A DNA stretch of 64,000 nucleotides from Desulfatibacillum alkenivorans DSM 16219. Its GTDB lineage: Bacteria > Desulfobacterota > Desulfobacteria > Desulfobacterales > Desulfatibacillaceae. The DNA is taken from positions 186,001 through 250,000 of the forward strand of contig NZ_FQZU01000002.1 of NCBI RefSeq assembly GCF_900142135.1, in the 5' to 3' direction. Numbering within the stretch: position 1 is the stretch's first letter; each line of letters opens with the position of its first letter. Made by a program: the position numbers and the translations under genes. Positions 1-64,000 of this stretch are shown here, one piece after another. The notes under the pieces were generated by a model. It saw only the letters and a list, made by a program, of their open reading frames with translations, was not told where the DNA came from and did not search any database.

Positions 1-50
1 AAGTTTTGAATAAAAAAAACGGCCTCAAATGTCCTCCCCGGCGTTTGCAA

Positions 51-1109
51 TCAGTCGATGAGCCCGAACTGCCTCACCCGTTCCAAAAGCTCGTCCACTC
101 TGACGGGTTTGGTGACATATGCGTCGCACTGATCCCTGAACGCCCCCTCAATATCTTTTCGTTCCGAAAGGGTGGTGGTCATAATAATCTTGGTTCTTTT
201 TTCGGGCTCGATATCCCTATCTTCTTCCAGGAAGCGAATCTGGGTCAGAGCGGACCTCCCGTCCACGTCCGGCATCATCACATCCAGGGTAATCATATCA
301 AAGGGCCTGTTTTCCGCCAGAGCCCGGCGAAAGGCGTCGATGGCTTCGCGGCCGTTAGCGGCGGTCAGGCATTCCCCGTAGGCGCCCAAGGAGCGGCATA
401 ACACCATGCGGCTCATGGCGTCGTCATCCACAACGAGCATTCGCAACGAGGCGTTTTTGGCCAGCCCTTGATTGGGCAGAAAAGCTTGGGCCTCCTTTTG
501 CATGGCCTGAAAATCCTCGCTTGTCAAGCCGGCGCCCAAAACCACCTTTTCGGCCCATTCAGGACTCATGAGGTCGCCTGGCGCGTGGGAGTCGGAGTTC
601 ACCACAAGGCGGGCGCCGGCCTTTTTGGCCATGCGCGCCACATGCCCGTTGGTCAGGCTATGGCCCTTGCGTCCGGTGATTTCCAGGAGCACCCCTTTAT
701 CTGCAGCCAGGGCCGCCTCAGCTTCGGTGATCTGGCCGGGGTGGGCCAGCACGTCCACGCAGGCCTTGATGGCCGCCTGGTTGGTTCCGGGGCACACGGG
801 CTCCACAATGGTTTCTCCGTGAACCACCACTATTTGCGCCCCCAGGTCCCTGGCTTTGGCGGCCGCGTCAGCGATGATGGGCGGCGGCACGTGGGTCAGT
901 TCAATGCCGGGAATCACGGTGAAAGGCATGACCGCGTTTAACTCCTTGGCCACCGTAACCAGTCTGGGGATGATAAAATCCAGGTTGGAATGATCCCCGT
1001 GGTCCGTCATGGCCATGGCCGTCAGGCCCGCCACCTGGGCGCGCCGCGCCAGTTCCGCGGGAATGAGGACGCCGTCCGAAAAAACCGTATGGGTGTGCAG
1101 ATCAATCAT
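51..1109 (-). CDS. PHP-domain phosphoesterase fused to a CheY-like receiver
   Basis: A 352-residue fusion. Residues 1-215 are a PHP-type metal phosphoesterase of the histidinol-phosphatase/trpH-like kind, with metal-ligand motifs HTHTVFSDG at the N-terminus, TDHGD, VVHGE, LAHPG and NSDSHAP. Residues about 222-352 are a receiver domain: acidic VVDDD pocket, phospho-acceptor Asp in TLDVMMPD and conserved Lys in VTKPV. It has no output domain after the receiver, so the PHP domain may be the output. It is the last gene of a run DUF4911-miaB-bifunctional nuclease-PHP, 6 bases after the nuclease gene. The receiver resembles the free receiver at 49975-50442; both carry FREQCD before the KP motif. 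The substrate is unknown and phospho-control of a PHP enzyme is inference. Confidence 0.88.
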   Translation of the reverse strand: MIDLHTHTVFSDGVLIPAELARRAQVAGLTAMAMTDHGDHSNLDFIIPRLVTVAKELNAVMPFTVIPGIELTHVPPPIIADAAAKARDLGAQIVVVHGETIVEPVCPGTNQAAIKACVDVLAHPGQITEAEAALAADKGVLLEITGRKGHSLTNGHVARMAKKAGARLVVNSDSHAPGDLMSPEWAEKVVLGAGLTSEDFQAMQKEAQAFLPNQGLAKNASLRMLVVDDDAMSRMVLCRSLGAYGECLTAANGREAIDAFRRALAENRPFDMITLDVMMPDVDGRSALTQIRFLEEDRDIEPEKRTKIIMTTTLSERKDIEGAFRDQCDAYVTKPVRVDELLERVRQFGLID

Positions 1110-1115
1110 GGGCGA

Positions 1116-1610
1116 TCACATTTTATATTTCCCGAAATCCTCGGGGTTGAGTTTTTCCAGGTATTCGGCCCACTTTTTACCCTCTTCGCTTTCGTCTTCC
1201 GCAATGCCCGGGCCCGAAGTCGATGACTTGGCGATGACCTCGTCTTCCGCAAATATGGGCGATTTGGTCCGAAGGGCGATGGCTATGGCGTCGCTGGGCC
1301 TGGCGTCCAGGGAAAACTCGCCTTCCTCCCCTTTAAAGAAAATCCTGGCGAAAAAGGTGCTTTCCTGCAGGTCGCACACCTCCACCTTGTCCACGCTGAT
1401 AGCCAGGGTGTCTACGAAATTCTTGAACAGGTCGTGCGTCATGGGCCTGCTGAACTCCACGTTTTGCAGGGCCATGGCAATGGAAGCCGCCTCCAGCAGC
1501 CCGATCCAAATGGGTAGGGTTTGCTCGCCGTCCAGGGACTTCAACACCAGAATAGGCGTGTTGTTGGAAGGGTCCAGGGCAAGTCCAGCTACCTCCATTT
1601 CATGCAGCAT
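1116..1610 (-). CDS. Bifunctional nuclease family protein (BFN, DUF151)
   Basis: A 164-residue protein of the DUF151/bifunctional nuclease family, members of which are reported to have RNase and DNase activity in plants and are widespread in bacteria. Family signatures seen are the LPIWIG segment, the MTHDL segment and the SLDARPSDAIAIALR block near residue 105. The C-terminal tail (about residues 130-164) is acidic and less conserved. It overlaps the end of miaB by 11 bases and is followed by the PHP-receiver gene, so it is almost certainly cotranscribed with a tRNA-modification gene. Its biological role in anaerobes is not known to me. Confidence 0.85.
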   Translation of the reverse strand: MLHEMEVAGLALDPSNNTPILVLKSLDGEQTLPIWIGLLEAASIAMALQNVEFSRPMTHDLFKNFVDTLAISVDKVEVCDLQESTFFARIFFKGEEGEFSLDARPSDAIAIALRTKSPIFAEDEVIAKSSTSGPGIAEDESEEGKKWAEYLEKLNPEDFGKYKM

Positions 1611-2985
1611 GGCTTTCCTCCGTTGGGGGCTTTGGGCAGTCTCCGTCCTCTGTCCATAACTTTCCTGACAAGGAATTAGAATACCCGTTTTCTATTAAAA
1701 CGTCCACCTGTTTTCCCACAAGACCGCCGCAGGCCGGGGCGAGAAAATTGACCGTAACGTGGCCGCCGGTCCTGCCTCGCCATTGCTCCGGGTTCTGAAC
1801 GCTTCTTCCTTCCACCAAAACCTGCTGTTTGGAGCCTATCATGGCGGCGTGCTTGGCCCGGGCTATTTCCTCCGAAACCTCCAAAACCTGGGCCAGGCGG
1901 CGGCCTTTCACCTCTTCGCTCAGTTTGCCGGGAAATTTGACGGCGGGCGCCAGGGGGCGGTCCGAATACATGAATGCAAACAGGGAGTCGTAATCCGCCT
2001 GGCGGATGAGATCCATGGTGTCCTGGAAATCCTCTTCGGTTTCCGATGGAAATCCCGCAATGATGTCCGTGGTCAGGCGGATTTCCGGGCAGGCTTCCCT
2101 CAAAGCGCACACCTTGCCCAAATAGTCCTCCCGGGTGTAGCCGCGGTTCATTTTTTTTAAAATGCGGTTGGATCCGGATTGGACCGGCAGGTGGATGTGC
2201 TTGCACAGCTTGGGGAGCTCCGCAAAGGCCTGTATTAACTCCTGCGACAAATCCTTGGGGTGGGAGGTGGTGAAGCGAATCCGCTCCACGCCTTCCACCT
2301 CATGGACCAAACCCAGCAGTTCGGCAAAAGAGCCGAAGCCTTCCTTGTTTCCGTAGGAATTGACGTTCTGGCCCAAAAGGGTGATTTCCTTGACGCCCTT
2401 GGCGGCCAGGCTTTCCACCTCGGCCAGGATGGCCTGGCTGGCCCGGCTCATTTCCCTGCCCCGGACGTGGGGCACCACGCAATAGGTGCAATAGTTGTCG
2501 CAGCCGGACATGATGGTTACAAAGGCGGAAACGCCGCTTTGCTCCTGATCGGCTTTGTCCAGAAGAGGCTGCGTGATTTCCTCAAAGGAATCCAGAAACT
2601 CCGTGGCCGCAGCGTGCCGCTTTCCCTGCTCGGCCTGGGCGACGATTTCGGGCAGCCGGTTGATGGCATGGGGGCCGAATACAAAATCCACATGGGGCGC
2701 CCGGTCGAAAATTTTTTTAGCCTCCTGCTGGGCCACACAGCCGCCCACGCCGATGAGCAGGTCCGGGTTGTTCCCCTTCAGGCCCGTAAGCCGCCCCAGG
2801 TAGCTGAACACTTTCTGTTCCGCCTTGGCGCGAATGGCGCAGGTGTTTAACAGCAGGCAATCCGCGTTTTTTTTATGGGCTGTCAGTTCGTATCCCATGG
2901 GCGCCAAAACCCGGGCCATGGCCTCCGAGTCGTAGACGTTCATTTGGCATCCCATTGTCTTTATGTATAATTTCTTTGGTTTCAA
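1600..2985 (-). CDS. miaB: tRNA-2-methylthio-N6-dimethylallyladenosine synthase MiaB
   Basis: Radical-SAM methylthiotransferase that adds a methylthio group to i6A37 of tRNAs reading UNN codons, in the cytoplasm. The 461-residue protein has the full MTTase layout: an N-terminal UPF0004 domain with three cluster cysteines (C13 in MGCQMN, C49, C83), the radical-SAM CxxxCxxC motif at C162, C166 and C169, and a C-terminal TRAM domain (QQVLVEG onward). The start is TTG: the initiator overlaps the TGA of the DUF4911 gene, implying translational coupling. The length is normal for MiaB, and the motif set fits MiaB better than RimO or MtaB. Confidence 0.95.
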   Translation of the reverse strand: MKPKKLYIKTMGCQMNVYDSEAMARVLAPMGYELTAHKKNADCLLLNTCAIRAKAEQKVFSYLGRLTGLKGNNPDLLIGVGGCVAQQEAKKIFDRAPHVDFVFGPHAINRLPEIVAQAEQGKRHAAATEFLDSFEEITQPLLDKADQEQSGVSAFVTIMSGCDNYCTYCVVPHVRGREMSRASQAILAEVESLAAKGVKEITLLGQNVNSYGNKEGFGSFAELLGLVHEVEGVERIRFTTSHPKDLSQELIQAFAELPKLCKHIHLPVQSGSNRILKKMNRGYTREDYLGKVCALREACPEIRLTTDIIAGFPSETEEDFQDTMDLIRQADYDSLFAFMYSDRPLAPAVKFPGKLSEEVKGRRLAQVLEVSEEIARAKHAAMIGSKQQVLVEGRSVQNPEQWRGRTGGHVTVNFLAPACGGLVGKQVDVLIENGYSNSLSGKLWTEDGDCPKPPTEESHAA

Positions 2986-3212
2986 GGCGCCTGCTCTCTG
3001 TCTTCCAGCTTATCCAAGAAGATGGATCTGCCCAGGGAATTCATAATCTCCTCCGCTTCCTCCTCCCTGTCCGGCGGCACGGAGAGGGAAATCAGCCCGG
3101 ATTTTACGTCGAGGGTGGAAACCACGGCCACGTGATCGCAGGCTTCCATGATAAAGCGGATGAAGTGAATCTCCCGAGGATCCACGCGATATTTATGCAA
3201 GTTGCATTCCAT
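2982..3212 (-). CDS. DUF4911 small conserved protein
   Basis: A 76-residue protein that looks like the DUF4911 family, a short uncharacterised family seen mostly in Desulfobacterota. It is predicted soluble and mixed alpha/beta, with a hydrophobic strand VAVVSTLDVKSGLISLSV and an acidic helix rich in Glu that ends in a short charged tail. It is first in a run with miaB (4-base overlap), the bifunctional nuclease and PHP-receiver genes. The coupling to miaB suggests a role near tRNA modification or translation, but no catalytic residues are apparent and no function is claimed. Confidence 0.75.
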   Translation of the reverse strand: MECNLHKYRVDPREIHFIRFIMEACDHVAVVSTLDVKSGLISLSVPPDREEEAEEIMNSLGRSIFLDKLEDREQAP

Positions 3213-3336
3213 ACGATGCGAGGGCCGAAGCCCTCTCCTGATACGACAATATCCTGAAACAAGGCTCCCAAAAGCCGGCGGCCGGCTTTTGGGATTCCTG
3301 TTTTCCGGGATTCTAAGACGTTTCTATTTCAGTGCA

Positions 3337-3427
3337 GATTTCCGGGGGCATGCGCTTATCTCTTGGAAGAAGCAGCAATGCATTGGTTTTGACGCTTGAG
3401 ATAAGTATCGCGCCCCCCTTGGAAATC
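3337..3427. repeat. Intergenic palindromic repeat, family A, copy 1
   Basis: Imperfect inverted repeat of about 90 bp: outer arms GATTTCC / GGAAATC, then GGGGGCATGCG facing TATCGCGCCCCCC, then CTTATCTC facing GAGATAAG around a loop of about 33 bases. Five similar copies lie at 13858, 20548, 57532 (variant), 57648 and 60063. The repeat lies 8 bases downstream of the His-rich gene on the minus strand. Confidence 0.8.
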
Positions 3428-3435
3428 AATAGACC

Positions 3436-3903
3436 TTATTTCAGCTTGGAGGCCGCTTCCTGAAACACCTTGTTGATTTCCAGGTTCATGTCGCCTGCTT
3501 TACGCAGCAAAACCGCCACGTCGCCCATGCCTTCCCCGTCCGCCCTGGCCGCCCAGGTTTCGTAGGTTTGGGCGTGGTCCCGGTTGTGGGCGACCCAATG
3601 GTCCAGCAGCTTGGCCAGCTTTTCCCCCATGGTCATGGTGGATACCGTTTCATGGGTGTGGCCGTGATCCCCTGCGCCGTGGTCGTGATCATGGGCGTGG
3701 GAGTGCTTGTGCTCGTGTTCGTGCTCTTTGGGCGCCTGGCCCTCGTGGGCGTGCCCGTGATCCTGTCCGTCCCCGTGACTGTGGGGATGGCTGTGGGCAT
3801 GGGTATGCTCATGGTCATGTCCGTGATCATGGCAGTGCCCGTGATCGTGTCCGTGATCGTGTCCGTGATCATGGGCGTGGTCGTCGTTATGATGATGGCT
3901 CAT
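3436..3903 (-). CDS. Histidine-rich metal-binding protein
   Basis: A 155-residue protein in two parts. The first 85 or so residues hold about 35 histidines in alternating HD/HG/HE steps, the classic composition of nickel, zinc or cobalt storage or chaperone stretches (compare HypB, SlyD and the ZIP/CDF transporter loops). Residues about 90-155 form a compact helical domain (LDHWVAHNRDH, then an amphipathic helix ending VFQEAASKLK). No signal peptide or membrane segment is visible, so it is probably cytoplasmic. It stands alone, with family-A repeat downstream and trxA divergent upstream. A metal-buffer role is inferred from composition; nickel would fit the CO dehydrogenase at 27972, but that link is speculative. 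Confidence 0.75.
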   Translation of the reverse strand: MSHHHNDDHAHDHGHDHGHDHGHCHDHGHDHEHTHAHSHPHSHGDGQDHGHAHEGQAPKEHEHEHKHSHAHDHDHGAGDHGHTHETVSTMTMGEKLAKLLDHWVAHNRDHAQTYETWAARADGEGMGDVAVLLRKAGDMNLEINKVFQEAASKLK

Positions 3904-4037
3904 GCCGCCTCCTTAAAACAAGTCTGCAATTTTTCCAACAGGCCTAAAAAACAGCCAGGGCCATGGTACGCTTTATAAAGGGCTTTGGCAACGCCCTTTT
4001 TGCGGGAATTAACGGCTGTTTCCCTGACCCTGGCAGG

Positions 4038-4066
4038 TTGACATTATCGAGAAGCGATACTATCAT
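4038..4066 (+). promoter_or_regulatory. Sigma-70-type promoter of trxA
   Basis: TTGACA at 4038-4043 and TATCAT at 4061-4066 with an exact 17-base spacer, about 110 bases upstream of the trxA start. A hairpin (AAAGGGC ... GCCCTTT, about 3976-4000) lies just upstream and may insulate it from the divergent His-rich gene. Confidence 0.7.
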
Positions 4067-4176
4067 GACAGTACAAGTCCTTCGCGTTCCCGCGCCTTGC
4101 TCAAATATGCACACAGGCCGGAGAATGCGCAACCATAAAAGGCCAGAGGCCTTTATAAAAAGGAAAGGAATACATC

Positions 4177-4503
4177 ATGGCTGAAGGCATTTTGGAAGTA
4201 AACGATTCCAGCTTTGACAGCGACGTTATGCAGTCGGACAAACCCGTACTCGTGGATTTCTGGGCTCCCTGGTGCGGCCCCTGCCGCGCTATCGCTCCTG
4301 TTGTTGAGGAACTGGCTGCCCAGATGGGCGACAAAGTCGCATTCGCCAAGTGCAATGTGGACGACAATCCCGTCACTCCCAGCAAATACGGAATTCGCGC
4401 TATCCCCACCCTGATCGTTTTCAAGGGCGGAGAAGTGGTGGAGCAGATTACGGGCAACGTGCCTCGCGCCAAGATTGAGGAAGCGCTGAACAAGGCCCTG
4501 TAA
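4177..4503 (+). CDS. trxA: Thioredoxin
   Basis: Classic 108-residue thioredoxin, the cytoplasmic dithiol reductant. The active site WCGPC has cysteines at 33 and 36, preceded by VDFWAPW, and the cis-proline loop IPTLIVF is present. Length and motif order are fully canonical. A strong Shine-Dalgarno AAGGAAAGGAA precedes the ATG. Thioredoxin reductase follows after 34 bases, so the pair forms a complete NAD(P)H-driven thioredoxin system in one operon with bamD. Confidence 0.97.
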   Translation: MAEGILEVNDSSFDSDVMQSDKPVLVDFWAPWCGPCRAIAPVVEELAAQMGDKVAFAKCNVDDNPVTPSKYGIRAIPTLIVFKGGEVVEQITGNVPRAKIEEALNKAL

Positions 4504-4537
4504 ATTTTTGTCACCTCAAAAGCCGGAAGATAAATCA

Positions 4538-5470
4538 ATGAGCGACTCCCATTACGACTGCCTGATTATTGGCGGCGGTCCGGGCGGGCTTACCGCAGGC
4601 ATTTATGCAGCCCGGGCGGGCATGAAAGTGCTTCTCCTGGAAAAGGCCGCCGTCGGCGGTCAGATCCTGGTGACGGATTTTATCGAAAACTACCCCGGAT
4701 TTCCCAAAGGACTCTCCGGCTGGGAACTCGTGGAAGCCATGAAGACCCAGGCCGAAAATTTCGGGGTTCCCATTGAAAGCCGCGAAGTCACTTCCGTGGA
4801 TTTTACCGGGGACGTGAAAAAGGTCAACCTGTCCGACGGGGCGGCCCTCACCGCAACCACTGTGATCCTGGCCACCGGCGCCTCCCCGAAAAAATTGGGC
4901 GTGCCCGGAGAAAAGCAGTTCATCGGCAAAGGCATTTCCACCTGCGCCACCTGCGACGCTCCTTTTTACAGGAACAAGGCCGTGGCCGCCGTGGGCGGAG
5001 GGGACACCGCAGTGCAGGAAAGCCTGTACTTGACCAAGTTTGTGGACAAGGTTTACCTGATTCACCGGAGGGATCAGCTTAGGGCCACAAAGATTCTTCA
5101 AGACCGGGTTTTGGCCAACGACAAGGTGGAAATCCTCTGGGATTCCATCGTCACCAAGGTGGACGGGCTGTTCGGCCTGGACAAGGTATTGGTGGAAAAC
5201 GTAAAAACCGGCGAAACCAGGGAGCTGGCCGTGGAAGGCTGCTTCATCTGGGTGGGCATCCTGCCCAACACGGACTTCCTCGGCGGCGCCGTGGAAGTGG
5301 ATGACGGCGGCTTTATCGTCACCGACGCCAGGATGCAAACCTCGGTCCCCGGCGTGTTCGCAGTGGGCGACGTGCGCAACACTCCTTTACGGCAGGTCGC
5401 CACGGCAGTAGGCGACGCCGCAATCGCCGCCGTCAGCGCGGAACATTACGTAGAGCAGGTAAAATCTTGA
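4538..5470 (+). CDS. trxB: Thioredoxin-disulfide reductase
   Basis: FAD- and NAD(P)H-dependent reductase of thioredoxin. Starting at the ATG at 4538 (GGAAG 10 bases upstream) the protein has 310 residues, typical for low-molecular-weight TrxB. It shows the FAD-binding GGGPGG loop at residues 12-17, the redox-active CATC (C136 and C139), a second Rossmann loop VGGGDTAVQ, and the C-terminal FAD motif VFAVGDVRN. An in-frame TTG at 4508 would add ten residues but has no good ribosome site. It sits between trxA and bamD; the bamD start overlaps its stop codon. Confidence 0.96.
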   Translation: MSDSHYDCLIIGGGPGGLTAGIYAARAGMKVLLLEKAAVGGQILVTDFIENYPGFPKGLSGWELVEAMKTQAENFGVPIESREVTSVDFTGDVKKVNLSDGAALTATTVILATGASPKKLGVPGEKQFIGKGISTCATCDAPFYRNKAVAAVGGGDTAVQESLYLTKFVDKVYLIHRRDQLRATKILQDRVLANDKVEILWDSIVTKVDGLFGLDKVLVENVKTGETRELAVEGCFIWVGILPNTDFLGGAVEVDDGGFIVTDARMQTSVPGVFAVGDVRNTPLRQVATAVGDAAIAAVSAEHYVEQVKS

Positions 5471-6267
5471 AAAAGACGCTATTAGTCCTTCTCATCCTGG
5501 CGCTCGTGGCGCCGGGATGCTCCTGGTTCAAGGATTCCAAGGAAAAACCCGCCGAGGAACTGGCTGCGGACGGGATCCGGTATTATGAAAAAGGCGATTA
5601 CACCCAGGCCATCGAGTCTTTTGAAAAGCTCAAGGACTGGTACCCTTTCAGCAAGTACGCCATTCTGGCCGAGCTGAAACTGGCGGACTCCTATTTTAAA
5701 AGGAAAAATTACGAAGACGCCATCTACGCCTATGAGTATTTTGAAAGCCTGCATCCCAGGAACGAAGCCATTCCTTACGTGATTTTTCAAATCGGCATGT
5801 GCTATTTCGAACAAAAAGCCCTGCCGGACAGGGACCAGACCGCCACGGAATCGGCTTTGGAGAATTTTCTGCGGCTGACCCGGGAATATCCCGCCTCCGC
5901 GGAAGCGGCCATGGCTCTGGAACACATCAAGGTTTGCCAGGAAACCCTGGCCCGCCACGACCTGTTTGTGGGCGCTTATTATTTTAAGGCGAAAGAGTTT
6001 CACGCAGCCCGGGTGCGCTTTAGAGACATTCTCGCCGCTTACCCGGACGTAGGGGTGCATCGCCAGGCCTTGGAATATGCGGCCTTGTGCGACGCGTTCA
6101 TTGCCAAGGAAGAGGCCGAGGCCAGGGAATTGAAGGCCGAAGCCCAGGAAGAACGCCGCGAAGAGGCTGAGAAGTATAAAAAGAAATTGGACAAGGAACG
6201 GGCCAAGGCCGCCAAAAAAGGGGTTGTCATCCCCGAGGTGGAGTCCGGCCCGCCCGAATCTGAATAG
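5467..6267 (+). CDS. bamD: Outer membrane protein assembly lipoprotein BamD
   Basis: Lipoprotein subunit of the BAM complex that inserts beta-barrel proteins in the outer membrane. The 266-residue product has a signal peptide ending in lipobox LVAPGC, then tetratricopeptide-like repeats (YYEKGDYTQAIESFEKL and further copies) over residues 30-215, and a very basic/acidic helical tail (about 216-255) beyond the usual BamD end. The start is TTG and overlaps the trxB TGA, so it is translationally coupled to the thioredoxin genes, an unusual operon partner. A terminator-like hairpin follows. Confidence 0.9.
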   Translation: MKKTLLVLLILALVAPGCSWFKDSKEKPAEELAADGIRYYEKGDYTQAIESFEKLKDWYPFSKYAILAELKLADSYFKRKNYEDAIYAYEYFESLHPRNEAIPYVIFQIGMCYFEQKALPDRDQTATESALENFLRLTREYPASAEAAMALEHIKVCQETLARHDLFVGAYYFKAKEFHAARVRFRDILAAYPDVGVHRQALEYAALCDAFIAKEEAEARELKAEAQEERREEAEKYKKKLDKERAKAAKKGVVIPEVESGPPESE

Positions 6268-6279
6268 GTTTTGAAAAGC

Positions 6280-6318
6280 GCGGAGCAGCCCTGCTTAAGG
6301 CCTCCGCCTTTTCTTTTT
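6280..6318 (+). terminator. Rho-independent terminator after bamD
   Basis: GCGGAG (6280-6285) pairs with CTCCGC (6302-6307) and is followed by a T-rich run CTTTTCTTTTT. It probably ends the trxA-trxB-bamD transcript. Confidence 0.55.
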
Positions 6319-6390
6319 CAGGGGCAAAAATAAAAAAAAGACTTTACAAGACCGGCTGTTTGGTATACCAGATTGTTCTTTTGCAGGGGC

Positions 6391-6415
6391 TCGTCTTTGG
6401 GGGCCCCAAAGACGA
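6391..6415 (+). promoter_or_regulatory. Perfect hairpin in the L28 mRNA leader
   Basis: An 11-bp perfect stem, TCGTCTTTGGG with CCCAAAGACGA, closes a 3-base loop (GGC). It ends 25 bases before the rpmB start codon and has no T-run, so it is not a normal terminator. It could be a translational control element or part of a ribosomal-protein binding site; this is inferred from position only. Confidence 0.5.
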
Positions 6416-6440
6416 CATAGAACAGCCAGGAGAATGAATC

Positions 6441-6632
6441 ATGTCCAGAATGTGTGAAATATGCGGAAAAAAACCCATGGTCGGCAACAACGTCAGCCAT
6501 GCCCATAACGTGAACAAACGCCGTTTTAACCCCAACCTGCAGAAAGTCCGCAGCTTGCAGGAAAATGGGCAGGTTAAAAAAATCACGGTTTGCACCAACT
6601 GCATTAAATCCGGCAAGATCGTAAAGCCCTAA
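6441..6632 (+). CDS. rpmB: 50S ribosomal protein L28
   Basis: A 63-residue ribosomal protein L28 of the zinc-binding (C+) type: CEICGKKP near the N-terminus and CTNCIKSGK near the C-terminus supply four cysteines, and the central [17 protein letters not shown] block is the family signature. It is monocistronic here, between a leader hairpin and a downstream GC-rich hairpin. The zinc-binding form matters because many bacteria carry Zur-controlled zinc-free paralogues; no second copy is in this window. Confidence 0.96.
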
Positions 6633-6642
6633 GGCTTATTAT

Positions 6643-6671
6643 CCCCGGACCTTTTTCCCAAAGGTCCGGGG
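6643..6671 (+). terminator. GC-rich hairpin after rpmB
   Basis: CCCCGGACCTTT pairs with AAGGTCCGGGG (6661-6671) over a short T/C loop. There is no immediate T-run (a run of six T begins about 14 bases later), so it may act as a weak terminator or an mRNA-stabilising 3' end. Confidence 0.5.
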
Positions 6672-7141
6672 GCCAGCCAGCCCCTTTTTTCTGCACCGGA
6701 ATACCTTCTTTTCGTTCAAGCCCTTACAGGCCCCGTGGCCTGATCCATTCCCAAGGACTTCTATGGCCCCGCCCGGCGGCGCCCCGGTGCATCCTTTATC
6801 CTGCCGCATTCCGGCGGCCAGCGTCCTCCAAATGCCTTCCCCGCAGGACGCCAAGGCGATGATTTTATAAAAACAGACAAAAATCTCAAGTTTTCCCCAG
6901 GATTTTACACTTAAGAATGAAACTAACTGCCGGAATCCAAACGGATTTCAAACATGCTATTGCCTAACGTTTTAAATCATGTATAATTCAGTCTACCGTT
7001 ACAATGTGAGGGGGAGTTCTTCTTCCATTTATCCATCCTAAAAATTTTTCTGCGGAAAACGAATCGTAACATTGCGCCTCGCGTCCGCCGGCAGGCCGTC
7101 CCGTCCGTTAATCATCCAATGTTAGAGGAGTGGTTCCTGTA
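6672..7141. other. Non-coding stretch before the first chemoreceptor
   Basis: I see no credible gene here. The first part (6672-6860) is C-rich without codon structure. The later part is A/T-richer and holds a promoter at 6960-6987 followed by a leader of about 150 bases reaching the chemoreceptor start. I could not match the leader to a known riboswitch. Confidence 0.5.
6960..6987 (+). promoter_or_regulatory. Putative sigma-70-type promoter of the chemoreceptor gene
   Basis: TTGCCT at 6960-6965 and a consensus TATAAT at 6982-6987, separated by 16 bases. It predicts a 5' leader of roughly 150 bases before the ATG at 7142. Confidence 0.55.
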
Positions 7142-9226
7142 ATGAAATTAAAGACCAAATTGATGCTGGGAGTCCCTTCGGTATTACTCATTGTCATGGT
7201 GGTGTGCACCATCCTGGTTTCTCTTATCGTGTACAAGCAGCAGCGCGCCGCATCCAATGACAGCCTGGACAAATCATTTAAAATCATCAGGCAGGACATT
7301 ACGGAAAGGCAGGAAAAGCTGGCCGCTGCAGCCCGCCAAATGGCCACGGCTCAGGATTTGGGAATCAAGGTGCAGTTCATCCAGGAGAATACGGATGAAA
7401 AAAACAGCGCCGACTTTTCCTTGTTCGGGTCGCAATACAGGAGCATGTTCCGGTCCGAGTATCTGACCATGGCCGAATCCATTTTCGAGGTGGCTTCTTC
7501 ATCCGGGGTGCAGGAAGTGCGTCTGTACAATCTGGAAGGCAAGTTCATTCTCGGCCTGCAAACCAATGGGGATAACGTCACGATTGCCTTTACCCACAAC
7601 GCGGAAAATCAGGAAATGGTTGAGGTGAAAAAAGGCGTTAACATGGCCAATGTGGAATGGACCGAAGTGGACGCCATCGATCCGGATATAAGCAGGGATT
7701 GGGAAGGAAACGCCCCCGCCTTCGCAATAGAGGACTTTTATACAAAAGGGGATCGGATAGGGCAGTTTGCGCTGGTCCCCGTTATGGGGGCGGTTTATAG
7801 CGACGAATTGGAGGATTTTGAGCCCAGGCAATTCGGGTTTCTTACTGCGGTGAAGTATTTTGAGCAGCAATTTGTGGAGCGCTCCGCCAAGATCAGCGAC
7901 GCCAATGTCAACCTGTTCCTGCCCGGGGGCCTGAGCCGGGGGACTTTGCCCGCCCAGCAGCAATGCGACTTCACCCCGTTTAAGAAGGTGTACGATAACT
8001 GGAGCCTCATGGCGCAGGATCCCATCCATAGTGAGGTCAAAATCGGCGGGAAAAATTATTTTCAGGCTTCTTTGCCTTTGTACGCTCAATCCCAGTGCAT
8101 CGGCGCCCTGGTTTCCCTCACTCCCATGGATCTGGCCAGGTCCAACACGTGGCAGGTCACCTGGGTGCTGATTGTCATCTTTCTGGTGTGTACGGGCGTG
8201 ATGTTTCCGGTCAGTTTTTTCGCCTCCAGAAGCATATTCTCCCATGTGCAGGAAGTGGTGGACAACCTCCGGGACATCGCCGAAGGCGACGGCGACCTGA
8301 CAGTGCGCCTGAACGTCGAGTCCAAGGACGAAATCGGGGATCTGGCAAGGAGCTTCAACGTATTTATCGAGAAAATTCACGTCATCGTTTCCCGCATTAA
8401 AGAAAGCGCGGACGCCTTGGCAACCTCGTCCAGCCAGATTTCCGCAACCTCATCCCAGTTGTCCACCAGTTCCATGGAGACCTCCACCACCGTGCTGGAG
8501 TTGAGCACCACGGCGGAGGAAGTCAAGCAGACCACCACCGTGGCCAACGAAAAAGCCGAAGCCGTGGCCCGGGAGGCCGAAGCCACCGCCCAGATTTCCG
8601 AGGCCGGAAGAAAAGCCACGGATGAAGCCGTGGAAGGCATGCAGCGCATCAAGGAGGAAATGGAGTACATCGCCGAAAGCATCGTAAAATTGAGCGAGCA
8701 CACCCACAGCATCGGCGAAATCATCGATACGGTGGCGGATCTGGCCAACGAATCCAATCTGCTTTCGGTCAACGCCTCCATAGAAGCCGCCAAGGCCGGC
8801 GAGTTCGGCAAGGGCTTCGGCGTGGTGGCCCAGGAGGTCAAGTCTCTGGCCGACCTTTCCAAGCAAGCCACCAGCCAGGTGAGGACCATCCTGAACGACA
8901 TCCAGACAGCCACCAGCGCCTCGGTGCTCGCCACCGAAAGAGGCTCCAAGGCCGTGGACACGGGGGAAGCCCTGGCATCCCGTTCCGGGGAGTCCATCCG
9001 GGCTCTGGAATCCAGCGTGCTGCAGGCCTCCAACTCCGCAACCCAGATTGCTGCGTCCAGCCAGCAGCAACTGGTCGGCATTGCGCAGCTTTCCGACGCT
9101 CTGGACAGCATTACCGAAGCCAGCAAGCAAAACTCGGAAGGCGCCAAGCAATTGGAAAGCGCCACCGTCCAACTGCATAATTTAGGGCAGGAGTTGAAGG
9201 AGCTTGCCGGGCGGTTTAGGCTCTAA
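7142..9226 (+). CDS. Methyl-accepting chemotaxis protein
   Basis: A 694-residue membrane chemoreceptor. Transmembrane segment 1 is at about residues 8-32, a large periplasmic sensor region at about 33-338 is unlike a standard Tar/Tsr four-helix bundle, transmembrane segment 2 is at about 340-365, a HAMP domain follows (DGDLTVRL ... DEIGDLARSFN), and then a long cytoplasmic signalling domain. The hairpin tip reads NESNLLSVNASIEAAKAG, a variant of the usual QTNLLALNAAIEAARAG. There is no C-terminal CheR-binding pentapeptide. ATG at 7142 is chosen because the in-frame GTG at 7130 lies inside the Shine-Dalgarno GAGGAG. It stands alone, so its chemotaxis kinase must be encoded elsewhere. Confidence 0.92.
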   Translation: MKLKTKLMLGVPSVLLIVMVVCTILVSLIVYKQQRAASNDSLDKSFKIIRQDITERQEKLAAAARQMATAQDLGIKVQFIQENTDEKNSADFSLFGSQYRSMFRSEYLTMAESIFEVASSSGVQEVRLYNLEGKFILGLQTNGDNVTIAFTHNAENQEMVEVKKGVNMANVEWTEVDAIDPDISRDWEGNAPAFAIEDFYTKGDRIGQFALVPVMGAVYSDELEDFEPRQFGFLTAVKYFEQQFVERSAKISDANVNLFLPGGLSRGTLPAQQQCDFTPFKKVYDNWSLMAQDPIHSEVKIGGKNYFQASLPLYAQSQCIGALVSLTPMDLARSNTWQVTWVLIVIFLVCTGVMFPVSFFASRSIFSHVQEVVDNLRDIAEGDGDLTVRLNVESKDEIGDLARSFNVFIEKIHVIVSRIKESADALATSSSQISATSSQLSTSSMETSTTVLELSTTAEEVKQTTTVANEKAEAVAREAEATAQISEAGRKATDEAVEGMQRIKEEMEYIAESIVKLSEHTHSIGEIIDTVADLANESNLLSVNASIEAAKAGEFGKGFGVVAQEVKSLADLSKQATSQVRTILNDIQTATSASVLATERGSKAVDTGEALASRSGESIRALESSVLQASNSATQIAASSQQQLVGIAQLSDALDSITEASKQNSEGAKQLESATVQLHNLGQELKELAGRFRL

Positions 9227-9273
9227 GCTCAAAAGCAGCTTTTTACGGAAAAAACCTGTCTCCTCGTTGGGGT

Positions 9274-9302
9274 TTGACAAAAACCCGCCCCTGGTTTATG
9301 CT
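9274..9302 (+). promoter_or_regulatory. Consensus promoter of the exported-protein/HAD operon
   Basis: TTGACA at 9274-9279 and TATGCT at 9297-9302 with a 17-base spacer, about 60 bases before the start of the gene at 9363. It separates this operon from the upstream chemoreceptor. Confidence 0.7.
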
Positions 9303-9362
9303 CCGAAATTCGGAGGGAAGCTGTTTTCTTTTTACTGCTTAATATTACAAGGAAAATTCCTC

Positions 9363-10250
9363 ATGAAAAAGGTTGCGGCGAGTATTGTTGTCTTGGCCGT
9401 ACTGCTGGGCTGCGCCATTGCAGGGGGGCAGTGGCATCTCAACCAACGCGCGGAAAAAGAGTTGACCAAAGGCCTGGAGAAAGCCGGCATTCCGGCCGAC
9501 GTCCAGTGCGACAAGGCTTCCGTCAACCTTTTTACCGGCGCCGCCCATTTTCGAGGCCTGAAGTTCATCACGGCAAAGTCTCCCGAACCCATATCCATTG
9601 ACAAGGCCATCATCCACTCTTTCAGGTGGGGCGTTTCCGACCCCGGCAAGCAGCATTTTGAACTTATCGGAATGAAGTCGGAAGCTGGCGGCGCCGAATA
9701 CATCGCCAGGGCCCAGGCCGCCGGCCTGGATCCCGAGGCCCTGTCCTGGAACCTGGAATGCGCCTATGATTACGCCAAAGATAAAAAGACCCTGGACATA
9801 AACACCCTGCGCATCACCGAAGACCAGATGGGAACCCTGGAGATGGATTTTCATTTTTGCAACCTGAACCTTCCCGAAGAGAAGGTCTCCCGGCTTCAGG
9901 CTTACATGACGGCCTTGAAGGTTCTTTCGGAAGCCAAGGTTGTCGGCGCTTCACTAACCTATAAAGACCCGAGATTGCTCGTCCTGGCCATGGAGCAGGC
10001 CGCCAAAGAGCAGGGCATGACCATTGCCGAGGTCAAAGCGGAAATGATTGAAGCCCTGGATGCCCAGATGACGGGAGACGAAAGCCCCGCCGTCAAAGCC
10101 ATCACGGAAGAGTTGAAGAAGTTCGTCAATGATCCTAAATCATTGACCATTCGCCTCAGTCCCCCGGAACCCTTCGGAATGCTTGAAATGCAGGCCGTAA
10201 CAACCGTGGATGACAAACTCCGGATTGCAGGCGTGGAGGTAAACGCGTGA
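9363..10250 (+). CDS. Exported or membrane-anchored protein of unknown function
   Basis: A 295-residue protein that I do not recognise as a named family. It begins MKKVAASIVVLAVLLGCAIAG, a signal peptide or N-terminal anchor; LLGCAIAG could be read as a weak lipobox. The mature part is rich in charged helices and has repeated short beta-type segments, with no obvious enzyme motif. ATG at 9363 is used because everything upstream in frame is promoter sequence. Its stop overlaps the start of the downstream HAD-type gene by four bases, so the two are coupled and may work together, possibly in envelope-linked ion handling, which is only a guess. Confidence 0.75.
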   Translation: MKKVAASIVVLAVLLGCAIAGGQWHLNQRAEKELTKGLEKAGIPADVQCDKASVNLFTGAAHFRGLKFITAKSPEPISIDKAIIHSFRWGVSDPGKQHFELIGMKSEAGGAEYIARAQAAGLDPEALSWNLECAYDYAKDKKTLDINTLRITEDQMGTLEMDFHFCNLNLPEEKVSRLQAYMTALKVLSEAKVVGASLTYKDPRLLVLAMEQAAKEQGMTIAEVKAEMIEALDAQMTGDESPAVKAITEELKKFVNDPKSLTIRLSPPEPFGMLEMQAVTTVDDKLRIAGVEVNA

Positions 10251-10717
10251 TCAATATTTCCATCCCCGGTTACGGAGACGCGTCTTACGGCAGTCTCGTG
10301 CTGGACTATAACGGAACCCTGGCCATAGACGGCAAGGTGATAGACGGAGTTATGGAAAGGCTGAAAACCCTTTCCCAAAGCCTGGAAATACATATTTTAA
10401 CCGCCGATACCTTCGGTACGGTAAAAGCAGCCTTTGAAGGGACCGGCTTTACGGTTTCCGTCCTCGGCAAAGAAGCCCAGGACCTGGCGAAGCAGCAATA
10501 CGTGGTGGAGCAGGGCGCGAAAAAAACCATTGCCGTGGGCAATGGGCGCAACGATTGCCTGATGCTTGAAAAAGCCGCTTTGGGCATTGCCGTTGTGGGC
10601 GCTGAATGCGCCGCGGGAGTCGCCGTGCAGGCGGCGGACATTGTGGCGCCCAACATCCTGTGCGCCCTGGATCTGCTGCTCAAGCCCCTGCGCCTCATCG
10701 CCACTCTGCGTTCGTGA
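10247..10717 (+). CDS. Soluble P-type-ATPase-like HAD family protein
   Basis: A 156-residue minimal HAD-fold protein resembling COG4087, the soluble P-type ATPase group. Motif I is DYNGT (nucleophile Asp present, the second acidic position replaced by Asn), motif II is TADT, and the C-terminal metal loop is GNGRND followed by AALGIAV. The motif GNGRND matches the P-type ATPase P-domain GDGxND rather than sugar phosphatases. There is no membrane segment or N-domain, so it cannot be a pump alone. It overlaps the preceding exported-protein gene (ATGA-type overlap). The likely activity is phosphatase or phosphotransfer; the substrate is unknown. Confidence 0.8.
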   Translation: MINISIPGYGDASYGSLVLDYNGTLAIDGKVIDGVMERLKTLSQSLEIHILTADTFGTVKAAFEGTGFTVSVLGKEAQDLAKQQYVVEQGAKKTIAVGNGRNDCLMLEKAALGIAVVGAECAAGVAVQAADIVAPNILCALDLLLKPLRLIATLRS

Positions 10718-10788
10718 CGCATGCTGACGCATAGTTGCGCCAATTAGAAAACCAGAGGCGCCATTGTTGGGCAAGCGCCCAAAAAAAA

Positions 10789-10875
10789 GACGCTGGGTCC
10801 CCGTTTCCGGGAGTGCGTCATGATGATTGCACAACTACCGCAATCATCCCGCCGCATCCCTTCACGGGGATGACG
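10789..10875. repeat. Palindromic repeat family C, copy 1
   Basis: Begins GACGCTGGGTCCCCG and ends CACGGGGATGACG, with an internal inverted stretch (GATGATTGC ... GCAATCATC). The same plan, in opposite orientation, is found at 58310-58399. Confidence 0.65.
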
Positions 10876-10968
10876 AGCGACTTGGATAAATTTGAGATTT
10901 TTCAGAGGTGCAGTCATGCTCTGCTGAAATTTCAACCGACCTCTATGTTTGCATTTGCCGTAACAGTC

Positions 10969-11028
10969 CGTCATCCCCGCAAGGGCGATCCGCTTTTCAG
11001 GATCGGCCGCAAGCGGGGACCCAGCGTC
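10969..11028. repeat. Palindromic repeat family C, copy 2
   Basis: Runs from CGTCATCCCCGCAAGGG to GCAAGCGGGGACCCAGCGTC with an inner GATCCGCTTTTC/GGATCGG hairpin. Its reverse complement is nearly identical to 57793-57852, differing at only a few positions. Confidence 0.7.
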
Positions 11029-11121
11029 CTTTTGAAAGCATGGCATCATGGCTGCTGTCGTCTTTTTTAGGCGGGTCTTTCAACTGATTTGAACGATAAT
11101 GCCTGATTACTAATCTCTATC

Positions 11122-11418
11122 CTAATAATGATAGCGCGCCTGAATAAAGTCGATTCGCGCATCACGCACCAAGTATACCAATCGGTGCTCCTGGGTGATT
11201 CGGCGGGACCATACGCCGGGGCCGGGATATTTTAAAGGCTTCGTCTTGCCGATCCCCTTGAATGGGCCGCGCATGACCGCTTCTATGAGTTGAAAAATCC
11301 GCAACGCTGTCTTTCGGTCCTTTTCCACCCAGAATCGAAGGTCCTCCCTGAACTCAGGCTGAAAGACCGACAGGCGCCCCCCGGAATCGTCCGGGAGCTT
11401 TTCCCGCCTTTTACTCAA
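11122..11418 (-). CDS. yoeB: YoeB/Txe-family toxin (ribosome-dependent mRNA interferase)
   Basis: A 98-residue toxin of the Txe/YoeB branch of the RelE superfamily, which cleaves mRNA at the ribosomal A site. It is slightly longer at the N-terminus than E. coli YoeB. Typical features are EFREDLRFWVEKDRKTALRI, the basic catalytic stretch WSRRITQEHRLVY and the C-terminal HY dipeptide that supplies catalytic residues. The first bases overlap the end of the antitoxin gene by 8, the usual antitoxin-first order. All catalytic positions appear intact, so the toxin is probably functional. Confidence 0.93.
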   Translation of the reverse strand: MSKRREKLPDDSGGRLSVFQPEFREDLRFWVEKDRKTALRIFQLIEAVMRGPFKGIGKTKPLKYPGPGVWSRRITQEHRLVYLVRDARIDFIQARYHY

Positions 11419-11689
11419 GGCCGACCTCGCTCCGAAGATCTTCCACGGGCTGGGCGGAGCCCTGGTCGCTCCTGGCTCTTTCCAATGCCGTCAACAGACG
11501 CTCTGCATTCCTGGGAGACCTGAGCAAGTGAGCTGTCTCAAGAATCCCTCCCAACTCATCCGCCGATATCAACGCCACGTCCTCATGCCCCCGGCGCTGG
11601 ATGATCACCACTTCCCGGTTTTCCGAAACCTCATTCAGCAGCGAAGCCAAATGCGCTCTGGCATGCGTGTAGGTTGTCTGGATAGCCAT
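11411..11689 (-). CDS. yefM: YefM/Phd-family antitoxin
   Basis: A 92-residue antitoxin of the Phd/YefM type: N-terminal DNA-binding domain (YTHARAHLASLLNEVSENREVVIIQRRG, then ALISADELGGILET) and a flexible C-terminal toxin-binding tail. It neutralises the downstream YoeB-type toxin and, with it, should repress its own promoter through the TGTACA palindromes directly upstream. It lies on an otherwise repeat-rich, non-operonic stretch, consistent with a horizontally acquired module. Confidence 0.93.
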   Translation of the reverse strand: MAIQTTYTHARAHLASLLNEVSENREVVIIQRRGHEDVALISADELGGILETAHLLRSPRNAERLLTALERARSDQGSAQPVEDLRSEVGLE

Positions 11690-11707
11690 TTTCGCCTCCT
11701 TTACATA

Positions 11708-11730
11708 TATGTACAGCTATAGTGTACATG
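11708..11730 (-). promoter_or_regulatory. YefM-YoeB operator: paired TGTACA palindromes
   Basis: Two TGTACA hexamers at 11710-11715 and 11723-11728, 13 bases centre to centre, within 45 bases upstream of the yefM start. TGTACA is the known core of YefM-YoeB operators in E. coli, where the long and short palindromes lie side by side. Confidence 0.75.
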
Positions 11731-11776
11731 TTCAAGCCGTAGATGTCAATGTGCGGGACGCGAATATGGGCGCTTA

Positions 11777-11815
11777 TAAAAAAAGACGGCCTGTGCTGCA
11801 ATGCAAAGGCCGCCT
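11777..11815 (-). terminator. Terminator after the TM2-domain gene
   Basis: Read on the minus strand, AGGCGGCCT pairs with AGGCCGTCT (one G-U pair) over a loop of about 13 bases and is followed by seven T. It ends the 13765-11854 transcript and separates it from yefM. Confidence 0.75.
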
Positions 11816-11853
11816 CATGAAGTGCTAAATAGTTTTTAAATCAGATAGTTTGA

Positions 11854-12252
11854 TTAAGCGCGTTGAGAGTTGACTTCGCTGATCTGCCCGTTCAAGGTCC
11901 AGTAATCGTAAAGGTATCCCACGGCAAACAGCCCGCCGGTAACCAGCCACAAAAGGCCGGTCAGCCATTTGCCCATATAAAACCGGTGTATGCCCAAATA
12001 TCCTAAAAAGGTGAGCAGAATCCAGGCGATGGTGTAATCCACGGGGCCGGATTCGTATCTGACTTCCGCTTTGGCGTCCATGCCCGGGATGAGTAACAGG
12101 TCCACAATCCAGCCAATTAAAAACAGGCCGAAGGTGAAAAAATAAATAGTGCCGGAAACCGGCTTGCCGAAATAAAAACGGTGCGCGCCGAAAAATCCGA
12201 AAATCCATAAGATGTAGCCGACCGCCACGCTGTGCGTGTTTTCTCCTTGCAT
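11854..12252 (-). CDS. TM2 domain-containing membrane protein (two TM2 units)
   Basis: A 132-residue integral membrane protein built of two TM2 modules in tandem. Module 1 (about residues 10-60) has GYILWIFGFFGAHRFYFGK and a second helix ending IGWIVDLLLIP; module 2 (about 72-120) repeats this as WILLTFLGYLGIHRFYMGK and FAVGYLYDYW. The GxHRFY motif in each copy is the TM2 signature. Four transmembrane helices are predicted. TM2 proteins have no settled function in bacteria. It is 10 bases after the exported 500-residue protein gene and so cotranscribed with it. Confidence 0.88.
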   Translation of the reverse strand: MQGENTHSVAVGYILWIFGFFGAHRFYFGKPVSGTIYFFTFGLFLIGWIVDLLLIPGMDAKAEVRYESGPVDYTIAWILLTFLGYLGIHRFYMGKWLTGLLWLVTGGLFAVGYLYDYWTLNGQISEVNSQRA

Positions 12253-12262
12253 CCTGCCTCCT

Positions 12263-13765
12263 TTAACCGTCTTTGGAAACGCTTCCCGCGTTGCTCAATG
12301 CCTCCTGCCGCACCCCGTCCCCCGAGTACATTCGCATGTCCAGAATTATAGCATTCAGGGTGCGGGTCAGCAAGCGCTGCATGTCGTACTGCGTGTTTCC
12401 GTCGGTCTGGAAGCAATACTTGATGGCTGCGGCGGCGAATCGCACATAGTAATTATCCAGCAACTCCGTGGTTCCGCGCATATGAAAGGCCACGTTCTCC
12501 GGGTCTGAGTCGTCCCATTCCATGACCATGCGTGAGCCTTCCCCGTTATTGGCGTTCACCAGCAGGCGAGTGAAGCCGAACAGCACGTTGTCCACCTTTT
12601 TGGGGATGGCCAGATCGCGGACCCAATCCGGGACTTTGCCTTCGGCCTTGCCGAAAAGGCTGGTCCGGTCAATGTTGGTCAGCCTGACTTCCAGGGCCCC
12701 CTTGGTCCCCTCCCGATGATAGCGCCATGCAGAGTCTATGTTTTCCGTAGTGAACTTGATGCCGAATACATTCACGAACAAGGTCATGTCCACGTCGAAT
12801 TCCAATTCCTTCAGGCCCACGCCCCGCACTTCCTGATCAAACAGAGGATTTCCCTTGGCGTCAAAGGGGATGACCTTCCCCTGCCGGGTCAGCATGGACA
12901 GGCTGAAAATGTCTTTCTGGGAGTCAAAAGCCATCTTGAGGATGGTCGCGCCCTGTTTGTTGGAGACGATTACCTCGCTGCGAAACAGATCCCTGAAATC
13001 CTCCAGGTAGCCGCTTAAAAAAGGATAATCTTTTTTGATGGCGTCCAGCTTTAAAAACACCCGGAAATTTTGCACCGTGTATTCCTGTCCCTCAAATTCC
13101 CGGGTGACGATCTCGGAATGGAGCGGGTAGGTGTAAAGCTGAATCAACCGCGCACCGTGAGGAAACTTTGTGTAAAACTCCTTCAACACCATCAGGGCTT
13201 CCATTTTGATATGGCGGTCCCTGCGGGTGCGCAAGGCCTGCAGTTCATGAAAGTTTTTCGGATCGATCACTTTTAAAAAACCCTCGTGAAGCGCCAGGCC
13301 GGTTTGGTCCGACATTCTCAGGGTGTTGGCCCGGATGTCCATATGGGCCGAAAAACTGGGGCCGCCGTATTCGCAGGTCTCATGCCGCTTTAAGCCGAAT
13401 TCCGCCGTAAAACCGCCGGGACAAGGCTTGGCGCCTGACCGGCCGGTGGTCAGGGCGTAAGAGCCAGGTTGGTTACTTCCGATAAAAACCAGTCCCCTGG
13501 ACCCGTCCGGAAGAGTCTCTAAAAAGCCGCTTTCATATAACTCATCGATGCTGAATTTAGAGGCTTTTTCATACACAAAGGCATTAAACTCCTGGATGTT
13601 CGGCGCCATCTCCATGGACGCAGCCGCCCTTTGCACTACCTCAAGAATTTCCTCCGCGGCCTGCGCGCCCTTGCCGTCAGGAGTCATGTCGTTTAACGCG
13701 TTCGGATAACTATACACACTGACCGATGCCGCAGCTAGCAAAACGGCGAAAATCCATGCTTTCAT
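12263..13765 (-). CDS. Large exported protein of unknown function
   Basis: A 500-residue protein I cannot assign to a family. It starts MKAWIFAVLLAAASVSVYS, a typical Sec signal peptide, so it is periplasmic or outer-surface. The mature chain mixes beta-rich stretches (for example SRGLVFIGSNQPGSYAL and YPLHSEIVTREF) with helices and contains only three mature cysteines, two close together at about residues 114 and 126. No heme motif, metallopeptidase motif or transmembrane anchor is seen. It is followed by the double TM2 gene and terminator, giving a two-gene unit. Codon use looks like its neighbours. Confidence 0.8.
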   Translation of the reverse strand: MKAWIFAVLLAAASVSVYSYPNALNDMTPDGKGAQAAEEILEVVQRAAASMEMAPNIQEFNAFVYEKASKFSIDELYESGFLETLPDGSRGLVFIGSNQPGSYALTTGRSGAKPCPGGFTAEFGLKRHETCEYGGPSFSAHMDIRANTLRMSDQTGLALHEGFLKVIDPKNFHELQALRTRRDRHIKMEALMVLKEFYTKFPHGARLIQLYTYPLHSEIVTREFEGQEYTVQNFRVFLKLDAIKKDYPFLSGYLEDFRDLFRSEVIVSNKQGATILKMAFDSQKDIFSLSMLTRQGKVIPFDAKGNPLFDQEVRGVGLKELEFDVDMTLFVNVFGIKFTTENIDSAWRYHREGTKGALEVRLTNIDRTSLFGKAEGKVPDWVRDLAIPKKVDNVLFGFTRLLVNANNGEGSRMVMEWDDSDPENVAFHMRGTTELLDNYYVRFAAAAIKYCFQTDGNTQYDMQRLLTRTLNAIILDMRMYSGDGVRQEALSNAGSVSKDG

Positions 13766-14329
13766 AATTTAGTCCTGACGTGTCTGCTGTGATTGGGCTT
13801 TAAGGCCAAGCTGCTTTACATCAAGAAGTACATACTACGATGTATTTCGGAAGCGGCGGATTTCGGGGACATGACCTTATCTCTGTCAAAACGATTCAAC
13901 TCTCCATGGCTATCGTTTGAGATAAGGATCGTGTCCCCGGAAATCCGTGTAGTTAGTCTAAAGTAAAGCAAATTGGCGTTTAGCCTGGTTGCATATGGCC
14001 TGAGGCGTCCTGAATTTCCCCCCGGATTCAGGCCGATTCTTGAAAAGCGCCCGCGGTTTTCAAGGCCTGCGGCGCCATGGGCATGGCTTCGGCTTGAAAA
14101 AGCAAGGATCGCTGCAAACTGTTTGATGAATAATACTTGGATGTTCTGCCTCATGTTGTCAAGAATAAATTTTACGACCGAAGAAAAAAACGCGCCCCCG
14201 GATCAGACCTTTTCCTTGCCTTGATCAGGGAAATATGACAAAAAACCTGCCTTTGCGTTTTAACCCACGGAACCGGGCCTGCCGGCGGGCGCTTACAGGT
14301 GGAAGTCCGGAAATAAAGAGGGGCAACCA
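13766..14329. other. Non-coding stretch between divergent genes
   Basis: About 560 bases lie between the exported protein (minus) and the nucleotidyltransferase-fold gene (plus). I see only the family-A repeat at 13858-13946 and a short local near-repeat (TTGAAAAGCG ... CTTGAAAAAGC at about 14040-14100). Short open frames here lack codon bias and ribosome sites. Confidence 0.5.
13858..13946. repeat. Intergenic palindromic repeat, family A, copy 2
   Basis: GGATTTCGGGGACATGACCTTATCTC at the left (given in parts: GGATTTC, GGGGACATGAC, CTTATCTC) faces GAGATAAG, GATCGTGTCCCC and GGAAATCC at the right. This is the best-paired copy of the family. Confidence 0.85.
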
Positions 14330-14917
14330 ATGGAAGATCTTTTGAAAAAGGCCGAACTGCTGGACGAACAAGCCCGGCAAGTGATCCAAGATGTTCGTCT
14401 CATGGAATCCTGGAAGTCCGTGGGCGCGACCCTGAACATGGTGGGCTCCTTCGCCATGGGCCTGATGATGAACCACAGGGATATAGACTGCCATGTCTAT
14501 ACAAACCCTTTCAGCCTGCCGGACAGTTTTTTAGCCGTGTCGAAAATTGCGGAAAACCCCCGCGTCCGCTCCGTCAACTACATCAACCTGTTGGACGCCG
14601 AAGACAAGTGCCTGGAATGGCACGCCGTATACGAAGCCCCGGATGGACAAGCCTGGAAGATCGATATGATCCATATTCTGGTGGACTCCGTCTTCGCCGG
14701 GCATTTTGAAAAGGTTGCCGAGCGGGTTTCCAAGGCATTGACGCCGGAATCGCGCCTTGCCGTTCTATCCATCAAGAACGCCATGCCCGCAGATCAAAAC
14801 GTCATGGGCATAGAAATCTATCAGGCGGTGATTCAACACGGAATGCGCGACATCCAATCCTTTTTGGATTGGAAGGCCCGGCAGCCCGAAGCCGGCATCA
14901 TTACCTGGATGCCTTGA
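14330..14917 (+). CDS. Nucleotidyltransferase-fold protein of unknown role
   Basis: A 195-residue soluble protein. It carries the nucleotidyltransferase signature: G39-S40 after a hydrophobic strand, then D51-x-D53 (HRDIDCHVY) and a third acidic strand QAWKIDMIH near residue 113, the Gly-Ser ... DxD ... D arrangement of the polymerase-beta-like fold. The helical C-terminus (about 135-195) could be a substrate-binding unit. No partner HEPN or Fic-like gene is adjacent. The ribosome site AAGAGGGG precedes the ATG. Candidates are aminoglycoside-type adenylyltransferase, tRNA-related enzyme or stand-alone antitoxin-like MNT; I cannot choose. Confidence 0.65.
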   Translation: MEDLLKKAELLDEQARQVIQDVRLMESWKSVGATLNMVGSFAMGLMMNHRDIDCHVYTNPFSLPDSFLAVSKIAENPRVRSVNYINLLDAEDKCLEWHAVYEAPDGQAWKIDMIHILVDSVFAGHFEKVAERVSKALTPESRLAVLSIKNAMPADQNVMGIEIYQAVIQHGMRDIQSFLDWKARQPEAGIITWMP

Positions 14918-15023
14918 GCATATATATGCCGGCCTGATTCCTTTTTGTTTGGCGTCTTCTAATGACGCCCGGTCATTAATCCCTTTACATGGCGGCTTTT
15001 TCAGGCTATACCACACCGAAATG

Positions 15024-15107
15024 ATGGTTGGGGTGCCCGAAGAGAAATTCGGGCTGAGATTATACCCACTGAACCTGATCCGGGTAATGCCGGCGCTAGG
15101 GAACCAT
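15024..15107 (+). ncRNA. TPP (thiamine pyrophosphate) riboswitch
   Basis: Closing stem P1 pairs ATGGTT (15024-15029) with AACCAT (15102-15107). Inside are the invariant THI-box parts: GGGGTGCCCG, GGGCTGAGA, ACCCACTGAACCTGATC, CGGGTAATGCCGGCG and TAGGGAACC. It sits 70 bases upstream of thi4 and just before a terminator, so ligand binding should promote termination. Confidence 0.95.
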
Positions 15108-15126
15108 GTGCACGAAAGAGTATTAA

Positions 15127-15158
15127 GGCGGCTCCCGGATTCGGGAGTCGCCTTTTTT
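15127..15158 (+). terminator. Expression-platform terminator of the TPP riboswitch
   Basis: GGCGGCTCCCG pairs with CGGGAGTCGCC (one G-U pair) over a short loop and is followed by TTTTTT. It lies between the aptamer and the thi4 ribosome site and is the expected off-switch. Confidence 0.85.
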
Positions 15159-15175
15159 ACTTTTTCGGAGGAATC

Positions 15176-15946
15176 ATGGAAGAAAGAATCACATCGGCAA
15201 TCGTAAGGACCTACTTTGAAAAACTGCAGAATTTCCTGGAAGTGGATCTGGCCATCGTGGGCGCCGGCCCTTCCGGCCTGGTGGCGGCCACAGCGCTCGC
15301 CAAGGAAGGCAAAAAGGTCGCCATCTTCGAACGCCTTTTGGCGCCCGGCGGCGGCGTGTGGGGCGGCGGCATGCTGTTCAACGAAATCGTCATCCAGGAG
15401 GAAGCCCTGCACATTTTGGAGGACTTCAACATCTCCTATAAAAGCGCGGGAGACGGCCTGTACACCGCGGACTCCGTGGAAGTGGCCTCGGGCCTGATTT
15501 TCGGCGCAAAAAAGGCCGGCGTCATGATTAACAACGCCGTGTCCGTGGAAGACGTGGTCTGCCGCGAAGGCCGGATCTGCGGCGTGGTGGTCAACTGGAC
15601 TCCCGTGGAGCGCCTGGGCATGCACGTGGACCCCCTGGTGGTCATGGCCAAGGCCGTCCTGGACGGCACCGGCCATCCCGGAGAAATCACCGACCTGGCC
15701 ACCCGCAAGGCGGGCATCAAAATCGACACCCCCACGGGCAAGATCATGGGCGAGAAGCCCATGTGGATGGAGCTGGGCGAGGCTTCCACCGTGGAAAACA
15801 CCAAACGCCTGTATCCCGGCCTGTACGTCTCGGGCATGGCCGCCAACAACGCCAGCGGCGGGTTCCGCATGGGCCCCATTTTCGGCGGCATGTTCATGAG
15901 CGGCCGCAAGGTGGCCAGGATGATCCTGGAGGATATCGATGGATAA
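15176..15946 (+). CDS. thi4: Sulfide-dependent adenosine diphosphate thiazole synthase (Thi4)
   Basis: Makes the thiazole moiety of thiamine from NAD and glycine. The 256-residue protein has the FAD/NAD-type GAGPSG loop at residues 29-34, the [10 protein letters not shown] block and C-terminal [12 protein letters not shown]. In the catalytic stretch yeast Thi4 has the sacrificial Cys (CMDP-like); here the equivalent position is His150 (MHVDPLV), as in the archaeal enzymes that use free sulfide and turn over. That suits an organism living in sulfide. A riboswitch and terminator lie upstream and thiE overlaps its 3' end by 8 bases. Confidence 0.93.
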
Positions 15947-16565
15947 GCCGTACGGTTTGTACCTGATCCTGACCAATCCCATCGCCGGGTACGAGGCCTG
16001 CGCCCGGGCCGCCGTCAACCAGGGCCTGCGATATCTCCAACTGCGCATGAAAAACGAGCCCAGGGAGGAAATCCTGGAAAAAGCCCTGCGCCTCCGGGAA
16101 ATCACGAAAGGTTCGGACACTCTTTTCATAGTCAATGATCATGTGGACATCGCCAAGGAGGCGAACGCGGACGGCGTGCATTTGGGCCAGGAGGACATGA
16201 GCCTGGAGGAGGCCAGAAGGTTATGGACGGCGCCGGGCAAGCTGTTCGGCCTGTCCACCCACGGCGTGGAGCAGGAGCTGGCCGCCCGGGACTTGAAGCC
16301 CAGCTACATCGGCGTGGGACCGGTATTCCCCACCCCCACCAAGGACAAGCCCGACCCGACGGTGGGCCTGGAAGCCATGGGCCGGATCATCAAGGGATCG
16401 CCTCTTTCCTGCGTGGCCATCGGCGGGATCAACCCGGATAACCTGCCCCAGGTTTTGGAGCACGGCGCGGAGAATTTTTCCGTGGTCCGGGCCGTCAACC
16501 AGTCCCAGGACCCGGAATCCGCCATCGCAAACCTCATGGATATCTGGCGGAAATACAAATCATAA
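15939..16565 (+). CDS. thiE: Thiamine-phosphate synthase
   Basis: TIM-barrel enzyme joining HMP-PP and thiazole phosphate to thiamine phosphate. The 208-residue chain shows the family blocks [43 protein letters not shown] and AIGGINPDN. It overlaps thi4, so both steps of thiazole use are under one TPP riboswitch. The pyrimidine-branch genes thiC and thiD are not in this window. Confidence 0.94.
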
Positions 16566-16573
16566 CGCTGCTT

Positions 16574-16603
16574 GCAGGCGGCCCTGAACCTGGGGCCGCC
16601 TGC
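16574..16603. terminator. Convergent hairpin between thiE and the ASST-like gene
   Basis: A perfect 11-bp stem, GCAGGCGGCCC with GGGCCGCCTGC, over an 8-base loop, lies between two convergent genes. It lacks a T-run on either side, so termination efficiency is uncertain. Confidence 0.55.
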
Positions 16604-16641
16604 ATGAGTTGGTTGCAATTGGCCTCATACCGAAGGATTTA

Positions 16642-18018
16642 TTAGCCCTCGGCTCCCCAATCCGTTTCCGAAAAATATTCGGCCGGATAAATCCGGGCGC
16701 CGGTGATTTCAGTCACTCTGTTTTCGTCGTAGCGGTTGATGTATTCCCACACGATGCGGCCTTCCGCGTCGGTTTCAAACACGCGCCCTCCCTCATATTC
16801 CGTGATGAGCAATCCGTTGCGGGCTGTCAATTCCACCTTGCCCCGGATGACAGATAGAAATTCCTGCCCCTTAACGCCGCCATACAGAACCTTGCATTGG
16901 TCGGTCACGGGATTGCATGCCATGATGTTGGTTACTCGAGGGATGTCCGGACGGCTTTCCGATGCATGGGGGGGACGCCCGAAAACATCGCGGTATATGT
17001 TGTTGTTGAACAGAACAATGGAGCCGTCAGGGCTGAACTCCGGGTCGTGCTGCCGCCGCCAGGGGCCGATTTTCCACCATTTGATTTTTTTTGTGCTGGG
17101 CGAGAAAACCGCGAGAAGGTTATATCCGCGGATGGAAATAGCCAGATCGTGGGGCTCGAACAGAGGAAAGTTCTTCGCCGAATCCCTGGACAACTCGGCT
17201 ACCTTGTTCAAATGGACGATTTCATCGTCCAACCAGGCATCCAGGTCAAAACTGCATCCGTTGGCGGTCAAAATCGTTTCAAGCCCATTATCCAAAAACA
17301 GCTTGGGGATGGAGATTTCCTGCAAGAGTTTACCATCGCCGGAAACCCTTAATGCCGTGTCTTCCCGGCAGGGAGTTTCAAAAGGGGGGAGAGGGGATGC
17401 GCTGTCTGCGTCGTAATACCGGGTGCTGCAGACCCAAAATCCGCCGTCTTCAGCTATCTCCACGGAGTGATGGGTGTCCTTGTACAATTTCCAAACGACA
17501 TTGCCGTTCCGATCCAGCTTGACGAGTCCTGCGTGCACCATGTTGAATACAACCGATCCGTCCGGCAAAGCGACGGCGCCGTGTATATCGATATTCCAAT
17601 CCGTGGCCGGCGGCTGCAGCATGTGGCTGTCATCCTCATATATCTCCGAAAACCTGATGGGCCACCTGTTAACAAAACTGCCGTCCCTTTTGATGAGCCG
17701 GATTTCGTTCCCTCCATCAAAAAAACCCGTCATAAATATAAATTCATGGTTATCATTATCCGGGTGGTTAATGGTGACTCCTTCCCCTTCATATTTGGCC
17801 GGCTGCAGAAACTGGTGCGGGCTGGTTTTTGTCAGAGTGGGAAGTTCGCCAAAAAGCGTGGCAAAGGACTCCTCAATCTGATGCTTTACGTCCAACACGG
17901 CCATATAAAGAGGCGATTTATGTCCTCCCAAATAAAGCCCTGAGACAAAAGTAAAACCAAGGATGATAATGATTGAAGCCGTGAAAAACAGGAATTTTGA
18001 AGCATCAAAGCGCCTCAT
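16642..18018 (-). CDS. Arylsulfotransferase-family (ASST-like) beta-propeller protein
   Basis: A 458-residue protein with an N-terminal anchor or uncleaved signal (FLFFTASIIIILGFTFVSGLYLGG) and a beta-propeller body. Family-type histidine motifs are present: THHSVEIAEDGGFWV, FEPHDLAISIRG and RRQHDPEFSPDGSIVLFNN, which match the arylsulfotransferase (Arylsulfotran_2-like) pattern. It is likely anchored with the propeller in the periplasm. Related enzymes transfer sulfate between phenols, but many members are uncharacterised and activity is not certain. The ATG at 18018 (GGAAAGGA upstream) is preferred to an in-frame GTG at 18072. It is convergent with thiE and divergent from uppP. Confidence 0.78.
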   Translation of the reverse strand: MRRFDASKFLFFTASIIIILGFTFVSGLYLGGHKSPLYMAVLDVKHQIEESFATLFGELPTLTKTSPHQFLQPAKYEGEGVTINHPDNDNHEFIFMTGFFDGGNEIRLIKRDGSFVNRWPIRFSEIYEDDSHMLQPPATDWNIDIHGAVALPDGSVVFNMVHAGLVKLDRNGNVVWKLYKDTHHSVEIAEDGGFWVCSTRYYDADSASPLPPFETPCREDTALRVSGDGKLLQEISIPKLFLDNGLETILTANGCSFDLDAWLDDEIVHLNKVAELSRDSAKNFPLFEPHDLAISIRGYNLLAVFSPSTKKIKWWKIGPWRRQHDPEFSPDGSIVLFNNNIYRDVFGRPPHASESRPDIPRVTNIMACNPVTDQCKVLYGGVKGQEFLSVIRGKVELTARNGLLITEYEGGRVFETDAEGRIVWEYINRYDENRVTEITGARIYPAEYFSETDWGAEG

Positions 18019-18234
18019 GCAAGCAATGTCCTTTCCAGTGGGAGCCTGATTTGATTTGCCGGAGCCTACCACCCAGAAAATTCACTGTCAATCCGGCAAG
18101 CCGTCCTGCATTGGAACAAGATAATGCTGCGGAGAAGACAATGGTTGCCCAAACGCCCAAAAAACGATAAAGCATCTGCACTGCTCGGGGGACGCCCCCT
18201 AAGATGCTAATTTCTATTTGAAAGGAGAACCTCC

Positions 18235-19065
18235 TTGCATTGGCTTGAAGTGGTTTTATTAGGCGTTATTCAAGGTTTGACGGAATTTCTGCCCGTTAGC
18301 AGCTCCGGGCATCTGGTCCTTTTCCAAGGACTCATGGGCATGGAGGAACCGGAGCTGCTGCTGGACATCTGCCTGCATGTGGGCACCCTGGCAGCCGTAC
18401 TCTGGGTGTTTTATCCCCAAATTCTTGAGGCCGCCAAAGGCCTCTTCCGTTTTTGCGCAGCCGTCCTCAAAGGCAGGGCCGCCATGGCCCAGGTCTGGGC
18501 CGATGACCAGGACGCCCGCATGGCCCTGCTCATCATCATCGGAACCATTCCCACCGGATTCATCGGCATGGGTTTTCACAAAATTGCGGACAAGCTCTTT
18601 GCGTCTCCGGTCCTGGCCGGGGCCATGCTCTTGATCACAGGCGCCCTGCTTTGGGCCACGCGCTATGTCAGGGCCGAGGGCAAACTATTGCCCAAGGTAA
18701 CCTGGGGAAACGCCCTGACCGTTGGAACCGTCCAGGGGCTGGCCATCCTGCCCGGCATATCCCGCTCAGGCTCCACCATTTGCGCGGCTTTGTTTTTAGG
18801 CGTAGACAGAGAGGTAGCCGCCCGCTATTCTTTTCTGCTGTCCATACCCGCTATTGCGGCTGCGCTCATTCTGGAAGTTGCGGACGCCGGCGCCGCGGCT
18901 CATCCTCCGGTTTCCATGCTGTTGCTGGGAGGAATCGTTTCCGCACTCACTGGTCTGGCCGCCCTCAAATGGCTGTTGGCCATTGTGCGCAAGGGCAGCC
19001 TGTGGTGGTTCGCCCCCTATTGCTGGCTGGTGGGCGCAACCGTATTGGTCGCCAATTTCATATAG
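18235..19065 (+). CDS. uppP: Undecaprenyl-diphosphatase (BacA family)
   Basis: Integral membrane phosphatase that recycles undecaprenyl diphosphate for peptidoglycan and O-antigen synthesis. The 276-residue protein has the catalytic QGLTEFLPVSSSGHL block at residues 13-27 and the PGISRSGST motif near residue 180, plus about eight hydrophobic helices. The start is TTG, 7 bases after AAGGAG. The phosphohexomutase follows after 52 bases, linking it to envelope polysaccharide supply. Confidence 0.95.
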   Translation: MHWLEVVLLGVIQGLTEFLPVSSSGHLVLFQGLMGMEEPELLLDICLHVGTLAAVLWVFYPQILEAAKGLFRFCAAVLKGRAAMAQVWADDQDARMALLIIIGTIPTGFIGMGFHKIADKLFASPVLAGAMLLITGALLWATRYVRAEGKLLPKVTWGNALTVGTVQGLAILPGISRSGSTICAALFLGVDREVAARYSFLLSIPAIAAALILEVADAGAAAHPPVSMLLLGGIVSALTGLAALKWLLAIVRKGSLWWFAPYCWLVGATVLVANFI

Positions 19066-19117
19066 CTTTCCGGAAAAAAATATAACTTGATGCTATTATC
19101 ATTTTTGGAGGTTTTGC

Positions 19118-20464
19118 ATGAATCCGCAAATGTTCAGGGAGTACGATATTCGAGGAATTGCAGGCGAAGATCTTACGGAGGAAAACGTTTATGATCTGGG
19201 CAGGGCCATTGGGACCCTGTTAATCCGAAAGGGAAACCGCAAAATCGTCCTGGGCCGCGATTGCCGCGTGTCCTCGCCCTCTTTGTCGGCGCGGGCCGCC
19301 CAGGGGCTTATGGACGCAGGCTGCGACCTCTTGGATATCGGGGTGTGCCCCACGCCGTTGCTCAGCTTCGCCATCCATCACCTGAACGCAGAAGGCGGAG
19401 TCATGGTCACGGCCAGCCACAACCCGCCGGAGTATAACGGATTCAAGTTAAGCAGCGGCACGGACTCCATTCACGGCCAGGAAATCCGCAGCCTTCTGGC
19501 TTTGCTGGATAACCGGGATTTCGAATCGGGCGAAGGATCCAATCAGGACGTGGAGGTCAAGCCCGCCTATCAGGAATATGTCGTCAACAATATATCGATC
19601 GCCAAACCCTTGAAAGTCGGCGTGGACGCAGGCAACGGCACGGCCGGCGTGATAGCCGTCCCATTGCTGAAAGCCCTGGGCTGCGAAGTGCACGACATCT
19701 ACTGCGATATGGACGGCGCCTTTCCCAACCACGAGCCCGATCCCACGGTCATGGCCAATATGGAGGATTTGGCCGCCCTGGTCCGGGAAAAAGGCCTGGA
19801 TATAGGAATAGGCTTTGACGGGGACGGAGACCGCATCGGCGTGGTGGACGAAACCGGCGCCATGATTTTCGGCGATCAGTTGATGACTCTTTTCGCCCGG
19901 GAAATTCTCACCCGCAAGCCCGGGGCCGTATTCATCTCCGAGGTCAAATGCTCCCAGACCATGTATGACGACATCAACAAACGCGGCGGCAAGGCTATTA
20001 TGTGGAAAACCGGCCATTCCCTGATTCGCGCCAAGATGAAGGAGGAGAACGCCGAGCTTGCCGGCGAGATGAGCGGCCATATGTTTTTTGCCGACAGATA
20101 CCTGGGCTTTGATGACGCCTCTTACGCCGCGTGCAGGCTTTTGGAAATCCTGGCCGACTCCGGCGGAAAAATGTCGGAGCTCCTTTCAGACCTGCCCAAG
20201 ACCTATAACACCCCGGAAATACGCGTGGAATGCCCCGAGGACGTCAAGTTCGGCGTGGTGGAGAAGGTCACGGAATATTTCCGTTCCCGCCATGAGGTCA
20301 TTGATATTGACGGAGCGCGTATTATATTTGATGACGGCTGGGGACTTGTGAGAGCTTCCAACACCCAGCCGGTTTTGGTTTTACGCTTCGAGGCCTTGTC
20401 CCAAAAGCGCCTGGCTGAAATCAGACAGTACGTGGAATCCGTGGTGGCCGAAATCCGAGGATAA
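19118..20464 (+). CDS. Phosphomannomutase/phosphoglucomutase
   Basis: A 448-residue alpha-D-phosphohexomutase of the AlgC/ManB type that interconverts hexose 6- and 1-phosphates for nucleotide-sugar synthesis. The phospho-serine loop is TASHNPPEYNG with Ser100, the magnesium loop is FDGDGDRIG, the sugar-binding loop is GEMSGHMFF, and the C-terminal phosphate loop RASNTQPVLVLRFE is intact. These loops fit a bifunctional PMM/PGM better than GlmM. It sits behind uppP, with a weak terminator after it. Confidence 0.93.
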   Translation: MNPQMFREYDIRGIAGEDLTEENVYDLGRAIGTLLIRKGNRKIVLGRDCRVSSPSLSARAAQGLMDAGCDLLDIGVCPTPLLSFAIHHLNAEGGVMVTASHNPPEYNGFKLSSGTDSIHGQEIRSLLALLDNRDFESGEGSNQDVEVKPAYQEYVVNNISIAKPLKVGVDAGNGTAGVIAVPLLKALGCEVHDIYCDMDGAFPNHEPDPTVMANMEDLAALVREKGLDIGIGFDGDGDRIGVVDETGAMIFGDQLMTLFAREILTRKPGAVFISEVKCSQTMYDDINKRGGKAIMWKTGHSLIRAKMKEENAELAGEMSGHMFFADRYLGFDDASYAACRLLEILADSGGKMSELLSDLPKTYNTPEIRVECPEDVKFGVVEKVTEYFRSRHEVIDIDGARIIFDDGWGLVRASNTQPVLVLRFEALSQKRLAEIRQYVESVVAEIRG

Positions 20465-20480
20465 AGAGGGGGAGGGGGAA

Positions 20481-20504
20481 GGCGTTTTACGCCAGGTTTT
20501 TTTT
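20481..20504 (+). terminator. Terminator after the phosphohexomutase gene
   Basis: A small stem GGCGT/ACGCC (20481-20493) is followed, after AGG, by eight T. The stem is only 5 bp, so confidence is moderate. Confidence 0.5.
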
Positions 20505-20547
20505 GGGGTGAAAATACTAGGCGGGCGCATGCGTTAATGGCGTTTAC

Positions 20548-20634
20548 GATTTCTGGGGACATGAACTTATCTCCTGCAAATTTTGAAACTCGCCATGTAT
20601 GACGCCTGAGATAAACATCGCGTCCCCTGAAATC
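20548..20634. repeat. Intergenic palindromic repeat, family A, copy 3
   Basis: GATTTCTGGGGACATGAA and CTTATCTC face TGAGATAA, CATCGCGTCCCC and GAAATC. The left flank (CGCATGCGT and GGCGT about 25 bases before the arm) is shared with copy 6 at 60063, so the element may be longer than the hairpin. Confidence 0.8.
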
Positions 20635-20657
20635 AACTAGGCGCTACAGGAAGTTTT

Positions 20658-21830
20658 ATGAACCGTAAAATTTTTATCACCCTGTTCTTCAGCATTTTTA
20701 CGTCCGTAACAGGGGTGGGAATCGTCGTGCCTCTCCTGCCGGTCTACGCCAATCATCTGGGCGCGTCCGGCTTCATGGTTGGCATGATTTTCGGTTCGTT
20801 CTCGCTTTCCCGCATTCTGTTCCTGCCTTATTTCGGCAAGCGTTCGGACATGTTGGGCCGCAAGCCCTTCATCACCATTGGCCTGTTCGCCTACTCCCTG
20901 GTGTCCATCGCCTTCATGTTTTCCCACGGCGTGACTCAATTGGTGGTCATCCGGTTTATCCAGGGCATTGCCTCGGCCATGATTCTTCCCGTATGCCAGG
21001 CCTACATTGGAGAGATAGCCCCTCAAGGCCGGGAAGGATTTTTCATGGGCCTGTTCAATATCTCCATGTACAGCAGCCTGTCTTTGGGCCCCATACTGGG
21101 CGGGGTGGTGAACGATCACTTCGGCCTGCAAACCGCCTTTGCGTGCATGGGAGTATTGTCATTGCTGGCTTTTTTGATGGCCCAGTACTTTCTGCCCCCG
21201 GTCAAGGAAGAACCCCGTCTGGAAAGGGGCCGGGAGCCGGTGACATACAGGATCCTGGTTAAAAACGCCGGCATCATGGGCGCGGTCCTGTTAAGGACCA
21301 CTTACACCTTTTGCATCGGGGCCATCTGGGGCTTTTTGCCGGTGTACGCCGACGCTCATTTTAACCTGTCTTCCAGCGCCATCGGATTCCTGATTATGCT
21401 GGGCGTTTTAACCTCCGGCGTGCTTACCACGCCCATGGGCTGGCTGGCCGACCGGGTGGATAAACGGCTCTTGTGCGTGATCGGCAGCCTTATGATTTCC
21501 GCTGCGGTGTATTCCTTCACCTTCGCCGACGGATTCTGGCATCTGTTCGCCAGCAACATGGCCTTTGGAATCGGCGGCGGCATTGTGGTGCCCGCCCTCA
21601 CCGCCATTTGCGTCATTGAAGGGCATAAGGAAAGAGCCATGGGCTCGGTCATGGCCCTGCTCACCATAGGCCACAGCCTGGGCATGCTTGCGGGCTCCGT
21701 GGCGGCGGGCGTGCTTATGGACATGTTCTCCCTGTCCGCGGCCTTTACGGCAAGCGCGGTCTTGGCGATTTTGGGAACCCTGGTTTTTATATGGACGTCG
21801 ATTAAGGACGGCAAACAAAAGGCTGGTTAG
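20658..21830 (+). CDS. Major facilitator superfamily transporter
   Basis: A 390-residue carrier with twelve predicted transmembrane helices. The MFS loop 2-3 motif is GKRSDMLGRKPF near residues 70-81, and a related loop 8-9 motif GWLADRVDKRL appears in the second half. TM4-5 carries RFIQGIASAMILPVCQAYIGEIAP, which resembles multidrug/sugar-efflux type MFS proteins (the VPxxP/antiporter motif area is GPILGG). No substrate can be deduced. It is alone, between repeat copy 3 and the Fe-S scaffold gene. Confidence 0.9.
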   Translation: MNRKIFITLFFSIFTSVTGVGIVVPLLPVYANHLGASGFMVGMIFGSFSLSRILFLPYFGKRSDMLGRKPFITIGLFAYSLVSIAFMFSHGVTQLVVIRFIQGIASAMILPVCQAYIGEIAPQGREGFFMGLFNISMYSSLSLGPILGGVVNDHFGLQTAFACMGVLSLLAFLMAQYFLPPVKEEPRLERGREPVTYRILVKNAGIMGAVLLRTTYTFCIGAIWGFLPVYADAHFNLSSSAIGFLIMLGVLTSGVLTTPMGWLADRVDKRLLCVIGSLMISAAVYSFTFADGFWHLFASNMAFGIGGGIVVPALTAICVIEGHKERAMGSVMALLTIGHSLGMLAGSVAAGVLMDMFSLSAAFTASAVLAILGTLVFIWTSIKDGKQKAG

Positions 21831-22037
21831 CCTCCGCCTTTTCCTGAAGCCGGACTTTTATTGTTCTCAAAAGGAACATTTTTGCAGTTAGACCTTGATT
21901 GAAACCGGCATTAATGGCATGGAAGACGGGGTGAAAGAATACGCGTCAATTCGGCGGCGCTTTTATACGGAGCGCCCTGAACCTCATAGACGCTTTGATA
22001 ACTTTTTGGATGAGAGTATGGATTAAAGGAACGAACT

Positions 22038-22478
22038 ATGGGAAGCGACATTTTACAAAACTATGATGCAGAAGCCGTAAAGGAAATGCTGCAATCTTCA
22101 GGCTACTCTGATAAAGCCATTAAGTATTATACGGAACGCAAAGGCATGGGCAAGCTGGACGAAGCAAACCAGATCACCGAGCTGACCGGCCCTTGCGGAG
22201 ACACCATGAAGGTTTTCCTCAAGATCGAAGACGACAAGATCCAGGACGCCAAAATTCAGGTGCTTGGCTGTCCCGGCGCCATTTCCTCCGCCATGGTGGC
22301 CATGGATATGGCCAAGGGAAAAACCCTGGAGGAGGCAAAGGAAATCACGGAAGGCGTCATCTTTAAGGAACTGGAAAACATTCCCGACCAAAAGCAGCAC
22401 TGCATTCAATTGACGGTAAAAACGCTTCAAAACGCCATTGAAGAATACCAAAAGGGTAATAATCACAAGGAGGGATGA
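22038..22478 (+). CDS. NifU/IscU-like iron-sulfur cluster scaffold protein
   Basis: A 146-residue protein with a NifU N-terminal/IscU-like fold. The three cluster-ligand cysteines are in TGPCGDT, VLGCPGAISS and QKQHCIQL, matching the IscU spacing pattern. The N-terminal extension of about 45 residues (SSGYSDKAIKYYTERKGMG) is typical of the stand-alone anaerobe version rather than E. coli IscU. No iscS or iscA is next to it; the FmdB-like zinc ribbon overlaps its end. It likely serves cluster assembly in the cytoplasm. Confidence 0.88.
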   Translation: MGSDILQNYDAEAVKEMLQSSGYSDKAIKYYTERKGMGKLDEANQITELTGPCGDTMKVFLKIEDDKIQDAKIQVLGCPGAISSAMVAMDMAKGKTLEEAKEITEGVIFKELENIPDQKQHCIQLTVKTLQNAIEEYQKGNNHKEG

Positions 22479-22480
22479 CC

Positions 22481-22729
22481 ATGCCGGTTTTTGAGTTCCA
22501 ATGCCAGGATTGCGGCAGCCAGTTTGAATTATTGATCTTTAATTCGGATGAATCGCCAAAATGCGGAAGCTGCGGAAGTCAGAACCTGAAAAAGCTCCTT
22601 TCCGCCCATTCCAGCTTTGCCGGCGCCTCCACTGGCGCCATGCCCGGCCCCGGAGACACCGCTTGCTGCGGCTCCGCCCCCGGCCACGCCGGCTGCGCAG
22701 GCCCCGGAAGCTGCTGCGGCAAAGCCTGA
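22481..22729 (+). CDS. FmdB-family zinc ribbon protein
   Basis: An 82-residue protein starting MPVFEFQCQDCG; the CxxCG ... CGSCGS pairs at residues 8-11 and 28-31 form the FmdB/CxxC_CXXC_SSSS zinc ribbon. The C-terminal third is Gly/Ala/Cys-rich (ACCGSAPGHAGCAGPGSCCG) and may bind metal or be disordered. ATG at 22481 is preferred to 22475 because AAGGAGGG would abut the latter. It overlaps or abuts the scaffold gene and ends in a good terminator. Confidence 0.85.
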   Translation: MPVFEFQCQDCGSQFELLIFNSDESPKCGSCGSQNLKKLLSAHSSFAGASTGAMPGPGDTACCGSAPGHAGCAGPGSCCGKA

Positions 22730-22752
22730 TACAAGCCGTTCAAGAATACAAC

Positions 22753-22784
22753 AAGGCCGGTCCCTTTAAAGGGGGCCGGCCTTT
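22753..22784 (+). terminator. Terminator after the FmdB gene
   Basis: AAGGCCGGTCCCTTT pairs with AAAGGGGGCCGGCCTT, a long stem with an almost self-complementary centre, followed by TTTGTGTTT. Confidence 0.75.
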
Positions 22785-23063
22785 GTGTTTGCAGGAATCC
22801 CGATGCGCTGGGCTGGCTCCCTAAATGCGCAACAAGCTGTGCGCCAGGATTGCATCATCAACCAATCAAGCCTGAACCACCCTATAGAATGGCGCGGCAA
22901 GCCGCGCAGCGCTGCTTCGTTCCACGAGGGCGCCTGTTTGCCCTATTTCCCATGCTTCGCGTGGGAATGCTATATAACTATTTGAAATTAAGAATGTTGC
23001 GTATAATGGTTGCGCACCTGAAACCGCTTCCAATGACACGGACCCCAAAAAAATGCGCCGCCT
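22785..23063. other. Non-coding stretch with local hairpins
   Basis: No gene is seen. It holds a hairpin TTCCCATGC/GCGTGGGAA at about 22946-22970 and a GC-rich GCGCGGCAAGCCGCGC hairpin near 22890. Both resemble degenerate intergenic repeat material, but I found no second copy in the window. Confidence 0.45.
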
Positions 23064-23912
23064 TTAACTTCTCTTGCCGACAAACCGTGCGCCGGAAACC
23101 ACGGCCAGATAGGTCAGGCCGGCAATGACGATGATCGTGGGTCCGCTGGACAGGCTGAAATGATAGCTCACGCCAAGGCCGGTCCAGGTGAATGCCAGGC
23201 AAAAGACTACGGCCATGACCATGGTCTGCCACAAGCGTTTGGCGAACTGGCTGGCCACGGCGGCCGGGATGGTCAAAAGCGCAATCACCATGACAATGCC
23301 CACCACCCGCACCAGAAGCACAACGGTCAGGGCGGTCAGGCACAGCAAGAGCATGTAAACCGCGCCCACGGGAATGCCCCTGAGGGCGGAGAACTCCTCG
23401 TCAAAGCACACGGCCAGGAGCCGGTTGTAGAACCACAGGGACAAGCCCACCACCAGGACGTTCAAACCCAGAACCATCCATACGTCCTGGGTGGAGATGA
23501 GAAGGATGTCCCCGAAAAGATAGCTGGAGATGTCAAAATATCCCGGCGTAACGTCCACAAACAGCAGGCCCGAGGCCATGCCCACGGCCCATAAGGCGCC
23601 GATAACCGTATCCTCCCGCTGTTTGGCGTACAAGGAGACCGCGCCGATGATGACCGCGGCCAGCAAAGCCGCTCCCACCGCCCCGTACATGGGGTCGAAC
23701 CACTGCAAGCCCATCTTGTTTTGGAGATACAGGCCCAGGCCGATGCCTCCGAACACGCAATGGGAAATAGCGCCGGCCAGATAGCTGATCCTTCGGGTGA
23801 CCACATAGGCGCCCATGATGCCGAAAGGCACGCTGGCCAGTCCGCCTACGATGAAGGCGAGTCGCAAAAAGGCGTTGTCCGGGTTCATCAAGGCCTGGGT
23901 GAACTCAATCAT
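23064..23912 (-). CDS. znuB: Zinc/manganese-type ABC transporter permease
   Basis: A 282-residue membrane permease of the ZnuB/MntB (ABC-3) family with eight to nine hydrophobic helices. Characteristic segments are AYVVTRRISYLAGAISHCVFGGIGLG, the YLFGDILLI turn and VVLLVRVVGIVMVIALLTIPAA. ATG at 23912 (GGGAGG before it) is chosen over the upstream GTG. It overlaps the ATPase gene by 8 bases. No gene for the periplasmic binding protein ZnuA is present, so the metal is not certain from context. Confidence 0.88.
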   Translation of the reverse strand: MIEFTQALMNPDNAFLRLAFIVGGLASVPFGIMGAYVVTRRISYLAGAISHCVFGGIGLGLYLQNKMGLQWFDPMYGAVGAALLAAVIIGAVSLYAKQREDTVIGALWAVGMASGLLFVDVTPGYFDISSYLFGDILLISTQDVWMVLGLNVLVVGLSLWFYNRLLAVCFDEEFSALRGIPVGAVYMLLLCLTALTVVLLVRVVGIVMVIALLTIPAAVASQFAKRLWQTMVMAVVFCLAFTWTGLGVSYHFSLSSGPTIIVIAGLTYLAVVSGARFVGKRS

Positions 23913-24663
23913 GGCAATGCCCTCCCTCACTGCACCGGTGATCGTGCCTGACCAGGCGGCAGTCTCCGCCGTAGATTTCCTTGATCAGGGTGCCGTTCAA
24001 TTCGCTGGTGGGATGCACCACCAGCTCCCGGCTGACGCAGATCACGCTTTTCACCACCTGGGAGACGAAACCCAGATCGTGGGATACCAGGAGGATGGTC
24101 ATTTTTTCGTTCAATTTTTGAAGCATGTCAAACAGGCTTTGCTGCACTTCCGGGTCCACGTTGGAGGTGGGCTCGTCCAGCAGGAGCAGCTCAGGCTTGC
24201 ACGCCAAAGCCCGGGCGATGAGCACCCGCTGCTTTTGGCCGCCGGAAAGGGCGCTGTACATATGGTGGGCCATTGGGCTTAATTGAACCTCCTCCAGGCA
24301 TTCCATGGCCGCATCCCTGTCTTTTTTGGAATGCCATAGCATGGCGCCTTTGCGCATACGCCCCATGAGCACCACGTCCATGACGGTCACGGGAAATTGG
24401 GGGTCCAGGTGGGAGTATTGAGGCATGTAGCCTATTTTCAGCCGGGCCTTTTCAGGCGTCGTACCCAACATGGTAATGGAGCCGGCGTCCGGTTTCAGCA
24501 GTCCCAGCATGAGTTTCAGCAAGGTGGTTTTTCCGCCTCCGTTAGGCCCCACAATGCTGGCGAACTCGCCTTTCTCCACCTGCAGGCGCACGTTGTTCAA
24601 TACCGGTTGGCGGGTATATCCAAATGTTACGCCATCTAACTCGATGTCGTAGTCGATGCTCAT
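23905..24663 (-). CDS. znuC: Zinc/manganese-type ABC transporter ATP-binding protein
   Basis: A 252-residue ABC ATPase. It has Walker A GPNGGGKTT, the signature LSGGQKQRVLIARAL, Walker B LLLLDEPTSNVDPE and the switch His in LLVSHDLGFV. The PQYSHLDPQFPVTVMDVVLMGRM stretch after the Q-loop is typical of the ZnuC/MntA metal subfamily. The C-terminus has a His/Cys-containing tail (RHDHRCSEGGHCHD) that could bind metal. It pairs with the overlapping permease and follows the HExxH mini-protein gene by one base. Confidence 0.92.
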   Translation of the reverse strand: MSIDYDIELDGVTFGYTRQPVLNNVRLQVEKGEFASIVGPNGGGKTTLLKLMLGLLKPDAGSITMLGTTPEKARLKIGYMPQYSHLDPQFPVTVMDVVLMGRMRKGAMLWHSKKDRDAAMECLEEVQLSPMAHHMYSALSGGQKQRVLIARALACKPELLLLDEPTSNVDPEVQQSLFDMLQKLNEKMTILLVSHDLGFVSQVVKSVICVSRELVVHPTSELNGTLIKEIYGGDCRLVRHDHRCSEGGHCHD

Positions 24664-24664
24664 A

Positions 24665-25006
24665 TCAAAAGCCCTTTATAAAACGGCGCAAATAAAATCG
24701 AAGCCTGTATGGCTGTAAACTCATCAGCGCGCACCAGCAGAAGCCCAGGGGATGTTCAAAGCCCGCCGCCATATTGGCCTTGGCCTCTCGCCAAAACCAA
24801 AAACCGCGCCGATCCTTTATGTGAAAAAGCTCGTGCTTAAGAACGAAGTCCTTCACAGGCCCGGGCAGGTCCCGGCTGACATACACAGTCCGGCTGGCTG
24901 TATCAGCCAGACCGAACGCCGGCTTAATGGAATCGCCCGGGCAATATACAATTTTCACCTGGGATTGCAAGGGGCCGGCCTCCCGACGAGGTTTATATCC
25001 AAACAA
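24665..25006 (-). CDS. Small HExxH putative metallopeptidase
   Basis: A 113-residue protein with HELFH at residues 58-62 (two His and catalytic Glu) and a downstream Glu at about 74 in WREAKAN, the pattern of small gluzincin-like or M56/ImmA-like peptidase domains. The preceding VYVSRDLPGPVKDFVLKHE and the C-terminal hydrophobic FCWCALMSLQPYRLRFYL fit a minimal peptidase unit. It heads the zinc ABC operon: its stop is one base from the znuC start. The initiator (TTG at 25006) is weakly supported. The function is inferred from the motif only; no known substrate. Confidence 0.65.
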   Translation of the reverse strand: MFGYKPRREAGPLQSQVKIVYCPGDSIKPAFGLADTASRTVYVSRDLPGPVKDFVLKHELFHIKDRRGFWFWREAKANMAAGFEHPLGFCWCALMSLQPYRLRFYLRRFIKGF

Positions 25007-25160
25007 AACATATTAACATAGCGCATAATTCTGCACAACTTTGCAATTTTTATCCCCGGCTCAAATATTTATGGATTCCTGCTAAACCTTAAGGGGCATT
25101 ATTCCGAAATTGGAAAAAGAACCAATAAAAACGCTTCTCCCACATTTTAAGGAAAGAAAA

Positions 25161-26441
25161 ATGCAGATTGAAGGAAATTTCTCCAAGCCGGGATCTCTTC
25201 CGCACCTTATAGATACTCTGTCCCAGACAAAACGAACCGGCGTGTTGCGGTTTTCCGACAACGCTCAGACCGTGATTATATTTTTCAAGGACGGACAGGC
25301 GGTTTACGCCTCCGGCCCCAAATCCCAGGCAAGGCTAGGCTTGTTATTAAGAAAACGGGGCCTGATTTCAGAGGATAACCTCAGGATGGCCGTGACTCAC
25401 GCCAGGCAAAAGAAGGTCATTTTAGGCCAAGCTCTGGTGGACAAGCATTTGATTGAACCCAAGGATCTGCATACGGAAATAAAGGCTCTGACAGACAGAA
25501 CCATGGAAGAGCTGCTCCATTGGAGATCAGGCAGCTTTGCCTATGAGGACGCCCCGGTTTCCCTGGAGTCCTTTTATCCCGCCAGGCAGGCCGTGGATGC
25601 AAATCGTATGAAAAAACGCATCGCCAACAGCGTCCGGGTGCTCCCCCCCATGCCGTCTGTCATCCAAAAGGCCCAAAAGGTCATGGCTGATCCCAGTTCC
25701 AACCTCCGCCAGTTAGGAGAAATCCTGGAAAAAGACCAGGGCATCGCCGCCCGGATTCTCAGGCTGGTCAACTCTCCGTATTACGGCCTGGCGTGCAAGG
25801 TCGCCTCCATCGATAGAGCCATTGTGGTTCTGGGCCGCAAAACCTTGTCGGAAATCATATCCATGGCGTCCATGTCAGTGTTCGCAAACAGGGACTATAT
25901 GGGATACGGATTCACGGGCGAAGAAATGTGGTGGCACACCATCGCCGTGGGCATGGGCGCCAAGATCATCGCCGAAAAAGTATGCCCAAAACTGGCTGAA
26001 GACGCCTTTGCAGCGGGCCTGATTCATGACGCCGGCAAGCTGGTCCTGGACAAATTCGTTCTGGAGGAAAAAGCGGAGTTCGACCGTATGATTGCCAATA
26101 AGCAGCTCTCCTATGAGGCGGAGAAGGAACTGCTCGGCTGGAACCATGCGGAAATCGCCTCCCAGATTTGCAGTTCCTGGAAGGTCCCCGACCACATGAC
26201 CGAAGCGGTCATGCACCATCACAAGCCGGGAAATACGAAACACAAGACCCTGGCCTCCATCGTTCATTTGGCCGACGCCATGGCCCACGTCTGCGCGGCG
26301 GACTTGGGAATGCCTGCAAATCCCTACAAAATCGACCGGAACGCAGTCCAACTCCTGGGCCTGGAAACCCTGGAAATGAACCACATCATGAACAATATCC
26401 AGGAAGCCGTTGAAAAAGCCAGGGAAACCATCCAGGCATAG
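25161..26441 (+). CDS. PATAN-HDOD domain regulatory protein
   Basis: A 426-residue cytoplasmic signalling protein. The N-terminal half (about 1-135) is a PATAN/DUF4388-type module: LPHLIDTLSQTKRTGVLRFSD, then KDGQAVYASG, and a helical extension with LLRKRGLISEDNL. The C-terminal half (about 150-400) is an HDOD domain: LPPMPSVIQKAQKVM, EILEKDQGIAARILRLVNSPYYGL, AIVVLGRKTLSEII and the degenerate metal site LIHDAGKLVLDKF. ATG at 25161 is preceded by AAGGAAAG; the in-frame TTG at 25110 lacks a ribosome site. HDOD proteins act in c-di-GMP or chemotaxis-type control. The PATAN domain is shared with the receiver protein at 39412. Confidence 0.85.
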   Translation: MQIEGNFSKPGSLPHLIDTLSQTKRTGVLRFSDNAQTVIIFFKDGQAVYASGPKSQARLGLLLRKRGLISEDNLRMAVTHARQKKVILGQALVDKHLIEPKDLHTEIKALTDRTMEELLHWRSGSFAYEDAPVSLESFYPARQAVDANRMKKRIANSVRVLPPMPSVIQKAQKVMADPSSNLRQLGEILEKDQGIAARILRLVNSPYYGLACKVASIDRAIVVLGRKTLSEIISMASMSVFANRDYMGYGFTGEEMWWHTIAVGMGAKIIAEKVCPKLAEDAFAAGLIHDAGKLVLDKFVLEEKAEFDRMIANKQLSYEAEKELLGWNHAEIASQICSSWKVPDHMTEAVMHHHKPGNTKHKTLASIVHLADAMAHVCAADLGMPANPYKIDRNAVQLLGLETLEMNHIMNNIQEAVEKARETIQA

Positions 26442-26513
26442 CAAAAATCTTCATTATCGGCGGAACAATCCCTGGCTTGATGCCATAGGGATTTGCTGGC
26501 AATGGCCTGCATT

Positions 26514-26582
26514 TGTTGGGTTAAGAAGTCCTGAGGAATTTTTTCCAACCGCCAATAAAGAATGGGGACTTCGAACCCAACA
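26514..26582. repeat. TTGGGTT inverted repeat, family B, copy 1
   Basis: TGTTGGGTTAAGAAGTCC (26514-26531) faces GGACTTCGAACCCAACA (26566-26582), with one mismatch in 17. The same arms with another loop occur at 57954-58020. Confidence 0.75.
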
Positions 26583-26652
26583 TGAAAGCGATTTTTGAGC
26601 CGGTTTTTGAAATAGAGGCGGCAGGCGTTATTCTGTTGAGTGATGTGATCAA

Positions 26653-26691
26653 AAAAAAGGCGGCCCGCCGAAATGACGGATCGCCTTTTTT
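26653..26691. terminator. Bidirectional terminator between HDOD and DVU0772 genes
   Basis: AAAAAAGGCG pairs with CGCCTTTTTT around an inner small stem. T-runs occur on both strands, so it serves the convergent genes on either side. Confidence 0.8.
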
Positions 26692-26751
26692 GCAGCGCCA
26701 CGGGCCGACGCCGCCTTGCAAAAATTTCCGGAGTGACCGGGGATGAATTCC

Positions 26752-26780
26752 GGCCGGCGGCAGCCGATTTTCCGCCGGCC
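26752..26780 (-). terminator. GC-rich hairpin just after the DVU0772-family gene
   Basis: GGCCGGCGG (26752-26760) pairs with CCGCCGGCC (26772-26780), 9 bases past the stop codon. There is no T-run, so it may protect the 3' end instead of terminating. Confidence 0.45.
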
Positions 26781-26788
26781 GAAACATA

Positions 26789-27151
26789 TTACGCGTCGTA
26801 AAGCCTGTTCTTGAGCCAGTCCCGCACTTCGCCCTCCACGGCGTATACGCCGTGGTTGCCGCCCACGGATTCGCGAAACACTTCCTGAATCTCCTTGGGA
26901 AGCTCGATCCTGGCCAGCTCCTCGGCCTCCGAGGAATCGCGGCGGATGAGCAGGATGTAGGGTTCCTCCTCCCAGTTGTACACGACGAAATAATGGGTCT
27001 CGTCGTCCACGGAGCGAATGACGTAGCGCTTGGCCATGGCCCAGTTGTTGCCCCATTCCAGGTAAAGCCGGACGGCTTCTTCGGGGGTCATGTCCCAGTC
27101 GATTTTATTCAGCAGGTCGTTGTTGGCTTTAATATCTTCCAGTTGCATCAT
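26789..27151 (-). CDS. DVU0772-family conserved protein
   Basis: A 120-residue soluble acidic protein that looks like the DVU0772 family, named from Desulfovibrio and found in sulfate reducers. Recognisable are DWDMTPEEAVRLYLEWGNNWA, the YFVVYNWEEEPYILLIRR strand pair and the acidic tail ending VEGEVRDWLKNRLYDA. Two adjacent ATG codons follow AAGGAGG at the right distance, so the 129-residue reading from farther upstream is unlikely. Members have no known function; association with sulfate-reducer genomes is the only clue. Confidence 0.75.
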   Translation of the reverse strand: MMQLEDIKANNDLLNKIDWDMTPEEAVRLYLEWGNNWAMAKRYVIRSVDDETHYFVVYNWEEEPYILLIRRDSSEAEELARIELPKEIQEVFRESVGGNHGVYAVEGEVRDWLKNRLYDA

Positions 27152-27270
27152 AGGGCGCCTCCTTGGTTTTTTATTCATTGTGCTTTTTATACTCCCCTTT
27201 TCCTCGGAGAGGATGCAGAGGGTTTAATAGTTCTCATTACTATATCGGTCCGGCAAAACAACCTCTTAAG

Positions 27271-27322
27271 CCGCGGACCGGCCAAATAGGGCCTAACCGG
27301 TCCGCGGCGGCGGCTTAGCCGC
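27271..27322. terminator. Two consecutive hairpins between DVU0772 and flavodoxin genes
   Basis: An 11-bp perfect stem CCGCGGACCGG (27271-27281)/CCGGTCCGCGG (27297-27307) and a second stem GGCGGC/GCCGCC (27308-27322). They lie downstream of the flavodoxin gene on the minus strand, where no T-run follows. They may be terminator-like or binding sites. Confidence 0.45.
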
Positions 27323-27420
27323 CTGGAGCAAGGAGAACTGCGCCCAAATGGGGCTTGTATTCAAGCCGGCGTCCCGGCCTTGAGTTCCTCTGCAGGTCGA
27401 TATATTTTCAGCGAGTTATA

Positions 27421-27855
27421 TCACCCCGCCTTTTTTGCCATGTCGCGGCCGTAATCCTGGGCCATGGCCACTCCGCCGCCCAGGTCTGCATTTTTCAGAC
27501 GCAGGGACTGGGAAACCATGTCCATCTTGAAAATATTCTTCATGGTGTCGAAAATGCGGTCCGGGGACTCGCCGCTCCAGCCGAAAGCGCCGAAAGCGCC
27601 GCCGATCTTTCCCGCCAGGTCGGCTTTTTCAGCCAGGAACAAAAAGGTCTTCATGGCCTGGAGCATTTCTCCGTGGTACGTGGGCGCGCCGAAAGCATAG
27701 GCGTCGTATCCGTCCAGGTCCTGCTCGTTCTTCACGTCCTTGACGTTCAAAACCTTGGCTTCCATGCCTCCGAAGCGCATTCCTTCAGCAACCAGGTTCG
27801 CTATCTTTTCCGTATCTTTTGTCCGTGTGGTATAAACAACCAATCCCCTTTTCAT
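27421..27855 (-). CDS. Flavodoxin-domain protein
   Basis: A 144-residue short-chain flavodoxin-like protein. The phosphate loop is TTRTKDTEKIA and the FMN-binding loops are GAPTYHGEM and FGAFGWSGESP. The last loop closely matches the flavodoxin half of flavodiiron proteins (FGSYGWSGEA in the protein at 32466), suggesting that it descended from, or works with, that family. It could carry electrons at low potential. It is separated from cooS upstream by a 9-bp hairpin, so cotranscription with the CO dehydrogenase is possible but not certain. Confidence 0.88.
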   Translation of the reverse strand: MKRGLVVYTTRTKDTEKIANLVAEGMRFGGMEAKVLNVKDVKNEQDLDGYDAYAFGAPTYHGEMLQAMKTFLFLAEKADLAGKIGGAFGAFGWSGESPDRIFDTMKNIFKMDMVSQSLRLKNADLGGGVAMAQDYGRDMAKKAG

Positions 27856-27932
27856 GCGTATTCTCCTCTTCTGCAGCCCGGATGTTCAGGTTCGTTTATT
27901 TGATGCTCCAACCACAATGTTATGGGTTTTAG

Positions 27933-27959
27933 CCGGGGGCTCCCCAAGGAAGCCCCCGG
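27933..27959 (-). terminator. Hairpin between cooS and the flavodoxin gene
   Basis: CCGGGGGCT pairs with AGCCCCCGG over a 9-base loop, 12 bases after the cooS stop on the minus strand. No clear T-run follows, so partial read-through into the flavodoxin gene is possible. Confidence 0.5.
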
Positions 27960-27971
27960 ATGAAATTCCGT

Positions 27972-29942
27972 TTACGCGACGTCAAGTTTCTGGCGGTCCG
28001 CCATGTCCATGAGGACGCGCTCCCGGGCCTTGTCAATGCCCAGTTGCTTACGCTTCTTGTCGATGTGGGCGATCATCATGTGGGCCATCTCAATGGGGTC
28101 GTTGGAAAATCCCCATTTGCCCATGCCCATTTCCTCAAGCTCTTCAAAAAGGTGCTTGTGGAATTTGGTGCCTTCGGTGATGGGGAAGGTGGTCCCAAAC
28201 ACCGTGTACACGCCGGAGGCCACAAAGTAATGGCCGATGGATATGGCTTTCTCGCTCATCCATTCGGGCGCGGCGCCTGCGGCAGGCAGGTCTGCAATGG
28301 AGTGGCCCAGGCCGCCGGTCCGCACCATTTCGCTGGCTGCGGTCAAAATACGGCTGTTGTCCACGCAGGAGCCCAAGCCAAGAATGGGCGGCATGCCAAC
28401 GGTTTCGCAAACTTCGGCCAGTCCGTCTCCGGCAAGGTGCGCCGCCTCGGGAATGAGCAACCCGGCCTTTGCCAAAGCGATCTGGGAGCATCCGGTCTGG
28501 AGCACCAAAACGTCGTTCTTGATGAGTTCCTTGACCAGCTCCACGTGCATGTAATCCTGCTTGGTCCTGGGCTGGGTGCAGCCCACCACGCCGGCCACGC
28601 CGCGGATGCGACCATTGATGATGTTTTCGTTCAGGGGCACGTAGGATTCCCGGAAGGTTCCGCCCAGCATGTAGCCGATGTATTCCTTGGAAAATCCATG
28701 GATGCCTATGTTTTTGTTTTTGGGAATCTGGATATCTCCCTTTCTGCTCTTAAAACGGGAGATGGCCTTGATCACCACTTCGTCGGTGCAAGCCATGGGA
28801 TTGTCTTCATCAAACTCAATGTGCTTTACCCCTTCGATATGGCAACGGGGGTTGGTGGTGAAAAGCTCCGTGCCGTAGCAGTCCGCCACCTTGCCCAAAC
28901 CCTGCTTGATGCACTGGACGTCTACGGCCATGGCGTCCACGGCTCCGGTTACCAGTACGGCTTCGGTGGACATGAAGTTGCCCGCGTGGGGCACGCCGTG
29001 GCGGGACATCATTTCCGCGCCCGAGCAGCACATGCCAACCAGGTTAATGCCCTTGGCGCCGGCCGCCTTGGCCGCTTCAACCATGGTGGCGTCGCTGGTG
29101 GAAACCATGATGGACTCAAACAGGTTGGGTTCGTGGCCGTGAACGATGATGTTCACATGGTCTTCCTTTAAAACGCCCATGTTCACTTCCGCCATGACAG
29201 GCCTGGGAGTGCCGAACATAATGTCGGAAATCTCCGTAGCCACCATGGAGCCGCCCCAACCGTCGGAGAGCGCCGTACGGCTGCATTGGTTGACAATGTT
29301 TTCGTAATCCTGGTCCACGCCCATGTGGGTGCGGTGCATGATTTCCATGATCTCGCGCATGGCCCCGCGGGGCACGATGCCCTGTTTGCGCCAGGTTTCC
29401 AGGGTTTTTTCCGGAACGGCCTTGGCAAAGGGAAATTCCCCTTCCACCAGGGTGTAGGTTTTCATCAGCTCCTCGTAAATATCCAGGCCGATGTCATTGT
29501 ACTCCCTGCCGTCGGTTTCAATCTCCAGAGTCTCGGCGACCTGGAGGAGCTTCTGGATGTCCTTGATTTGGTAGTCCTTGTTGTGACCCTTGACCACTTC
29601 TCCGAACAAATGGAGAATGCTCATGCCGTGGTCTGTATGGGCTGCGGCGCCCGACGCGACCATGCGCGCAAAGTTTCGGGCTTGAATGGTGTCTATGGTG
29701 GCGCCGCAAACGCCGACCTTTCCGTAAGGATCCTTGGCGTTCAACCGGCAGGGCCCCATAGAACAGTGTTTGCAACACGCTGAATCAGCGCCGATAGGAC
29801 ACGGCTTCATGCTCGCAGCCCTATCGAACACGAGCTCCACCCCGTCCCTGCGGGCCTTGTCAATCATTTGCGCAGTGGCCTCGCAAGTGGTGCAGTCGCG
29901 TGCAGGCGTCAATTTTTTCTTCAGCTCCTTAGTCTCTCCCAT
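27972..29942 (-). CDS. cooS: Anaerobic Ni-carbon-monoxide dehydrogenase, catalytic subunit
   Basis: A 656-residue Ni-Fe-S CO dehydrogenase (CooS) that oxidises CO to CO2 or the reverse. The cysteines for the D and B clusters are at the N-terminus (CPIGADSACCKHCSMGPCRLN and VGVCGA). The C-cluster His and Cys region is present, for example VHGHEPNLFESI, LVGMCCSGAEMM, GVVGCTQPRT and LQTGCSQIALAKAGL. It has the full length for CooS. No ferredoxin CooF, nickel-inserting CooC, or ACS subunit genes are adjacent, so it is a stand-alone CODH as seen in several sulfate reducers. A strong AAGGAGG site precedes the ATG. Confidence 0.95.
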   Translation of the reverse strand: MGETKELKKKLTPARDCTTCEATAQMIDKARRDGVELVFDRAASMKPCPIGADSACCKHCSMGPCRLNAKDPYGKVGVCGATIDTIQARNFARMVASGAAAHTDHGMSILHLFGEVVKGHNKDYQIKDIQKLLQVAETLEIETDGREYNDIGLDIYEELMKTYTLVEGEFPFAKAVPEKTLETWRKQGIVPRGAMREIMEIMHRTHMGVDQDYENIVNQCSRTALSDGWGGSMVATEISDIMFGTPRPVMAEVNMGVLKEDHVNIIVHGHEPNLFESIMVSTSDATMVEAAKAAGAKGINLVGMCCSGAEMMSRHGVPHAGNFMSTEAVLVTGAVDAMAVDVQCIKQGLGKVADCYGTELFTTNPRCHIEGVKHIEFDEDNPMACTDEVVIKAISRFKSRKGDIQIPKNKNIGIHGFSKEYIGYMLGGTFRESYVPLNENIINGRIRGVAGVVGCTQPRTKQDYMHVELVKELIKNDVLVLQTGCSQIALAKAGLLIPEAAHLAGDGLAEVCETVGMPPILGLGSCVDNSRILTAASEMVRTGGLGHSIADLPAAGAAPEWMSEKAISIGHYFVASGVYTVFGTTFPITEGTKFHKHLFEELEEMGMGKWGFSNDPIEMAHMMIAHIDKKRKQLGIDKARERVLMDMADRQKLDVA

Positions 29943-30070
29943 GCAATCCTCCTTGCATATTACTGGGGGGATCAGTACAGGGCGGCATGCCTATTTCCCA
30001 TACAGCGAGCCAACCCATTCAAGCCTTCCTGCAACTAATCGCCTTACCGTGAAAATGAGCGTGCAGGCTC

Positions 30071-30301
30071 CTACTCCTGCCTACGCCGTTTCCAAATGGC
30101 CATGCATCCATCTTTGCCGAATCCAACCTGAACCAACTCCCATCCTTGAGCCCCTTTCTCGTTAAGGACGGCGGTCAGGGCGGACCATTGCGTTTCCGGT
30201 ACTTTGTCCAAAGTACAGCCCCCGGACTCGTTGCAGAAAGCAACCACCCTGGAAAAGGCGTCCTGGGGGTAAAAGGTGACATCGTATTCAAAGTTTTCCA
30301 T
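30071..30301 (-). CDS. DUF4177-like small protein under a Fur-type box
   Basis: A 76-residue protein starting MENFEYDVTFYPQ and containing the LNEKGAQGWELVQVGF motif of the DUF4177 family, followed by a WKRRRQE basic end. ATG at 30301 has AAGGAGG 8 bases upstream; an in-frame start 30 bases earlier lacks this. It contains two cysteines (CNESGGC) that could form a redox or metal pair. An almost perfect Fur-box palindrome lies about 43 bases upstream, so iron or a related metal probably controls it. It is monocistronic; the function is unknown. Confidence 0.72.
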   Translation of the reverse strand: MENFEYDVTFYPQDAFSRVVAFCNESGGCTLDKVPETQWSALTAVLNEKGAQGWELVQVGFGKDGCMAIWKRRRQE

Positions 30302-30343
30302 AACAGCCTCCTTAGTTGATCGGGCCGCCAAGGGCCTGTTTCA

Positions 30344-30360
30344 ATAATGAGACTCATTAT
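30344..30360 (-). promoter_or_regulatory. Fur-family operator upstream of the DUF4177-like gene
   Basis: A perfect 8-1-8 palindrome, ATAATGAG-A-CTCATTAT, embedded in AT-rich sequence with a further TTGATAATG half on the minus strand. It resembles the Fur/PerR consensus (GATAATGATNATCATTATC). Confidence 0.7.
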
Positions 30361-30411
30361 CAATAATCTAACACAGGAGCGGGGCTTGTCAACTCAAATG
30401 CAGCAGGCTTG

Positions 30412-31131
30412 TTAAGATAAATCGCAGGGCAGCGGCCGGTTGAGGCGCAGGGAATTCAGGTCCATGTCAACGTCCCAGGCCAGGGCTTCCACGCCGTTGG
30501 CGCAAACCCGGCGCAGGGCGGCCCCGTAGGCCGGATCGATGTGGTCAGCAGGTGCAAAGACGTCGGCGTCCATTCGCTGAATGAGAAAGAACATAACGCT
30601 GCGTTTATTTTGAGACAATGCCTTCTCCAACTCCTCCAGGTGTTTGAGGCCCCTGGCCGTGACTGCATCCGGGAACATGGCCCGGCGGTCTTCCACCAGG
30701 GTGCAGTTTTTCACTTCCACCAGGCAATCCCGCCGGCCTTCCTCCGAAAGCATGATGTCCACGCGGGAGTTGGCTCCGTACGGGACTTCCATACGCAGCC
30801 CGCCGTATCCTGAAAGTTCGGGGATCACCTGATCCTCAATGGCTTTTGCCACCAGTTTATTGGGGACTCCCGTATTGATTCCGACGAGGGAGTCCGGCAT
30901 TTTAATCATTTCGAGGGTGTACTTGAGTTTGCGTTTGGGGTTGGAGGCCGGAGAAATCCATACCGGGCTGCCGGGGTCCGAGCAGCCGGTCATTCTGCCG
31001 GAATTGGGGCAATGGGCGGATACCACGGTTCCGTCCTCCAACTCCACGTCGGCGATAAAGCGTTTATACCGCCGTAAAAGGGTCCCTTGAATGAGCTTGG
31101 GCCAGGGGAGGGCGCCTTTATCCTTTTTCAC
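30412..31131 (-). CDS. sfsA: Sugar fermentation stimulation protein SfsA
   Basis: A 239-residue SfsA-family protein, proposed to be a nuclease-fold DNA-binding protein. The conserved core is seen: AHCPNSGRMTGCS, KLKYTLEMI, NTGVPNKLVAKAI, a PD-(D/E)xK-like segment SRVDIMLSEEGRRDCLVEVKNCTLV, and RGLKHLEELEKAL. The length is standard. Its start overlaps the end of the HEAT-repeat gene by four bases (ATGA), so they are coupled. The true cellular function remains unsettled. Confidence 0.93.
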   Translation of the reverse strand: MKKDKGALPWPKLIQGTLLRRYKRFIADVELEDGTVVSAHCPNSGRMTGCSDPGSPVWISPASNPKRKLKYTLEMIKMPDSLVGINTGVPNKLVAKAIEDQVIPELSGYGGLRMEVPYGANSRVDIMLSEEGRRDCLVEVKNCTLVEDRRAMFPDAVTARGLKHLEELEKALSQNKRSVMFFLIQRMDADVFAPADHIDPAYGAALRRVCANGVEALAWDVDMDLNSLRLNRPLPCDLS

Positions 31132-31829
31132 GATGCAGCGGCCTCCAATTTTTTCAGGGCTTGCCGGGCCAGATCGCCTACGCTCGCCTGGGTTAACTCT
31201 CCGTCCAGGAACAAAGGCGTCATGGTTTTGTCATCCGTCATGGCGCGGAGCTTATCCGCAGCCGGGGCGTAACCCATATTGCCGACGGCCCAGGCGGCCA
31301 GGCCTTGATTCGGAGCATCCGGGCAGTCCAAAAGGGTCGCCAGGGCCGGTCCCGCATCCTGCACCAGCTTCGGGTGGACCTGGGCGATTCGTCCCACGCC
31401 CCACACGGCGCCTCGCCGGAAAACGTCGTGCTCCAGAAAGCATTGGTCTTCGTCCACGTAGGAGACCACGATTTTGGCGAATTCCCTGGCCAGGCCGGGG
31501 TGATTCGCCATGACTTCGGCCATGGCTTCGGGCACGCCCCATCCAATGCCTCCGGACTCCTCGTTCATCTGCCACATGAAGCGGCGCATGATTTCCCGGG
31601 CGTCCTCCATGCGGGACTCGGCCATGGCCGGAACCAGGCGTCCCAGGGCCGTAACGGCCCGCCACCGGATTTTTTCGTCCTGATGGCATAAAAGCCCTAT
31701 GAGCGGATTGACCGCCTGCTTCCATGGAAGCTGCAATATTCGAGCCAGGGCCTGGTCCGGGGACTCCTGGGACAAAATCTCCAGGACCTGTTTTTTTAAC
31801 GCCCTTCTTCCGGTCCGTTTTTCCGCCAT
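31128..31829 (-). CDS. DVU0298-family HEAT-repeat protein
   Basis: A 233-residue protein, predicted all-helical with HEAT/PBS-lyase repeats, related to the DVU0298 family of sulfate reducers. Repeat helices are visible, such as AVNPLIGLLCHQDEKIRWRAVTALGRLVP, REIMRRFMWQMNEESGGIGWGVPEAMAEV, and AAWAVGNMGY. The N-terminus is basic (MAEKRTGRRALKKQVL). ATG at 31829 follows AAGGAG; an upstream reading to 31913 runs through the terminator and is rejected. It couples to sfsA by a four-base overlap. It may be a scaffold or protein-binding factor; no enzymatic motif is visible. Confidence 0.82.
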   Translation of the reverse strand: MAEKRTGRRALKKQVLEILSQESPDQALARILQLPWKQAVNPLIGLLCHQDEKIRWRAVTALGRLVPAMAESRMEDAREIMRRFMWQMNEESGGIGWGVPEAMAEVMANHPGLAREFAKIVVSYVDEDQCFLEHDVFRRGAVWGVGRIAQVHPKLVQDAGPALATLLDCPDAPNQGLAAWAVGNMGYAPAADKLRAMTDDKTMTPLFLDGELTQASVGDLARQALKKLEAAAS

Positions 31830-31864
31830 GCCTGCTCCTTGATAGGGTCTTAGCGAAATAGGAA

Positions 31865-31902
31865 ACAAAAGCCCCGCCGATTTGTGAAAAAGGGCGGGGC
31901 TT
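31865..31902 (-). terminator. Terminator of the oxygen-defence cluster
   Basis: On the minus strand AAGCCCCGCCC pairs with GGCGGGGCTT and is followed by TTGTTTCC. It lies 13 bases after the DsrE-like gene, the last in the run that begins at perR. Confidence 0.75.
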
Positions 31903-31914
31903 GAATAAAACAAA

Positions 31915-32265
31915 TCAGAATGTGACGACGGTGTAGCCCTGCTCCTGAAATGCGGACATGGACGGGTGGCCCGCCATGTCGTCCAGCAGTTCCAGGCCCG
32001 TCGCCTTGACTTCTTCCAAGACCTTCATCTGCTGGGAGCACGCTTTGCACGCCCCGGCGAAAAGGCCTTTGTCCAAAACCCTTTTGTACAACGAATGGCG
32101 CGGCGCGCCTTCCACGGCCAGATCTGGGATGAGCTTGGTCGCGGCGCCTTCCACCACGATTTTGGATTCCCAGCCTTTGGCCTCATAGTCCAAGGCGTAT
32201 AAAAGCACATGGACAAAGCACATGGGGTCGTCCCTGAATGCGAACAAAACAATCTTTTGCTCCAT
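31915..32265 (-). CDS. DsrE-like sulfur-handling protein
   Basis: A 116-residue DsrE/TusD-like fold protein: an N-terminal strand EQKIVLFAFRDDP, a helix MCFVHVLLYALDYEAKG and a central CKACSQQM loop with two cysteines, the position of the persulfide-carrying cysteine in this superfamily. It is probably a cytoplasmic sulfur-relay or sensory protein. It is the last gene of the redox cluster, 9 bases after ferredoxin. The link between a sulfur carrier and oxygen-reduction genes could reflect defence of sulfur metabolism; this is inference. Confidence 0.8.
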   Translation of the reverse strand: MEQKIVLFAFRDDPMCFVHVLLYALDYEAKGWESKIVVEGAATKLIPDLAVEGAPRHSLYKRVLDKGLFAGACKACSQQMKVLEEVKATGLELLDDMAGHPSMSAFQEQGYTVVTF

Positions 32266-32274
32266 GGCTCTCTC

Positions 32275-32466
32275 CTATTCGTCCTCCCAGGTAATGCAGT
32301 CCGACGGGCAGTACTTGATGGCCTCGTCCACGCATTCTTCGGGATAGGAATCCAGGTCTTTCACCTGGATCATGCCGGCGTTATTTCTAAAAAACACCTC
32401 GGGGCATACTTCGATGCAGCCTTCGCAATCCACGCACGTACTGTTATCCACGACCGGAACTTTCAT
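32275..32466 (-). CDS. Single-cluster ferredoxin
   Basis: A 63-residue ferredoxin. The motif CVDCEGCIEVCP gives four cysteines and a distal CP pair (YCPSDCI) gives the last ligand, the layout of one-cluster [4Fe-4S] or [3Fe-4S] ferredoxins such as Desulfovibrio Fd. The ATG overlaps the final A of the flavodiiron gene stop (TAATG), and a longer reading upstream is rejected. It may deliver electrons to the flavodiiron protein or take them from pyruvate oxidation. Confidence 0.9.
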   Translation of the reverse strand: MKVPVVDNSTCVDCEGCIEVCPEVFFRNNAGMIQVKDLDSYPEECVDEAIKYCPSDCITWEDE

Positions 32467-33659
32467 TATTCCACCTTTTTCAACAATGTCTGGCCGATCT
32501 GTTCGCCTAATGCGTAGCACGCCTGCAGGCTGTCGCCGTCCGGGATGTACTGGACGCGCAGGGGATCGTTGGGCAGTTCAAAGCCGATGGCTTCCAACTC
32601 CGCGTTCACCTGCTTGGCGGCCTCGCCGCTCCAGCCGTAGGATCCGAAGGCGCCCCCGACCTTGTTCTTGGGTTTGAGGCCCTTCATGTAGGTCAAAAAG
32701 TCCGCCACGGTCGGGAACATGTTGTTGTTGATGGTGGGGGAGCCCACCACCACGGCGCCTGCGTCCATGACTTCAGTCATGATCTCGCTGCGATGGCAGG
32801 AGCGAATATGCATGACCCGGGCTTCGATGCCAAGATCCTTGAAAGCCTCCACCATTGCGTCCGCCATTTTTTCCGTGCTGTGCCACATGGTGTCGTACAC
32901 CACCACGGCTTTCTTTTTGGGCGTCTGCTTGGCCCACTCGGCGTATGCCTGGATGATTTTGCCGGGATCCTTGCGCCACAAGATGCCGTGGTCCGGGCAG
33001 ATCATGTCTATTTCCAGGCCCATTTCCGTCACCTGGTCCACCAGCTTGGTCACCAGTTGGGAGAAAGGCAGCAGGATGTTGGCGTAATATTTGGCGGCGT
33101 GCGGCATGATCATTTCGCCCACTTCGTCGTCAAAGCGCTCCAGGCTGGCGTAATGCTGGCCGAATGCGTCGCTGGAGAACAGAATCTTGTCCGAGGGCAG
33201 ATAGGTGAACATGCTGTCCGGCCAGTGGAGCATCCGGGTTTCCAAAAAGGACAGGGTGCGTTTGCCCAGAGACAACTCGTCTCCGCTTTTCACGGGCTGG
33301 AAGTTCCACTCCTGATGAAAATGCGCCTTTAAATTCTTCATGCCGTTATTGGAGCAATAAAGGGGCGTGTCCTTGCTTAGGCGATGCATGACCTTGGGAA
33401 GGCCGCCGGAGTGGTCCATTTCAGTATGATTGGATATGACGATGTCAATTTTGGAGGGATCCACAACCTGACTGATCCGGCTGAACATGTCGTTGGTGAA
33501 TTCTTCCTTGACCGCATCGATCAGGGTGATCTTTTCGTCAACGATCAAAAAGGCGTTGTACGTGGTTCCCTGGTACGTGGAATATCCATGGAAATCCCGT
33601 ATGTTCCAGTCAATGGCTCCGACCCAATAAATATCTTTTGCTATTTCTAAGGGCTTCAT
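32466..33659 (-). CDS. fprA: Flavodiiron protein (rubredoxin:oxygen oxidoreductase, FprA family)
   Basis: A 397-residue two-domain enzyme that reduces O2 to water and/or NO to N2O. The N-terminal metallo-beta-lactamase di-iron domain has H78-x-E80-x-D82-H83 (NHTEMDHSGG), a further His in HWPDSMFTYL, the bridging Asp in SSDAFGQHY and the last His in CPDHGILWR. The C-terminal flavodoxin domain has VYDTMWHSTEKMA and FGSYGWSGEA. No extra rubredoxin or flavin-reductase domain is fused; rubredoxin is encoded 80 bases upstream, so this is the Roo type. Neighbours agree with oxygen defence. Confidence 0.94.
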   Translation of the reverse strand: MKPLEIAKDIYWVGAIDWNIRDFHGYSTYQGTTYNAFLIVDEKITLIDAVKEEFTNDMFSRISQVVDPSKIDIVISNHTEMDHSGGLPKVMHRLSKDTPLYCSNNGMKNLKAHFHQEWNFQPVKSGDELSLGKRTLSFLETRMLHWPDSMFTYLPSDKILFSSDAFGQHYASLERFDDEVGEMIMPHAAKYYANILLPFSQLVTKLVDQVTEMGLEIDMICPDHGILWRKDPGKIIQAYAEWAKQTPKKKAVVVYDTMWHSTEKMADAMVEAFKDLGIEARVMHIRSCHRSEIMTEVMDAGAVVVGSPTINNNMFPTVADFLTYMKGLKPKNKVGGAFGSYGWSGEAAKQVNAELEAIGFELPNDPLRVQYIPDGDSLQACYALGEQIGQTLLKKVE

Positions 33660-33692
33660 GTTTCTGTGTCCTTATCCCTCCGAATTAGTAAA

Positions 33693-33714
33693 GGCGCCGG
33701 GCATAACCGGCGCC
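33693..33714 (-). other. Intercistronic hairpin between rubredoxin and fprA
   Basis: GGCGCCGG pairs with CCGGCGCC over a 6-base loop in the 80-base gap. On the minus strand only TTTA follows. It may moderate read-through from rubredoxin to the flavodiiron gene. Confidence 0.45.
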
Positions 33715-33739
33715 CTGAAAAAACCTGACAAACAGGGTG

Positions 33740-33898
33740 TTACTCTTTTTCAAAATCGTCTTTGGATGCGCCGCAGACCGGGCATTCCCAATCATCGGGC
33801 ACATCTTCCCAAGCCGTGCCCGCGGCTACGCCGTTGTCCGGATCCCCGTCCGCAGGATCGTAAACATAACCGCAAACCGTACATACCCATCTATCCAT
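33740..33898 (-). CDS. Rubredoxin
   Basis: A 52-residue rubredoxin, the electron donor to the flavodiiron oxygen reductase encoded next. It has [16 protein letters not shown] and [14 protein letters not shown], giving the Fe(Cys)4 site with the two CxxCG loops at residues 6-9 and 39-42. It begins MDRWV and ends KE. A good ribosome site (AAGGAG) lies upstream. The gene is smaller than usual length cut-offs. It follows the triheme cytochrome gene by 51 bases. Confidence 0.95.
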
Positions 33899-33949
33899 AA
33901 TGATTCTCCTTTCAGTGGTCTTGTATCGCCGGTAAAATCGGCTTTTTCC

Positions 33950-34309
33950 CTAATTTTTCTGGTGGCAGCCCCTGCACGAGGTGGGGCCGGTTTTTTCGCC
34001 CGCCTTTTTCATTTCTTTATGACAGCCCGTGCATTGGTTCATGACCGCTTTGGATTTAAGCGAGCCGTCCTCCTTTTTCTTGTCAATTACGCCCTTCTCC
34101 TGGGGAAACATGCCGTGGCATGCGTCGCATTTTCCCAGGACGGTCTGATGCTGGCCGTGGGGAAAGGGGACGTCCCCGGTCTTTCCTCCGTGAAGCGTCA
34201 TTTGCGCGGCGCCCGGGTTTTGCGAGACAGCCGGGCCGGCCGTAATCATTAGGCCTGTTGCAGCCAATATCGCACATAGGGCGCCCAAAGCAAACGTTCT
34301 GATTTTCAT
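33950..34309 (-). CDS. Periplasmic triheme c-type cytochrome (cytochrome c7/c3-like)
   Basis: A 119-residue exported cytochrome with a Sec signal peptide (LGALCAILAATGLMITAGPAVSQ) and three CxxCH heme sites (CDACH, CTGCH, CRGCH), the class III c7 count rather than the four of c3. Distal His ligands appear in FPHGQHQ. It is periplasmic and could be electron donor or acceptor for the octaheme enzyme encoded two genes upstream, 21 bases after the small zinc protein. It was judged cytochrome c3-family by heme spacing and size. Confidence 0.88.
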   Translation of the reverse strand: MKIRTFALGALCAILAATGLMITAGPAVSQNPGAAQMTLHGGKTGDVPFPHGQHQTVLGKCDACHGMFPQEKGVIDKKKEDGSLKSKAVMNQCTGCHKEMKKAGEKTGPTSCRGCHQKN

Positions 34310-34330
34310 GGTGATCCCTTTAGTTAACTG

Positions 34331-34510
34331 TTATTCGGTTTCGTGAATCACGCAGCCTTCATGATCCTTACCGCACTTGTCACAGTTAACCCTAACTTTG
34401 CCGTCGGTGTCACCATATTTTTTTCTAAACTCGTCCGGCGTCATGTTGCAAATAAGGCCGCACCCGCATTCCGGGCATTCCGATTTGATCTGATATCTTT
34501 CTTTGGCCAT
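34331..34510 (-). CDS. Small four- to six-cysteine zinc-binding-type protein
   Basis: A 59-residue protein not in any family I know, MAKERYQIKSECPECGCGL at the start and VNCDKCGKDHEGCVIHETE at the end. The cysteine spacing CxxCxC ... C (middle ICN) ... CxxC ... C looks like a zinc ribbon or small iron-sulfur/rubredoxin-like site. AGGGAGG lies 6 bases upstream of the ATG. It fits exactly between the octaheme cytochrome (11 bases upstream) and triheme cytochrome genes (21 bases downstream), so it is part of the transcript. It could be a chaperone or a redox adaptor. Confidence 0.72.
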   Translation of the reverse strand: MAKERYQIKSECPECGCGLICNMTPDEFRKKYGDTDGKVRVNCDKCGKDHEGCVIHETE

Positions 34511-34521
34511 TTTAAACCTCC

Positions 34522-36021
34522 CTACTGAGACTTTTTCTGCGTTTCAAGCCATTGGGCCATGTCCGCCAGATTTTTGGACATGTCCCAGCGTCCGCCTGCA
34601 AAGACCCCATAATCAGCCCCGGCCATGGCGGAGGCCTTTCTGGTGGAGTTGGCGTAGAACAGCCACTGGAGCATCCATTTGCGTTCAATGGATTCGTCAA
34701 AGAGATTGTCCGCCTGAGCGTACTCTTTGCTCCAGGCTTCCTCCATGAGGTCCGTAGCCGCCTTGACCATCGCGTCCGAGGTTTTGAGGGTGTTTTCCAT
34801 GCGCTCCCAATGGCCTTCCGACCACTGGCGGCTGTGACAGCCTGCACACACCCCAAGCATAGCGTTCTTTCTTTCCTCCCGGGCGGCTTCGTCAATCAGG
34901 TAATCCTTGGCCCATTCCCCGTCCAGGCTGGTCGCCATGGGCTGCCCTTCCTTGTTGCGGATGACGGTGGTATCCGCTTTTTTAGGCTGGGGATGGGAAT
35001 AGATCACCCCGAAAAGCCGCCAGGGCAGCCGGTCGTTCATCTGATGCGTGGACTCGGCCAGCACGTTTCCAAACTCGTCCTCCACGCCGCTGGCATGGCA
35101 GACCGCGCAAGTCGGGGCGTTAAAATCGCGTCCCGCGACCCAGGGCTTTTGGGTGTAGTCCCAATCTTTGTCCTGACTCGCCTGGATGTTGCCGTGCTTG
35201 CTCACCGAATAAATGCTGTACGCCGGGGCGTCGGGCCCCTTGTGGCATTGGGAGCATGTGTACGGCTTGCGCGCCGTGGCCATGTCAAACCCGTGGCGGG
35301 GGTGGCAGGCCGTGCACGCGCCCGCGCTCATATCCGGGTTGATCCTGCCCACGCCCTGGCTGGGCCAGCCTTCCAAAACCGGGAACTCCAGATCCCCGAA
35401 ATCCGTCTCGCGCACCTGGGTCCCGTTAACCTTCACCTCGGTCCCATGGCAGGCCAGGCAGGATTCCGCGTTGGTAAGATCGTCCGCCGCCGTAGTCACG
35501 GGCTTGCCTTCCTTGATGACCGGCGGGCCGTTGATGGCGTTCACCATGGTCATGTATAAGGGGTTGTCCACCAGAATCCTGTGAGCGTTCCCCATCTTAT
35601 TCCGGCTGTACTCGTCGGTCTGCCGGGCGTGGCAGACGGCGCAGTCCTTGGGCGACACCACGATGTGAACCTGAAAACCCTCATGGTCGAACGTGTCCTT
35701 GTGGGTGTCCGGGTTCAAGGTGTGGCACTCCGCGCATCCCACAGCGACCTCGGCCAGCTCGCCTTCCGGCGCCTGGGAGGAAACCTTCCGGGACTTCTCC
35801 GGGGCGCCGGCGGCCATGGTAAAGGACGTCTTGGCGTGGAGGCTGTTTCTCCAATCGGCCACGATTCCCGGGGTGGCCTCCTCATGGCACATCAGGCAGC
35901 CTTCCGTGGCCTCGCTCAAGGGAGGCGCTTGCGCCAAAGCGCCGGAATTAAAGACAAGCATTCCAGCGGCCAAAACCGCCGGAATCAGGCCCTTTTTCCA
36001 CATGTCAATGCGTCGGGCCAT
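34522..36021 (-). CDS. Octaheme hydroxylamine-oxidoreductase-like cytochrome c
   Basis: A 499-residue periplasmic multiheme protein with an N-terminal signal peptide (GLIPAVLAAGMLVFNSGALAQA) and eight CxxCH motifs: CLMCH, CAECH, CAVCH, CLACH, CTACH, CSQCH, CAVCH and CAGCH. The heme count and HAO-type spacing mark it as an octaheme HAO-family member, like the reductive epsilon-Hao group that turns nitrite or hydroxylamine to ammonia. I did not find the cross-linking tyrosine needed for hydroxylamine oxidation with certainty. The gene begins 3 bases after the rubredoxin-like gene. A reductive nitrite/hydroxylamine or O2/peroxide detoxification role is inferred from the operon. Confidence 0.88.
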   Translation of the reverse strand: MARRIDMWKKGLIPAVLAAGMLVFNSGALAQAPPLSEATEGCLMCHEEATPGIVADWRNSLHAKTSFTMAAGAPEKSRKVSSQAPEGELAEVAVGCAECHTLNPDTHKDTFDHEGFQVHIVVSPKDCAVCHARQTDEYSRNKMGNAHRILVDNPLYMTMVNAINGPPVIKEGKPVTTAADDLTNAESCLACHGTEVKVNGTQVRETDFGDLEFPVLEGWPSQGVGRINPDMSAGACTACHPRHGFDMATARKPYTCSQCHKGPDAPAYSIYSVSKHGNIQASQDKDWDYTQKPWVAGRDFNAPTCAVCHASGVEDEFGNVLAESTHQMNDRLPWRLFGVIYSHPQPKKADTTVIRNKEGQPMATSLDGEWAKDYLIDEAAREERKNAMLGVCAGCHSRQWSEGHWERMENTLKTSDAMVKAATDLMEEAWSKEYAQADNLFDESIERKWMLQWLFYANSTRKASAMAGADYGVFAGGRWDMSKNLADMAQWLETQKKSQ

Positions 36022-36024
36022 GGC

Positions 36025-36180
36025 CTATTTAATCCGGTCGTCCGTCTGAGTATCCTGGCAATCCGGCGTATAGCAGGACGCGTCCAAAAATTCACATTTT
36101 TGCTTGCAGGACGGGCACTCGTTGGGCGGTGCGTCCTGTTCCATTTGATAACCGCAGTTGGAGCATCTCCAAGTAGCCAT
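36025..36180 (-). CDS. Small rubredoxin-like protein with C-terminal cysteine cluster
   Basis: A 51-residue protein, MATWRCSNCGY then NECPSCKQKCEFLDASCYTPDCQ. Two rubredoxin-type knuckles (CSNCG and CPSC) are separated by only about 12 residues, as in rubrerythrin-type and desulforedoxin-like domains, followed by CYTPDC adding two more cysteines. A good ribosome site (AAGGAGG) precedes it. It is read 3 bases before the octaheme gene. It may be an electron carrier or metal chaperone; the last Cys pair is unlike a standard rubredoxin. Confidence 0.75.
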   Translation of the reverse strand: MATWRCSNCGYQMEQDAPPNECPSCKQKCEFLDASCYTPDCQDTQTDDRIK

Positions 36181-36195
36181 TTGAGCCTCCTTATC

Positions 36196-36240
36196 AAAGC
36201 CCCGCTCTACCCCGGCAAGGGAGTAAAGCGGGGCGGTTTT
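36196..36240 (-). terminator. Hairpin between desulfoferrodoxin and rubredoxin-like genes
   Basis: AAGCCCCGCT (36197-36206) pairs with AGCGGGGC (36227-36234); T-rich or GTTTT sequence follows on both strands. It may attenuate the transcript leaving the perR-rbr-dfx segment. Confidence 0.55.
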
Positions 36241-36263
36241 ACGCTGTATGGGACGACGGTTCC

Positions 36264-36638
36264 TTAGGCTTTCCAGAGCCCGTGGATGTTACAGTATTCC
36301 CGCACGGTAATGTCTCCGTCCGGCACGCAGAAGGAGGCTTCGGGCGCTTGGCCGGGGGACAGGAACTCGCGATAGGCCTTGCCGTCCACGATGACCTCGA
36401 TCCATTCGATGTAGTGCTTGTCTTCCATGGGATGGGCCACGGAGCCGACCGTCACCTTGACGCCGTCGGCGGTCTTTTCCACCACAGGCACATGCTTTTC
36501 CTTGGCGGCGTCCACAGTGTTTTCCGTAAAGAGCTTCATGGGAGCGCCGCAGCATACCAGTTCGCCGGCGCCGCCGGTCAACACTTCCACGATGTTTCCG
36601 CATGCTTCACATTTGTAGATCTGAAGTCTTTCAGCCAT
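36264..36638 (-). CDS. dfx: Desulfoferrodoxin (superoxide reductase)
   Basis: A 124-residue two-iron superoxide reductase of sulfate reducers, reducing superoxide to H2O2 without producing O2. The N-terminal desulforedoxin domain has CEACGN and CCGAPM for the FeCys4 centre I; centre II ligands are present as [14 protein letters not shown] and EYCNIHGLW (Cys and His of the Fe(His)4Cys site), with the Glu near KHVPVVEK. Length and motifs are standard. It lies between rubrerythrin (which removes the peroxide formed) and the rubredoxin-like gene. Confidence 0.96.
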
Positions 36639-36739
36639 TTTTTAACCTCCTGTTGAGTTGGTTTGCTTTTCCATAAGTTTGGCGCGCCGTTAAAGCCTCC
36701 GCCTTTCGAAGGAATGCGGGCGCAATCAATGGTTGACGG

Positions 36740-37315
36740 TTACCAGTTTTCGCCCAGAAGCTCGAAGTGGGCCTGGGGATGGGCGCATGCAGGACATACT
36801 GTCGGGGCTTCGTTTCCTTCATGCAGGTATCCGCAGTTGCGGCAACGCCAAGTGACGGCGGCGTCACGCTTGAAAACCCTGCCGGCCTCGATGTTGGCGG
36901 CCAGGTCCAGGTATCTTTTTTCATGCTGCTTTTCAGCCACGGCGATGGCCATCATCACGTCCGCGACTTCATTGAACCCTTCTTCCCGAGCGATATTGGC
37001 GTATTCGGGATACATGGAAGTATGCTCATGGTTTTCGCCCGCGGCGGCCTCCTTCAGGTTCTCCAGGGTGGAGCCGATGACGCCCGCCGGAAAAGAACCC
37101 GTGATCTCCACTTCGCCCCCTTCCAAAAACTTGAACAGGCGCTTGGCGTGCTCTTTCTCCTGGGCGGCGGTTTCCTCGAAAACAGCGGAAATCTGCACGT
37201 AACCTTCCTTTTTAGCCTTGCTGGCGAAATAGGTGTAACGGTTCCTTGCCTGGGATTCGCCGGAAAATGCGGTCAAAATATTTTTTTCGGTTTTAGTGCC
37301 TTTTAATGACGCCAT
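36740..37315 (-). CDS. rbr: Rubrerythrin
   Basis: A 191-residue NADH-linked peroxide reductase. An N-terminal four-helix di-iron domain has GESQARNRY, EETAAQEKEHAKRL and VAEKQHEKRYLDL, and a C-terminal rubredoxin domain has WRCRNCGYLHEG and VCPACAHPQ. Both iron sites are complete. It is immediately behind perR (67 bases), which makes it an expected PerR target, and before dfx. Confidence 0.96.
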   Translation of the reverse strand: MASLKGTKTEKNILTAFSGESQARNRYTYFASKAKKEGYVQISAVFEETAAQEKEHAKRLFKFLEGGEVEITGSFPAGVIGSTLENLKEAAAGENHEHTSMYPEYANIAREEGFNEVADVMMAIAVAEKQHEKRYLDLAANIEAGRVFKRDAAVTWRCRNCGYLHEGNEAPTVCPACAHPQAHFELLGENW

Positions 37316-37382
37316 GGTTGCTATCCTCCTTCAAAGATTTTTTTAATCGGTTGAGTTCATGCAGCATGCCGGCGGCCAACGC

Positions 37383-37790
37383 CTATCTGCACTTCTCGCA
37401 AATGCCCTTAAACTCCAAACGAAAGCCGGAAACGGCGAAGCCGTTAATCGCCTGGCTTCCAAGATCAAGCTCCACGCCTGCATCCACTGGGACGTCGCGC
37501 ACCGCGCCGCAACGCACGCAACGCGCATGGTGGTGCATGTCCGTGTTCCAGTCATACCGCCTTTGATTCCCGGAAAGCTCCAGCCGGGCCAGAATGCCGG
37601 CGTCCGCCATCTTTTCCAAGTTGCGGTATACGGTGGACAGGCTGATCCTTGGCTGCTTTTTCCGCACCAGTTCATAAACCTCATCCGCCGTAAGATGCTG
37701 CCTGGCCTTTTGGACTTCCTCCAGGATGCCTTTGCGCTGATTGGTCATGCGCAGGGGCTCGGGGCGATATGTGTGATTGCTTGCGTTCAT
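37383..37790 (-). CDS. perR: Fur-family regulator, PerR-like
   Basis: A 135-residue Fur-superfamily repressor. The winged helix contains MTNQRKGILEEV, LTADEVYELVRKK and ISLSTVYRNLEKM, and the dimer domain has the His cluster MHHHARC, structural-zinc pairs CVRCG and CEKC, and a terminal R. PerR-type role is inferred from the target genes, which are peroxide, superoxide and oxygen enzymes in the same direction; metal selectivity cannot be read. A palindromic box lies about 10 bases before the start codon, so it probably represses itself and the downstream genes. Confidence 0.88.
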   Translation of the reverse strand: MNASNHTYRPEPLRMTNQRKGILEEVQKARQHLTADEVYELVRKKQPRISLSTVYRNLEKMADAGILARLELSGNQRRYDWNTDMHHHARCVRCGAVRDVPVDAGVELDLGSQAINGFAVSGFRLEFKGICEKCR

Positions 37791-37800
37791 GGTTGAGAAT

Positions 37801-37816
37801 AATAATAGTAATTATT
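37801..37816 (-). promoter_or_regulatory. PerR/Fur-type box at the perR start
   Basis: AATAAT-AGTA-ATTATT, a 6-4-6 palindrome directly upstream of the perR start codon. It matches the AT-rich TTATAATNATTATAA-type PerR consensus loosely. Confidence 0.6.
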
Positions 37817-37970
37817 CCTAAAAGTCAAGAGCTTTTTTTCAAAGCTCCTAAAAAGATGGTTTTTCAAGGCCTGCGACACTCATCATAGCTGCGCTGGGTA
37901 ATGCATTTACCTGAAAAACCTAGGTACGATTCCCCCGTCCGTCAAGGGTATGAATAGAAATAGGCCGCCA

Positions 37971-38549
37971 TTACCGGGCGTGCAGAATCCCTGCAACCTG
38001 ATCAATGGACAGCTCAATTTCACCGCGTTCATCCACCTCCTGGGAGCATATCACCATGAGATAGGATGGTATTTCATTGATGAAAAATCTGCGTAAGACT
38101 ACCTTGTCGGTATAGTTTATGTCCATGGAAATATTGTTAGCGTCGTGTTGGTCCAGGAGCTTGGCCGCCTTGGACAAAGCGTCGCCCAGGACGATGGTGA
38201 AGGCGCTGATGGCCTCCTCCTGCACCGGGCTGTTAAACACGGCCAGAGGCAGGCCGTCGTCGTCGGCGATGACGGCGCCTTTAAAGCCGCCCCGTTTGCA
38301 CATGGCGTACAGGACGTTCTCCAGGCGCGCGCCCCTGGTTTCTCCTTCCGGCGGCGGAGGGGGCAGTTGGGTGGGGGCTGCGGGAGCGGAGGGCCTTGGG
38401 GGGGCCTGCCTGGGCGCCGGGGCGGGCTGGGGCGCGGAGCGCCTCATAAATCCCGGAGTGCGGGGAGGGGACCATGCCGCCGGGCCTGCCAGTTCGTCCA
38501 GAATGCGTGCCGCTTCCTGTATTTCAGAAGAGTCCTTCAACGTCTTCAT
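37971..38549 (-). CDS. Proline-rich linker plus roadblock/LC7 domain protein
   Basis: A 192-residue protein. Residues 1-25 are a helical N-terminal tip, about 26-70 are a proline/alanine-rich linker (APQPAPAPRQAPPRPSAPAAP then PPPPPEGE), and about 75-192 a roadblock/LC7-type alpha-beta domain (RLENVLYAMCKRGGFKGAVIADDDGLPLAVF, then strands MDINYTDKVVLRRFF and SYLMVICSQ). MglB-like roadblock proteins regulate small GTPases; none is seen here. It overlaps the ParA-like gene by 26 bases. Confidence 0.78.
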   Translation of the reverse strand: MKTLKDSSEIQEAARILDELAGPAAWSPPRTPGFMRRSAPQPAPAPRQAPPRPSAPAAPTQLPPPPPEGETRGARLENVLYAMCKRGGFKGAVIADDDGLPLAVFNSPVQEEAISAFTIVLGDALSKAAKLLDQHDANNISMDINYTDKVVLRRFFINEIPSYLMVICSQEVDERGEIELSIDQVAGILHAR

Positions 38550-39333
38550 TGCTTGCGCCTTTCATCTTGCTTTGCAGTTCCCTGACCTTCAGTTCCATGG
38601 CCAGATCCAAGTAGGGGCGCGCTGCTTCCTGTCCGTCGGGAAGCATACCCACGGCCACGGACCGCATGGAGGCCCACTCAAACATTTCGTCATAGGGGAT
38701 GACGGTTTCGAAAAAAATGGACGGTGGAAAGCTCTGGAGGATCTCCTGCTGGATTTCCCGCTGATAGGGGCTTTGCTCATCCATCATGGTGAACACCACG
38801 CCCTCCAGGGCCAGGCTTTTGTTGGCCCTGGCCTTGACTCGTTGAATGAGTTTTAAAATGCCGGCCATGGTCTTCATGTTCATGGTCCGGCAATTGACCG
38901 GAAGAATGACGCTGTTGCTGACGGCCAGGAGGGCGTAGGCAATGCTTCCCGCGCCCGCCGGAGCGTCTATGAGCACGGTTTCGTACTGCTGTGCGATGGC
39001 GTGGATGGCCTTGGACAGGTTCCCCTTAAGGGCTTCCTTTTCATAATACATGACCTCTTCGGGCTCCATGGCGCCCACGCCCAAAAAAGCCATGCTGTCG
39101 TCCTTGGTGGGGATGATGAGCTTGGAGGGGTCCTCCTGGCCTTTGAGAATGTCCACGAGCCCCTGGGTGGTGCGCTTTTTCAGGTTGCTGGCAATGGCAA
39201 TCCCGCCCTGGGGGTCTGCGTCCATCACCAGGATCTTCTGGCCCAGCCTGCTCAGGCTGTAACCCAGGTTAAGCACGGTGGTCGTCTTTCCAACCCCGCC
39301 CTTTTGGCTTGCTACTGTAATGACCTTGGCCAT
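38524..39333 (-). CDS. ParA/MinD-type ATPase
   Basis: A 269-residue cytoplasmic ATPase with deviant Walker A KGGVGKTTT at residues 11-19, Walker A' DADPQGG and Walker B TVLIDAPAG. Its C-terminus is about 20 residues longer than minimal ParA. There is no ParB or parS site nearby, so chromosome segregation is unlikely. Such orphan ParA proteins position chemosensory arrays, pili or other polar structures. Overlap with the roadblock gene (26 bases) suggests that the pair acts together. Confidence 0.9.
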   Translation of the reverse strand: MAKVITVASQKGGVGKTTTVLNLGYSLSRLGQKILVMDADPQGGIAIASNLKKRTTQGLVDILKGQEDPSKLIIPTKDDSMAFLGVGAMEPEEVMYYEKEALKGNLSKAIHAIAQQYETVLIDAPAGAGSIAYALLAVSNSVILPVNCRTMNMKTMAGILKLIQRVKARANKSLALEGVVFTMMDEQSPYQREIQQEILQSFPPSIFFETVIPYDEMFEWASMRSVAVGMLPDGQEAARPYLDLAMELKVRELQSKMKGASNEDVEGLF

Positions 39334-39411
39334 ATCTGTCTCCCAATGTATGGTTCAGGGCATGGGAGCCGGCATCAGCTTCCCTGCCGCCCGGACGAAG
39401 CCCGCAGGCTC

Positions 39412-40329
39412 CTATGCTGAACTCCGGGGCTTTGAAGGTTTTAGTTTTCCTTTTTTCACCGCGTCCACCACAGCCAGTAAATTCTCTTTCAGGCTCCCGC
39501 CCATGAGGGCCGTCAGATCGCGCAAGGGCGTGGGCGGCTCCGTCATGAGGTCTTTCAACCCCGGCGGATCATCCCAGGCCGGGCCGGGCTCCAGGCTCAC
39601 CGGGACTTTGCTCATGCGGTTGATGTGGGCGTTTATTTCGTCCACTTCCGCCAGGACGTTCATCAGGACCGCCATCAAAGGGGTGGACCCTTTGGGCAGG
39701 TCCTCGGGCAGTTGATCGAACTGCACCTTAAAAGGACCTTTTTCCATGAGGAACATGCGCTCCAATGCGTTCTCCCCGGTGAACGGCCCCATGGAGGCGT
39801 GGACCAAAGCTCCGTCCTCCAGGTAAATATTGGCCTTCATCCCTTCCAGGCGGATGGCCGCGGTCTTGGCGCCCAACTCCATGCTCTGGAGCAGATCCGT
39901 CAAAGCGACGTTGGCCAGATCCCCGGCCATGAGCCCTTCGGTCTTGCGGTAGCGCATGGTGCGCCGCAGGCTCGCCTTGACCCGCGCCAGAAGCTCCGGG
40001 GGATGAAAAGGCTTGGTAATATAGTCGTCGGCGCCCAGCTCCAGGCCTTTTACTTTCAGGTGCTGCCTGTCCAGGCTGGAAAGAAAAAGAACCGGCGTGT
40101 CGGCGATTGCCGGGATCTTCCTAATCTGGGTCAGGGTGGCGAAGCCGTCCATGCCGGGCATCTGGATGTCCAGCAGCACAAGGTCAGGCTCGTGCTGCTG
40201 CATCATTTCCAGGCACTGATTTCCATCCTTGGCATGGATCACCCGGTAATGGGAGAGCTTGAGATATTCCTCCAAAAGCTCCCTTTGCATGGGTTCATCG
40301 TCCGTAATGAGAATTAGAAAACCCGCCAT
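39412..40329 (-). CDS. Receiver-PATAN (DUF4388) response regulator
   Basis: A 305-residue response regulator. Residues 1-120 are a receiver: DDEPMQ, phospho-Asp in LVLLDIQMPG, FLSSLDRQ and TKPFHPPELL. Residues about 135-235 are a PATAN/DUF4388 module (GDLANVALTDLLQSMELGAKTAAIRLEG, then EDGALVHASMGPFTGENAL), ending with a C-terminal helical tail. ATG at 40329 follows GGTGAT. It is encoded 32 bases behind the hybrid-type kinase gene and is its obvious partner. No DNA-binding domain is present. The PATAN domain is also in the HDOD protein at 25161. Confidence 0.88.
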   Translation of the reverse strand: MAGFLILITDDEPMQRELLEEYLKLSHYRVIHAKDGNQCLEMMQQHEPDLVLLDIQMPGMDGFATLTQIRKIPAIADTPVLFLSSLDRQHLKVKGLELGADDYITKPFHPPELLARVKASLRRTMRYRKTEGLMAGDLANVALTDLLQSMELGAKTAAIRLEGMKANIYLEDGALVHASMGPFTGENALERMFLMEKGPFKVQFDQLPEDLPKGSTPLMAVLMNVLAEVDEINAHINRMSKVPVSLEPGPAWDDPPGLKDLMTEPPTPLRDLTALMGGSLKENLLAVVDAVKKGKLKPSKPRSSA

Positions 40330-40361
40330 GAGATCACCGGACTTCGTCCTTTCCTGTAGAT

Positions 40362-43115
40362 TCAATCCTCCGCCTGGAGAGCAGGCAGGGAGAGAATGAA
40401 TTGGCACCCTCCCTGAGCCTGGTTGCGAACGGAAATGGATCCGCCGTGCATCCGCAGGATTTCCCGGGATATATACAGCCCCAGACCGGAGCCGTAAGTG
40501 CGCTCCGCGGAATGAGTCCCTTGTTTCTTGACCTGAAAATACCGGTCGAAAATTTTTTCCATGTCGCTTTCGGGGATGCCAGGGCCTTCGTCGGATATAA
40601 TAATCTCAACCCGGTCTCCGCCGTCGTCTTTGTATAGCGCCTCCACGGCGCCCCCGTCCGGGGAGAATTTCAGGGCGTTGGACAGTAAATTGTCAAAAAC
40701 CTGAATCATCCGTTCGGGGTCGGCGTTCACCTTGCGGCGCCCGCCTTTGTCCTGAAAAATAATCCGCTTGTCGCCATTCTGCAGGGCCGTGGCCATGTTC
40801 TCCACGTGCTCCTGAAGCAATTCGTTCAGGAACAGCGGCTCCTTTTCCACGTCCAGCTTGCCGGATTCAATCTTTTGCGCGTCCAGAATCTGGCCGATGA
40901 ACTTGACCATCCGGTTCACGGAAAAGATAATGTTGTCCAGGTACTTGGCAATGGTTTCCGGCGAGGCGAATCCCGCCGTTTCCTTAATCAGTCCGGCATA
41001 GCCGGCGATGACGTTCAAGGGCGACTTCAAATCGTGAGACGTCACGGCCATGAGGTCGCTTTTTAACTGGTTCAGCCTTTCCAGTTTAATGTTCTGGCTT
41101 TCCAGGGCTTTTTCCAGATTCCGCCGTTCGGTGATATCCGCCATGTGCCAGATATGGCCCACCGTATTCCCCGTGGAATCCGACAGACAGTTCACCGTAA
41201 CCAGGGCCGTTACCTCGTCACCGTTTTGGGTGCGATGGCTCAACTCCCCGGACCAGCTTCCTCCCGCCTGCTTTTCCAACGCGCGCCGGATCTTATCATA
41301 TACCTCATTTTGGCCGGGACTGCCAAGCATGGCCGGCGTTTGGCCCAAAAGCTCCTCCATGGAGTAGCCGTACAGGTCCAGCATGGCCTTGTTTGCGTCC
41401 GTGATAAACCCCTTGCCGTCCGTGAAGACAATGGCCTCCAGGCTGTTCAAAAAGCTCTGATACAGCACGGACAGGCGTTTGACGGGATGGCCGCCGCCGC
41501 TTTTTTTTCGGAGCAGGGCGTCCCATCCCCTTGCGCGGGGCAGGAAGATCGCCTCCATATGCACGCCGTTCCGGGCCGCCAGATCCGTGGAAATCACCTT
41601 TTTTCCGCTCTTTTCAAGCATGGCCAGAAACTTTTGGGTTCCCGCGCCGCCTTCCATCATCTGCATTATGCGGGAGGCGCCGCTTCCCAGGAGCTTCTTC
41701 ACCCCTTCTCCGCCTTCCAGGATTTCCAGCTTTTCCGACAAAACCACCCGGATCCACTCCTCGGCCTGACCCAGCATGGCCCCGCGTCCTTCCGGAGTGA
41801 GGGTGACGGCGCGTTTGCCGGGCGTCAGGCTGGTCACGTCCGCCTCGTCTGTCATGAACAGACGCTGAAATTCCAAGGCTTCCTTAGGCAAGGGCAGGGC
41901 GCCGGCGCCGCAGGAGTCCAGGACCATCAAGGCCGTGGGCGCTATTCTGGGGTCGAACCGGGAGCCGGTTTCACGCCGGATTTTCGCCATGGCCTCCTGG
42001 TGCTCCAGGGGCGGGCCATCCACCGAGCAGCTGGTCAACCAGTCGTAGGCGTCCGCATAAGCCAGCATCCTGCCGATCAGGGGGATGCCTTCCGCTCTGC
42101 TGCCAAAAGGGTACCCGGTCCCGTTGTACCATTCGTGGTGCGAACCTGCGGCGTAAGCCAGGTACGCAAGATCCTTGATGTTGGAAATGATCTCCACCGT
42201 AAACCGGGCGTGACGCTCAAAAGCTCCGTGGCGGGATTCGCCCCGGGCGCAGTTGTTCAATGCCTGGCGCGACACTCCCATGATGCCTATGTCATGCAGC
42301 AACGCGCACCATAACACGTCCCAGGGGTTGATATCCTCTTCGCCCAAAGCCTGGGCTATCTTCTGGGCGTAATAGGCGACGCGCACCGAGTGGCCCATGA
42401 GCTTGGGGCTTTTGGCGTCTATCATCCTGGCGGAAAGCCACAAGAGCTGGCCCAGCAGATCCAGCCGGGAGTAGTTCTCCGCTTCAGGAGGAACGGCCTC
42501 GACTTCGTAAACCAGGGTTTTTATCCCCATGGGATCGAACAGGGCGGCCATCAAATCCGGGTTCGAGGCAAGGACTTCTATGGCCGCCTCCGCCGTCTCC
42601 GGAGGCAGCGAGCGCCCCGAATGATAGCGCAGCACCGGTTCCACATTGGCCGTTCGCTCATTTGCCGGCATGCCGCGGAATTCCACGTCAATGATGTCGC
42701 CGGCCTGCAAAATGGAGGACTCTACGGGAATTTCATCCCCCTTGAGGCCGTTGGGGAACCCGCCGCCGTCATAATGCTCATGATGATGGGCGATGTGATC
42801 CGCAATGGGGGCCAGGGGCGCGAACGGCCTGACAATGGCCGCCCCCCGGGAGGAGTGCTCCCTTGCCTCCTGGTCCTCAAAACCCATTTTGGCATGGTGG
42901 ATGATATGGTCTTTCAGACCCACCGATCCTATGTCATGGAGCAGGCCGCCGTGATATAAAAGATCGCAGCGGGGATGCCCCATGGCCTTGCCGATCAGGT
43001 GGGACATGACCCCCACCCTCCAGGCATGATTGAGCTTGCGTCCCTCGTCCAGATCCAGCACAAGGGACATGGCCCGAATGACGTCGGAGAATAATTCCTG
43101 GTTACTGCTGTTCAT
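40362..43115 (-). CDS. Tandem HD-GYP, PAS-linked histidine kinase
   Basis: A 917-residue soluble signalling protein. HD-GYP domain 1 (about residues 15-180) has H60-D61 and a GYP variant GGGFP (HHEHYDGGGFP, 111-121). HD-GYP domain 2 (about 220-410) has H274-D275 and SHHEWYNGTGYP with a complete GYP. Then a helical region, PAS (about 560-680, ANKAMLDLYGYSMEELLGQ), HisKA with phospho-acceptor H694 (SHDLKSPLN) and HATPase with N box DNLLSNALKFS, DEGPGIPESD and GSGLGLYISREI. No membrane segment is seen. A kinase with two c-di-GMP-phosphodiesterase-type domains is rare. It is followed by the receiver-PATAN gene and preceded by the ODP-like protein. Confidence 0.9.
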   Translation of the reverse strand: MNSSNQELFSDVIRAMSLVLDLDEGRKLNHAWRVGVMSHLIGKAMGHPRCDLLYHGGLLHDIGSVGLKDHIIHHAKMGFEDQEAREHSSRGAAIVRPFAPLAPIADHIAHHHEHYDGGGFPNGLKGDEIPVESSILQAGDIIDVEFRGMPANERTANVEPVLRYHSGRSLPPETAEAAIEVLASNPDLMAALFDPMGIKTLVYEVEAVPPEAENYSRLDLLGQLLWLSARMIDAKSPKLMGHSVRVAYYAQKIAQALGEEDINPWDVLWCALLHDIGIMGVSRQALNNCARGESRHGAFERHARFTVEIISNIKDLAYLAYAAGSHHEWYNGTGYPFGSRAEGIPLIGRMLAYADAYDWLTSCSVDGPPLEHQEAMAKIRRETGSRFDPRIAPTALMVLDSCGAGALPLPKEALEFQRLFMTDEADVTSLTPGKRAVTLTPEGRGAMLGQAEEWIRVVLSEKLEILEGGEGVKKLLGSGASRIMQMMEGGAGTQKFLAMLEKSGKKVISTDLAARNGVHMEAIFLPRARGWDALLRKKSGGGHPVKRLSVLYQSFLNSLEAIVFTDGKGFITDANKAMLDLYGYSMEELLGQTPAMLGSPGQNEVYDKIRRALEKQAGGSWSGELSHRTQNGDEVTALVTVNCLSDSTGNTVGHIWHMADITERRNLEKALESQNIKLERLNQLKSDLMAVTSHDLKSPLNVIAGYAGLIKETAGFASPETIAKYLDNIIFSVNRMVKFIGQILDAQKIESGKLDVEKEPLFLNELLQEHVENMATALQNGDKRIIFQDKGGRRKVNADPERMIQVFDNLLSNALKFSPDGGAVEALYKDDGGDRVEIIISDEGPGIPESDMEKIFDRYFQVKKQGTHSAERTYGSGLGLYISREILRMHGGSISVRNQAQGGCQFILSLPALQAED

Positions 43116-43132
43116 ACTGCTTGGCGCTCCAG

Positions 43133-43882
43133 CTATGCGGGAATGGGAAATTCCGCGTCCATCAGGTCCAGGCCGCAGCTCATTGTACTGATCCAGTCTA
43201 TGAATTTGTTGGACATTTCCCGATTCCCGAACACGGCGCCGTGCTGGGGCGCAATGATTTCAATATCCAGCTTGCGCACCGTGTTCACCCACATCTTCAA
43301 AACTTTGGAGGTGGGGATATAGCGCTTGTGGAAACCTTCCATGTATTGAATATGATTGTCGAAATCCTCGACAATAGCGTAGTCCTGGCCTAAGGATGCG
43401 CCCAGGTCGCCCGAGTACAGGATCTTTGCCACCGGATCGTAAACCTGAAAGTTGCCCGAAGAATGGAGAAAGTGTGCGGGAATCAGGGGAAACCGCTCGC
43501 CGGCCACTTCAATGACCATGCCTTCGTCCGGGATGGGCTTGATTCTGTCGATAACCAGTTCGTCCACGCCGAAATGGGTGATGAACCGGGTCCAGATGGT
43601 GGAGAGATACGCTGTCGCGTCCGTCACCATAAGCCATCCGTTGGCGGCGGCGATGATGTCAGGATCCTGGTGCGAGAAGAAGATGTGCTTTAAGTTGTTG
43701 ATGGACAGAATGCCGGCGATCTCGGGAAAAAACTTGGAGTAGATTTTGTGCCCGCCGGGGTCCAGGACCAGCCCTTCGCCCTTATGGACCACCAGGTGCT
43801 GGTTGGCCTGAACCATAGCCCCCGAACCCAAATCATTGTACATCACGTTTACGTGATCAGCGCTTTCAAATAACTTTATCAT
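43133..43882 (-). CDS. MBL-fold di-iron protein, ODP-like oxygen sensor
   Basis: A 249-residue metallo-beta-lactamase-fold protein without flavodoxin domain. The metal motif is H71-Q-D73-P-D75 (FFSHQDPDI) rather than HxExDH, with further His in PAHFLHSSG, Asp in SGDLGAS and His in PQHGAVFGN. This pattern matches the flavodiiron-derived ODP group, an O2-binding di-iron protein linked to chemotaxis in Treponema. It lies 17 bases before the kinase and 28 bases behind the roadblock gene, so it probably provides the oxygen input for the kinase module. No signal peptide is visible. Confidence 0.82.
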   Translation of the reverse strand: MIKLFESADHVNVMYNDLGSGAMVQANQHLVVHKGEGLVLDPGGHKIYSKFFPEIAGILSINNLKHIFFSHQDPDIIAAANGWLMVTDATAYLSTIWTRFITHFGVDELVIDRIKPIPDEGMVIEVAGERFPLIPAHFLHSSGNFQVYDPVAKILYSGDLGASLGQDYAIVEDFDNHIQYMEGFHKRYIPTSKVLKMWVNTVRKLDIEIIAPQHGAVFGNREMSNKFIDWISTMSCGLDLMDAEFPIPA

Positions 43883-43910
43883 GGTAAACCTCAGCGTCCT
43901 TCATTTACTT

Positions 43911-44279
43911 TTACATCAAGATGTTTTCCACTTGCTCGGCGGCGCGGGCCAGGTCGAAAAAGATCAGTCCAAGTTTGGCGTCCTTTCCCGTCATGGCGAG
44001 CATCACAGCGTGGGGGCCGGCGTACATGATGATGACGTACCCGTCCTCGCCCTTGACGAAAAGCTGCTGCAGTTTGCCGCGCTTCAGTTCCATGGAGGTG
44101 CGGCTTCCCATGGACAGCATGGCTGCGCTCATGGCTGCGATGTGGGTTTCCTCCAGTCCTTGGGGAAGCATGCTGGCGATAATCAGTCCGTCTTCAGACA
44201 CCACGGCGCAAGCCTGGACGTCTGCGGAGCTGGCCTGAAGATTGGCCAGAGCCTTGTCGAGTTCTTCATTTCGTGACAT
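43911..44279 (-). CDS. Roadblock/LC7 domain protein (MglB-like)
   Basis: A 122-residue single roadblock/LC7 domain: helix-strand NEELDKALANLQASSADVQACAVVSEDGLIIASMLP and later KLQQLFVKGEDGYVIIMYAGPHAVMLAMT. ATG at 44279 is preferred because AAAGGTGAG lies at a proper distance; an in-frame GTG exists at 44288. It is the first gene of the signalling run roadblock-ODP-kinase-receiver. A GTPase partner (MglA-like) is absent from the window. Confidence 0.85.
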   Translation of the reverse strand: MSRNEELDKALANLQASSADVQACAVVSEDGLIIASMLPQGLEETHIAAMSAAMLSMGSRTSMELKRGKLQQLFVKGEDGYVIIMYAGPHAVMLAMTGKDAKLGLIFFDLARAAEQVENILM

Positions 44280-44344
44280 TCCACTCACCTTTCACTCTGT
44301 TTTTGGTAAAACAATAATACGAATCAGGCGCCACTGATTCAGAT

Positions 44345-44392
44345 GGGCCGGCCCATGCTCCGTGTGAGTCCGGAGACCTTGTGGGCCGGCCC
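44345..44392 (-). terminator. Long hairpin downstream of cydB
   Basis: Perfect 11-bp arms GGGCCGGCCCA (44345-44355) and TGGGCCGGCCC (44382-44392), with an inner CTCCG/CGGAG pair. It separates cydB from the roadblock gene, but there is no T-run, so read-through is likely at some level. Confidence 0.55.
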
Positions 44393-44399
44393 GGGTTTC

Positions 44400-45428
44400 C
44401 TAATACGCTTCCTCGTGCGACAGATCTTCTTCCGTAACCTTGCCGGAGAAAAGTTTATACGCCCATGTCTGATAAGCCAGGACAATGGGAATGAAAATGA
44501 CGACCACCACCAGCATGATTTTAAGGGTCAGAGGGCTGGAAGAGGCGTTGTGCGCCGTCAGGCTGAGGTCGGCGTTGATGCTTGAAGGGTACAAACGGGG
44601 AAACAACCCGGCAACGCCAAAAAAGGTCACGCCGACGATGGACAGGCAGGAGCAGCCCCAGGCTTTAAACCAGGCCTCCTTGCCCATGAATACTTTAATG
44701 CCGAGCAACCCGGCCACGGCTAATACCAAAATAAGAAACAGAACCGGGTTGGCAAGATAATTGTCGTACAAATCCGTAAAAACCGCGCTGGCGATCAGGC
44801 ACACCACAATGGCGCCCGCCATGACCGGCCACAACCTCTTGCCCGTTTGAATGGCCCGGGCCTGCAAATCGCCTTCGGTCTTGATGGCCAGCCACAAGGA
44901 GCCGTGGACGATGAACATAAGCAGAAAGACCACGCCGCCAATGAGCCCGTAAGGATTGAGCAGCGTAATCAGGGTGCCCTGGAATATGCCGTTTTCATCA
45001 AAGGGAATGCCCTGGAAGATGTTGGCGAAAGCCACGCCGAACAAAAGCGCAGGGGCGAAATTGCCGATGAAAATGGTCGTGTCCCAGACCCTTTTCCACT
45101 TGGGGCTGTCCACCTTGCTGCGGAATTCAAAAGACACGCCCCGCAGGATCAGGGCGAATAAAATCAGCATCAAAGGCGTGTACAGGGTGGAGAACATGGT
45201 GGCGTACACAGCGGGAAATGCGGCGAATGTGACGCCGCCCGCAGTGATCAGCCAGACCTCGTTCCCGTCCCACAAAGGCCCCACCGAGTTGATCATGATC
45301 CGCTTTTCCTCCTCGGTCTTGCCCAGGAAGGGGTACATCGTCCCCATGCCGAAAACGAATCCGTCCGTCATGAAAAAAATCGCCCATAACAGGCCCCATA
45401 AGAAAAACCATATATTCTGCAAAACCAT
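44400..45428 (-). CDS. cydB: Cytochrome bd oxidase subunit II
   Basis: A 342-residue integral membrane subunit with nine predicted helices. Typical CydB parts are WGLLWAIFFMTDGFVFGMGT, GPLWDGNEVWLITAGGVTFAAFPAVYAT near residue 52-78, and SLTAHNASSSPLTLKIML near the C-terminus. With CydA it reduces O2 to water with quinol at high affinity. It is encoded 66 bases after cydA. In anaerobes this oxidase is an oxygen-protection enzyme. Confidence 0.94.
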   Translation of the reverse strand: MVLQNIWFFLWGLLWAIFFMTDGFVFGMGTMYPFLGKTEEEKRIMINSVGPLWDGNEVWLITAGGVTFAAFPAVYATMFSTLYTPLMLILFALILRGVSFEFRSKVDSPKWKRVWDTTIFIGNFAPALLFGVAFANIFQGIPFDENGIFQGTLITLLNPYGLIGGVVFLLMFIVHGSLWLAIKTEGDLQARAIQTGKRLWPVMAGAIVVCLIASAVFTDLYDNYLANPVLFLILVLAVAGLLGIKVFMGKEAWFKAWGCSCLSIVGVTFFGVAGLFPRLYPSSINADLSLTAHNASSSPLTLKIMLVVVVIFIPIVLAYQTWAYKLFSGKVTEEDLSHEEAY

Positions 45429-45494
45429 GGAAACCTCCTTGTTGCACTCTCTATCAAAGTCGTTGAATAAACGTTTTATAAGCGGCCTTCGGCG

Positions 45495-46805
45495 TTATGC
45501 CTCGGTTTCTTCAGGCCCTTTTTTGGCGGCGGTGTATATCAGGTAAAATCCCACCGCGCCCAACAGGCCGTAAATCAGGATAAAGGCCGTCAGGGAAATG
45601 GCGCCCTGGGATTGCAGAATGGGCGACACCGCGTCCGACGTTTTCATGACTCCGTAAACAATCCATGGCTGCCTTCCCACTTCCGTCAAAACCCAGCCCA
45701 ACTCGTTGGCGATGTACGGCAGGGGGATGGCGAACATCATGATTTTCAAATACAGGGGGTACTCCTGGAGCTTGTCCCGCTTCCACAACCCGAACAGCGT
45801 CAGGAAGATGAACAGCGTGCCCAGCCCCACCATGCCTTTAAACGCCATGGAGACGATGAGGACCGGCGGGCGCTCGTCCTTGGGGAAGTCCTTGAGGCCC
45901 TGAACCTCGGCGTCAAAGCTCCCGTGGCCCAGGAGGCTCAGCAAGCCGGGGATCGGCATGATCTCAATGACATTGCGCTCGTTTTCCTCGTCAGGCCATG
46001 CAAACATATAGACGGGCGCATGCGTTTGGGTTTCCCACAGGGATTCCATGGCGGCCAGCTTGGCGGGCTGCTTCTGCGTCACGTCCTTGCCGTGGATATC
46101 GCCTTCAACGGCCACGAAGATCGTAAAGATGACGCCCATGACCAGGGCCATGCGGAAGGACTTGGTGAAAAAATCGTCATCCGTCTTTTTAAGCAGATGA
46201 TAGGCGCTGACGCCCATGACGAAAAACGCAGAAAGCACGTAAGCGCCGGCCAGGGTGTGCAGGATCATCAAAATGGCGAATTCGTTGGTGACAACCGCGA
46301 AGAAGTCCGTCAACTCGGCCCGGCCGTTGCGGATGACGTATCCCACGGGATGCTGCATCCAGGAATTGGCGATGAGAATCCACACCGCCGAAAGAGACGA
46401 AGCCCCTGCCACCAGCCACATGACCGTGGCGTGGGCCTTGGCCGACAGCTTCTTCCAACCGAAAATCCACACGCCCAACAGCGTGGACTCCAGGAAAAAA
46501 GCCGCCGTGGCTTCGATGGCGAGGATGGATCCGAAAATGTCGCCCACGTAGGCCGAGTACCGGGACCAGTTGGTGCCGAACTGAAACTCCAGGGTGATGC
46601 CCGTCACCACTCCAAGGGCGAAATTGATCAGGAACATCTTTCCCCAGAACTTGGTCATCCTGAGATACACCTTGTCTCCGGTGCGCACATACTTTGTCTC
46701 CATGATGGCGACCAGGATGGAAAGACCCAAGGTGAGGGGAACAAAAAGGTAGTGGAACATGGTTGCGGCTGCAAATTGCAGGCGAGACAGCATCAAAACG
46801 TCCAT
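45495..46805 (-). CDS. cydA: Cytochrome bd oxidase subunit I
   Basis: A 436-residue heme-bearing subunit with nine helices. It begins MDVLMLSRLQFAAATMFHYLFVPLTLG, containing the conserved heme b595 His. The GRQPW motif (TEVGRQPWIVYG) and FQFGTNWSRYSAYVGDIFGSILAIEA are present, as are the quinol-loop WP residues. The Q-loop is short, which is the common form of non-E. coli bd oxidases. Preceded by the Rrf2 regulator gene in the same direction (76 bases). Confidence 0.95.
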   Translation of the reverse strand: MDVLMLSRLQFAAATMFHYLFVPLTLGLSILVAIMETKYVRTGDKVYLRMTKFWGKMFLINFALGVVTGITLEFQFGTNWSRYSAYVGDIFGSILAIEATAAFFLESTLLGVWIFGWKKLSAKAHATVMWLVAGASSLSAVWILIANSWMQHPVGYVIRNGRAELTDFFAVVTNEFAILMILHTLAGAYVLSAFFVMGVSAYHLLKKTDDDFFTKSFRMALVMGVIFTIFVAVEGDIHGKDVTQKQPAKLAAMESLWETQTHAPVYMFAWPDEENERNVIEIMPIPGLLSLLGHGSFDAEVQGLKDFPKDERPPVLIVSMAFKGMVGLGTLFIFLTLFGLWKRDKLQEYPLYLKIMMFAIPLPYIANELGWVLTEVGRQPWIVYGVMKTSDAVSPILQSQGAISLTAFILIYGLLGAVGFYLIYTAAKKGPEETEA

Positions 46806-46881
46806 AAGGCGCCTCCTCCACGGGGTTGGGGTTGATTTATGTTATACGAATGTATTTTTTTTATTATAAACTAAGAATCGC

Positions 46882-47316
46882 TTAAGCTCTATCATCTTTT
46901 TTCTGCAGGCAGTGGCCCTCCTCCACCAGCCCGGCGAAGGTCGCCAGCCCCAAGGTTTCACGCAGTTGCATCCTGGCCTTGCTCCATACCCGGTGGACGG
47001 AGCACGTGGGCTGGTTCCGGCACGAGTTGGGATCCGACACGCAGTCGTTCAGAAAAATCTCCCCGGTTATGGCCTCCACCACGTCCAACAGGCTGACGTC
47101 TTTGGCATCCCTGGCCAGGCGCAGCCCTCCCTTGGAGCCCTGGATGATTTCCACGATGCCGGCCACGGCCAGTTGCTGGGCGATTTTCGACAGGAATTGA
47201 TCCGGAATCTCCATGTTGAGCGCAACTTCCTTTTTTTTGACCACCGCCCCCCGGGGGCAGGCCGCCAGATAAAGGATGCATCGCACTCCGTATTCTCCTG
47301 CGCGTGTGAGTCTCAC
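46882..47316 (-). CDS. Rrf2-family transcriptional regulator
   Basis: A 144-residue winged-helix protein: RLTRAGEYGVRCILYLAACP, then MEIPDQFLSKIAQQLAVAGIVEIIQGSKGGLRLA, the Rrf2 DNA-binding domain. Three cysteines (NDCVSDPNSCRNQPTCSVH) near residues 92-105 match the cluster-binding cysteines of IscR/NsrR-type members, so an Fe-S sensor of O2 or NO is likely. GTG at 47316 with GGGAGG four to five bases before it is the likely start. It lies upstream of cydAB in the same direction and is the probable regulator. Confidence 0.88.
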   Translation of the reverse strand: MRLTRAGEYGVRCILYLAACPRGAVVKKKEVALNMEIPDQFLSKIAQQLAVAGIVEIIQGSKGGLRLARDAKDVSLLDVVEAITGEIFLNDCVSDPNSCRNQPTCSVHRVWSKARMQLRETLGLATFAGLVEEGHCLQKKDDRA

Positions 47317-47459
47317 GGGGCCTCCCAAAGAAAGATAAATAAGATGCTTTTTGTCTTATATCCAAAGAGAAAGACGCCTGTCAAGCCTTTTCGCCCGGGT
47401 CCCTGCTATTTCCGATTCCCAAAAAAACATGGATGTCTTTCCTGCGCTCCCTTTGTTCA

Positions 47460-47481
47460 GCCTGCCCGCCGGCGGGCAGGC
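47460..47481. repeat. 22-bp perfect palindrome
   Basis: Eleven bases (GCCTGCCCGCC) followed immediately by their reverse complement. It is GC-rich and looks like the hairpin-type intergenic elements common in proteobacteria. I see no second copy in the window. Confidence 0.6.
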
Positions 47482-47641
47482 GCCGGGTTGAAGTTTGGGG
47501 CCGTTTTGCGCTTCACGGCGTTTTTTTCGGCTTGACTCCTTTGCATAATGCCTGGGTTTTGGTCGGAAACCGCAGGGTTCATTCAGAACAAACCCTGATT
47601 GTTTTGCTTTTTTCCCGAAATTATAATATGGCAAACTCTTC

Positions 47642-47671
47642 TTGACAATACTTGTGCCATAACAATAATCT
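47642..47671 (+). promoter_or_regulatory. Promoter of the ferritin-like gene
   Basis: TTGACA at 47642-47647 followed after 17 or 18 bases by ATAATC or TAATCT (47665-47671). It is about 40 bases before the ATG at 47710. Confidence 0.65.
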
Positions 47672-47709
47672 TTATCAACATACTAGTCACCCTATTAAGG
47701 AGGCGTACC

Positions 47710-48180
47710 ATGGCTTACGAATTTAGTGCAGACGAAATATTCGCAATGGCGGAAGAAATTGAAAAGAACGGCGCCAAGTTTTACTCCGACGCCGCTGCAA
47801 AAGTGGATGATGCCGACAACAAGCAATTTCTGGAGGAACTGGCGGCCATGGAAAGAAACCACGAAAAGGTTTTCGCCATGCTGCGTTCCGACCTTGCTGA
47901 GGAACTCAAGAACTCCAGCACATTTGATCCTGAAGGCGAAACCGGCCAGTACCTGAAGTCTTTGGCCGATATGCGGGTGTTCTTTAAAAAGGAAATGGAT
48001 TTTTCCTCGATGCAGTCCATCATCAAAGACGCCATAGTGGCTGAAAAAGACTCCATCGTCTTTTACCTTGGTATGAAAGAGCTGGTGGACAGCAAGGACG
48101 GCAAAGATAAAATCGACGTGATTATCAAGGAAGAGATGACCCACGTCACCGTTCTGACGAATCGGCTGGCCAAAGCCTGA
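47710..48180 (+). CDS. Ferritin-like/rubrerythrin-type di-iron protein without rubredoxin domain
   Basis: A 156-residue four-helix protein: FSADEIFAMAEEIEKNGAKFYSDAA, ELAAMERNHEKVFAML, DAIVAEKDSIVFYLGM and IIKEEMTHVTVLTNRL. The Glu/His residues of a di-iron site (E..., ERNHE, EKDS, EEMTH) are complete. It looks like the rubrerythrin-related ferritin-like group, probably for peroxide or iron handling. ATG at 47710 has AAGGAGG upstream; longer readings are rejected. It is a single gene with its own promoter and lies next to the oxygen island. Confidence 0.82.
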   Translation: MAYEFSADEIFAMAEEIEKNGAKFYSDAAAKVDDADNKQFLEELAAMERNHEKVFAMLRSDLAEELKNSSTFDPEGETGQYLKSLADMRVFFKKEMDFSSMQSIIKDAIVAEKDSIVFYLGMKELVDSKDGKDKIDVIIKEEMTHVTVLTNRLAKA

Positions 48181-48312
48181 TTCGCGGCGCCATGCCGAAA
48201 ATAATCGGTTCAACCTTGCTCGATTCCGTCCTTGGCGGCTTGCGGAGAGTCGAGCCGTGCAGGCTTTTGTTACAAGTTTTTAATTCTTTTTGTGTGTTAG
48301 GCGCCAATCAAT

Positions 48313-48351
48313 AACCGGCCTCCGCCCGCGGGGGCCGGTTGGATTTTTTTT
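48313..48351 (+). terminator. Terminator just upstream of the NROR-like gene
   Basis: AACCGGCC pairs with GGCCGGTT over 12 bases and is followed by a run of eight T (48344-48351), 14 bases before the next start codon. It could end the ferritin-like transcript, or act as an attenuator. Confidence 0.75.
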
Positions 48352-48364
48352 GCCGGGTGGAGAC

Positions 48365-49567
48365 ATGACTCATTATCTGATTGTAGGCAATGGCGTGGCC
48401 GGAACCACGGCCGCCGAAACCATTCGCAAGGCCGACTCCCAAGGCCGCATAACCATCCTGACCGAAGAGGATCTGCCTTATTACTCACGGATTCGGCTGC
48501 CTGAATACATCGCCGGAGAGACGGATGAGGACGATCTGGTTATCAAGGCCCCGGATTGGTACAAGGAGCGCGCCATAGACATCCGCCTGAAGGCGGAAGT
48601 GGCCGGAATAGATCCTGAGTCTAAAACCGCGACCTTGAAAAACGGCGAGAAGATTTCCTATGACAAGGTGCTGCTGGCCACGGGAAGCCGTTCTTTCGTC
48701 CCGCCCATTAAGGGATCGGACCTGCCCGGAGTGTTTACGCTCCGTAATGTCCAGGACGCCCGGGCCATCAAGGATTACGCCGGAAAATGCGCCAATGCGG
48801 TTGTCATAGGCGGCGGCGTTCTGGGCCTGGAAGCGGGGAACGCCTTGATCAAACTGGGGAAAAAAGTCCGGGTGGTGGAGTTCATGAGCCGCCTGCTGCC
48901 CCGCCAGACGGACTGGGAATGCTCCAAGCGGCTCCAGGCTATCCTGGAAGGCATGGGCTTCAGCTTCAGCCTGGACTCCAAAACCAGCGCCATTGAGGGA
49001 AACGGCCGGGTGGAAAAAGTCCTTTTGGAAGGCGGCGAAAGCCTTGATGCGGACATGGTCATCATCTCGGCCGGCGTCCGGCCGTGCAAGGACCTGGCCG
49101 AGCCGGTGGATGTGGCCTGCGACAAGGCCGTCAAGGTGGACGAGCATATGCTCACCTCCATGGCGGACGTCTACGCAGCCGGAGACGTGATAGAATTTGA
49201 GGGCCGCCCCTACGGCATCTGGCCCGCTGCTTCCGAACAGGGCCGCATAGCCGGAAACAACATGGCCGGCAAGGCCCAGGAATACGGGGGCACGCCCATG
49301 GCCAACACCCTCAAGGTGGCGGGCGTGGAACTGGCGGCCGCCGGCGAACTGGACCCGGACGGAAAACTGGACTCCGCAGTGTATGAAACCAAAGACGTGT
49401 ACCGGAAAATCGTCTTTGACAACGGCCGTATTGTGGGGTGCGTCATGCTGGGCGACAAGACCGGCTTTTTCCAGGTGACCAAGCTCATCGGCAAGGACCG
49501 TGATTTTTCCCAATTCAAGGAGCAGCTCCAAAGTCCGGATTTCGACTTTAAACAATTGACCGCGTAG
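48365..49567 (+). CDS. NADH:rubredoxin oxidoreductase-like FAD enzyme
   Basis: A 400-residue pyridine-nucleotide disulfide-type flavoprotein. It has FAD-binding VGNGVAGTTAAETIRK at the N-terminus, ATGSR, NAD(P)H-binding VIGGGVLGLEAGNALIKLGKKVRVVE at about residues 142-167, and the late FAD motif VYAAGDVIEF. A C-terminal extension of about 60-80 residues fits the NROR/nitrite-reductase NirB N-terminal group. It could supply electrons to rubredoxin for the flavodiiron and rubrerythrin enzymes. ATG at 48365 follows GGTGGAG. It lies directly behind a terminator, so expression may be attenuated. Confidence 0.82.
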   Translation: MTHYLIVGNGVAGTTAAETIRKADSQGRITILTEEDLPYYSRIRLPEYIAGETDEDDLVIKAPDWYKERAIDIRLKAEVAGIDPESKTATLKNGEKISYDKVLLATGSRSFVPPIKGSDLPGVFTLRNVQDARAIKDYAGKCANAVVIGGGVLGLEAGNALIKLGKKVRVVEFMSRLLPRQTDWECSKRLQAILEGMGFSFSLDSKTSAIEGNGRVEKVLLEGGESLDADMVIISAGVRPCKDLAEPVDVACDKAVKVDEHMLTSMADVYAAGDVIEFEGRPYGIWPAASEQGRIAGNNMAGKAQEYGGTPMANTLKVAGVELAAAGELDPDGKLDSAVYETKDVYRKIVFDNGRIVGCVMLGDKTGFFQVTKLIGKDRDFSQFKEQLQSPDFDFKQLTA

Positions 49568-49590
49568 TTTTATCAGCCCCTAAAAAAAGG

Positions 49591-49632
49591 CCTGAATAGA
49601 TTCAGGCGCCCAAGCGGCCTGACGGGCCGTTT
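49591..49632 (+). other. Two small hairpins after the NROR-like gene
   Basis: GCCTGAA/TTCAGGC at 49591-49608 and CGGCC/GGGCCG with TTTT at 49613-49632. They may assist termination. Confidence 0.4.
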
Positions 49633-49643
49633 TGGAATATACG

Positions 49644-49683
49644 CCCGCACAGCCGAAAGTATTTGGTTGTGCGGGTTTTTTTT
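49644..49683 (+). terminator. Rho-independent terminator
   Basis: CCCGCACAGCC pairs with GGTTGTGCGGG (one G-U) and is followed by eight T. It closes the NROR-like transcript. Confidence 0.85.
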
Positions 49684-49974
49684 GTCTCCGCCGTATTTTC
49701 TTTCCGTTAAACCGGGTTTTTGGAGCGCTCCTCCTGGGCTTCGGTATCAATCTTGCATATCTCGTAGGGCGATAAATACCGAGGCGAAATTCTATGCTGT
49801 TACAAATGGGATTGATCAAAGGCCTCCCGTAAAACCGGGAAGGCGGAAAAATGTGAACCGCCGAAAAAACCGCTTTCGTAAAAAAAAGTCCGGCCGCCCC
49901 TGGGCCGGCGTGGAGCTGTCAGAGCTTTGACGGTTCATTCGCAATGGATGGCATCCGGTAAAGGAGACGCAACC
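49684..49974. other. Leader with three hairpins before the receiver-CheW set
   Basis: Three short stems follow one another: CCTCCCG/CGGGAAGG (49823-49843), GGCGG/CCGCC (49842-49862) and CGGCC/GGCCG (49891-49908). I see no gene. They lie upstream of the receiver gene and may form a structured leader or regulatory region of the transcript; I could not match a known riboswitch. Confidence 0.45.
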
Positions 49975-50442
49975 ATGGAGAACGGGTTGTTAAATCAGGA
50001 GCAGCGCCCCAAAACCGCTGGGGGGCTGAAAATTCTCGTTGTGGAAGACGACTTTGTGGGACGCAAGCTGCTTTTTAAGCACTTGTCCGCTTATGGAGAG
50101 GTGGATCTGGCCGTGGACGGCGCCGAAGCGGTGAAGGCCTTTTATATGTCCATGCTGAAAAAAGAGCCTTACGATTTGATTTGCCTGGATGTCATGATGC
50201 CTGAGATGGACGGACAGGAAGTGCTGCAATCCATCCGGGAAACGGAAATCAGAAATGGAATCCGGCCGGGGCAGGGCGCGAGAATCATCATGACCACGGC
50301 CCTGGACGACACCCAGAGCATTATGAAGGCGTTCCGGGAGCAATGCGACGGGTATCTTGTCAAACCCATCAAAAGAGAGGCGCTTTTGAGCACAATGCAG
50401 GACCTGGGCCTGATACAAGACGCTCCGGGCTCCGAACAATAA
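49975..50442 (+). CDS. Single-domain response regulator
   Basis: A 155-residue receiver-only protein. The N-terminus of about 17 residues is followed by ILVVEDDFVG, phospho-Asp in LICLDVMMPEMDG, TTALDD and the conserved Lys in LVKPIK. A longer-than-usual insert with FREQCDGY precedes the Lys. It is near in sequence to the C-terminal receiver of the PHP fusion at 51-1109. It is first in a set with CheW and a chemoreceptor, suggesting a chemosensory role such as CheY-like signalling. ATG at 49975 follows AAAGGAG. Confidence 0.88.
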   Translation: MENGLLNQEQRPKTAGGLKILVVEDDFVGRKLLFKHLSAYGEVDLAVDGAEAVKAFYMSMLKKEPYDLICLDVMMPEMDGQEVLQSIRETEIRNGIRPGQGARIIMTTALDDTQSIMKAFREQCDGYLVKPIKREALLSTMQDLGLIQDAPGSEQ

Positions 50443-50520
50443 CGATTTATAACGTCAATCCAAAGAAACGCCCGGCCCAAAACTTGGCGCCCGGCGGCGA
50501 TGGCTGTGAATGGAGGAAAC

Positions 50521-51033
50521 ATGTCCAAGGAAATCCAGGCAATGAACGCAGCAACCCAGGCGATGTCCGACCACGAAGGCAAATATCTCACCTTTACCCT
50601 GGCGGAAGAGGAGTACGGCATTGGCATTCTTAAAATCCGGGAAATCATCGGCATGATGCCCGTGACCACCGTTCCCCAAACCCCGGATTTCGTCAAGGGC
50701 GTCATCAACCTGCGGGGCAAGGTCATCCCTATTGTGGACCTGCGCCTCCGGTTTGGGATCGAAGGCATTGATTACACCGAGCGCACCTGCATCATTGTGG
50801 TGGAAATCGCTTCCGAAGCCGGAACCGTACAAATCGGAATCGTCGTGGACTCCGTCTCCGAAGTGCTTAACATCCGGGCCGAAGACATTGAAGCCACCCC
50901 GACTTTCGGCGCCAAGCTCAATACGGACTACATCCTGGGCATGGCCAAAATGGAGGGCGGCGTCAAGATTCTGCTCCATATCGACAAAGTCCTGAGCGCC
51001 GAGGAAGTGGGCATGCTGCAAAGCGCCGCCTGA
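50521..51033 (+). CDS. cheW: Chemotaxis adaptor protein CheW
   Basis: A 170-residue CheW. The family core is YLTFTLAEEEYGIGILKIREIIG, then VPQTPDFVKGVINLRGKVIPIVDLRLRFG and GIVVDSVSEVLNI. The N-terminal extension of about 18 residues is variable. It joins chemoreceptors to the kinase CheA, which is not in this window. It lies between the receiver and the large chemoreceptor gene; a strong terminator follows it. Confidence 0.95.
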   Translation: MSKEIQAMNAATQAMSDHEGKYLTFTLAEEEYGIGILKIREIIGMMPVTTVPQTPDFVKGVINLRGKVIPIVDLRLRFGIEGIDYTERTCIIVVEIASEAGTVQIGIVVDSVSEVLNIRAEDIEATPTFGAKLNTDYILGMAKMEGGVKILLHIDKVLSAEEVGMLQSAA

Positions 51034-51118
51034 TCTTCTGCAAACAAGACGCGAAGCCGGACCCATGCCCGGCCTTAAACAGAAATTCACGCATTCGCGC
51101 ACGCCCTTATGCAATCTG

Positions 51119-51148
51119 CTCCCCGTCTTTCGGACGGGGAGTTTTTTT
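51119..51148 (+). terminator. Terminator after cheW
   Basis: CTCCCCGTC pairs with GACGGGGAG over a 5-base loop and is followed by seven T, a textbook rho-independent terminator that closes the receiver-cheW transcript. Confidence 0.9.
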
Positions 51149-51409
51149 ATCCAGCCCCGCCCTTGCAACATGCATCCGTCAACCGTCCGACCCCGGGGGA
51201 ATGGTCTGTAAAAAATCCCTTGTTTTAAGCCCTCTCATGCGTTTAACGGCATTGAATTTGCAATCTGGTTGCCCGTATTTCCATTTCATTAATCAGTTCG
51301 ATCCGGTTTGCAGCGGATTTTACGGCCCGGTTTTTCATCGATCGGAAGATTTCGCCCGCGAATAAACGCCAGCGGGCGGCGTTCCATAGCTCGACAAAGG
51401 AGATGCATA
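51149..51409. other. Non-coding stretch before the second chemoreceptor
   Basis: About 260 bases after the terminator. I see no gene and no clear consensus promoter; the chemoreceptor ribosome site AAAGGAG ends at 51402. Confidence 0.45.
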
Positions 51410-54163
51410 ATGCTTGACAAGATCAATCTGGGCGTCAAACTGGCCGTTGCATTTTTGGCGGTGGGTTTGATCCCATTCGGCCTCGTGGGGGGCGTTTCTC
51501 TGTATAAGTCCGGCAAGGCATTGGAAAAGCAAGCCTATCAGTCTTTGGAAAGCGTTCGGGAAATCAAAAAATCCCAGCTGGAGGATTTTTTTTCTGCGCG
51601 TCAAGCCGACATGGGCGTGCTCATGGAAACCGTGCAAAGCCTGAAAGACGCCGCCTTCGCCAAGCTGTCCACGGCCCAGGAGTTAAAACGCACCAACATC
51701 ATGGAATACATGGAAGGCATGATCTCCCAGATGAACGTCCTCAAGGGAGACCCCTACACCATGGACGCTCTGATAGAAATGGACGCCATCCTGGAAGCCT
51801 TTGACAACGACCTGGAGTCCGCGGAATATAAAGGCACTGTCAAGCGATACGACGTACGCATGAAAGCCATGGCCGAGGCAAACGGGTGGTACGACTTGCT
51901 GCTTATCCGGAAGAACGGAGACATCATTTACTCCACGGCCAAAGGCGCGGATCTTGGGGAAAATATCCTGGAAAGCGGCCTGAAGGACTCCCCCTTGGGC
52001 AAGGCGTTCGTGCAAGCCCAGGCTTCCAAAAACAACGCCGCCTGCCTTGGGGATTTTGAGCCTTACGCTCCTTCCGGCGGCAAACCGGCCGCCTTTACGG
52101 CCGCCAGGCTGGTCAATCAGATGGGAGAGTTGCAAGGCTACGTGGCCTTTCGCATTCCCACGGAAAAGATCAACGCCATCATGCAACAGCGGGCGGGAAT
52201 GGGCGTCAGCGGCGAGTCCTACCTCGTGGGCAGGATCGGAGACCAAACCTCTTTTCGCAGCGACATGAAAACCATGGGCGATGGAAAGTACGTGGTGGGC
52301 CATCCCATATCCACGCCCTATATTGAAGCCGCCCTCAAGGGGGAGTCCGGCCGGAACGTGTTTACGGACAGCACCGGCAAGCTGGTCATGACCGCCTACG
52401 ATCCTCTGCCCATCCAGGGCCTGAACTGGGCGGCCGTATCCAAAATCAATCTAAAGGAGGCCATCGCCGGCGTCGCGAACGGCGAGGCCCGGGATTACTT
52501 CTCCAAGTTCGTGGATCAGTTGGGGTATTACGACCTTTTTTTAATCCACCCAAAAGGCGACGTTTTCTACACCGTAGCCAGGGAGCCGGATTACGGAACC
52601 AACATCATCAACGGCGAATTCGCCGACTCCGGCCTGGGCGAGCTGACGCGAAAAGTATTGAAAACCGGGCAATTCTCCTTCACCGATTTTCAACCTTACG
52701 CTCCCTCAAAGGGCGCGCCCGCCGCTTTCATGGCCCAACCCCTGATCAGCAACGGGCGGCTTGAAATGGTGGTGGCCCTCCAACTCTCCCACAAGGCCGT
52801 CAATGCGATCATGACCAAAAGGCAAGGCATGGGCGAGACGGGCGAAACCTATCTGGTGGGGCCGGACAAGCTGATGCGCTCCGATTCCTTTCTGGACCCT
52901 GTCAATCGCTCCTTAATCGCGTCATTCGCCAATCCGCAAGCCGGAAGCGTGGACGCGCCGGGCGCCAGGGCGGCCCTGTCAGGCCAAACCGGCGAAGGCG
53001 TTTTTCCCAACTACAGGGGCGACTCCGTGCTTTGCGCTTACACGCCCATCAAGTTCGGCGACGCGACTTGGGCCTTGGCGGCTGAGATCAGCGAAGACGA
53101 GGCCTTTGCTTCGTCCAAAGCCATCATGGGGCTCATGGGCCTTATTGCGCTGTTTACCTTTGCAGCCGTTGTTGTGGTGGCTTTCCTCATCACCCGTTAC
53201 ATCACCAGCCCCATCAACCAGGCCATCGAAGGGCTTAATCAGGGCGCGGAGGAAGTCTCCTCCGCCTCCTGTCAGGTTTCCTCCGCAAGCCAGTCTTTGG
53301 CCGAGGGGGCGTCCCAGCAGGCCGCTTCTTTGGAGCAAACCTCTTCCTTTATAGAAGAAATGACCGCAGCCACCCGGCAGAACGCCGAAAGCGCCAACCA
53401 GGCGAACCTTCTCATGCAGGAAGCAGGGCAAGTGGTGGCCGTCGCCAACGCTTCCATGGGCGAACTCACCCGTTCCATCGAGGAAATCGCCAAGGTCAGC
53501 GGCGAGACCTCCAAGATCATCAAAACCATCGATGAAATCGCCTTTCAGACCAACCTGCTGGCCTTAAACGCGGCCGTGGAAGCCGCCAGGGCGGGAGAGG
53601 CGGGCGCCGGTTTCGCCGTAGTGGCGGGAGAAGTGCGCAACCTGGCGACAAGAGCCGCCCAGGCGGCCGGAAACACGGCCGGCCTCATTGAGGGTACCGT
53701 CAAAAAGGTGGCGGAAGGCGCCGAACTGGTCAAAGACGCCAACGAAGCCTTCATGGAAGTGTCCAACACAGCCTCTAAAGTGGGGAAGATCGTGGAAGAG
53801 ATAGCCGCCGCATCGGACGAGCAGGCCCGAGGCATTGAATCCGTCAGCAAGGCTGTGGGGGAGATGGATCAGATTACTCAGCAAAACGCCTCCAGCGCCG
53901 AGGAATCCGCCTCCGCATCCCAACAAATGAACGCTCAGGCCGAACAGATGACGTCCGTAGTCAGCCGACTGGCGGCCCTCATCCAAGGCTCCTCCGCCCG
54001 GAACGGAAAGCCTGTAAAAACCTTGAAACGCGCAGCCGAACAAGCGCATGAGCACGCGGAAGCCCCAACGTCCGGCCCGCCTCCCGCCCGAGAACACAGT
54101 GCGGAACTGGTCCGGCCCCATGAGATCCTGGATGGGGATCAACCCGACGATCGGGTCGATTGA
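51410..54163 (+). CDS. Methyl-accepting chemotaxis protein with duplicated sensor
   Basis: A 917-residue chemoreceptor. TM1 is at about 9-31, an extracytoplasmic region at about 32-565 holds two related sensor modules (about 140-300 and 360-520), each containing a YYDL/WYDL-LLI ... GD(I/V) strand pair, FEPYAPS or FQPYAPS with AAF, and an Ala-Ile-Met-x-x-R-x-GMG-x-(S/T)GE(S/T)YLVG segment. TM2 is at about 565-590. HAMP is shortened, passing quickly to the signalling domain with the tip QTNLLALNAAVEAARAG. It has no CheR pentapeptide. It follows cheW. Confidence 0.93.
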   Translation: MLDKINLGVKLAVAFLAVGLIPFGLVGGVSLYKSGKALEKQAYQSLESVREIKKSQLEDFFSARQADMGVLMETVQSLKDAAFAKLSTAQELKRTNIMEYMEGMISQMNVLKGDPYTMDALIEMDAILEAFDNDLESAEYKGTVKRYDVRMKAMAEANGWYDLLLIRKNGDIIYSTAKGADLGENILESGLKDSPLGKAFVQAQASKNNAACLGDFEPYAPSGGKPAAFTAARLVNQMGELQGYVAFRIPTEKINAIMQQRAGMGVSGESYLVGRIGDQTSFRSDMKTMGDGKYVVGHPISTPYIEAALKGESGRNVFTDSTGKLVMTAYDPLPIQGLNWAAVSKINLKEAIAGVANGEARDYFSKFVDQLGYYDLFLIHPKGDVFYTVAREPDYGTNIINGEFADSGLGELTRKVLKTGQFSFTDFQPYAPSKGAPAAFMAQPLISNGRLEMVVALQLSHKAVNAIMTKRQGMGETGETYLVGPDKLMRSDSFLDPVNRSLIASFANPQAGSVDAPGARAALSGQTGEGVFPNYRGDSVLCAYTPIKFGDATWALAAEISEDEAFASSKAIMGLMGLIALFTFAAVVVVAFLITRYITSPINQAIEGLNQGAEEVSSASCQVSSASQSLAEGASQQAASLEQTSSFIEEMTAATRQNAESANQANLLMQEAGQVVAVANASMGELTRSIEEIAKVSGETSKIIKTIDEIAFQTNLLALNAAVEAARAGEAGAGFAVVAGEVRNLATRAAQAAGNTAGLIEGTVKKVAEGAELVKDANEAFMEVSNTASKVGKIVEEIAAASDEQARGIESVSKAVGEMDQITQQNASSAEESASASQQMNAQAEQMTSVVSRLAALIQGSSARNGKPVKTLKRAAEQAHEHAEAPTSGPPPAREHSAELVRPHEILDGDQPDDRVD

Positions 54164-54604
54164 CGCAACAAAGAAGTCTTTTTGGCCAGCCGCGGCATGC
54201 AATGCCGGGGGCCGCCAGGCCAATAAGCGCGACCTAAGAGGCATGTTGAAATTGGGAATAACCAGCGGCCGAAAACCTCATCCAAAACCAGGTATATGTA
54301 GTTGCACGGTCCCCGCGCTCGTATTCGCGAGGTCTCCTCGCATTTTTGTTTTGGACAGATTGTCCGTCCGGAATAAATCTTAAGGTTCCACTGCCTGAAA
54401 GGTTTTACTACATGTCGCGTTGCGACCCCGGCGCCGATACCGCCGTGCCGAGGCTACCCTTGCCACACTACCCTTTCCGTTCATTTTTCTAAGGTGGCGC
54501 CCCCCTCTGTTTAATGCTATAATTGCACGATCGGACAAACACATAGGGCTGCGGAACCATTTTTCACCCATCAACAAACCCAAGATCAGGCGAAAAAATC
54601 AATC
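54164..54604. other. Non-coding stretch after the second chemoreceptor
   Basis: A hairpin TTGGCC ... GGCCAA with inner CGGCAT/ATGCCG lies at about 54180-54223. A TATAAT-like hexamer is at 54517-54522 but without a clear -35. No gene is seen. Confidence 0.45.
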
Positions 54605-55036
54605 ATGGATGCAAAATATCAGGAATATCTGATGGGGAATTTTTCCCTGGGCTTCACCAAATATATCGGTATGGAGGCCGTCTCCAGTTCCGACGGCAAG
54701 TTTGAATCCCGCATGGTCATTACAGAAAACCATCGCCAGCAGGACGGGTTCGTCCACGCGGGCGCCGTTTCCACCCTGGCGGACCACACCGCAGGGTACG
54801 CGGCTTTTACCTTGGCCGGAGAGGAAGATCAGATTTTGACCGTTGAGTTCAAGATCAATTTTCTGGCGCCCGCCCACGGGGACAGCCTGGTTTGCCGGTC
54901 CGAGGTCATCCGCAGCGGCAGAAAAATCATGGTCACGGAAAGCCGAGTGTATGACCTAAACGGCGGCGAAGAAAAAATGACCGCCCTGGCCATCTTCACC
55001 ATGGCCGTAGTGCCCAAAAAGGACCTTGTTCGTTAG
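54605..55036 (+). CDS. PaaI-type hotdog thioesterase
   Basis: A 143-residue single hotdog-fold protein of the PaaI/4HBT group: HAGAVSTLADHTAGYAAFT includes the VHAG plus Asp/His catalytic arrangement, followed by EFKINFLAPAHGDSLVCRSEVIRSGRK. It probably hydrolyses an aromatic or fatty acyl-CoA. No neighbouring degradation genes show the substrate. ATG at 54605 is chosen as the first in-frame start. Confidence 0.88.
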   Translation: MDAKYQEYLMGNFSLGFTKYIGMEAVSSSDGKFESRMVITENHRQQDGFVHAGAVSTLADHTAGYAAFTLAGEEDQILTVEFKINFLAPAHGDSLVCRSEVIRSGRKIMVTESRVYDLNGGEEKMTALAIFTMAVVPKKDLVR

Positions 55037-55197
55037 CATCCTGATTGAATCGGACGCCCCATATCTCTTAACGATAACAATATATGCGACGCCTTCGCAG
55101 CTCCTTTGCCGTTTGTGTTCAGAACATTATTTGATCTGCGCCCTAAACCTCTGTATCATGGTTCGCAACAACTCACACTCAAACGGGGCGTTCTACC

Positions 55198-56148
55198 ATG
55201 ACCGAAAAAATAAAAATGGGAATCGCACGGTGCTTGATGGGCGAAAAAGTCCGCTACGACGGGGGCCACAAGCACGACAGATACATCACCCAAACCCTGG
55301 GCAATTACTTCGACTTTGTGCCCGTATGCCCGGAGATGGAATGCGGCATGCCCGTGCCCAGGGAGTCCATGCGCCTGGAAGGCGATCCCGCGGCGCCGCG
55401 GCTCATGACCCACAAAACCCGCCGGGACCTCACCCCCATGATGCAGGAATGGGGCGTGGAAAAATTGAAGGAATTGGAAAAGGAAGATCTGTGCGGCTAC
55501 ATTTTCAAGACCCGCTCTCCGTCCAGCGGTATGGAGCGGATCGCCGTATACGGAGAAGACAAGACCGTCCGCAAGAACGGCGTGGGCATCTGGGCCAGGA
55601 TGTTCAAAGACCACTTCCCCCTGTTGCCCGTGGAGGACGAAGGCAGGCTGCACGATCCCGGCCTGCGGGAGAACTTCATCACCCGGGTGTTTGTCATGAA
55701 GCGCTGGCGCGACATGATCGCGGACGGCTATGACGCGGGCAAACTGGTGGACTTCCACACCCGCCACAAGCTCTTGATTCTGGCGCACAGCCAGCAGCAT
55801 TACCGCCAGATGGGCCCCATGGTGGCCAAAATCCGGGAGCAAAGGCCCGAGGATTTCTTCCCGGCGTACCTGGAAATCCTCACCCAGGCCCTGGCCCTCA
55901 AGACCACGCCCGCCAAGAACATCAACGTGCTTCAGCACATGATGGGCTATTTCAAAAAGCAGCTCTCCCCGGACGAAAAGCAGGAATTGCTGGAGCTCAT
56001 GGACCAATATCGCCAGGGCGCCGTACCCTTGATCGTGCCCGTCACCCTGATCAAGCATTTCGTCCGCAAGTACGATCAGCCCTATTTGAGTGAGCAGGTC
56101 TATCTTTACCCGCATCCCCTGGAACTGGGCCTGCGCAATCACGGATAA
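55198..56148 (+). CDS. DUF523-DUF1722 fusion protein
   Basis: A 316-residue fusion. Residues 1-145 are DUF523 (TudS-like thiouracil desulfidase relatives): ARCLMGEKVRYDGG with a Cys at 12, VCPEMECGMPVPRE with two more Cys, and TRSPSSGM in which the usual final Cys is Ser, as seems normal for this fusion type. Residues about 160-316 are DUF1722 (YbgA-like): HKLLILAHSQQHYRQMGPM and LQHMMGYFKKQLS. In E. coli ybgA neighbours phrB; here the fusion directly precedes photolyase by 3 bases. Role in repair or thio-base metabolism is inference. Confidence 0.85.
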   Translation: MTEKIKMGIARCLMGEKVRYDGGHKHDRYITQTLGNYFDFVPVCPEMECGMPVPRESMRLEGDPAAPRLMTHKTRRDLTPMMQEWGVEKLKELEKEDLCGYIFKTRSPSSGMERIAVYGEDKTVRKNGVGIWARMFKDHFPLLPVEDEGRLHDPGLRENFITRVFVMKRWRDMIADGYDAGKLVDFHTRHKLLILAHSQQHYRQMGPMVAKIREQRPEDFFPAYLEILTQALALKTTPAKNINVLQHMMGYFKKQLSPDEKQELLELMDQYRQGAVPLIVPVTLIKHFVRKYDQPYLSEQVYLYPHPLELGLRNHG

Positions 56149-56151
56149 GCC

Positions 56152-57522
56152 ATGCACAAAACCGACGCCGCCCGCATTCGAAAGCTGAACGGCCTTCCCG
56201 TGCAAAAGGGCGCCTGCGTCCTGTACTGGATGCAGCAATCTCAGCGGGCCGAAAATAATTTGGCCCTTGAGTTCGCCGTCAGCCGGGCCAACGATCTGGG
56301 CCTGCCCGTCGTCGTTGTGTTCGGCCTGACCGCTAACTATCCCGAGGCCAATTATCGCCATTATTTGTTCATGCTGGAAGGCCTGGCCGAAACCCAAAAG
56401 CATTGCCGTGAAAGGGGAATCCCCCTGGTCGTGCTGGAAAACTCTCCGCCCCTGGCCGCCCTGGAACTGGGCGGAAAAGCCGCCTTGATCGTGATGGACA
56501 AGGGATATTTGCGCCATCAAAAGGCGTGGCGCGCCCAGGTCGCCGCCCAGGCCTCCTGTATGGTCGTCCAGGTGGAGACGGACGTCATCGTCCCCGTGAA
56601 TATCGCCTCCCAAAAAGCTGAATGGGCGGCCCGCACCATTCGTCCCAAAATAACCCGGGAATTGGACAATTTTTTGCGGCTTCCTGAAAAAATCGCCCTG
56701 AAAAACAAGCTCCGGGATTTTGACGTCCAGGGCCTGGACCTGTCTGATCCCCAGCCGCTCTTAAAAAGCCTGGGCATGGAGGAAAATCCGTCCGGCGTTT
56801 CCGCCTTTTTCAAAGGAGGAGCCTCCTCCGCGCAAAAGCGCATGGACGCGTTCATCCAAAAAAGCCTGGACAACTACAGCCGACACCACAACCGGCCGGA
56901 CCTGGCAGACGTGTCCGGCATGGGGCCGTATTTGCATTTCGGCCAGGTTTCCGCCGCCGCCCTGGCCCTGCAGGTGAAAAATCTCAAAGACGCGGATCCC
57001 GAAGCGCAGGCCGCCTATCTGGAGCAGATTATCGTCCGCCGGGAGCTCGCCATGAATTTCGTCCATTTTACCCCGAACTACGACCAATACGCCTGCCTTC
57101 CCAACTGGGCGCAAAAGACCCTAAAGGAGCACGCCCAAGACCCGCGCGATCCCCTATACACATTGGAGCAACTGGAGGCCTGCAAGACCCACGATCCCTA
57201 TTGGAACGCGGCCATGCGGGAAATGGTCGCCACCGGATACATGCACAACCACATGCGCATGTATTGGGGCAAAAAAATCCTGGAGTGGTCGCCGTCGCCG
57301 CAAAAAGCCTGGGACGTCCTGCTATATCTGAACAACAAGTATTTCCTGGACGGAAGGGACCCGAATTCCTACGCCGGCGTCGGCTGGATTTTCGGGCTGC
57401 ACGACCGCGGCTGGAGCCGCCGCCCCATATTCGGCACGGTCCGCTATATGGCCGCCTCCGGCCTGGAGCGAAAATGCAAGATCAAGGACTACGCGGCCCG
57501 CATTGAATCCCTTCGGGCCTGA
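56152..57522 (+). CDS. phr: Class II deoxyribodipyrimidine (CPD) photolyase
   Basis: A 456-residue light-driven DNA repair flavoprotein of class II. N-terminal antenna domain: VLYWMQQSQRAENNLALEFAVSRAN. C-terminal FAD domain: GPYLHFGQVSAAALAL, EQIIVRRELAMNFVHF, and WNAAMREMVATGYMHNHMRMYWGKKILEWS, then NNKYFLDGRDPNSYAGVGWIFGLHDRGW, all family hallmarks. The length is standard. The presence in a presumed strict anaerobe implies that the lineage meets sunlight. It is cotranscribed with DUF523-DUF1722. Confidence 0.95.
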   Translation: MHKTDAARIRKLNGLPVQKGACVLYWMQQSQRAENNLALEFAVSRANDLGLPVVVVFGLTANYPEANYRHYLFMLEGLAETQKHCRERGIPLVVLENSPPLAALELGGKAALIVMDKGYLRHQKAWRAQVAAQASCMVVQVETDVIVPVNIASQKAEWAARTIRPKITRELDNFLRLPEKIALKNKLRDFDVQGLDLSDPQPLLKSLGMEENPSGVSAFFKGGASSAQKRMDAFIQKSLDNYSRHHNRPDLADVSGMGPYLHFGQVSAAALALQVKNLKDADPEAQAAYLEQIIVRRELAMNFVHFTPNYDQYACLPNWAQKTLKEHAQDPRDPLYTLEQLEACKTHDPYWNAAMREMVATGYMHNHMRMYWGKKILEWSPSPQKAWDVLLYLNNKYFLDGRDPNSYAGVGWIFGLHDRGWSRRPIFGTVRYMAASGLERKCKIKDYAARIESLRA

Positions 57523-57531
57523 AACATAATA

Positions 57532-57606
57532 TTTGGGGACATGAACTGATTTCCGCGAACCGGAAAAATACACCTGGAAAAACTGGCGAAATCAGTACCG
57601 TGTACC
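57532..57606. repeat. Intergenic palindromic repeat, family A, copy 4 (variant)
   Basis: GGGGACATGAACTGATTTC faces GAAATCAGTACCGTGTACCC. The inner arm is CTGATTTC in place of CTTATCTC, and the right inner arm has changed to match, so the pairing is maintained by covariation. Confidence 0.75.
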
Positions 57607-57647
57607 CATAGTATCCCAGAATATGGAGGAGCGATAGATCAAAGTGC

Positions 57648-57733
57648 GAATTCAGGGTACACAATCCTTATCTCATCGGGCGCCGTTCATGTTTGAGAAT
57701 TATGCCCGAGATAAGGTCATGTCCCCCGAATTC
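57648..57733. repeat. Intergenic palindromic repeat, family A, copy 5
   Basis: GAATTC, GGGTACACAATC, CTTATCTC faces GAGATAAG, GTCATGTCCCCC, GAATTC. It is in the opposite orientation to copies 1-3 and 6 (ATGAA on the right side). Confidence 0.75.
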
Positions 57734-57792
57734 CGCCGATCAGCTTCAAACAATCGGGCAAAAGTCGGCGGGCTTCCTGGTAAAGCAAGAAT

Positions 57793-57852
57793 GACGCTGG
57801 GTCCCCGCTTGCGGTCGATCCGGAAAAGCGGATCTCCCTTGCGGGGATGACG
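57793..57852. repeat. Palindromic repeat family C, copy 3
   Basis: GACGCTGGGTCCCCGCTTGCGG to CCTTGCGGGGATGACG. Its reverse complement nearly equals copy 2 at 10969-11028. Arm identity suggests recent spread. Confidence 0.7.
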
Positions 57853-57897
57853 ATCGATTTAGGCGTTGGCAAACTCATCGAGGGATTACCATCTGCA

Positions 57898-58020
57898 TTT
57901 GTTGGGTTTAGCAAGCTCAACCCAACCTACGTCGCGTCAAGCAGAGCCGTAGGTTGGGTTAAGAAGTCCGGCTTCCAGGCATCACGCAGCCTTCGCTGAT
58001 TTTGGACTTCGAACCCAACA
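57898..58020. repeat. TTGGGTT repeat, family B, copy 2 (compound)
   Basis: Overlapping foldbacks: TTGGGTT/AACCCAA (57900-57925), CCCAACCTACG/CGTAGGTTGGG (57921-57959) and TTGGGTTAAGAAGTCC (57954-57969) with GGACTTCGAACCCAACA (58004-58020). The last pair matches copy 1 at 26514. Confidence 0.7.
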
Positions 58021-58091
58021 AAAAAGCGCCTGACTCGTTACATAGTTGCAGGGCAAAGCATCATGCTTTAAACGCTGCTTTCGCCCTTGCT

Positions 58092-58151
58092 TGTTGGGTT
58101 TGGCAAGCTCAACTTAACCTACGTCTTTTCATGTAAAAATAGTAGGTTGAG
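58092..58151. repeat. TTGGGTT repeat, family B, copy 3 (degenerate)
   Basis: TGTTGGGTTTGGCAAGCTC, then AACTTAACCTACG and a distal TAGGTTGAG; the arms are like 57898-57959 with several changes. Confidence 0.6.
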
Positions 58152-58309
58152 TAGAGAGCTCAAGCAATTATCAAATTGAGAGAAACCCGTTTTCGCCAAA
58201 AAAAGGCGGTCGATATTTTGGGGGTGGAATTCGAAATCCAACAATCAGGCGCGGGGCGCCCGGGCACTGTACCAGGATTGCCCACATGCCATATAGGCCG
58301 ACCCTCTCT

Positions 58310-58399
58310 GTCATCCCCGTGGAGCCATGGAGGCATGATGATTGCGGGTCGTTTTGCGATCATCATGATGCAATGGCGGAAACGGGGATCCAGTGTCAC
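58310..58399. repeat. Palindromic repeat family C, copy 4
   Basis: GTCATCCCCGTGGAGCC at the left and AACGGGGATCCAGTGTCAC at the right, with an inner ATGATGATTGCGGG/GCGATCATCAT foldback. It is the opposite orientation of copy 1. Confidence 0.6.
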
Positions 58400-58616
58400 T
58401 GTATTGCTCCCAGTCACCATATTTCGGGATTGCGGCAACGCCGGGCATGCTGCAACAGAAAATCAAAAACTTGCCAGCATGGGTGGGAAGCATTATCATT
58501 ATTAAACGATGAGAGTTTTTGCTGAAAATTATGCATTGGTTTGTGCGTCTTTCATGGCGCCGACCCCACTCCGGATTAAATATTCCGTTCATCAATATTC
58601 GGCAGGGAGGATGACT

Positions 58617-59993
58617 ATGTATTTCAAACAATTCGTAGCAGAGGGCCTTGGATGCCTTTCCTACCTGATCGGCTGCCCCATGGCCAGGGTCGCCTGCGTA
58701 GTGGATCCCAGGCGCGACATGCAAGTGTACCTGGACGTGGCCCGGGAAAACGACATGCGCATCACCCATGTTTTTGAAACCCATGTCCATGCGGATCACG
58801 TCTCCGGCAACCAGGAAATCAAATCCCGCACCGGGGCGGAAATTTGCTACATGGAAGACACCCCGGTCAAGTTTGAGCACACGGTCTTAACAGAGGGCCA
58901 GGAAATGACCTTCGGAAACGCCAAACTCAAGTTCATCAAGACTCCCGGCCATACGCCCCACGCCATGTCCATTCTGGTGACCGATCTTTCCCGGGGCGAA
59001 GATCCCTGGCTGGTTTTGACCGGCGACTGCATGTTCGTGGGAGACGTGGGCAGGCCTGACCTGGCGGGGAATGAACTCATCGACGAGCAGGTGCAAAACC
59101 TTTACAACTCCTTGTACAATAAGTTGGGCATGATGCCGGACAGCCTGGAGGTTTTTCCGGCCCACGGAGAAGGCTCCCTGTGCGGCCGGGGCATGAGCTC
59201 CAAGTCAAGCTCCACCATTGGTTTTGAAAAGCGGAGCAATGAACTTTTGCGTATGGCCGAGCCGGATTTCAAAAAGGAAATGTCCGGGACCTTCCCGGAG
59301 CGGCCCAAGAGCTTCTCCCATATCATCAACACCAACATGGAGGGCGTCCCCTTGCTGGACCGGTGCCCTGTGGTAAAAGACCTGTCCCCGGCTCAGGTGG
59401 AGCACTTCATGAAGCAGGGCGCACTGGTGCTGGACGCCAGGGACACGGCCTCCTTCGGAGGGGTGCATATTCCCGGCAGCATCAATATCGGCCTGAAAAA
59501 GCAAACCGCCAACTGGATCGGCATGGTCATCGATCCCAAGGCGGATCTCATCCTTGTAGTTCCGGACGAAAAAGCCTACCATGACATGGAAATTCAGTTG
59601 CATCGCATAGGTTACGACCGGATTATAGGCTATTTGTACGGAGGCATTACCGCGTGGCAGGAAGAGGGCCTGCCAATCACCCAATTATGGCAGATTTCGC
59701 CGGAAAAGTTGAAAAACAAACTGGCGAAGGGTCAGCCAAAATACTTTTTTGACGTTCGCACCCCGGCCGAATGGGCCGGCGGACACATCCAGTACGCGGA
59801 CCATTTACCCATCACCCAGTTATTGAAGTCGCCCCCGGACATTCCCAAGGACGAAGAGGTGATTGTCACCTGCGCCGTGGGATACCGGGGCAACATCGCC
59901 GCCAGCTTTTTACAAAGCCAGGGCTTCGAGCATGTTCACAGTCTTGCCGGAGGCATGAAAGCCTGGATCAATGCAGGCTATCCGGTAACCTGA
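58617..59993 (+). CDS. MBL-fold hydrolase with two rhodanese domains
   Basis: A 458-residue protein. Residues 1-240 are an ETHE1/glyoxalase II-like metallo-beta-lactamase domain (THVHADHVSGN, TPGHTPHAM, TGDCMFVGDVGRPD and FPAHGEGSLCGRG). Residues about 255-360 are a rhodanese domain without Cys (LILVVPDEKAYHD), so inactive. Residues about 365-458 are a rhodanese with the active Cys in VTCAVGYRGN. Likely works on persulfides or glutathione-like thiols in sulfur detoxification. ATG at 58617 is preferred to 58611, which would touch the ribosome site GGGAGG. It stands alone, behind the repeat zone. Confidence 0.88.
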   Translation: MYFKQFVAEGLGCLSYLIGCPMARVACVVDPRRDMQVYLDVARENDMRITHVFETHVHADHVSGNQEIKSRTGAEICYMEDTPVKFEHTVLTEGQEMTFGNAKLKFIKTPGHTPHAMSILVTDLSRGEDPWLVLTGDCMFVGDVGRPDLAGNELIDEQVQNLYNSLYNKLGMMPDSLEVFPAHGEGSLCGRGMSSKSSSTIGFEKRSNELLRMAEPDFKKEMSGTFPERPKSFSHIINTNMEGVPLLDRCPVVKDLSPAQVEHFMKQGALVLDARDTASFGGVHIPGSINIGLKKQTANWIGMVIDPKADLILVVPDEKAYHDMEIQLHRIGYDRIIGYLYGGITAWQEEGLPITQLWQISPEKLKNKLAKGQPKYFFDVRTPAEWAGGHIQYADHLPITQLLKSPPDIPKDEEVIVTCAVGYRGNIAASFLQSQGFEHVHSLAGGMKAWINAGYPVT

Positions 59994-60062
59994 CGCCGCA
60001 GGTTTCATAACAAGTTGCCTTGGGGCGGGTAATAAAAAGGCGCATGCGTCTGAGGGCGTATG

Positions 60063-60152
60063 AGATTTTGGGGAGCGTGAACTTATCTCCGGTACGGCAG
60101 TTCAATAAACCGGGTGTGCGGTTTGAGATAAGCATCGCGCCCCCGCACAATC
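60063..60152. repeat. Intergenic palindromic repeat, family A, copy 6
   Basis: GATTTTGGGGAGCGTGAA, CTTATCTC faces GAGATAAG, CATCGCGCCCCC, CACAATC. The left flank CGCATGCGT and GGCGT is shared with copy 3. Confidence 0.8.
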
Positions 60153-60242
60153 GGCGTTGATATTACTTGAAGACGGTAACTTGGTATCATGACGTGTTCC
60201 CCCGTGGGTTGGCTGAATAATTTTCGTATTCAGGGAGGACGT

Positions 60243-61733
60243 ATGACTTGGCTATTTAAACCCTTTTTCCTTTTCAGGAGCGGAGGCGCCGCATCGCCGG
60301 TTCGGCCGCTCCTTGCAGCGGGGCTCATCGCCCTGCTGGCCTTTTCCGCGGGTTGCGCCCGCTCCCAATGGGAAAACCGCTACGACTACGACAACATAGT
60401 CAGCAGGATAAACATTCAAAGCCCGGCGCCGGAGCAAAACACGCCGCCAGCGGCCAAGGATCTGGGCAAAATCACCCTGGCCGAGGCCATCAAAACGGCC
60501 TTGGAGAACAATCCGGACACCGACATGGCCCTGGCCCGTATTCGCCAGTCCGAGGCCATGATCGATCAGGCCAAGGCCGCCTATTGGCCCGTGCTTTCCC
60601 TGTACGGATCCTATTCCCAGGGAGACGCGCCTTCCGGCTATTTGTTTTCCACCATCGATCAGCGTTTGCTTCCTCCCAATACCAACTTTAACGACCCCGG
60701 ATGGTTCGAGAATTACGAGATCGGCGCCAAGGTGGGCGTCAACCTGTTTAACGGCGGCCGCGACTGGCTTAACCGCCACATGGCCGAAACCGGGCTGGCT
60801 ATCAGTCAGCTGGATAGCCGGGCCATCAATAACGGACTGGTCTCGTCGGTCATCAGCGCGTGGTACGACTGCCTGGCGGCCGGGGACTTTATCGAGATCG
60901 CCAAAGAATCGGTGTCCACCGTGGAGGCAGAGTTGAGGCTCATGCAGGTGCGGTACGACGCGGGCGGCGCCCTCAAGTCCGACGTGCTTTCCCTGGACGT
61001 CCGTCTGGCCCAGGCCAGGGAAGAGCTGGTGCGCGCCCAAAGCAACCGCAGCCTGGCCCTGGCCGCCCTGGCCAACCTCATGGGCCTGAACCCGGACGCC
61101 CAGTTTGAGCTGGACGCCCAGACCGCCGTGAATCCGGACCTGCCGCCGGACTATTCCGCCGGCTCGATCCTGGCTTTGGCCAAGCGCCCGGAGCTTAAGC
61201 AGGCCCGGCTCGCCGTAATCAAATCCGCCATGGGCGTGGACATGGCCAAAAGCCATTATCTGCCCACGGCCGACGCGCAGTTGAAATATTATATGGACGA
61301 CCCGGACGCCTCTTTTGACTCGGATCGCGACAACTGGACCGCCGGAGTCATCATCAACTGGAACGCTTTCACCGGCGGCAGGACTTCCTCCGCAATCAGG
61401 AAGGCGAAAAACGTGCAGGACGAAATGCTGGCCGCAGACCGGAAAGCCGCGCAAAACGTGCTGTTGGACGTTAAGACGGCGTATTTAAACCTGGATTCCG
61501 CCAGGGCGAGAAATGTCGTGGCGGCCGCGGCCGTGGAGCAAGCCCGGGAATCCCTGCGTTTGGTGAAAAAGCAATACGAAGGAGGCTCGGTGACGGTCAC
61601 CCGGTATCTGGACGCGGAGCTGGCGTTCAACAGCGCCCGCATCCGGTCGTCTTCCGCCGTGTTCGACCGTGAAAAAGCAGCGGCCTCCGTCGGCCGCGCC
61701 TTGGGCTTATGGGCTTCCCTGGAGGGTGAATAA
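60243..61733 (+). CDS. TolC-family outer membrane efflux lipoprotein
   Basis: A 496-residue outer membrane factor of an RND exporter. The signal peptide ends in the lipobox FSAGC, so it is a lipoprotein of the OprM type. Two repeated helical and barrel units follow: first KITLAEAIKTALENNPD and IGAKVGVNLFNGGRDW, second LALAKRPELKQARLAV and WTAGVIINWNAFTGGRTSS. ATG at 60243 follows AGGGAGG; a longer frame upstream lacks a site. It is the first gene of the operon, followed 1 base later by the adaptor. Confidence 0.9.
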   Translation: MTWLFKPFFLFRSGGAASPVRPLLAAGLIALLAFSAGCARSQWENRYDYDNIVSRINIQSPAPEQNTPPAAKDLGKITLAEAIKTALENNPDTDMALARIRQSEAMIDQAKAAYWPVLSLYGSYSQGDAPSGYLFSTIDQRLLPPNTNFNDPGWFENYEIGAKVGVNLFNGGRDWLNRHMAETGLAISQLDSRAINNGLVSSVISAWYDCLAAGDFIEIAKESVSTVEAELRLMQVRYDAGGALKSDVLSLDVRLAQAREELVRAQSNRSLALAALANLMGLNPDAQFELDAQTAVNPDLPPDYSAGSILALAKRPELKQARLAVIKSAMGVDMAKSHYLPTADAQLKYYMDDPDASFDSDRDNWTAGVIINWNAFTGGRTSSAIRKAKNVQDEMLAADRKAAQNVLLDVKTAYLNLDSARARNVVAAAAVEQARESLRLVKKQYEGGSVTVTRYLDAELAFNSARIRSSSAVFDREKAAASVGRALGLWASLEGE

Positions 61734-61734
61734 A

Positions 61735-62901
61735 ATGAGTAGTCAGTCAAAAGCGAAAAAAATCATCGGACCTGTCATCGGCTTGGCTGTGCTGGTTTTG
61801 CTCATGTTGTACATGACCGGCGTGTTCGCCGGAGGAAAAATTCCTCCCGGCGGGGTGGACGCCAAGGTCTCCGAACCGGCGCCCGAAGCAACGGCGACCG
61901 TGTCCGTGGAGGATATCATCGAATATTACGAGGCCGTGGGAACGGTTCGGCCCCGGACCGAAACCCGGATAGAAGCCCAGGCCACCGGGCGCATTCTGCA
62001 ATACAACGTAAGCCCCGGCGCCCAGGTGGACAAGGGCCAGGTGCTCATCCAACTGGACAGCGACCAATTGAACGCTCAGGTGGAGGAAGCGGCCCAAGGC
62101 CTGGTTTCGGCCCGGGCCATGCACGAGCAGGCCAAGCAGGCTTTGGAGCAGGCCAAGGCGGCCTTTGACGAAGCGGCTAAAGCCTATCAGCGCGTCAAAA
62201 CCTACTTCGCCTCCGAAGCCGCCACACAGCAGCAATTGGAGCAGGCCGAATCCGCCTATCTCCAGGCGCAAGCCGGAGTAAGGCAGGCTGAGGACGGGGT
62301 CAAGGCGGCCAGAGCCGGCGTGGCCAGGGCGCAAAAGGTGGTGGATCAGCGCATGATCGCCAAGGGCTACACCACCATTACAGCGCCCACCGACGGCGAG
62401 GTGGTCAAAAGGCTGGCGGAAAAGGGAGACCTGGCGTGGCCGGGCAAGCCCTTGCTGGTCATCCAGACCCGCAGCCAGCTTAGGCTGGAAGCGGTGGTCC
62501 GGGAAGGGCTCATCAGCCGGGTGCGCATTGGAACGCCTTTGGAAATCGCCATCGACTCCATGGATTTGATTATTGAAGGAACGGTGGAGGAAATCGTGCC
62601 TTCGGCCGATTCGGTCACCCGCACCTTTTTGGTCAAGGTGGACCTGCCCCAAACCCAGGGCATGTTCCCCGGCATGTTCGGCAGGCTGATGATTCCCGCA
62701 TCCACCCGATCCGTGGTGGCGGTCCCCAAATCCGCCATTGAACGGACCGGCCAGCTTGAGATGGTCACGGTCCGGGAAGGCGGAATCTGGAAAAAGGTCT
62801 TCGTCAAGACGGGAAAGCCTTTGGGCGGCGGCAAGGTGGAGGTGTTGTCCGGCCTGGAAGGCGGCGAAACCGTAGGAGTCAGGGGGGGAGAAAATGGCTG
62901 A
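61735..62901 (+). CDS. RND efflux periplasmic adaptor (HlyD/AcrA family)
   Basis: A 388-residue membrane-fusion protein with an N-terminal anchor (IIGPVIGLAVLVLLMLYMTGVF). It shows the lipoyl half-motifs TRIEAQATGRILQYNVSPGAQVDKGQVLIQLDS and ITAPTDGEVVKRLAEKGDL, a long coiled-coil hairpin between them (about residues 110-205, Gln/Ala/Glu-rich), then beta-barrel and membrane-proximal domains (IEGTVEEIVPSADSVTRTF; VVAVPKSAI). It bridges the inner-membrane pump to the TolC-like channel. Its 3' end overlaps the pump gene by 8 bases. Confidence 0.93.
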   Translation: MSSQSKAKKIIGPVIGLAVLVLLMLYMTGVFAGGKIPPGGVDAKVSEPAPEATATVSVEDIIEYYEAVGTVRPRTETRIEAQATGRILQYNVSPGAQVDKGQVLIQLDSDQLNAQVEEAAQGLVSARAMHEQAKQALEQAKAAFDEAAKAYQRVKTYFASEAATQQQLEQAESAYLQAQAGVRQAEDGVKAARAGVARAQKVVDQRMIAKGYTTITAPTDGEVVKRLAEKGDLAWPGKPLLVIQTRSQLRLEAVVREGLISRVRIGTPLEIAIDSMDLIIEGTVEEIVPSADSVTRTFLVKVDLPQTQGMFPGMFGRLMIPASTRSVVAVPKSAIERTGQLEMVTVREGGIWKKVFVKTGKPLGGGKVEVLSGLEGGETVGVRGGENG

Positions 62902-64000
62902 TCAGGACCGCGCGCCCGGCGGATTCATTACTGGGGTGGTCCGCCTGTTTTTGGAATCCAAGCTGCCCATATTGTTCATCCTGTTCGCTATTGGCATGGG
63001 AGCGGCCAGCATTTACGTCACCCCCCGCGAGGAGGAGCCGCAAATCGTGGTGCCCCTGGCGGACGTGTACGTCCAGGCCCCCGGCGCCAGCGCCGAGGAA
63101 GTGGAAAAGCTGGTGGCAACGCCCCTGGAACGGCTGTTGTGGCAGATAGACGGCGTGGAATACGTGTATTCCACCTCCCACCGCGACATGGCCGTGGTCA
63201 CGGTCCGGTTTTATGTGGGCGAGGACCGGGAGCGATCCATCGTCAAGCTTCATAACAAAATAATGATGAATCAGGATCAGGCGCCGCCCATTGTCAAAGG
63301 CTGGGTGGTCAAGCCGGTGGAAATCGACGACGTGCCCATCGTCAACCTGACCCTGTATTCGGATAAATACGACGACCACGCCCTCACCCGTATCGGCCAG
63401 GAAGTCCTGGCGCGCCTCTCCGAAGTGGAGGACATTTCCCGCACGTCCATTGTGGGCGGCCGCAAGCGCGAGGTGCGGGTGGAATTGCTGCCCGACCGCA
63501 TGAACGGCCTGGGCGTGAGCATGCTGGAGGTGGGGCGGACCCTGGCCGGAACCGATGCGTCCGTCACAGCCGGATCCTTCTCACGCGCCAACAAGGATAT
63601 CACCGTCACGGCGGACGGATTCGTGTGCTGCGCCCGGGACGTGGAAAATCTGGTGGTGGGCGTCCACGGCGATCGCCCCGTATACATGCGGGACATCGCC
63701 AGGGTCATTGACGGGCCGGAGGAGGCTTTTTCGTACTCCCGGTTCGGCTATTCCCAGCATTATCGCCAGGAAAACGGCCTGGACGGCGAGCCTGTTGAAT
63801 ACCCGGCGGTCACCCTGGCCCTGGCCAAGAAAAAAGGCGTCAACGCCGTTAACGTGGCCCAAAACATCCACAAAAAAATGGAGGAGCTGAAAAAGGACGT
63901 GATCCCCCCCGACGTCCACGTCATAACCGCCCGGGACTACGGCCAGACCGCCCAAACCAAGGTGGACGACCTTTTAAGCTCTCTCTTTTTCGCCATCCTC
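62894..64000 (+). CDS. RND-family efflux pump, N-terminal part (truncated by window end)
   Basis: Reading frame of 369 codons open to the end of the window: the start of an inner-membrane RND permease of the HAE1/AcrB type. The first transmembrane helix is LPILFILFAIGMGAASIYVTPREEEPQI, and the first periplasmic porter loop contains VYVQAPGASAEEVEKLVATPLERLLWQIDGV. The PREEEPQI instead of the usual PxxxxP signature is typical of the less studied CusA/AcrB-like exporters of anaerobes. It overlaps the adaptor gene, giving a complete tripartite operon. The substrate is unknown and the C-terminal two thirds lie outside. Confidence 0.92.
   Translation, partial: MADQDRAPGGFITGVVRLFLESKLPILFILFAIGMGAASIYVTPREEEPQIVVPLADVYVQAPGASAEEVEKLVATPLERLLWQIDGVEYVYSTSHRDMAVVTVRFYVGEDRERSIVKLHNKIMMNQDQAPPIVKGWVVKPVEIDDVPIVNLTLYSDKYDDHALTRIGQEVLARLSEVEDISRTSIVGGRKREVRVELLPDRMNGLGVSMLEVGRTLAGTDASVTAGSFSRANKDITVTADGFVCCARDVENLVVGVHGDRPVYMRDIARVIDGPEEAFSYSRFGYSQHYRQENGLDGEPVEYPAVTLALAKKKGVNAVNVAQNIHKKMEELKKDVIPPDVHVITARDYGQTAQTKVDDLLSSLFFAIL

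Follow-up and report, generated by a model that had tools for sequence, protein, structure and literature searches.

The two small cysteine-rich proteins encoded on either side of an octaheme cytochrome gene in Desulfatibacillum alkenivorans DSM 16219, here called s51 and s59 (51 and 59 residues, respectively), would seem to be accessory members of a Desulfobacterota gene run for defence against oxygen and reactive oxygen species (ROS), rather than servants of the octaheme alone, with the whole serving as a two-compartment response. We give this reading a probability of about 0.7. In many relatives, that is, the rubredoxin domain of s51 is encoded together with genes for rubrerythrin (Rbr), desulfoferrodoxin (Dfx), rubredoxin (Rd) and flavodiiron protein (FDP), the short form of s59 co-occurs with s51, and an octaheme is present in such a locus in several lineages. 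An earlier interpretation of the two, as possible metal chaperones, redox partners or assembly factors for the cytochrome, is partly supported: both are conserved and probably bind metal, but they would seem to belong with oxygen defence and not to assist the cytochrome. Here 'the window' is the whole stretch of DNA that was analysed, i.e., 64,000 nucleotides, and OCC is the octaheme cytochrome that s51 and s59 bracket.

The genes in question (Table 1) are found in the order PerR-type regulator, Rbr, Dfx, s51, OCC, s59, triheme c7-type cytochrome (c7), Rd, FDP and ferredoxin, such that the regulator, Rbr and Dfx lie upstream of s51, and c7, Rd, FDP and ferredoxin lie downstream of s59. Around the octaheme gene, s51 and OCC are separated by 3 nt, OCC and s59 by 11 nt, and s59 and c7 by 21 nt. 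Genes for a superoxide reductase, Rbr, Rd and FDP are present in a single run, and that run looks like an operon, i.e., a putative single transcript, for defence against oxygen, superoxide, peroxide and perhaps NO. A passage in PMC11451228 describes flavodiiron protein as a rubredoxin:oxygen as well as NO reductase, and desulfoferrodoxin as working with rubredoxin. A promoter scan of the window returned 4 sites versus 3.1 expected, one of them (10/12) immediately upstream of the PerR gene, and carries no evidential weight.

Table 1. Features of the gene run in the window (positions are those of the window).
Feature	Position	Strand	Description	Evidence
Fur/PerR-type regulator	37383..37790	-		PF01475; top NCBIfam matches are PerR models, below their cut-offs
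Rubrerythrin (Rbr)	36740..37315	-		NF045767 306.7 bits, above cut-off
Desulfoferrodoxin (Dfx)	36264..36638	-	two-iron superoxide reductase	TIGR00320 213 bits, above cut-off
s51	36025..36180	-	51-aa stand-alone rubrerythrin-type rubredoxin domain with conserved Cys tail	PF21349, 7-Cys conservation, ribosome site
OCC	34522..36021	-	499-aa HAO-family octaheme cytochrome, signal-like N terminus	8 CxxCH, PF13447, 4qo5, hydropathy
s59	34331..34510	-	59-aa zinc-ribbon-like protein, short form (predicted)	family alignments A3, A5, A6, codon pattern, ribosome site
Triheme c7-type cytochrome (c7)	33950..34309	-	signal-like N terminus	3 CxxCH, PF02085/PF14522, hydropathy
Rubredoxin (Rd)	33740..33898	-		PF00301 88.6 bits; NF045768 above cut-off
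Flavodiiron protein (FDP)	32466..33659	-	rubredoxin:oxygen / NO reductase type	PF19583 and PF00258; NCBIfam flavorubredoxin models below cut-offs
Ferredoxin	32275..32520	-	single-cluster	PF13370

A preliminary description of this DNA had reported two small Cys-rich open reading frames (ORFs), of 59 and 51 residues, that flank the octaheme gene and that possess good ribosome sites. Both ORFs are indeed where they were placed, on the minus strand, and the sites are strong, with aaggagg ahead of s51 and gggagg ahead of s59. At 156–180 nt they would, contrary to the earlier remark that both fall below common gene-calling cut-offs, exceed the default minimum length of common gene callers. Conservation in related genomes, proposed at that time as a check, was found for both. 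A search of 95 relatives found homologues of s51, at 50–72% identity, in 66 (E 9e-15 or better), with a looser tally of 89 of 96 relatives, at E 0.001, taking in rubrerythrins too. Across the phylum the s51 family is found in 129 of 395 sampled genomes (E 1e-9), at least two of which, G630 and G758, represent rubrerythrins at threshold. A plasmid search with s51 gave no match. For s59, the homologue in a congener (G001) is 84–86% identical and those in two genomes of another family (G242 and G174) are about 83% identical. Of 58 codons, 27 are identical, 22 synonymous and 9 non-synonymous relative to the congener, versus 26, 22 and 10 relative to each of the other two. Conservation and codon pattern together rule out chance ORFs, and both small genes are, as judged from their sequences, real.

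Residues 4–30 of s51 are matched by PF21349, the rubredoxin-like domain of rubrerythrins (42.7 bits, cut-off 26.5), the cysteines of the domain being C6, C9, C22 and C25, with C29, C36 and C41 following in a tail. PF00301 (rubredoxin) is absent from the Pfam matches of s51 up to E 0.1, and the RCKP-type rubredoxin-like model NF045720 is not reached (28.1 bits versus a cut-off of 45). The earlier statement that neither protein fits a plain rubredoxin holds, that is, with regard to PF00301, but s51 is nonetheless a rubredoxin-type domain. As in PF21349 there is a CxxCGY...CPxC arrangement, whereas s51 differs in lacking a ferritin-like domain and in possessing a conserved tail of the form C-x6-C-x4-C, in most cases with DxRI at its end. 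With rubredoxin proper, s51 shares four cysteines as CxxC pairs, a length of about 50 aa and occurrence in the same gene runs, whereas the window encodes a separate, true rubredoxin as well. All seven cysteines are kept in 81 of the 82 distinct rows of the s51 alignments (A1 and A4), the sole exception (from L162) having lost C36 and C41 together. There also exist a distant double-ribbon form (L359), which is without C29, and, in some genomes, a form of 81–99 aa with an additional ribbon. A profile search of the PDB with s51 matches rubrerythrin (1ryt/1b71) as well as 4tpu, a disulfide reductase. The predicted model has a pLDDT of 70.5 overall, and Foldseek with that model gave no match with E < 0.1.

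The sequence of s59 contains CPxCxC-X25-CxxC (C12, C15, C17, C43 and C46). No Pfam family is matched, nor any NCBIfam family above cut-off, and the same is seen for its relatives at curated cut-offs; profile searching, suggested earlier as a check, places s51, but leaves s59 without a Pfam match. Likewise the metal or redox function proposed for both finds support, for s51, in its rubredoxin-domain match, and for s59 stands at the level of motif, as does its description as a putative zinc-ribbon-like family without a name. Relatives of s59 are found in 39 of 96 genomes, mostly as a 68-aa long form ending CPEWDKEC, and at 11 of the 36 loci the gene of the s59 family is followed by one for a rubrerythrin-like ferritin (PF02915). 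The window protein is instead of the short form (alignment A6), which among 389 genomes of the class is found in 14 at 77 bits or more, with next matches at 54 bits or less, and which in the phylum set reaches 76 bits in 46 of 395 genomes. The predicted s59 model (pLDDT 81) consists of four strands and one helix; Foldseek yielded no match with E < 0.1, and the best VIA-align score, Z 4.2, is among mixed ribbons and fingers. Two further candidate identities were rejected. These are that s59 is op70, the operon protein displaced here (profile comparison of 14% only, with op70 present elsewhere in the same genome), and that s51 and s59 form a single family (2.3%).

Short-form s59 and s51 tend to be found in the same genomes: 40 of the 46 genomes with the former also hold the latter, versus 89 of 349 others (one-sided Fisher P 5e-16, kinship ignored). 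Physical linkage is seen in a portion of these: in 11 of the 40 genomes short-form s59 is located 3' of s51, on the same strand, at a distance of no more than 374 bp (no more than 34 bp in seven), and in 28 the two are on different contigs or far apart. In one genome (G499) another small gene is found between s51 and s59, and in the window it is OCC that sits between them. Two genomes of the class set (G380 and G173) have the order Dfx-s59-s51, the second with a ferritin gene in between. Among the best 80 of 409 confirmed s51 loci, neighbours include Dfx (61), Rd (56), op70 (53), FDP (50), Rbr (46) and c7 (41), as counted over named loci with flanks of up to 9 kb on contigs many of which are short or end early. 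Five of those same best 80 of 409 loci contain a different HAO-family octaheme downstream of ferredoxin, with eight CxxCH motifs, or six in one which is cut by a contig end.

OCC itself belongs to the HAO family, having eight CxxCH motifs, a PF13447 score of 69.2 bits (cut-off 21.9) and matches to HAO structures. HAO proper, i.e., hydroxylamine oxidase, possesses a P460 haem with a tyrosine cross-link. The closest solved relative of OCC is 4qo5 ('Hypothetical multiheme protein'; E 5.8e-105), which we take to be the octaheme from Ignicoccus hospitalis (Parey 2016). It is matched across most of its length, whereas OCC differs in being bacterial and in residing within an oxygen-defence locus. In the portion of PMC4429474 that addresses them, the in vivo function of Ignicoccus multiheme cytochromes is called speculative.

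Orthologues of OCC (E 1e-100) are present in 117 of 389 genomes of the class. Outside of the window 87 OCC loci were mapped, these being 86 of 117 non-window copies, for the most part those with the highest scores, together with a fragment (L274), with flanks often limited by contig ends; seven are linked to defence genes (the congener and six genomes of family f42) and 80 are unlinked. Within those 80, weak matches to Dfx are seen at L110, L297 and L304, an NROR-like gene at L286 and a PerR-like gene at L305. At the three former loci OCC has, upstream of it, a gene resembling that of a one-iron superoxide reductase (PF01880, 119 bits, in L110, the one checked). Overall, linkage of OCC to Dfx, Prx, TlpA-like, Rd, s51 or s59 genes is seen in families f1, f42, f77, f81 and f131. 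In f77, outside of the class, two genomes (G430 and G465) have Dfx, Rd, OCC, s59, ISF and Fld, with s59 directly 3' of OCC. In f81, also outside of the class, one genome (G435) has OCC, Rd, HEAT, s51 and s59, and another (G527) has OCC, Rd, TlpA-like and Prx, followed after about 2.3 kb by s51 and s59. Within f42 the arrangements are Fld, long-form s51, OCC, TlpA-like, Prx and s59 (G288) or instead OCC, TlpA-like, Prx and s59 (G274 and G321). OCC was present in 11 of 28 genomes searched, a ratio that is not a frequency as the set was selected on the presence of s51 or s59, with a few included on grounds of relatedness; it is unlinked in five (G490, G653, G743, G568 and G708) and is beside a HEAT-repeat-like gene only in G725. 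Lastly, in f87, nine genomes of which were among 11 examined, a second HAO-like octaheme is separated from s51 by 0.2 to 3.4 kb in seven of the eight genomes that possess it, six of these being divergent.

Two rival readings concern the position of OCC. One, which was also the suggestion of the preliminary description, is that s51 and s59 are dedicated assembly factors or redox partners of the octaheme. The bracketing seen here is consistent with that, as are the OCC-s59 adjacency of f77, the OCC loci with s51 and/or s59 of f42 and f81, and the second octaheme of f87. Hydropathy maxima near the N terminus, however, are -0.21 for s51 and 0.39 for s59 versus 1.90 for OCC and 2.29 for c7, as judged by a simple, crude scan in which the first 60 residues of Dfx, whose family is cytosolic, attain a maximum of 1.51. 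That is, OCC and c7 have a hydrophobic, signal-like start and the two small proteins are without one, and therefore direct partnership with the mature cytochrome, or indeed haem chaperoning, would be unlikely. Both small families, in addition, are found in many genomes in which no octaheme is linked to them. An OCC orthologue (200 bits or more) is found in none of the best 80 of 409 s51 loci, with flanks of up to 9 kb that are often contig-limited, and most of the mapped OCC loci are, as noted, unlinked. A dedicated partnership is in our estimation very unlikely. Conservation beside HAO genes, as had been anticipated, does hold for the families just named, if not for s51 loci or OCC loci generally, and the bracketing of OCC by s51 and s59 would appear to be partly conserved. 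The opposite extreme is that OCC and s59 were inserted by chance in this genus, with the bracketing meaningless. Occupation of the same position in many relatives by op70, flavodoxin or c7 would fit with this, as would the location of most mapped OCC orthologues elsewhere, but this reading is weakened because related combinations recur in f42, f77 and f81, two of which are outside of the class. Linked octahemes furthermore cluster on a 98-row OCC tree, on which the 12 linked rows need 5 changes versus a shuffled-label mean of 11.5 (none of 500 shuffles being as low); all 12 lie within a set of 26 rows that is set apart by a split of moderate support (87). Trees here are quick searches with SH-aLRT support only, L274 is linked but too short for inclusion, and 'linked' is a label assigned by us which extends to L287, whose contig has s59 some 11 kb away, and to L394, with s51 some 6 kb away. 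Given the f42, f77 and f81 loci, pure accident was dropped as an account of the pairing, and chance insertion overall we consider improbable.

Two other rivals concern what the small proteins do. Particularly, s51 could be a thiol-redox adaptor, its rubredoxin iron passing electrons to a disulfide formed by tail cysteines in the manner of a miniature ferredoxin:disulfide reductase. Retention of C29, C36 and C41 in 81 of 82 rows, with C36 and C41 lost jointly in the exception, is in keeping with such a role, and s51 matches 4tpu, a ferredoxin-dependent disulfide reductase, both by sequence (E 0.0019) and, in fourth rank, by fold (E 0.39). That co-loss was seen just once, however, the double-ribbon form instead dispenses with C29, the 4tpu match is confined to residues 139–167, and the tail is poorly modelled (pLDDT about 50–65), leaving the adaptor rather unlikely. 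As for s59, it could be a stand-alone zinc redox switch of the Hsp33 type, with CxC and CxxC thiolates binding zinc when reduced and with disulfides forming under peroxide, thereby exposing a chaperone or regulatory surface. The zinc switch motif of Hsp33 is CxC-X27-32-CxxC. The order of cysteines is the same in s59 (CxC-X25-CxxC), the context is one of peroxide defence, and the zinc domain of Hsp33 (1xjh) is a recurrent weak match (E 0.47, 0.2 and 0.2). The long-form alignment (A3), moreover, aligns with the Hsp33 C terminus with an hhalign probability of 59–64, scoring 26.6 where the highest of 200 column shuffles preserving Cys columns scores 21.1; the same comparison with s51 and op70 profiles gives probabilities of 4 and 2. 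This likeness of profile may serve as a lead. The comparison was nevertheless picked once the motif was known, only the second half aligns, the X25 spacing is shorter than that of Hsp33, and the short form, i.e., that of the window protein, reaches a probability of 10, with 6 of 100 shuffles scoring as high. In addition, s59, at 59 aa and standing alone, is not matched by PF01430 up to E 0.1, and with A6 ribosomal L24 outscores 1xjh. That 1xjh is not among the 50 VIA-align matches listed excludes nothing. Hsp33 itself had no match in the host genome and the eight other genomes of its family. An Hsp33-type switch we view as possible, if on the unlikely side.

Returning to s51 and s59 as accessory members of the defence run, s51 would be cytosolic and would carry single electrons, on a predicted Fe(Cys)4 site, to Dfx, Rbr or FDP, with its three-Cys tail perhaps serving as a thiol/disulfide or second metal site. 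s59, likewise cytosolic, would bind zinc through its thiolates, and would more probably be an accessory that responds to redox state, as a switch (possibly Hsp33-like), scaffold or chaperone, than a carrier of electrons. OCC along with triheme c7 would represent a periplasmic arm, with peroxide, NO, hydroxylamine or nitrite as the putative substrate for reduction. Together s51, s59 and OCC would in this manner contribute to one stress response across two compartments, but without forming a complex. A bolder version would be a conserved redox-stress module of Desulfobacterota spanning both compartments, in which an HAO-type octaheme, exported and acting as a peroxide/NO reductase, is inherited along with two cytosolic mini-proteins: s51, a one-electron/two-thiol converter that couples its rubredoxin iron to the Cys tail, and s59, a free-standing Hsp33-like zinc switch. 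That version strikes us as doubtful, and equally doubtful is that s59, within such a module, would control the response or hold its enzymes.

Oxygen survival by strict anaerobes usually is explained in terms of superoxide reductase, rubrerythrin, rubredoxin and flavodiiron proteins. To these the locus adds small families, two of which (s59 and op70) are without a Pfam match and one of which (s51) has a domain name only, and in several lineages it connects HAO-type octahemes, whose discussion has mostly centred on nitrogen chemistry, with oxidative stress. In the open-access literature we found no paper on s51 or s59 proteins, nor on a gene run of this kind that includes an octaheme. Oxygen-defence operons as such are well known, i.e., those of the rbo-rub-roo type in Desulfovibrio and NROR-FprA2-Dfx in clostridia. 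Titles related to operons of this kind are found in the reference list of PMC3116461. The run in the window shares with those operons a superoxide reductase, rubredoxin, flavodiiron protein and rubrerythrin, and differs from them in adding s51, s59, the triheme c7 and the octaheme.

Thirty-one of 40 loci of relatives of s51, i.e., of the 51-residue stand-alone rubrerythrin-type rubredoxin domain with a cysteine tail, carry a third family of tiny cysteine-rich proteins, op70 (motif HCPGF..CKCPxCG..EIFSDEFD..C..CG..IDFxQC), positioned mostly between s51 and c7, the triheme cytochrome. The window genome's own op70 is found elsewhere than at its s51 locus, with PerR-like and rubredoxin-like genes nearby. 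A Pfam search with op70 matched no family. There is in addition a longer form of s51, of 81-99 residues, in which an extra, CxxC-containing ribbon precedes the s51 domain.

Within the window, the oxygen island is extended by the stretch 43133-49567, where a ferritin-like protein is accompanied by what presumably are CydA/CydB-like, MBL-fold and FAD reductase-like genes. Elsewhere in the window are a very histidine-rich 155-residue reading frame and a presumed ABC transporter-like pair, which possibly serve metal handling.

Coordinates of features in the window and at loci of relatives (L)
Feature	Location	Remark
op70	L124:5245-5427	example; 30 further loci
op70, window genome	G000:C32:201197-201367	contig C32
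81-99-residue s51	L279:4429-4674; L280:8675-8920; L355-L359	
Different octaheme	L167:15147; L197:14755; L200:8567; L211:12904; L215:13109	downstream of ferredoxin
Superoxide reductase-like (one-iron)	L110:8182-8574; L304:3733-4131; L297:4029-4688	upstream of octaheme
Ferritin-like	window 47695-48180	PF02915
CydA/CydB-like	window 45495-46805 and 44400-45428	presumed
MBL-fold	window 43133-43882	presumed
FAD reductase-like	window about 48365-49567	presumed
His-rich frame	window 3436-3903	
ABC transporter-like pair	window 23064-24663	presumed

A different HAO-family octaheme cytochrome follows the ferredoxin of the oxygen-defence run in five of the 80 named s51 loci (the best 80 of 409), and in three genomes of family f60 the octaheme is preceded by a superoxide reductase-like gene (Pfam check on L110). 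Seventeen of the 87 loci mapped for OCC, the octaheme of the window, have within 5 kb of it what we take, from sequence, to be a photolyase-like gene, with SRPBCC-like and epimerase-like genes near the octaheme in others; such neighbors perhaps indicate a setting of light or oxygen stress.
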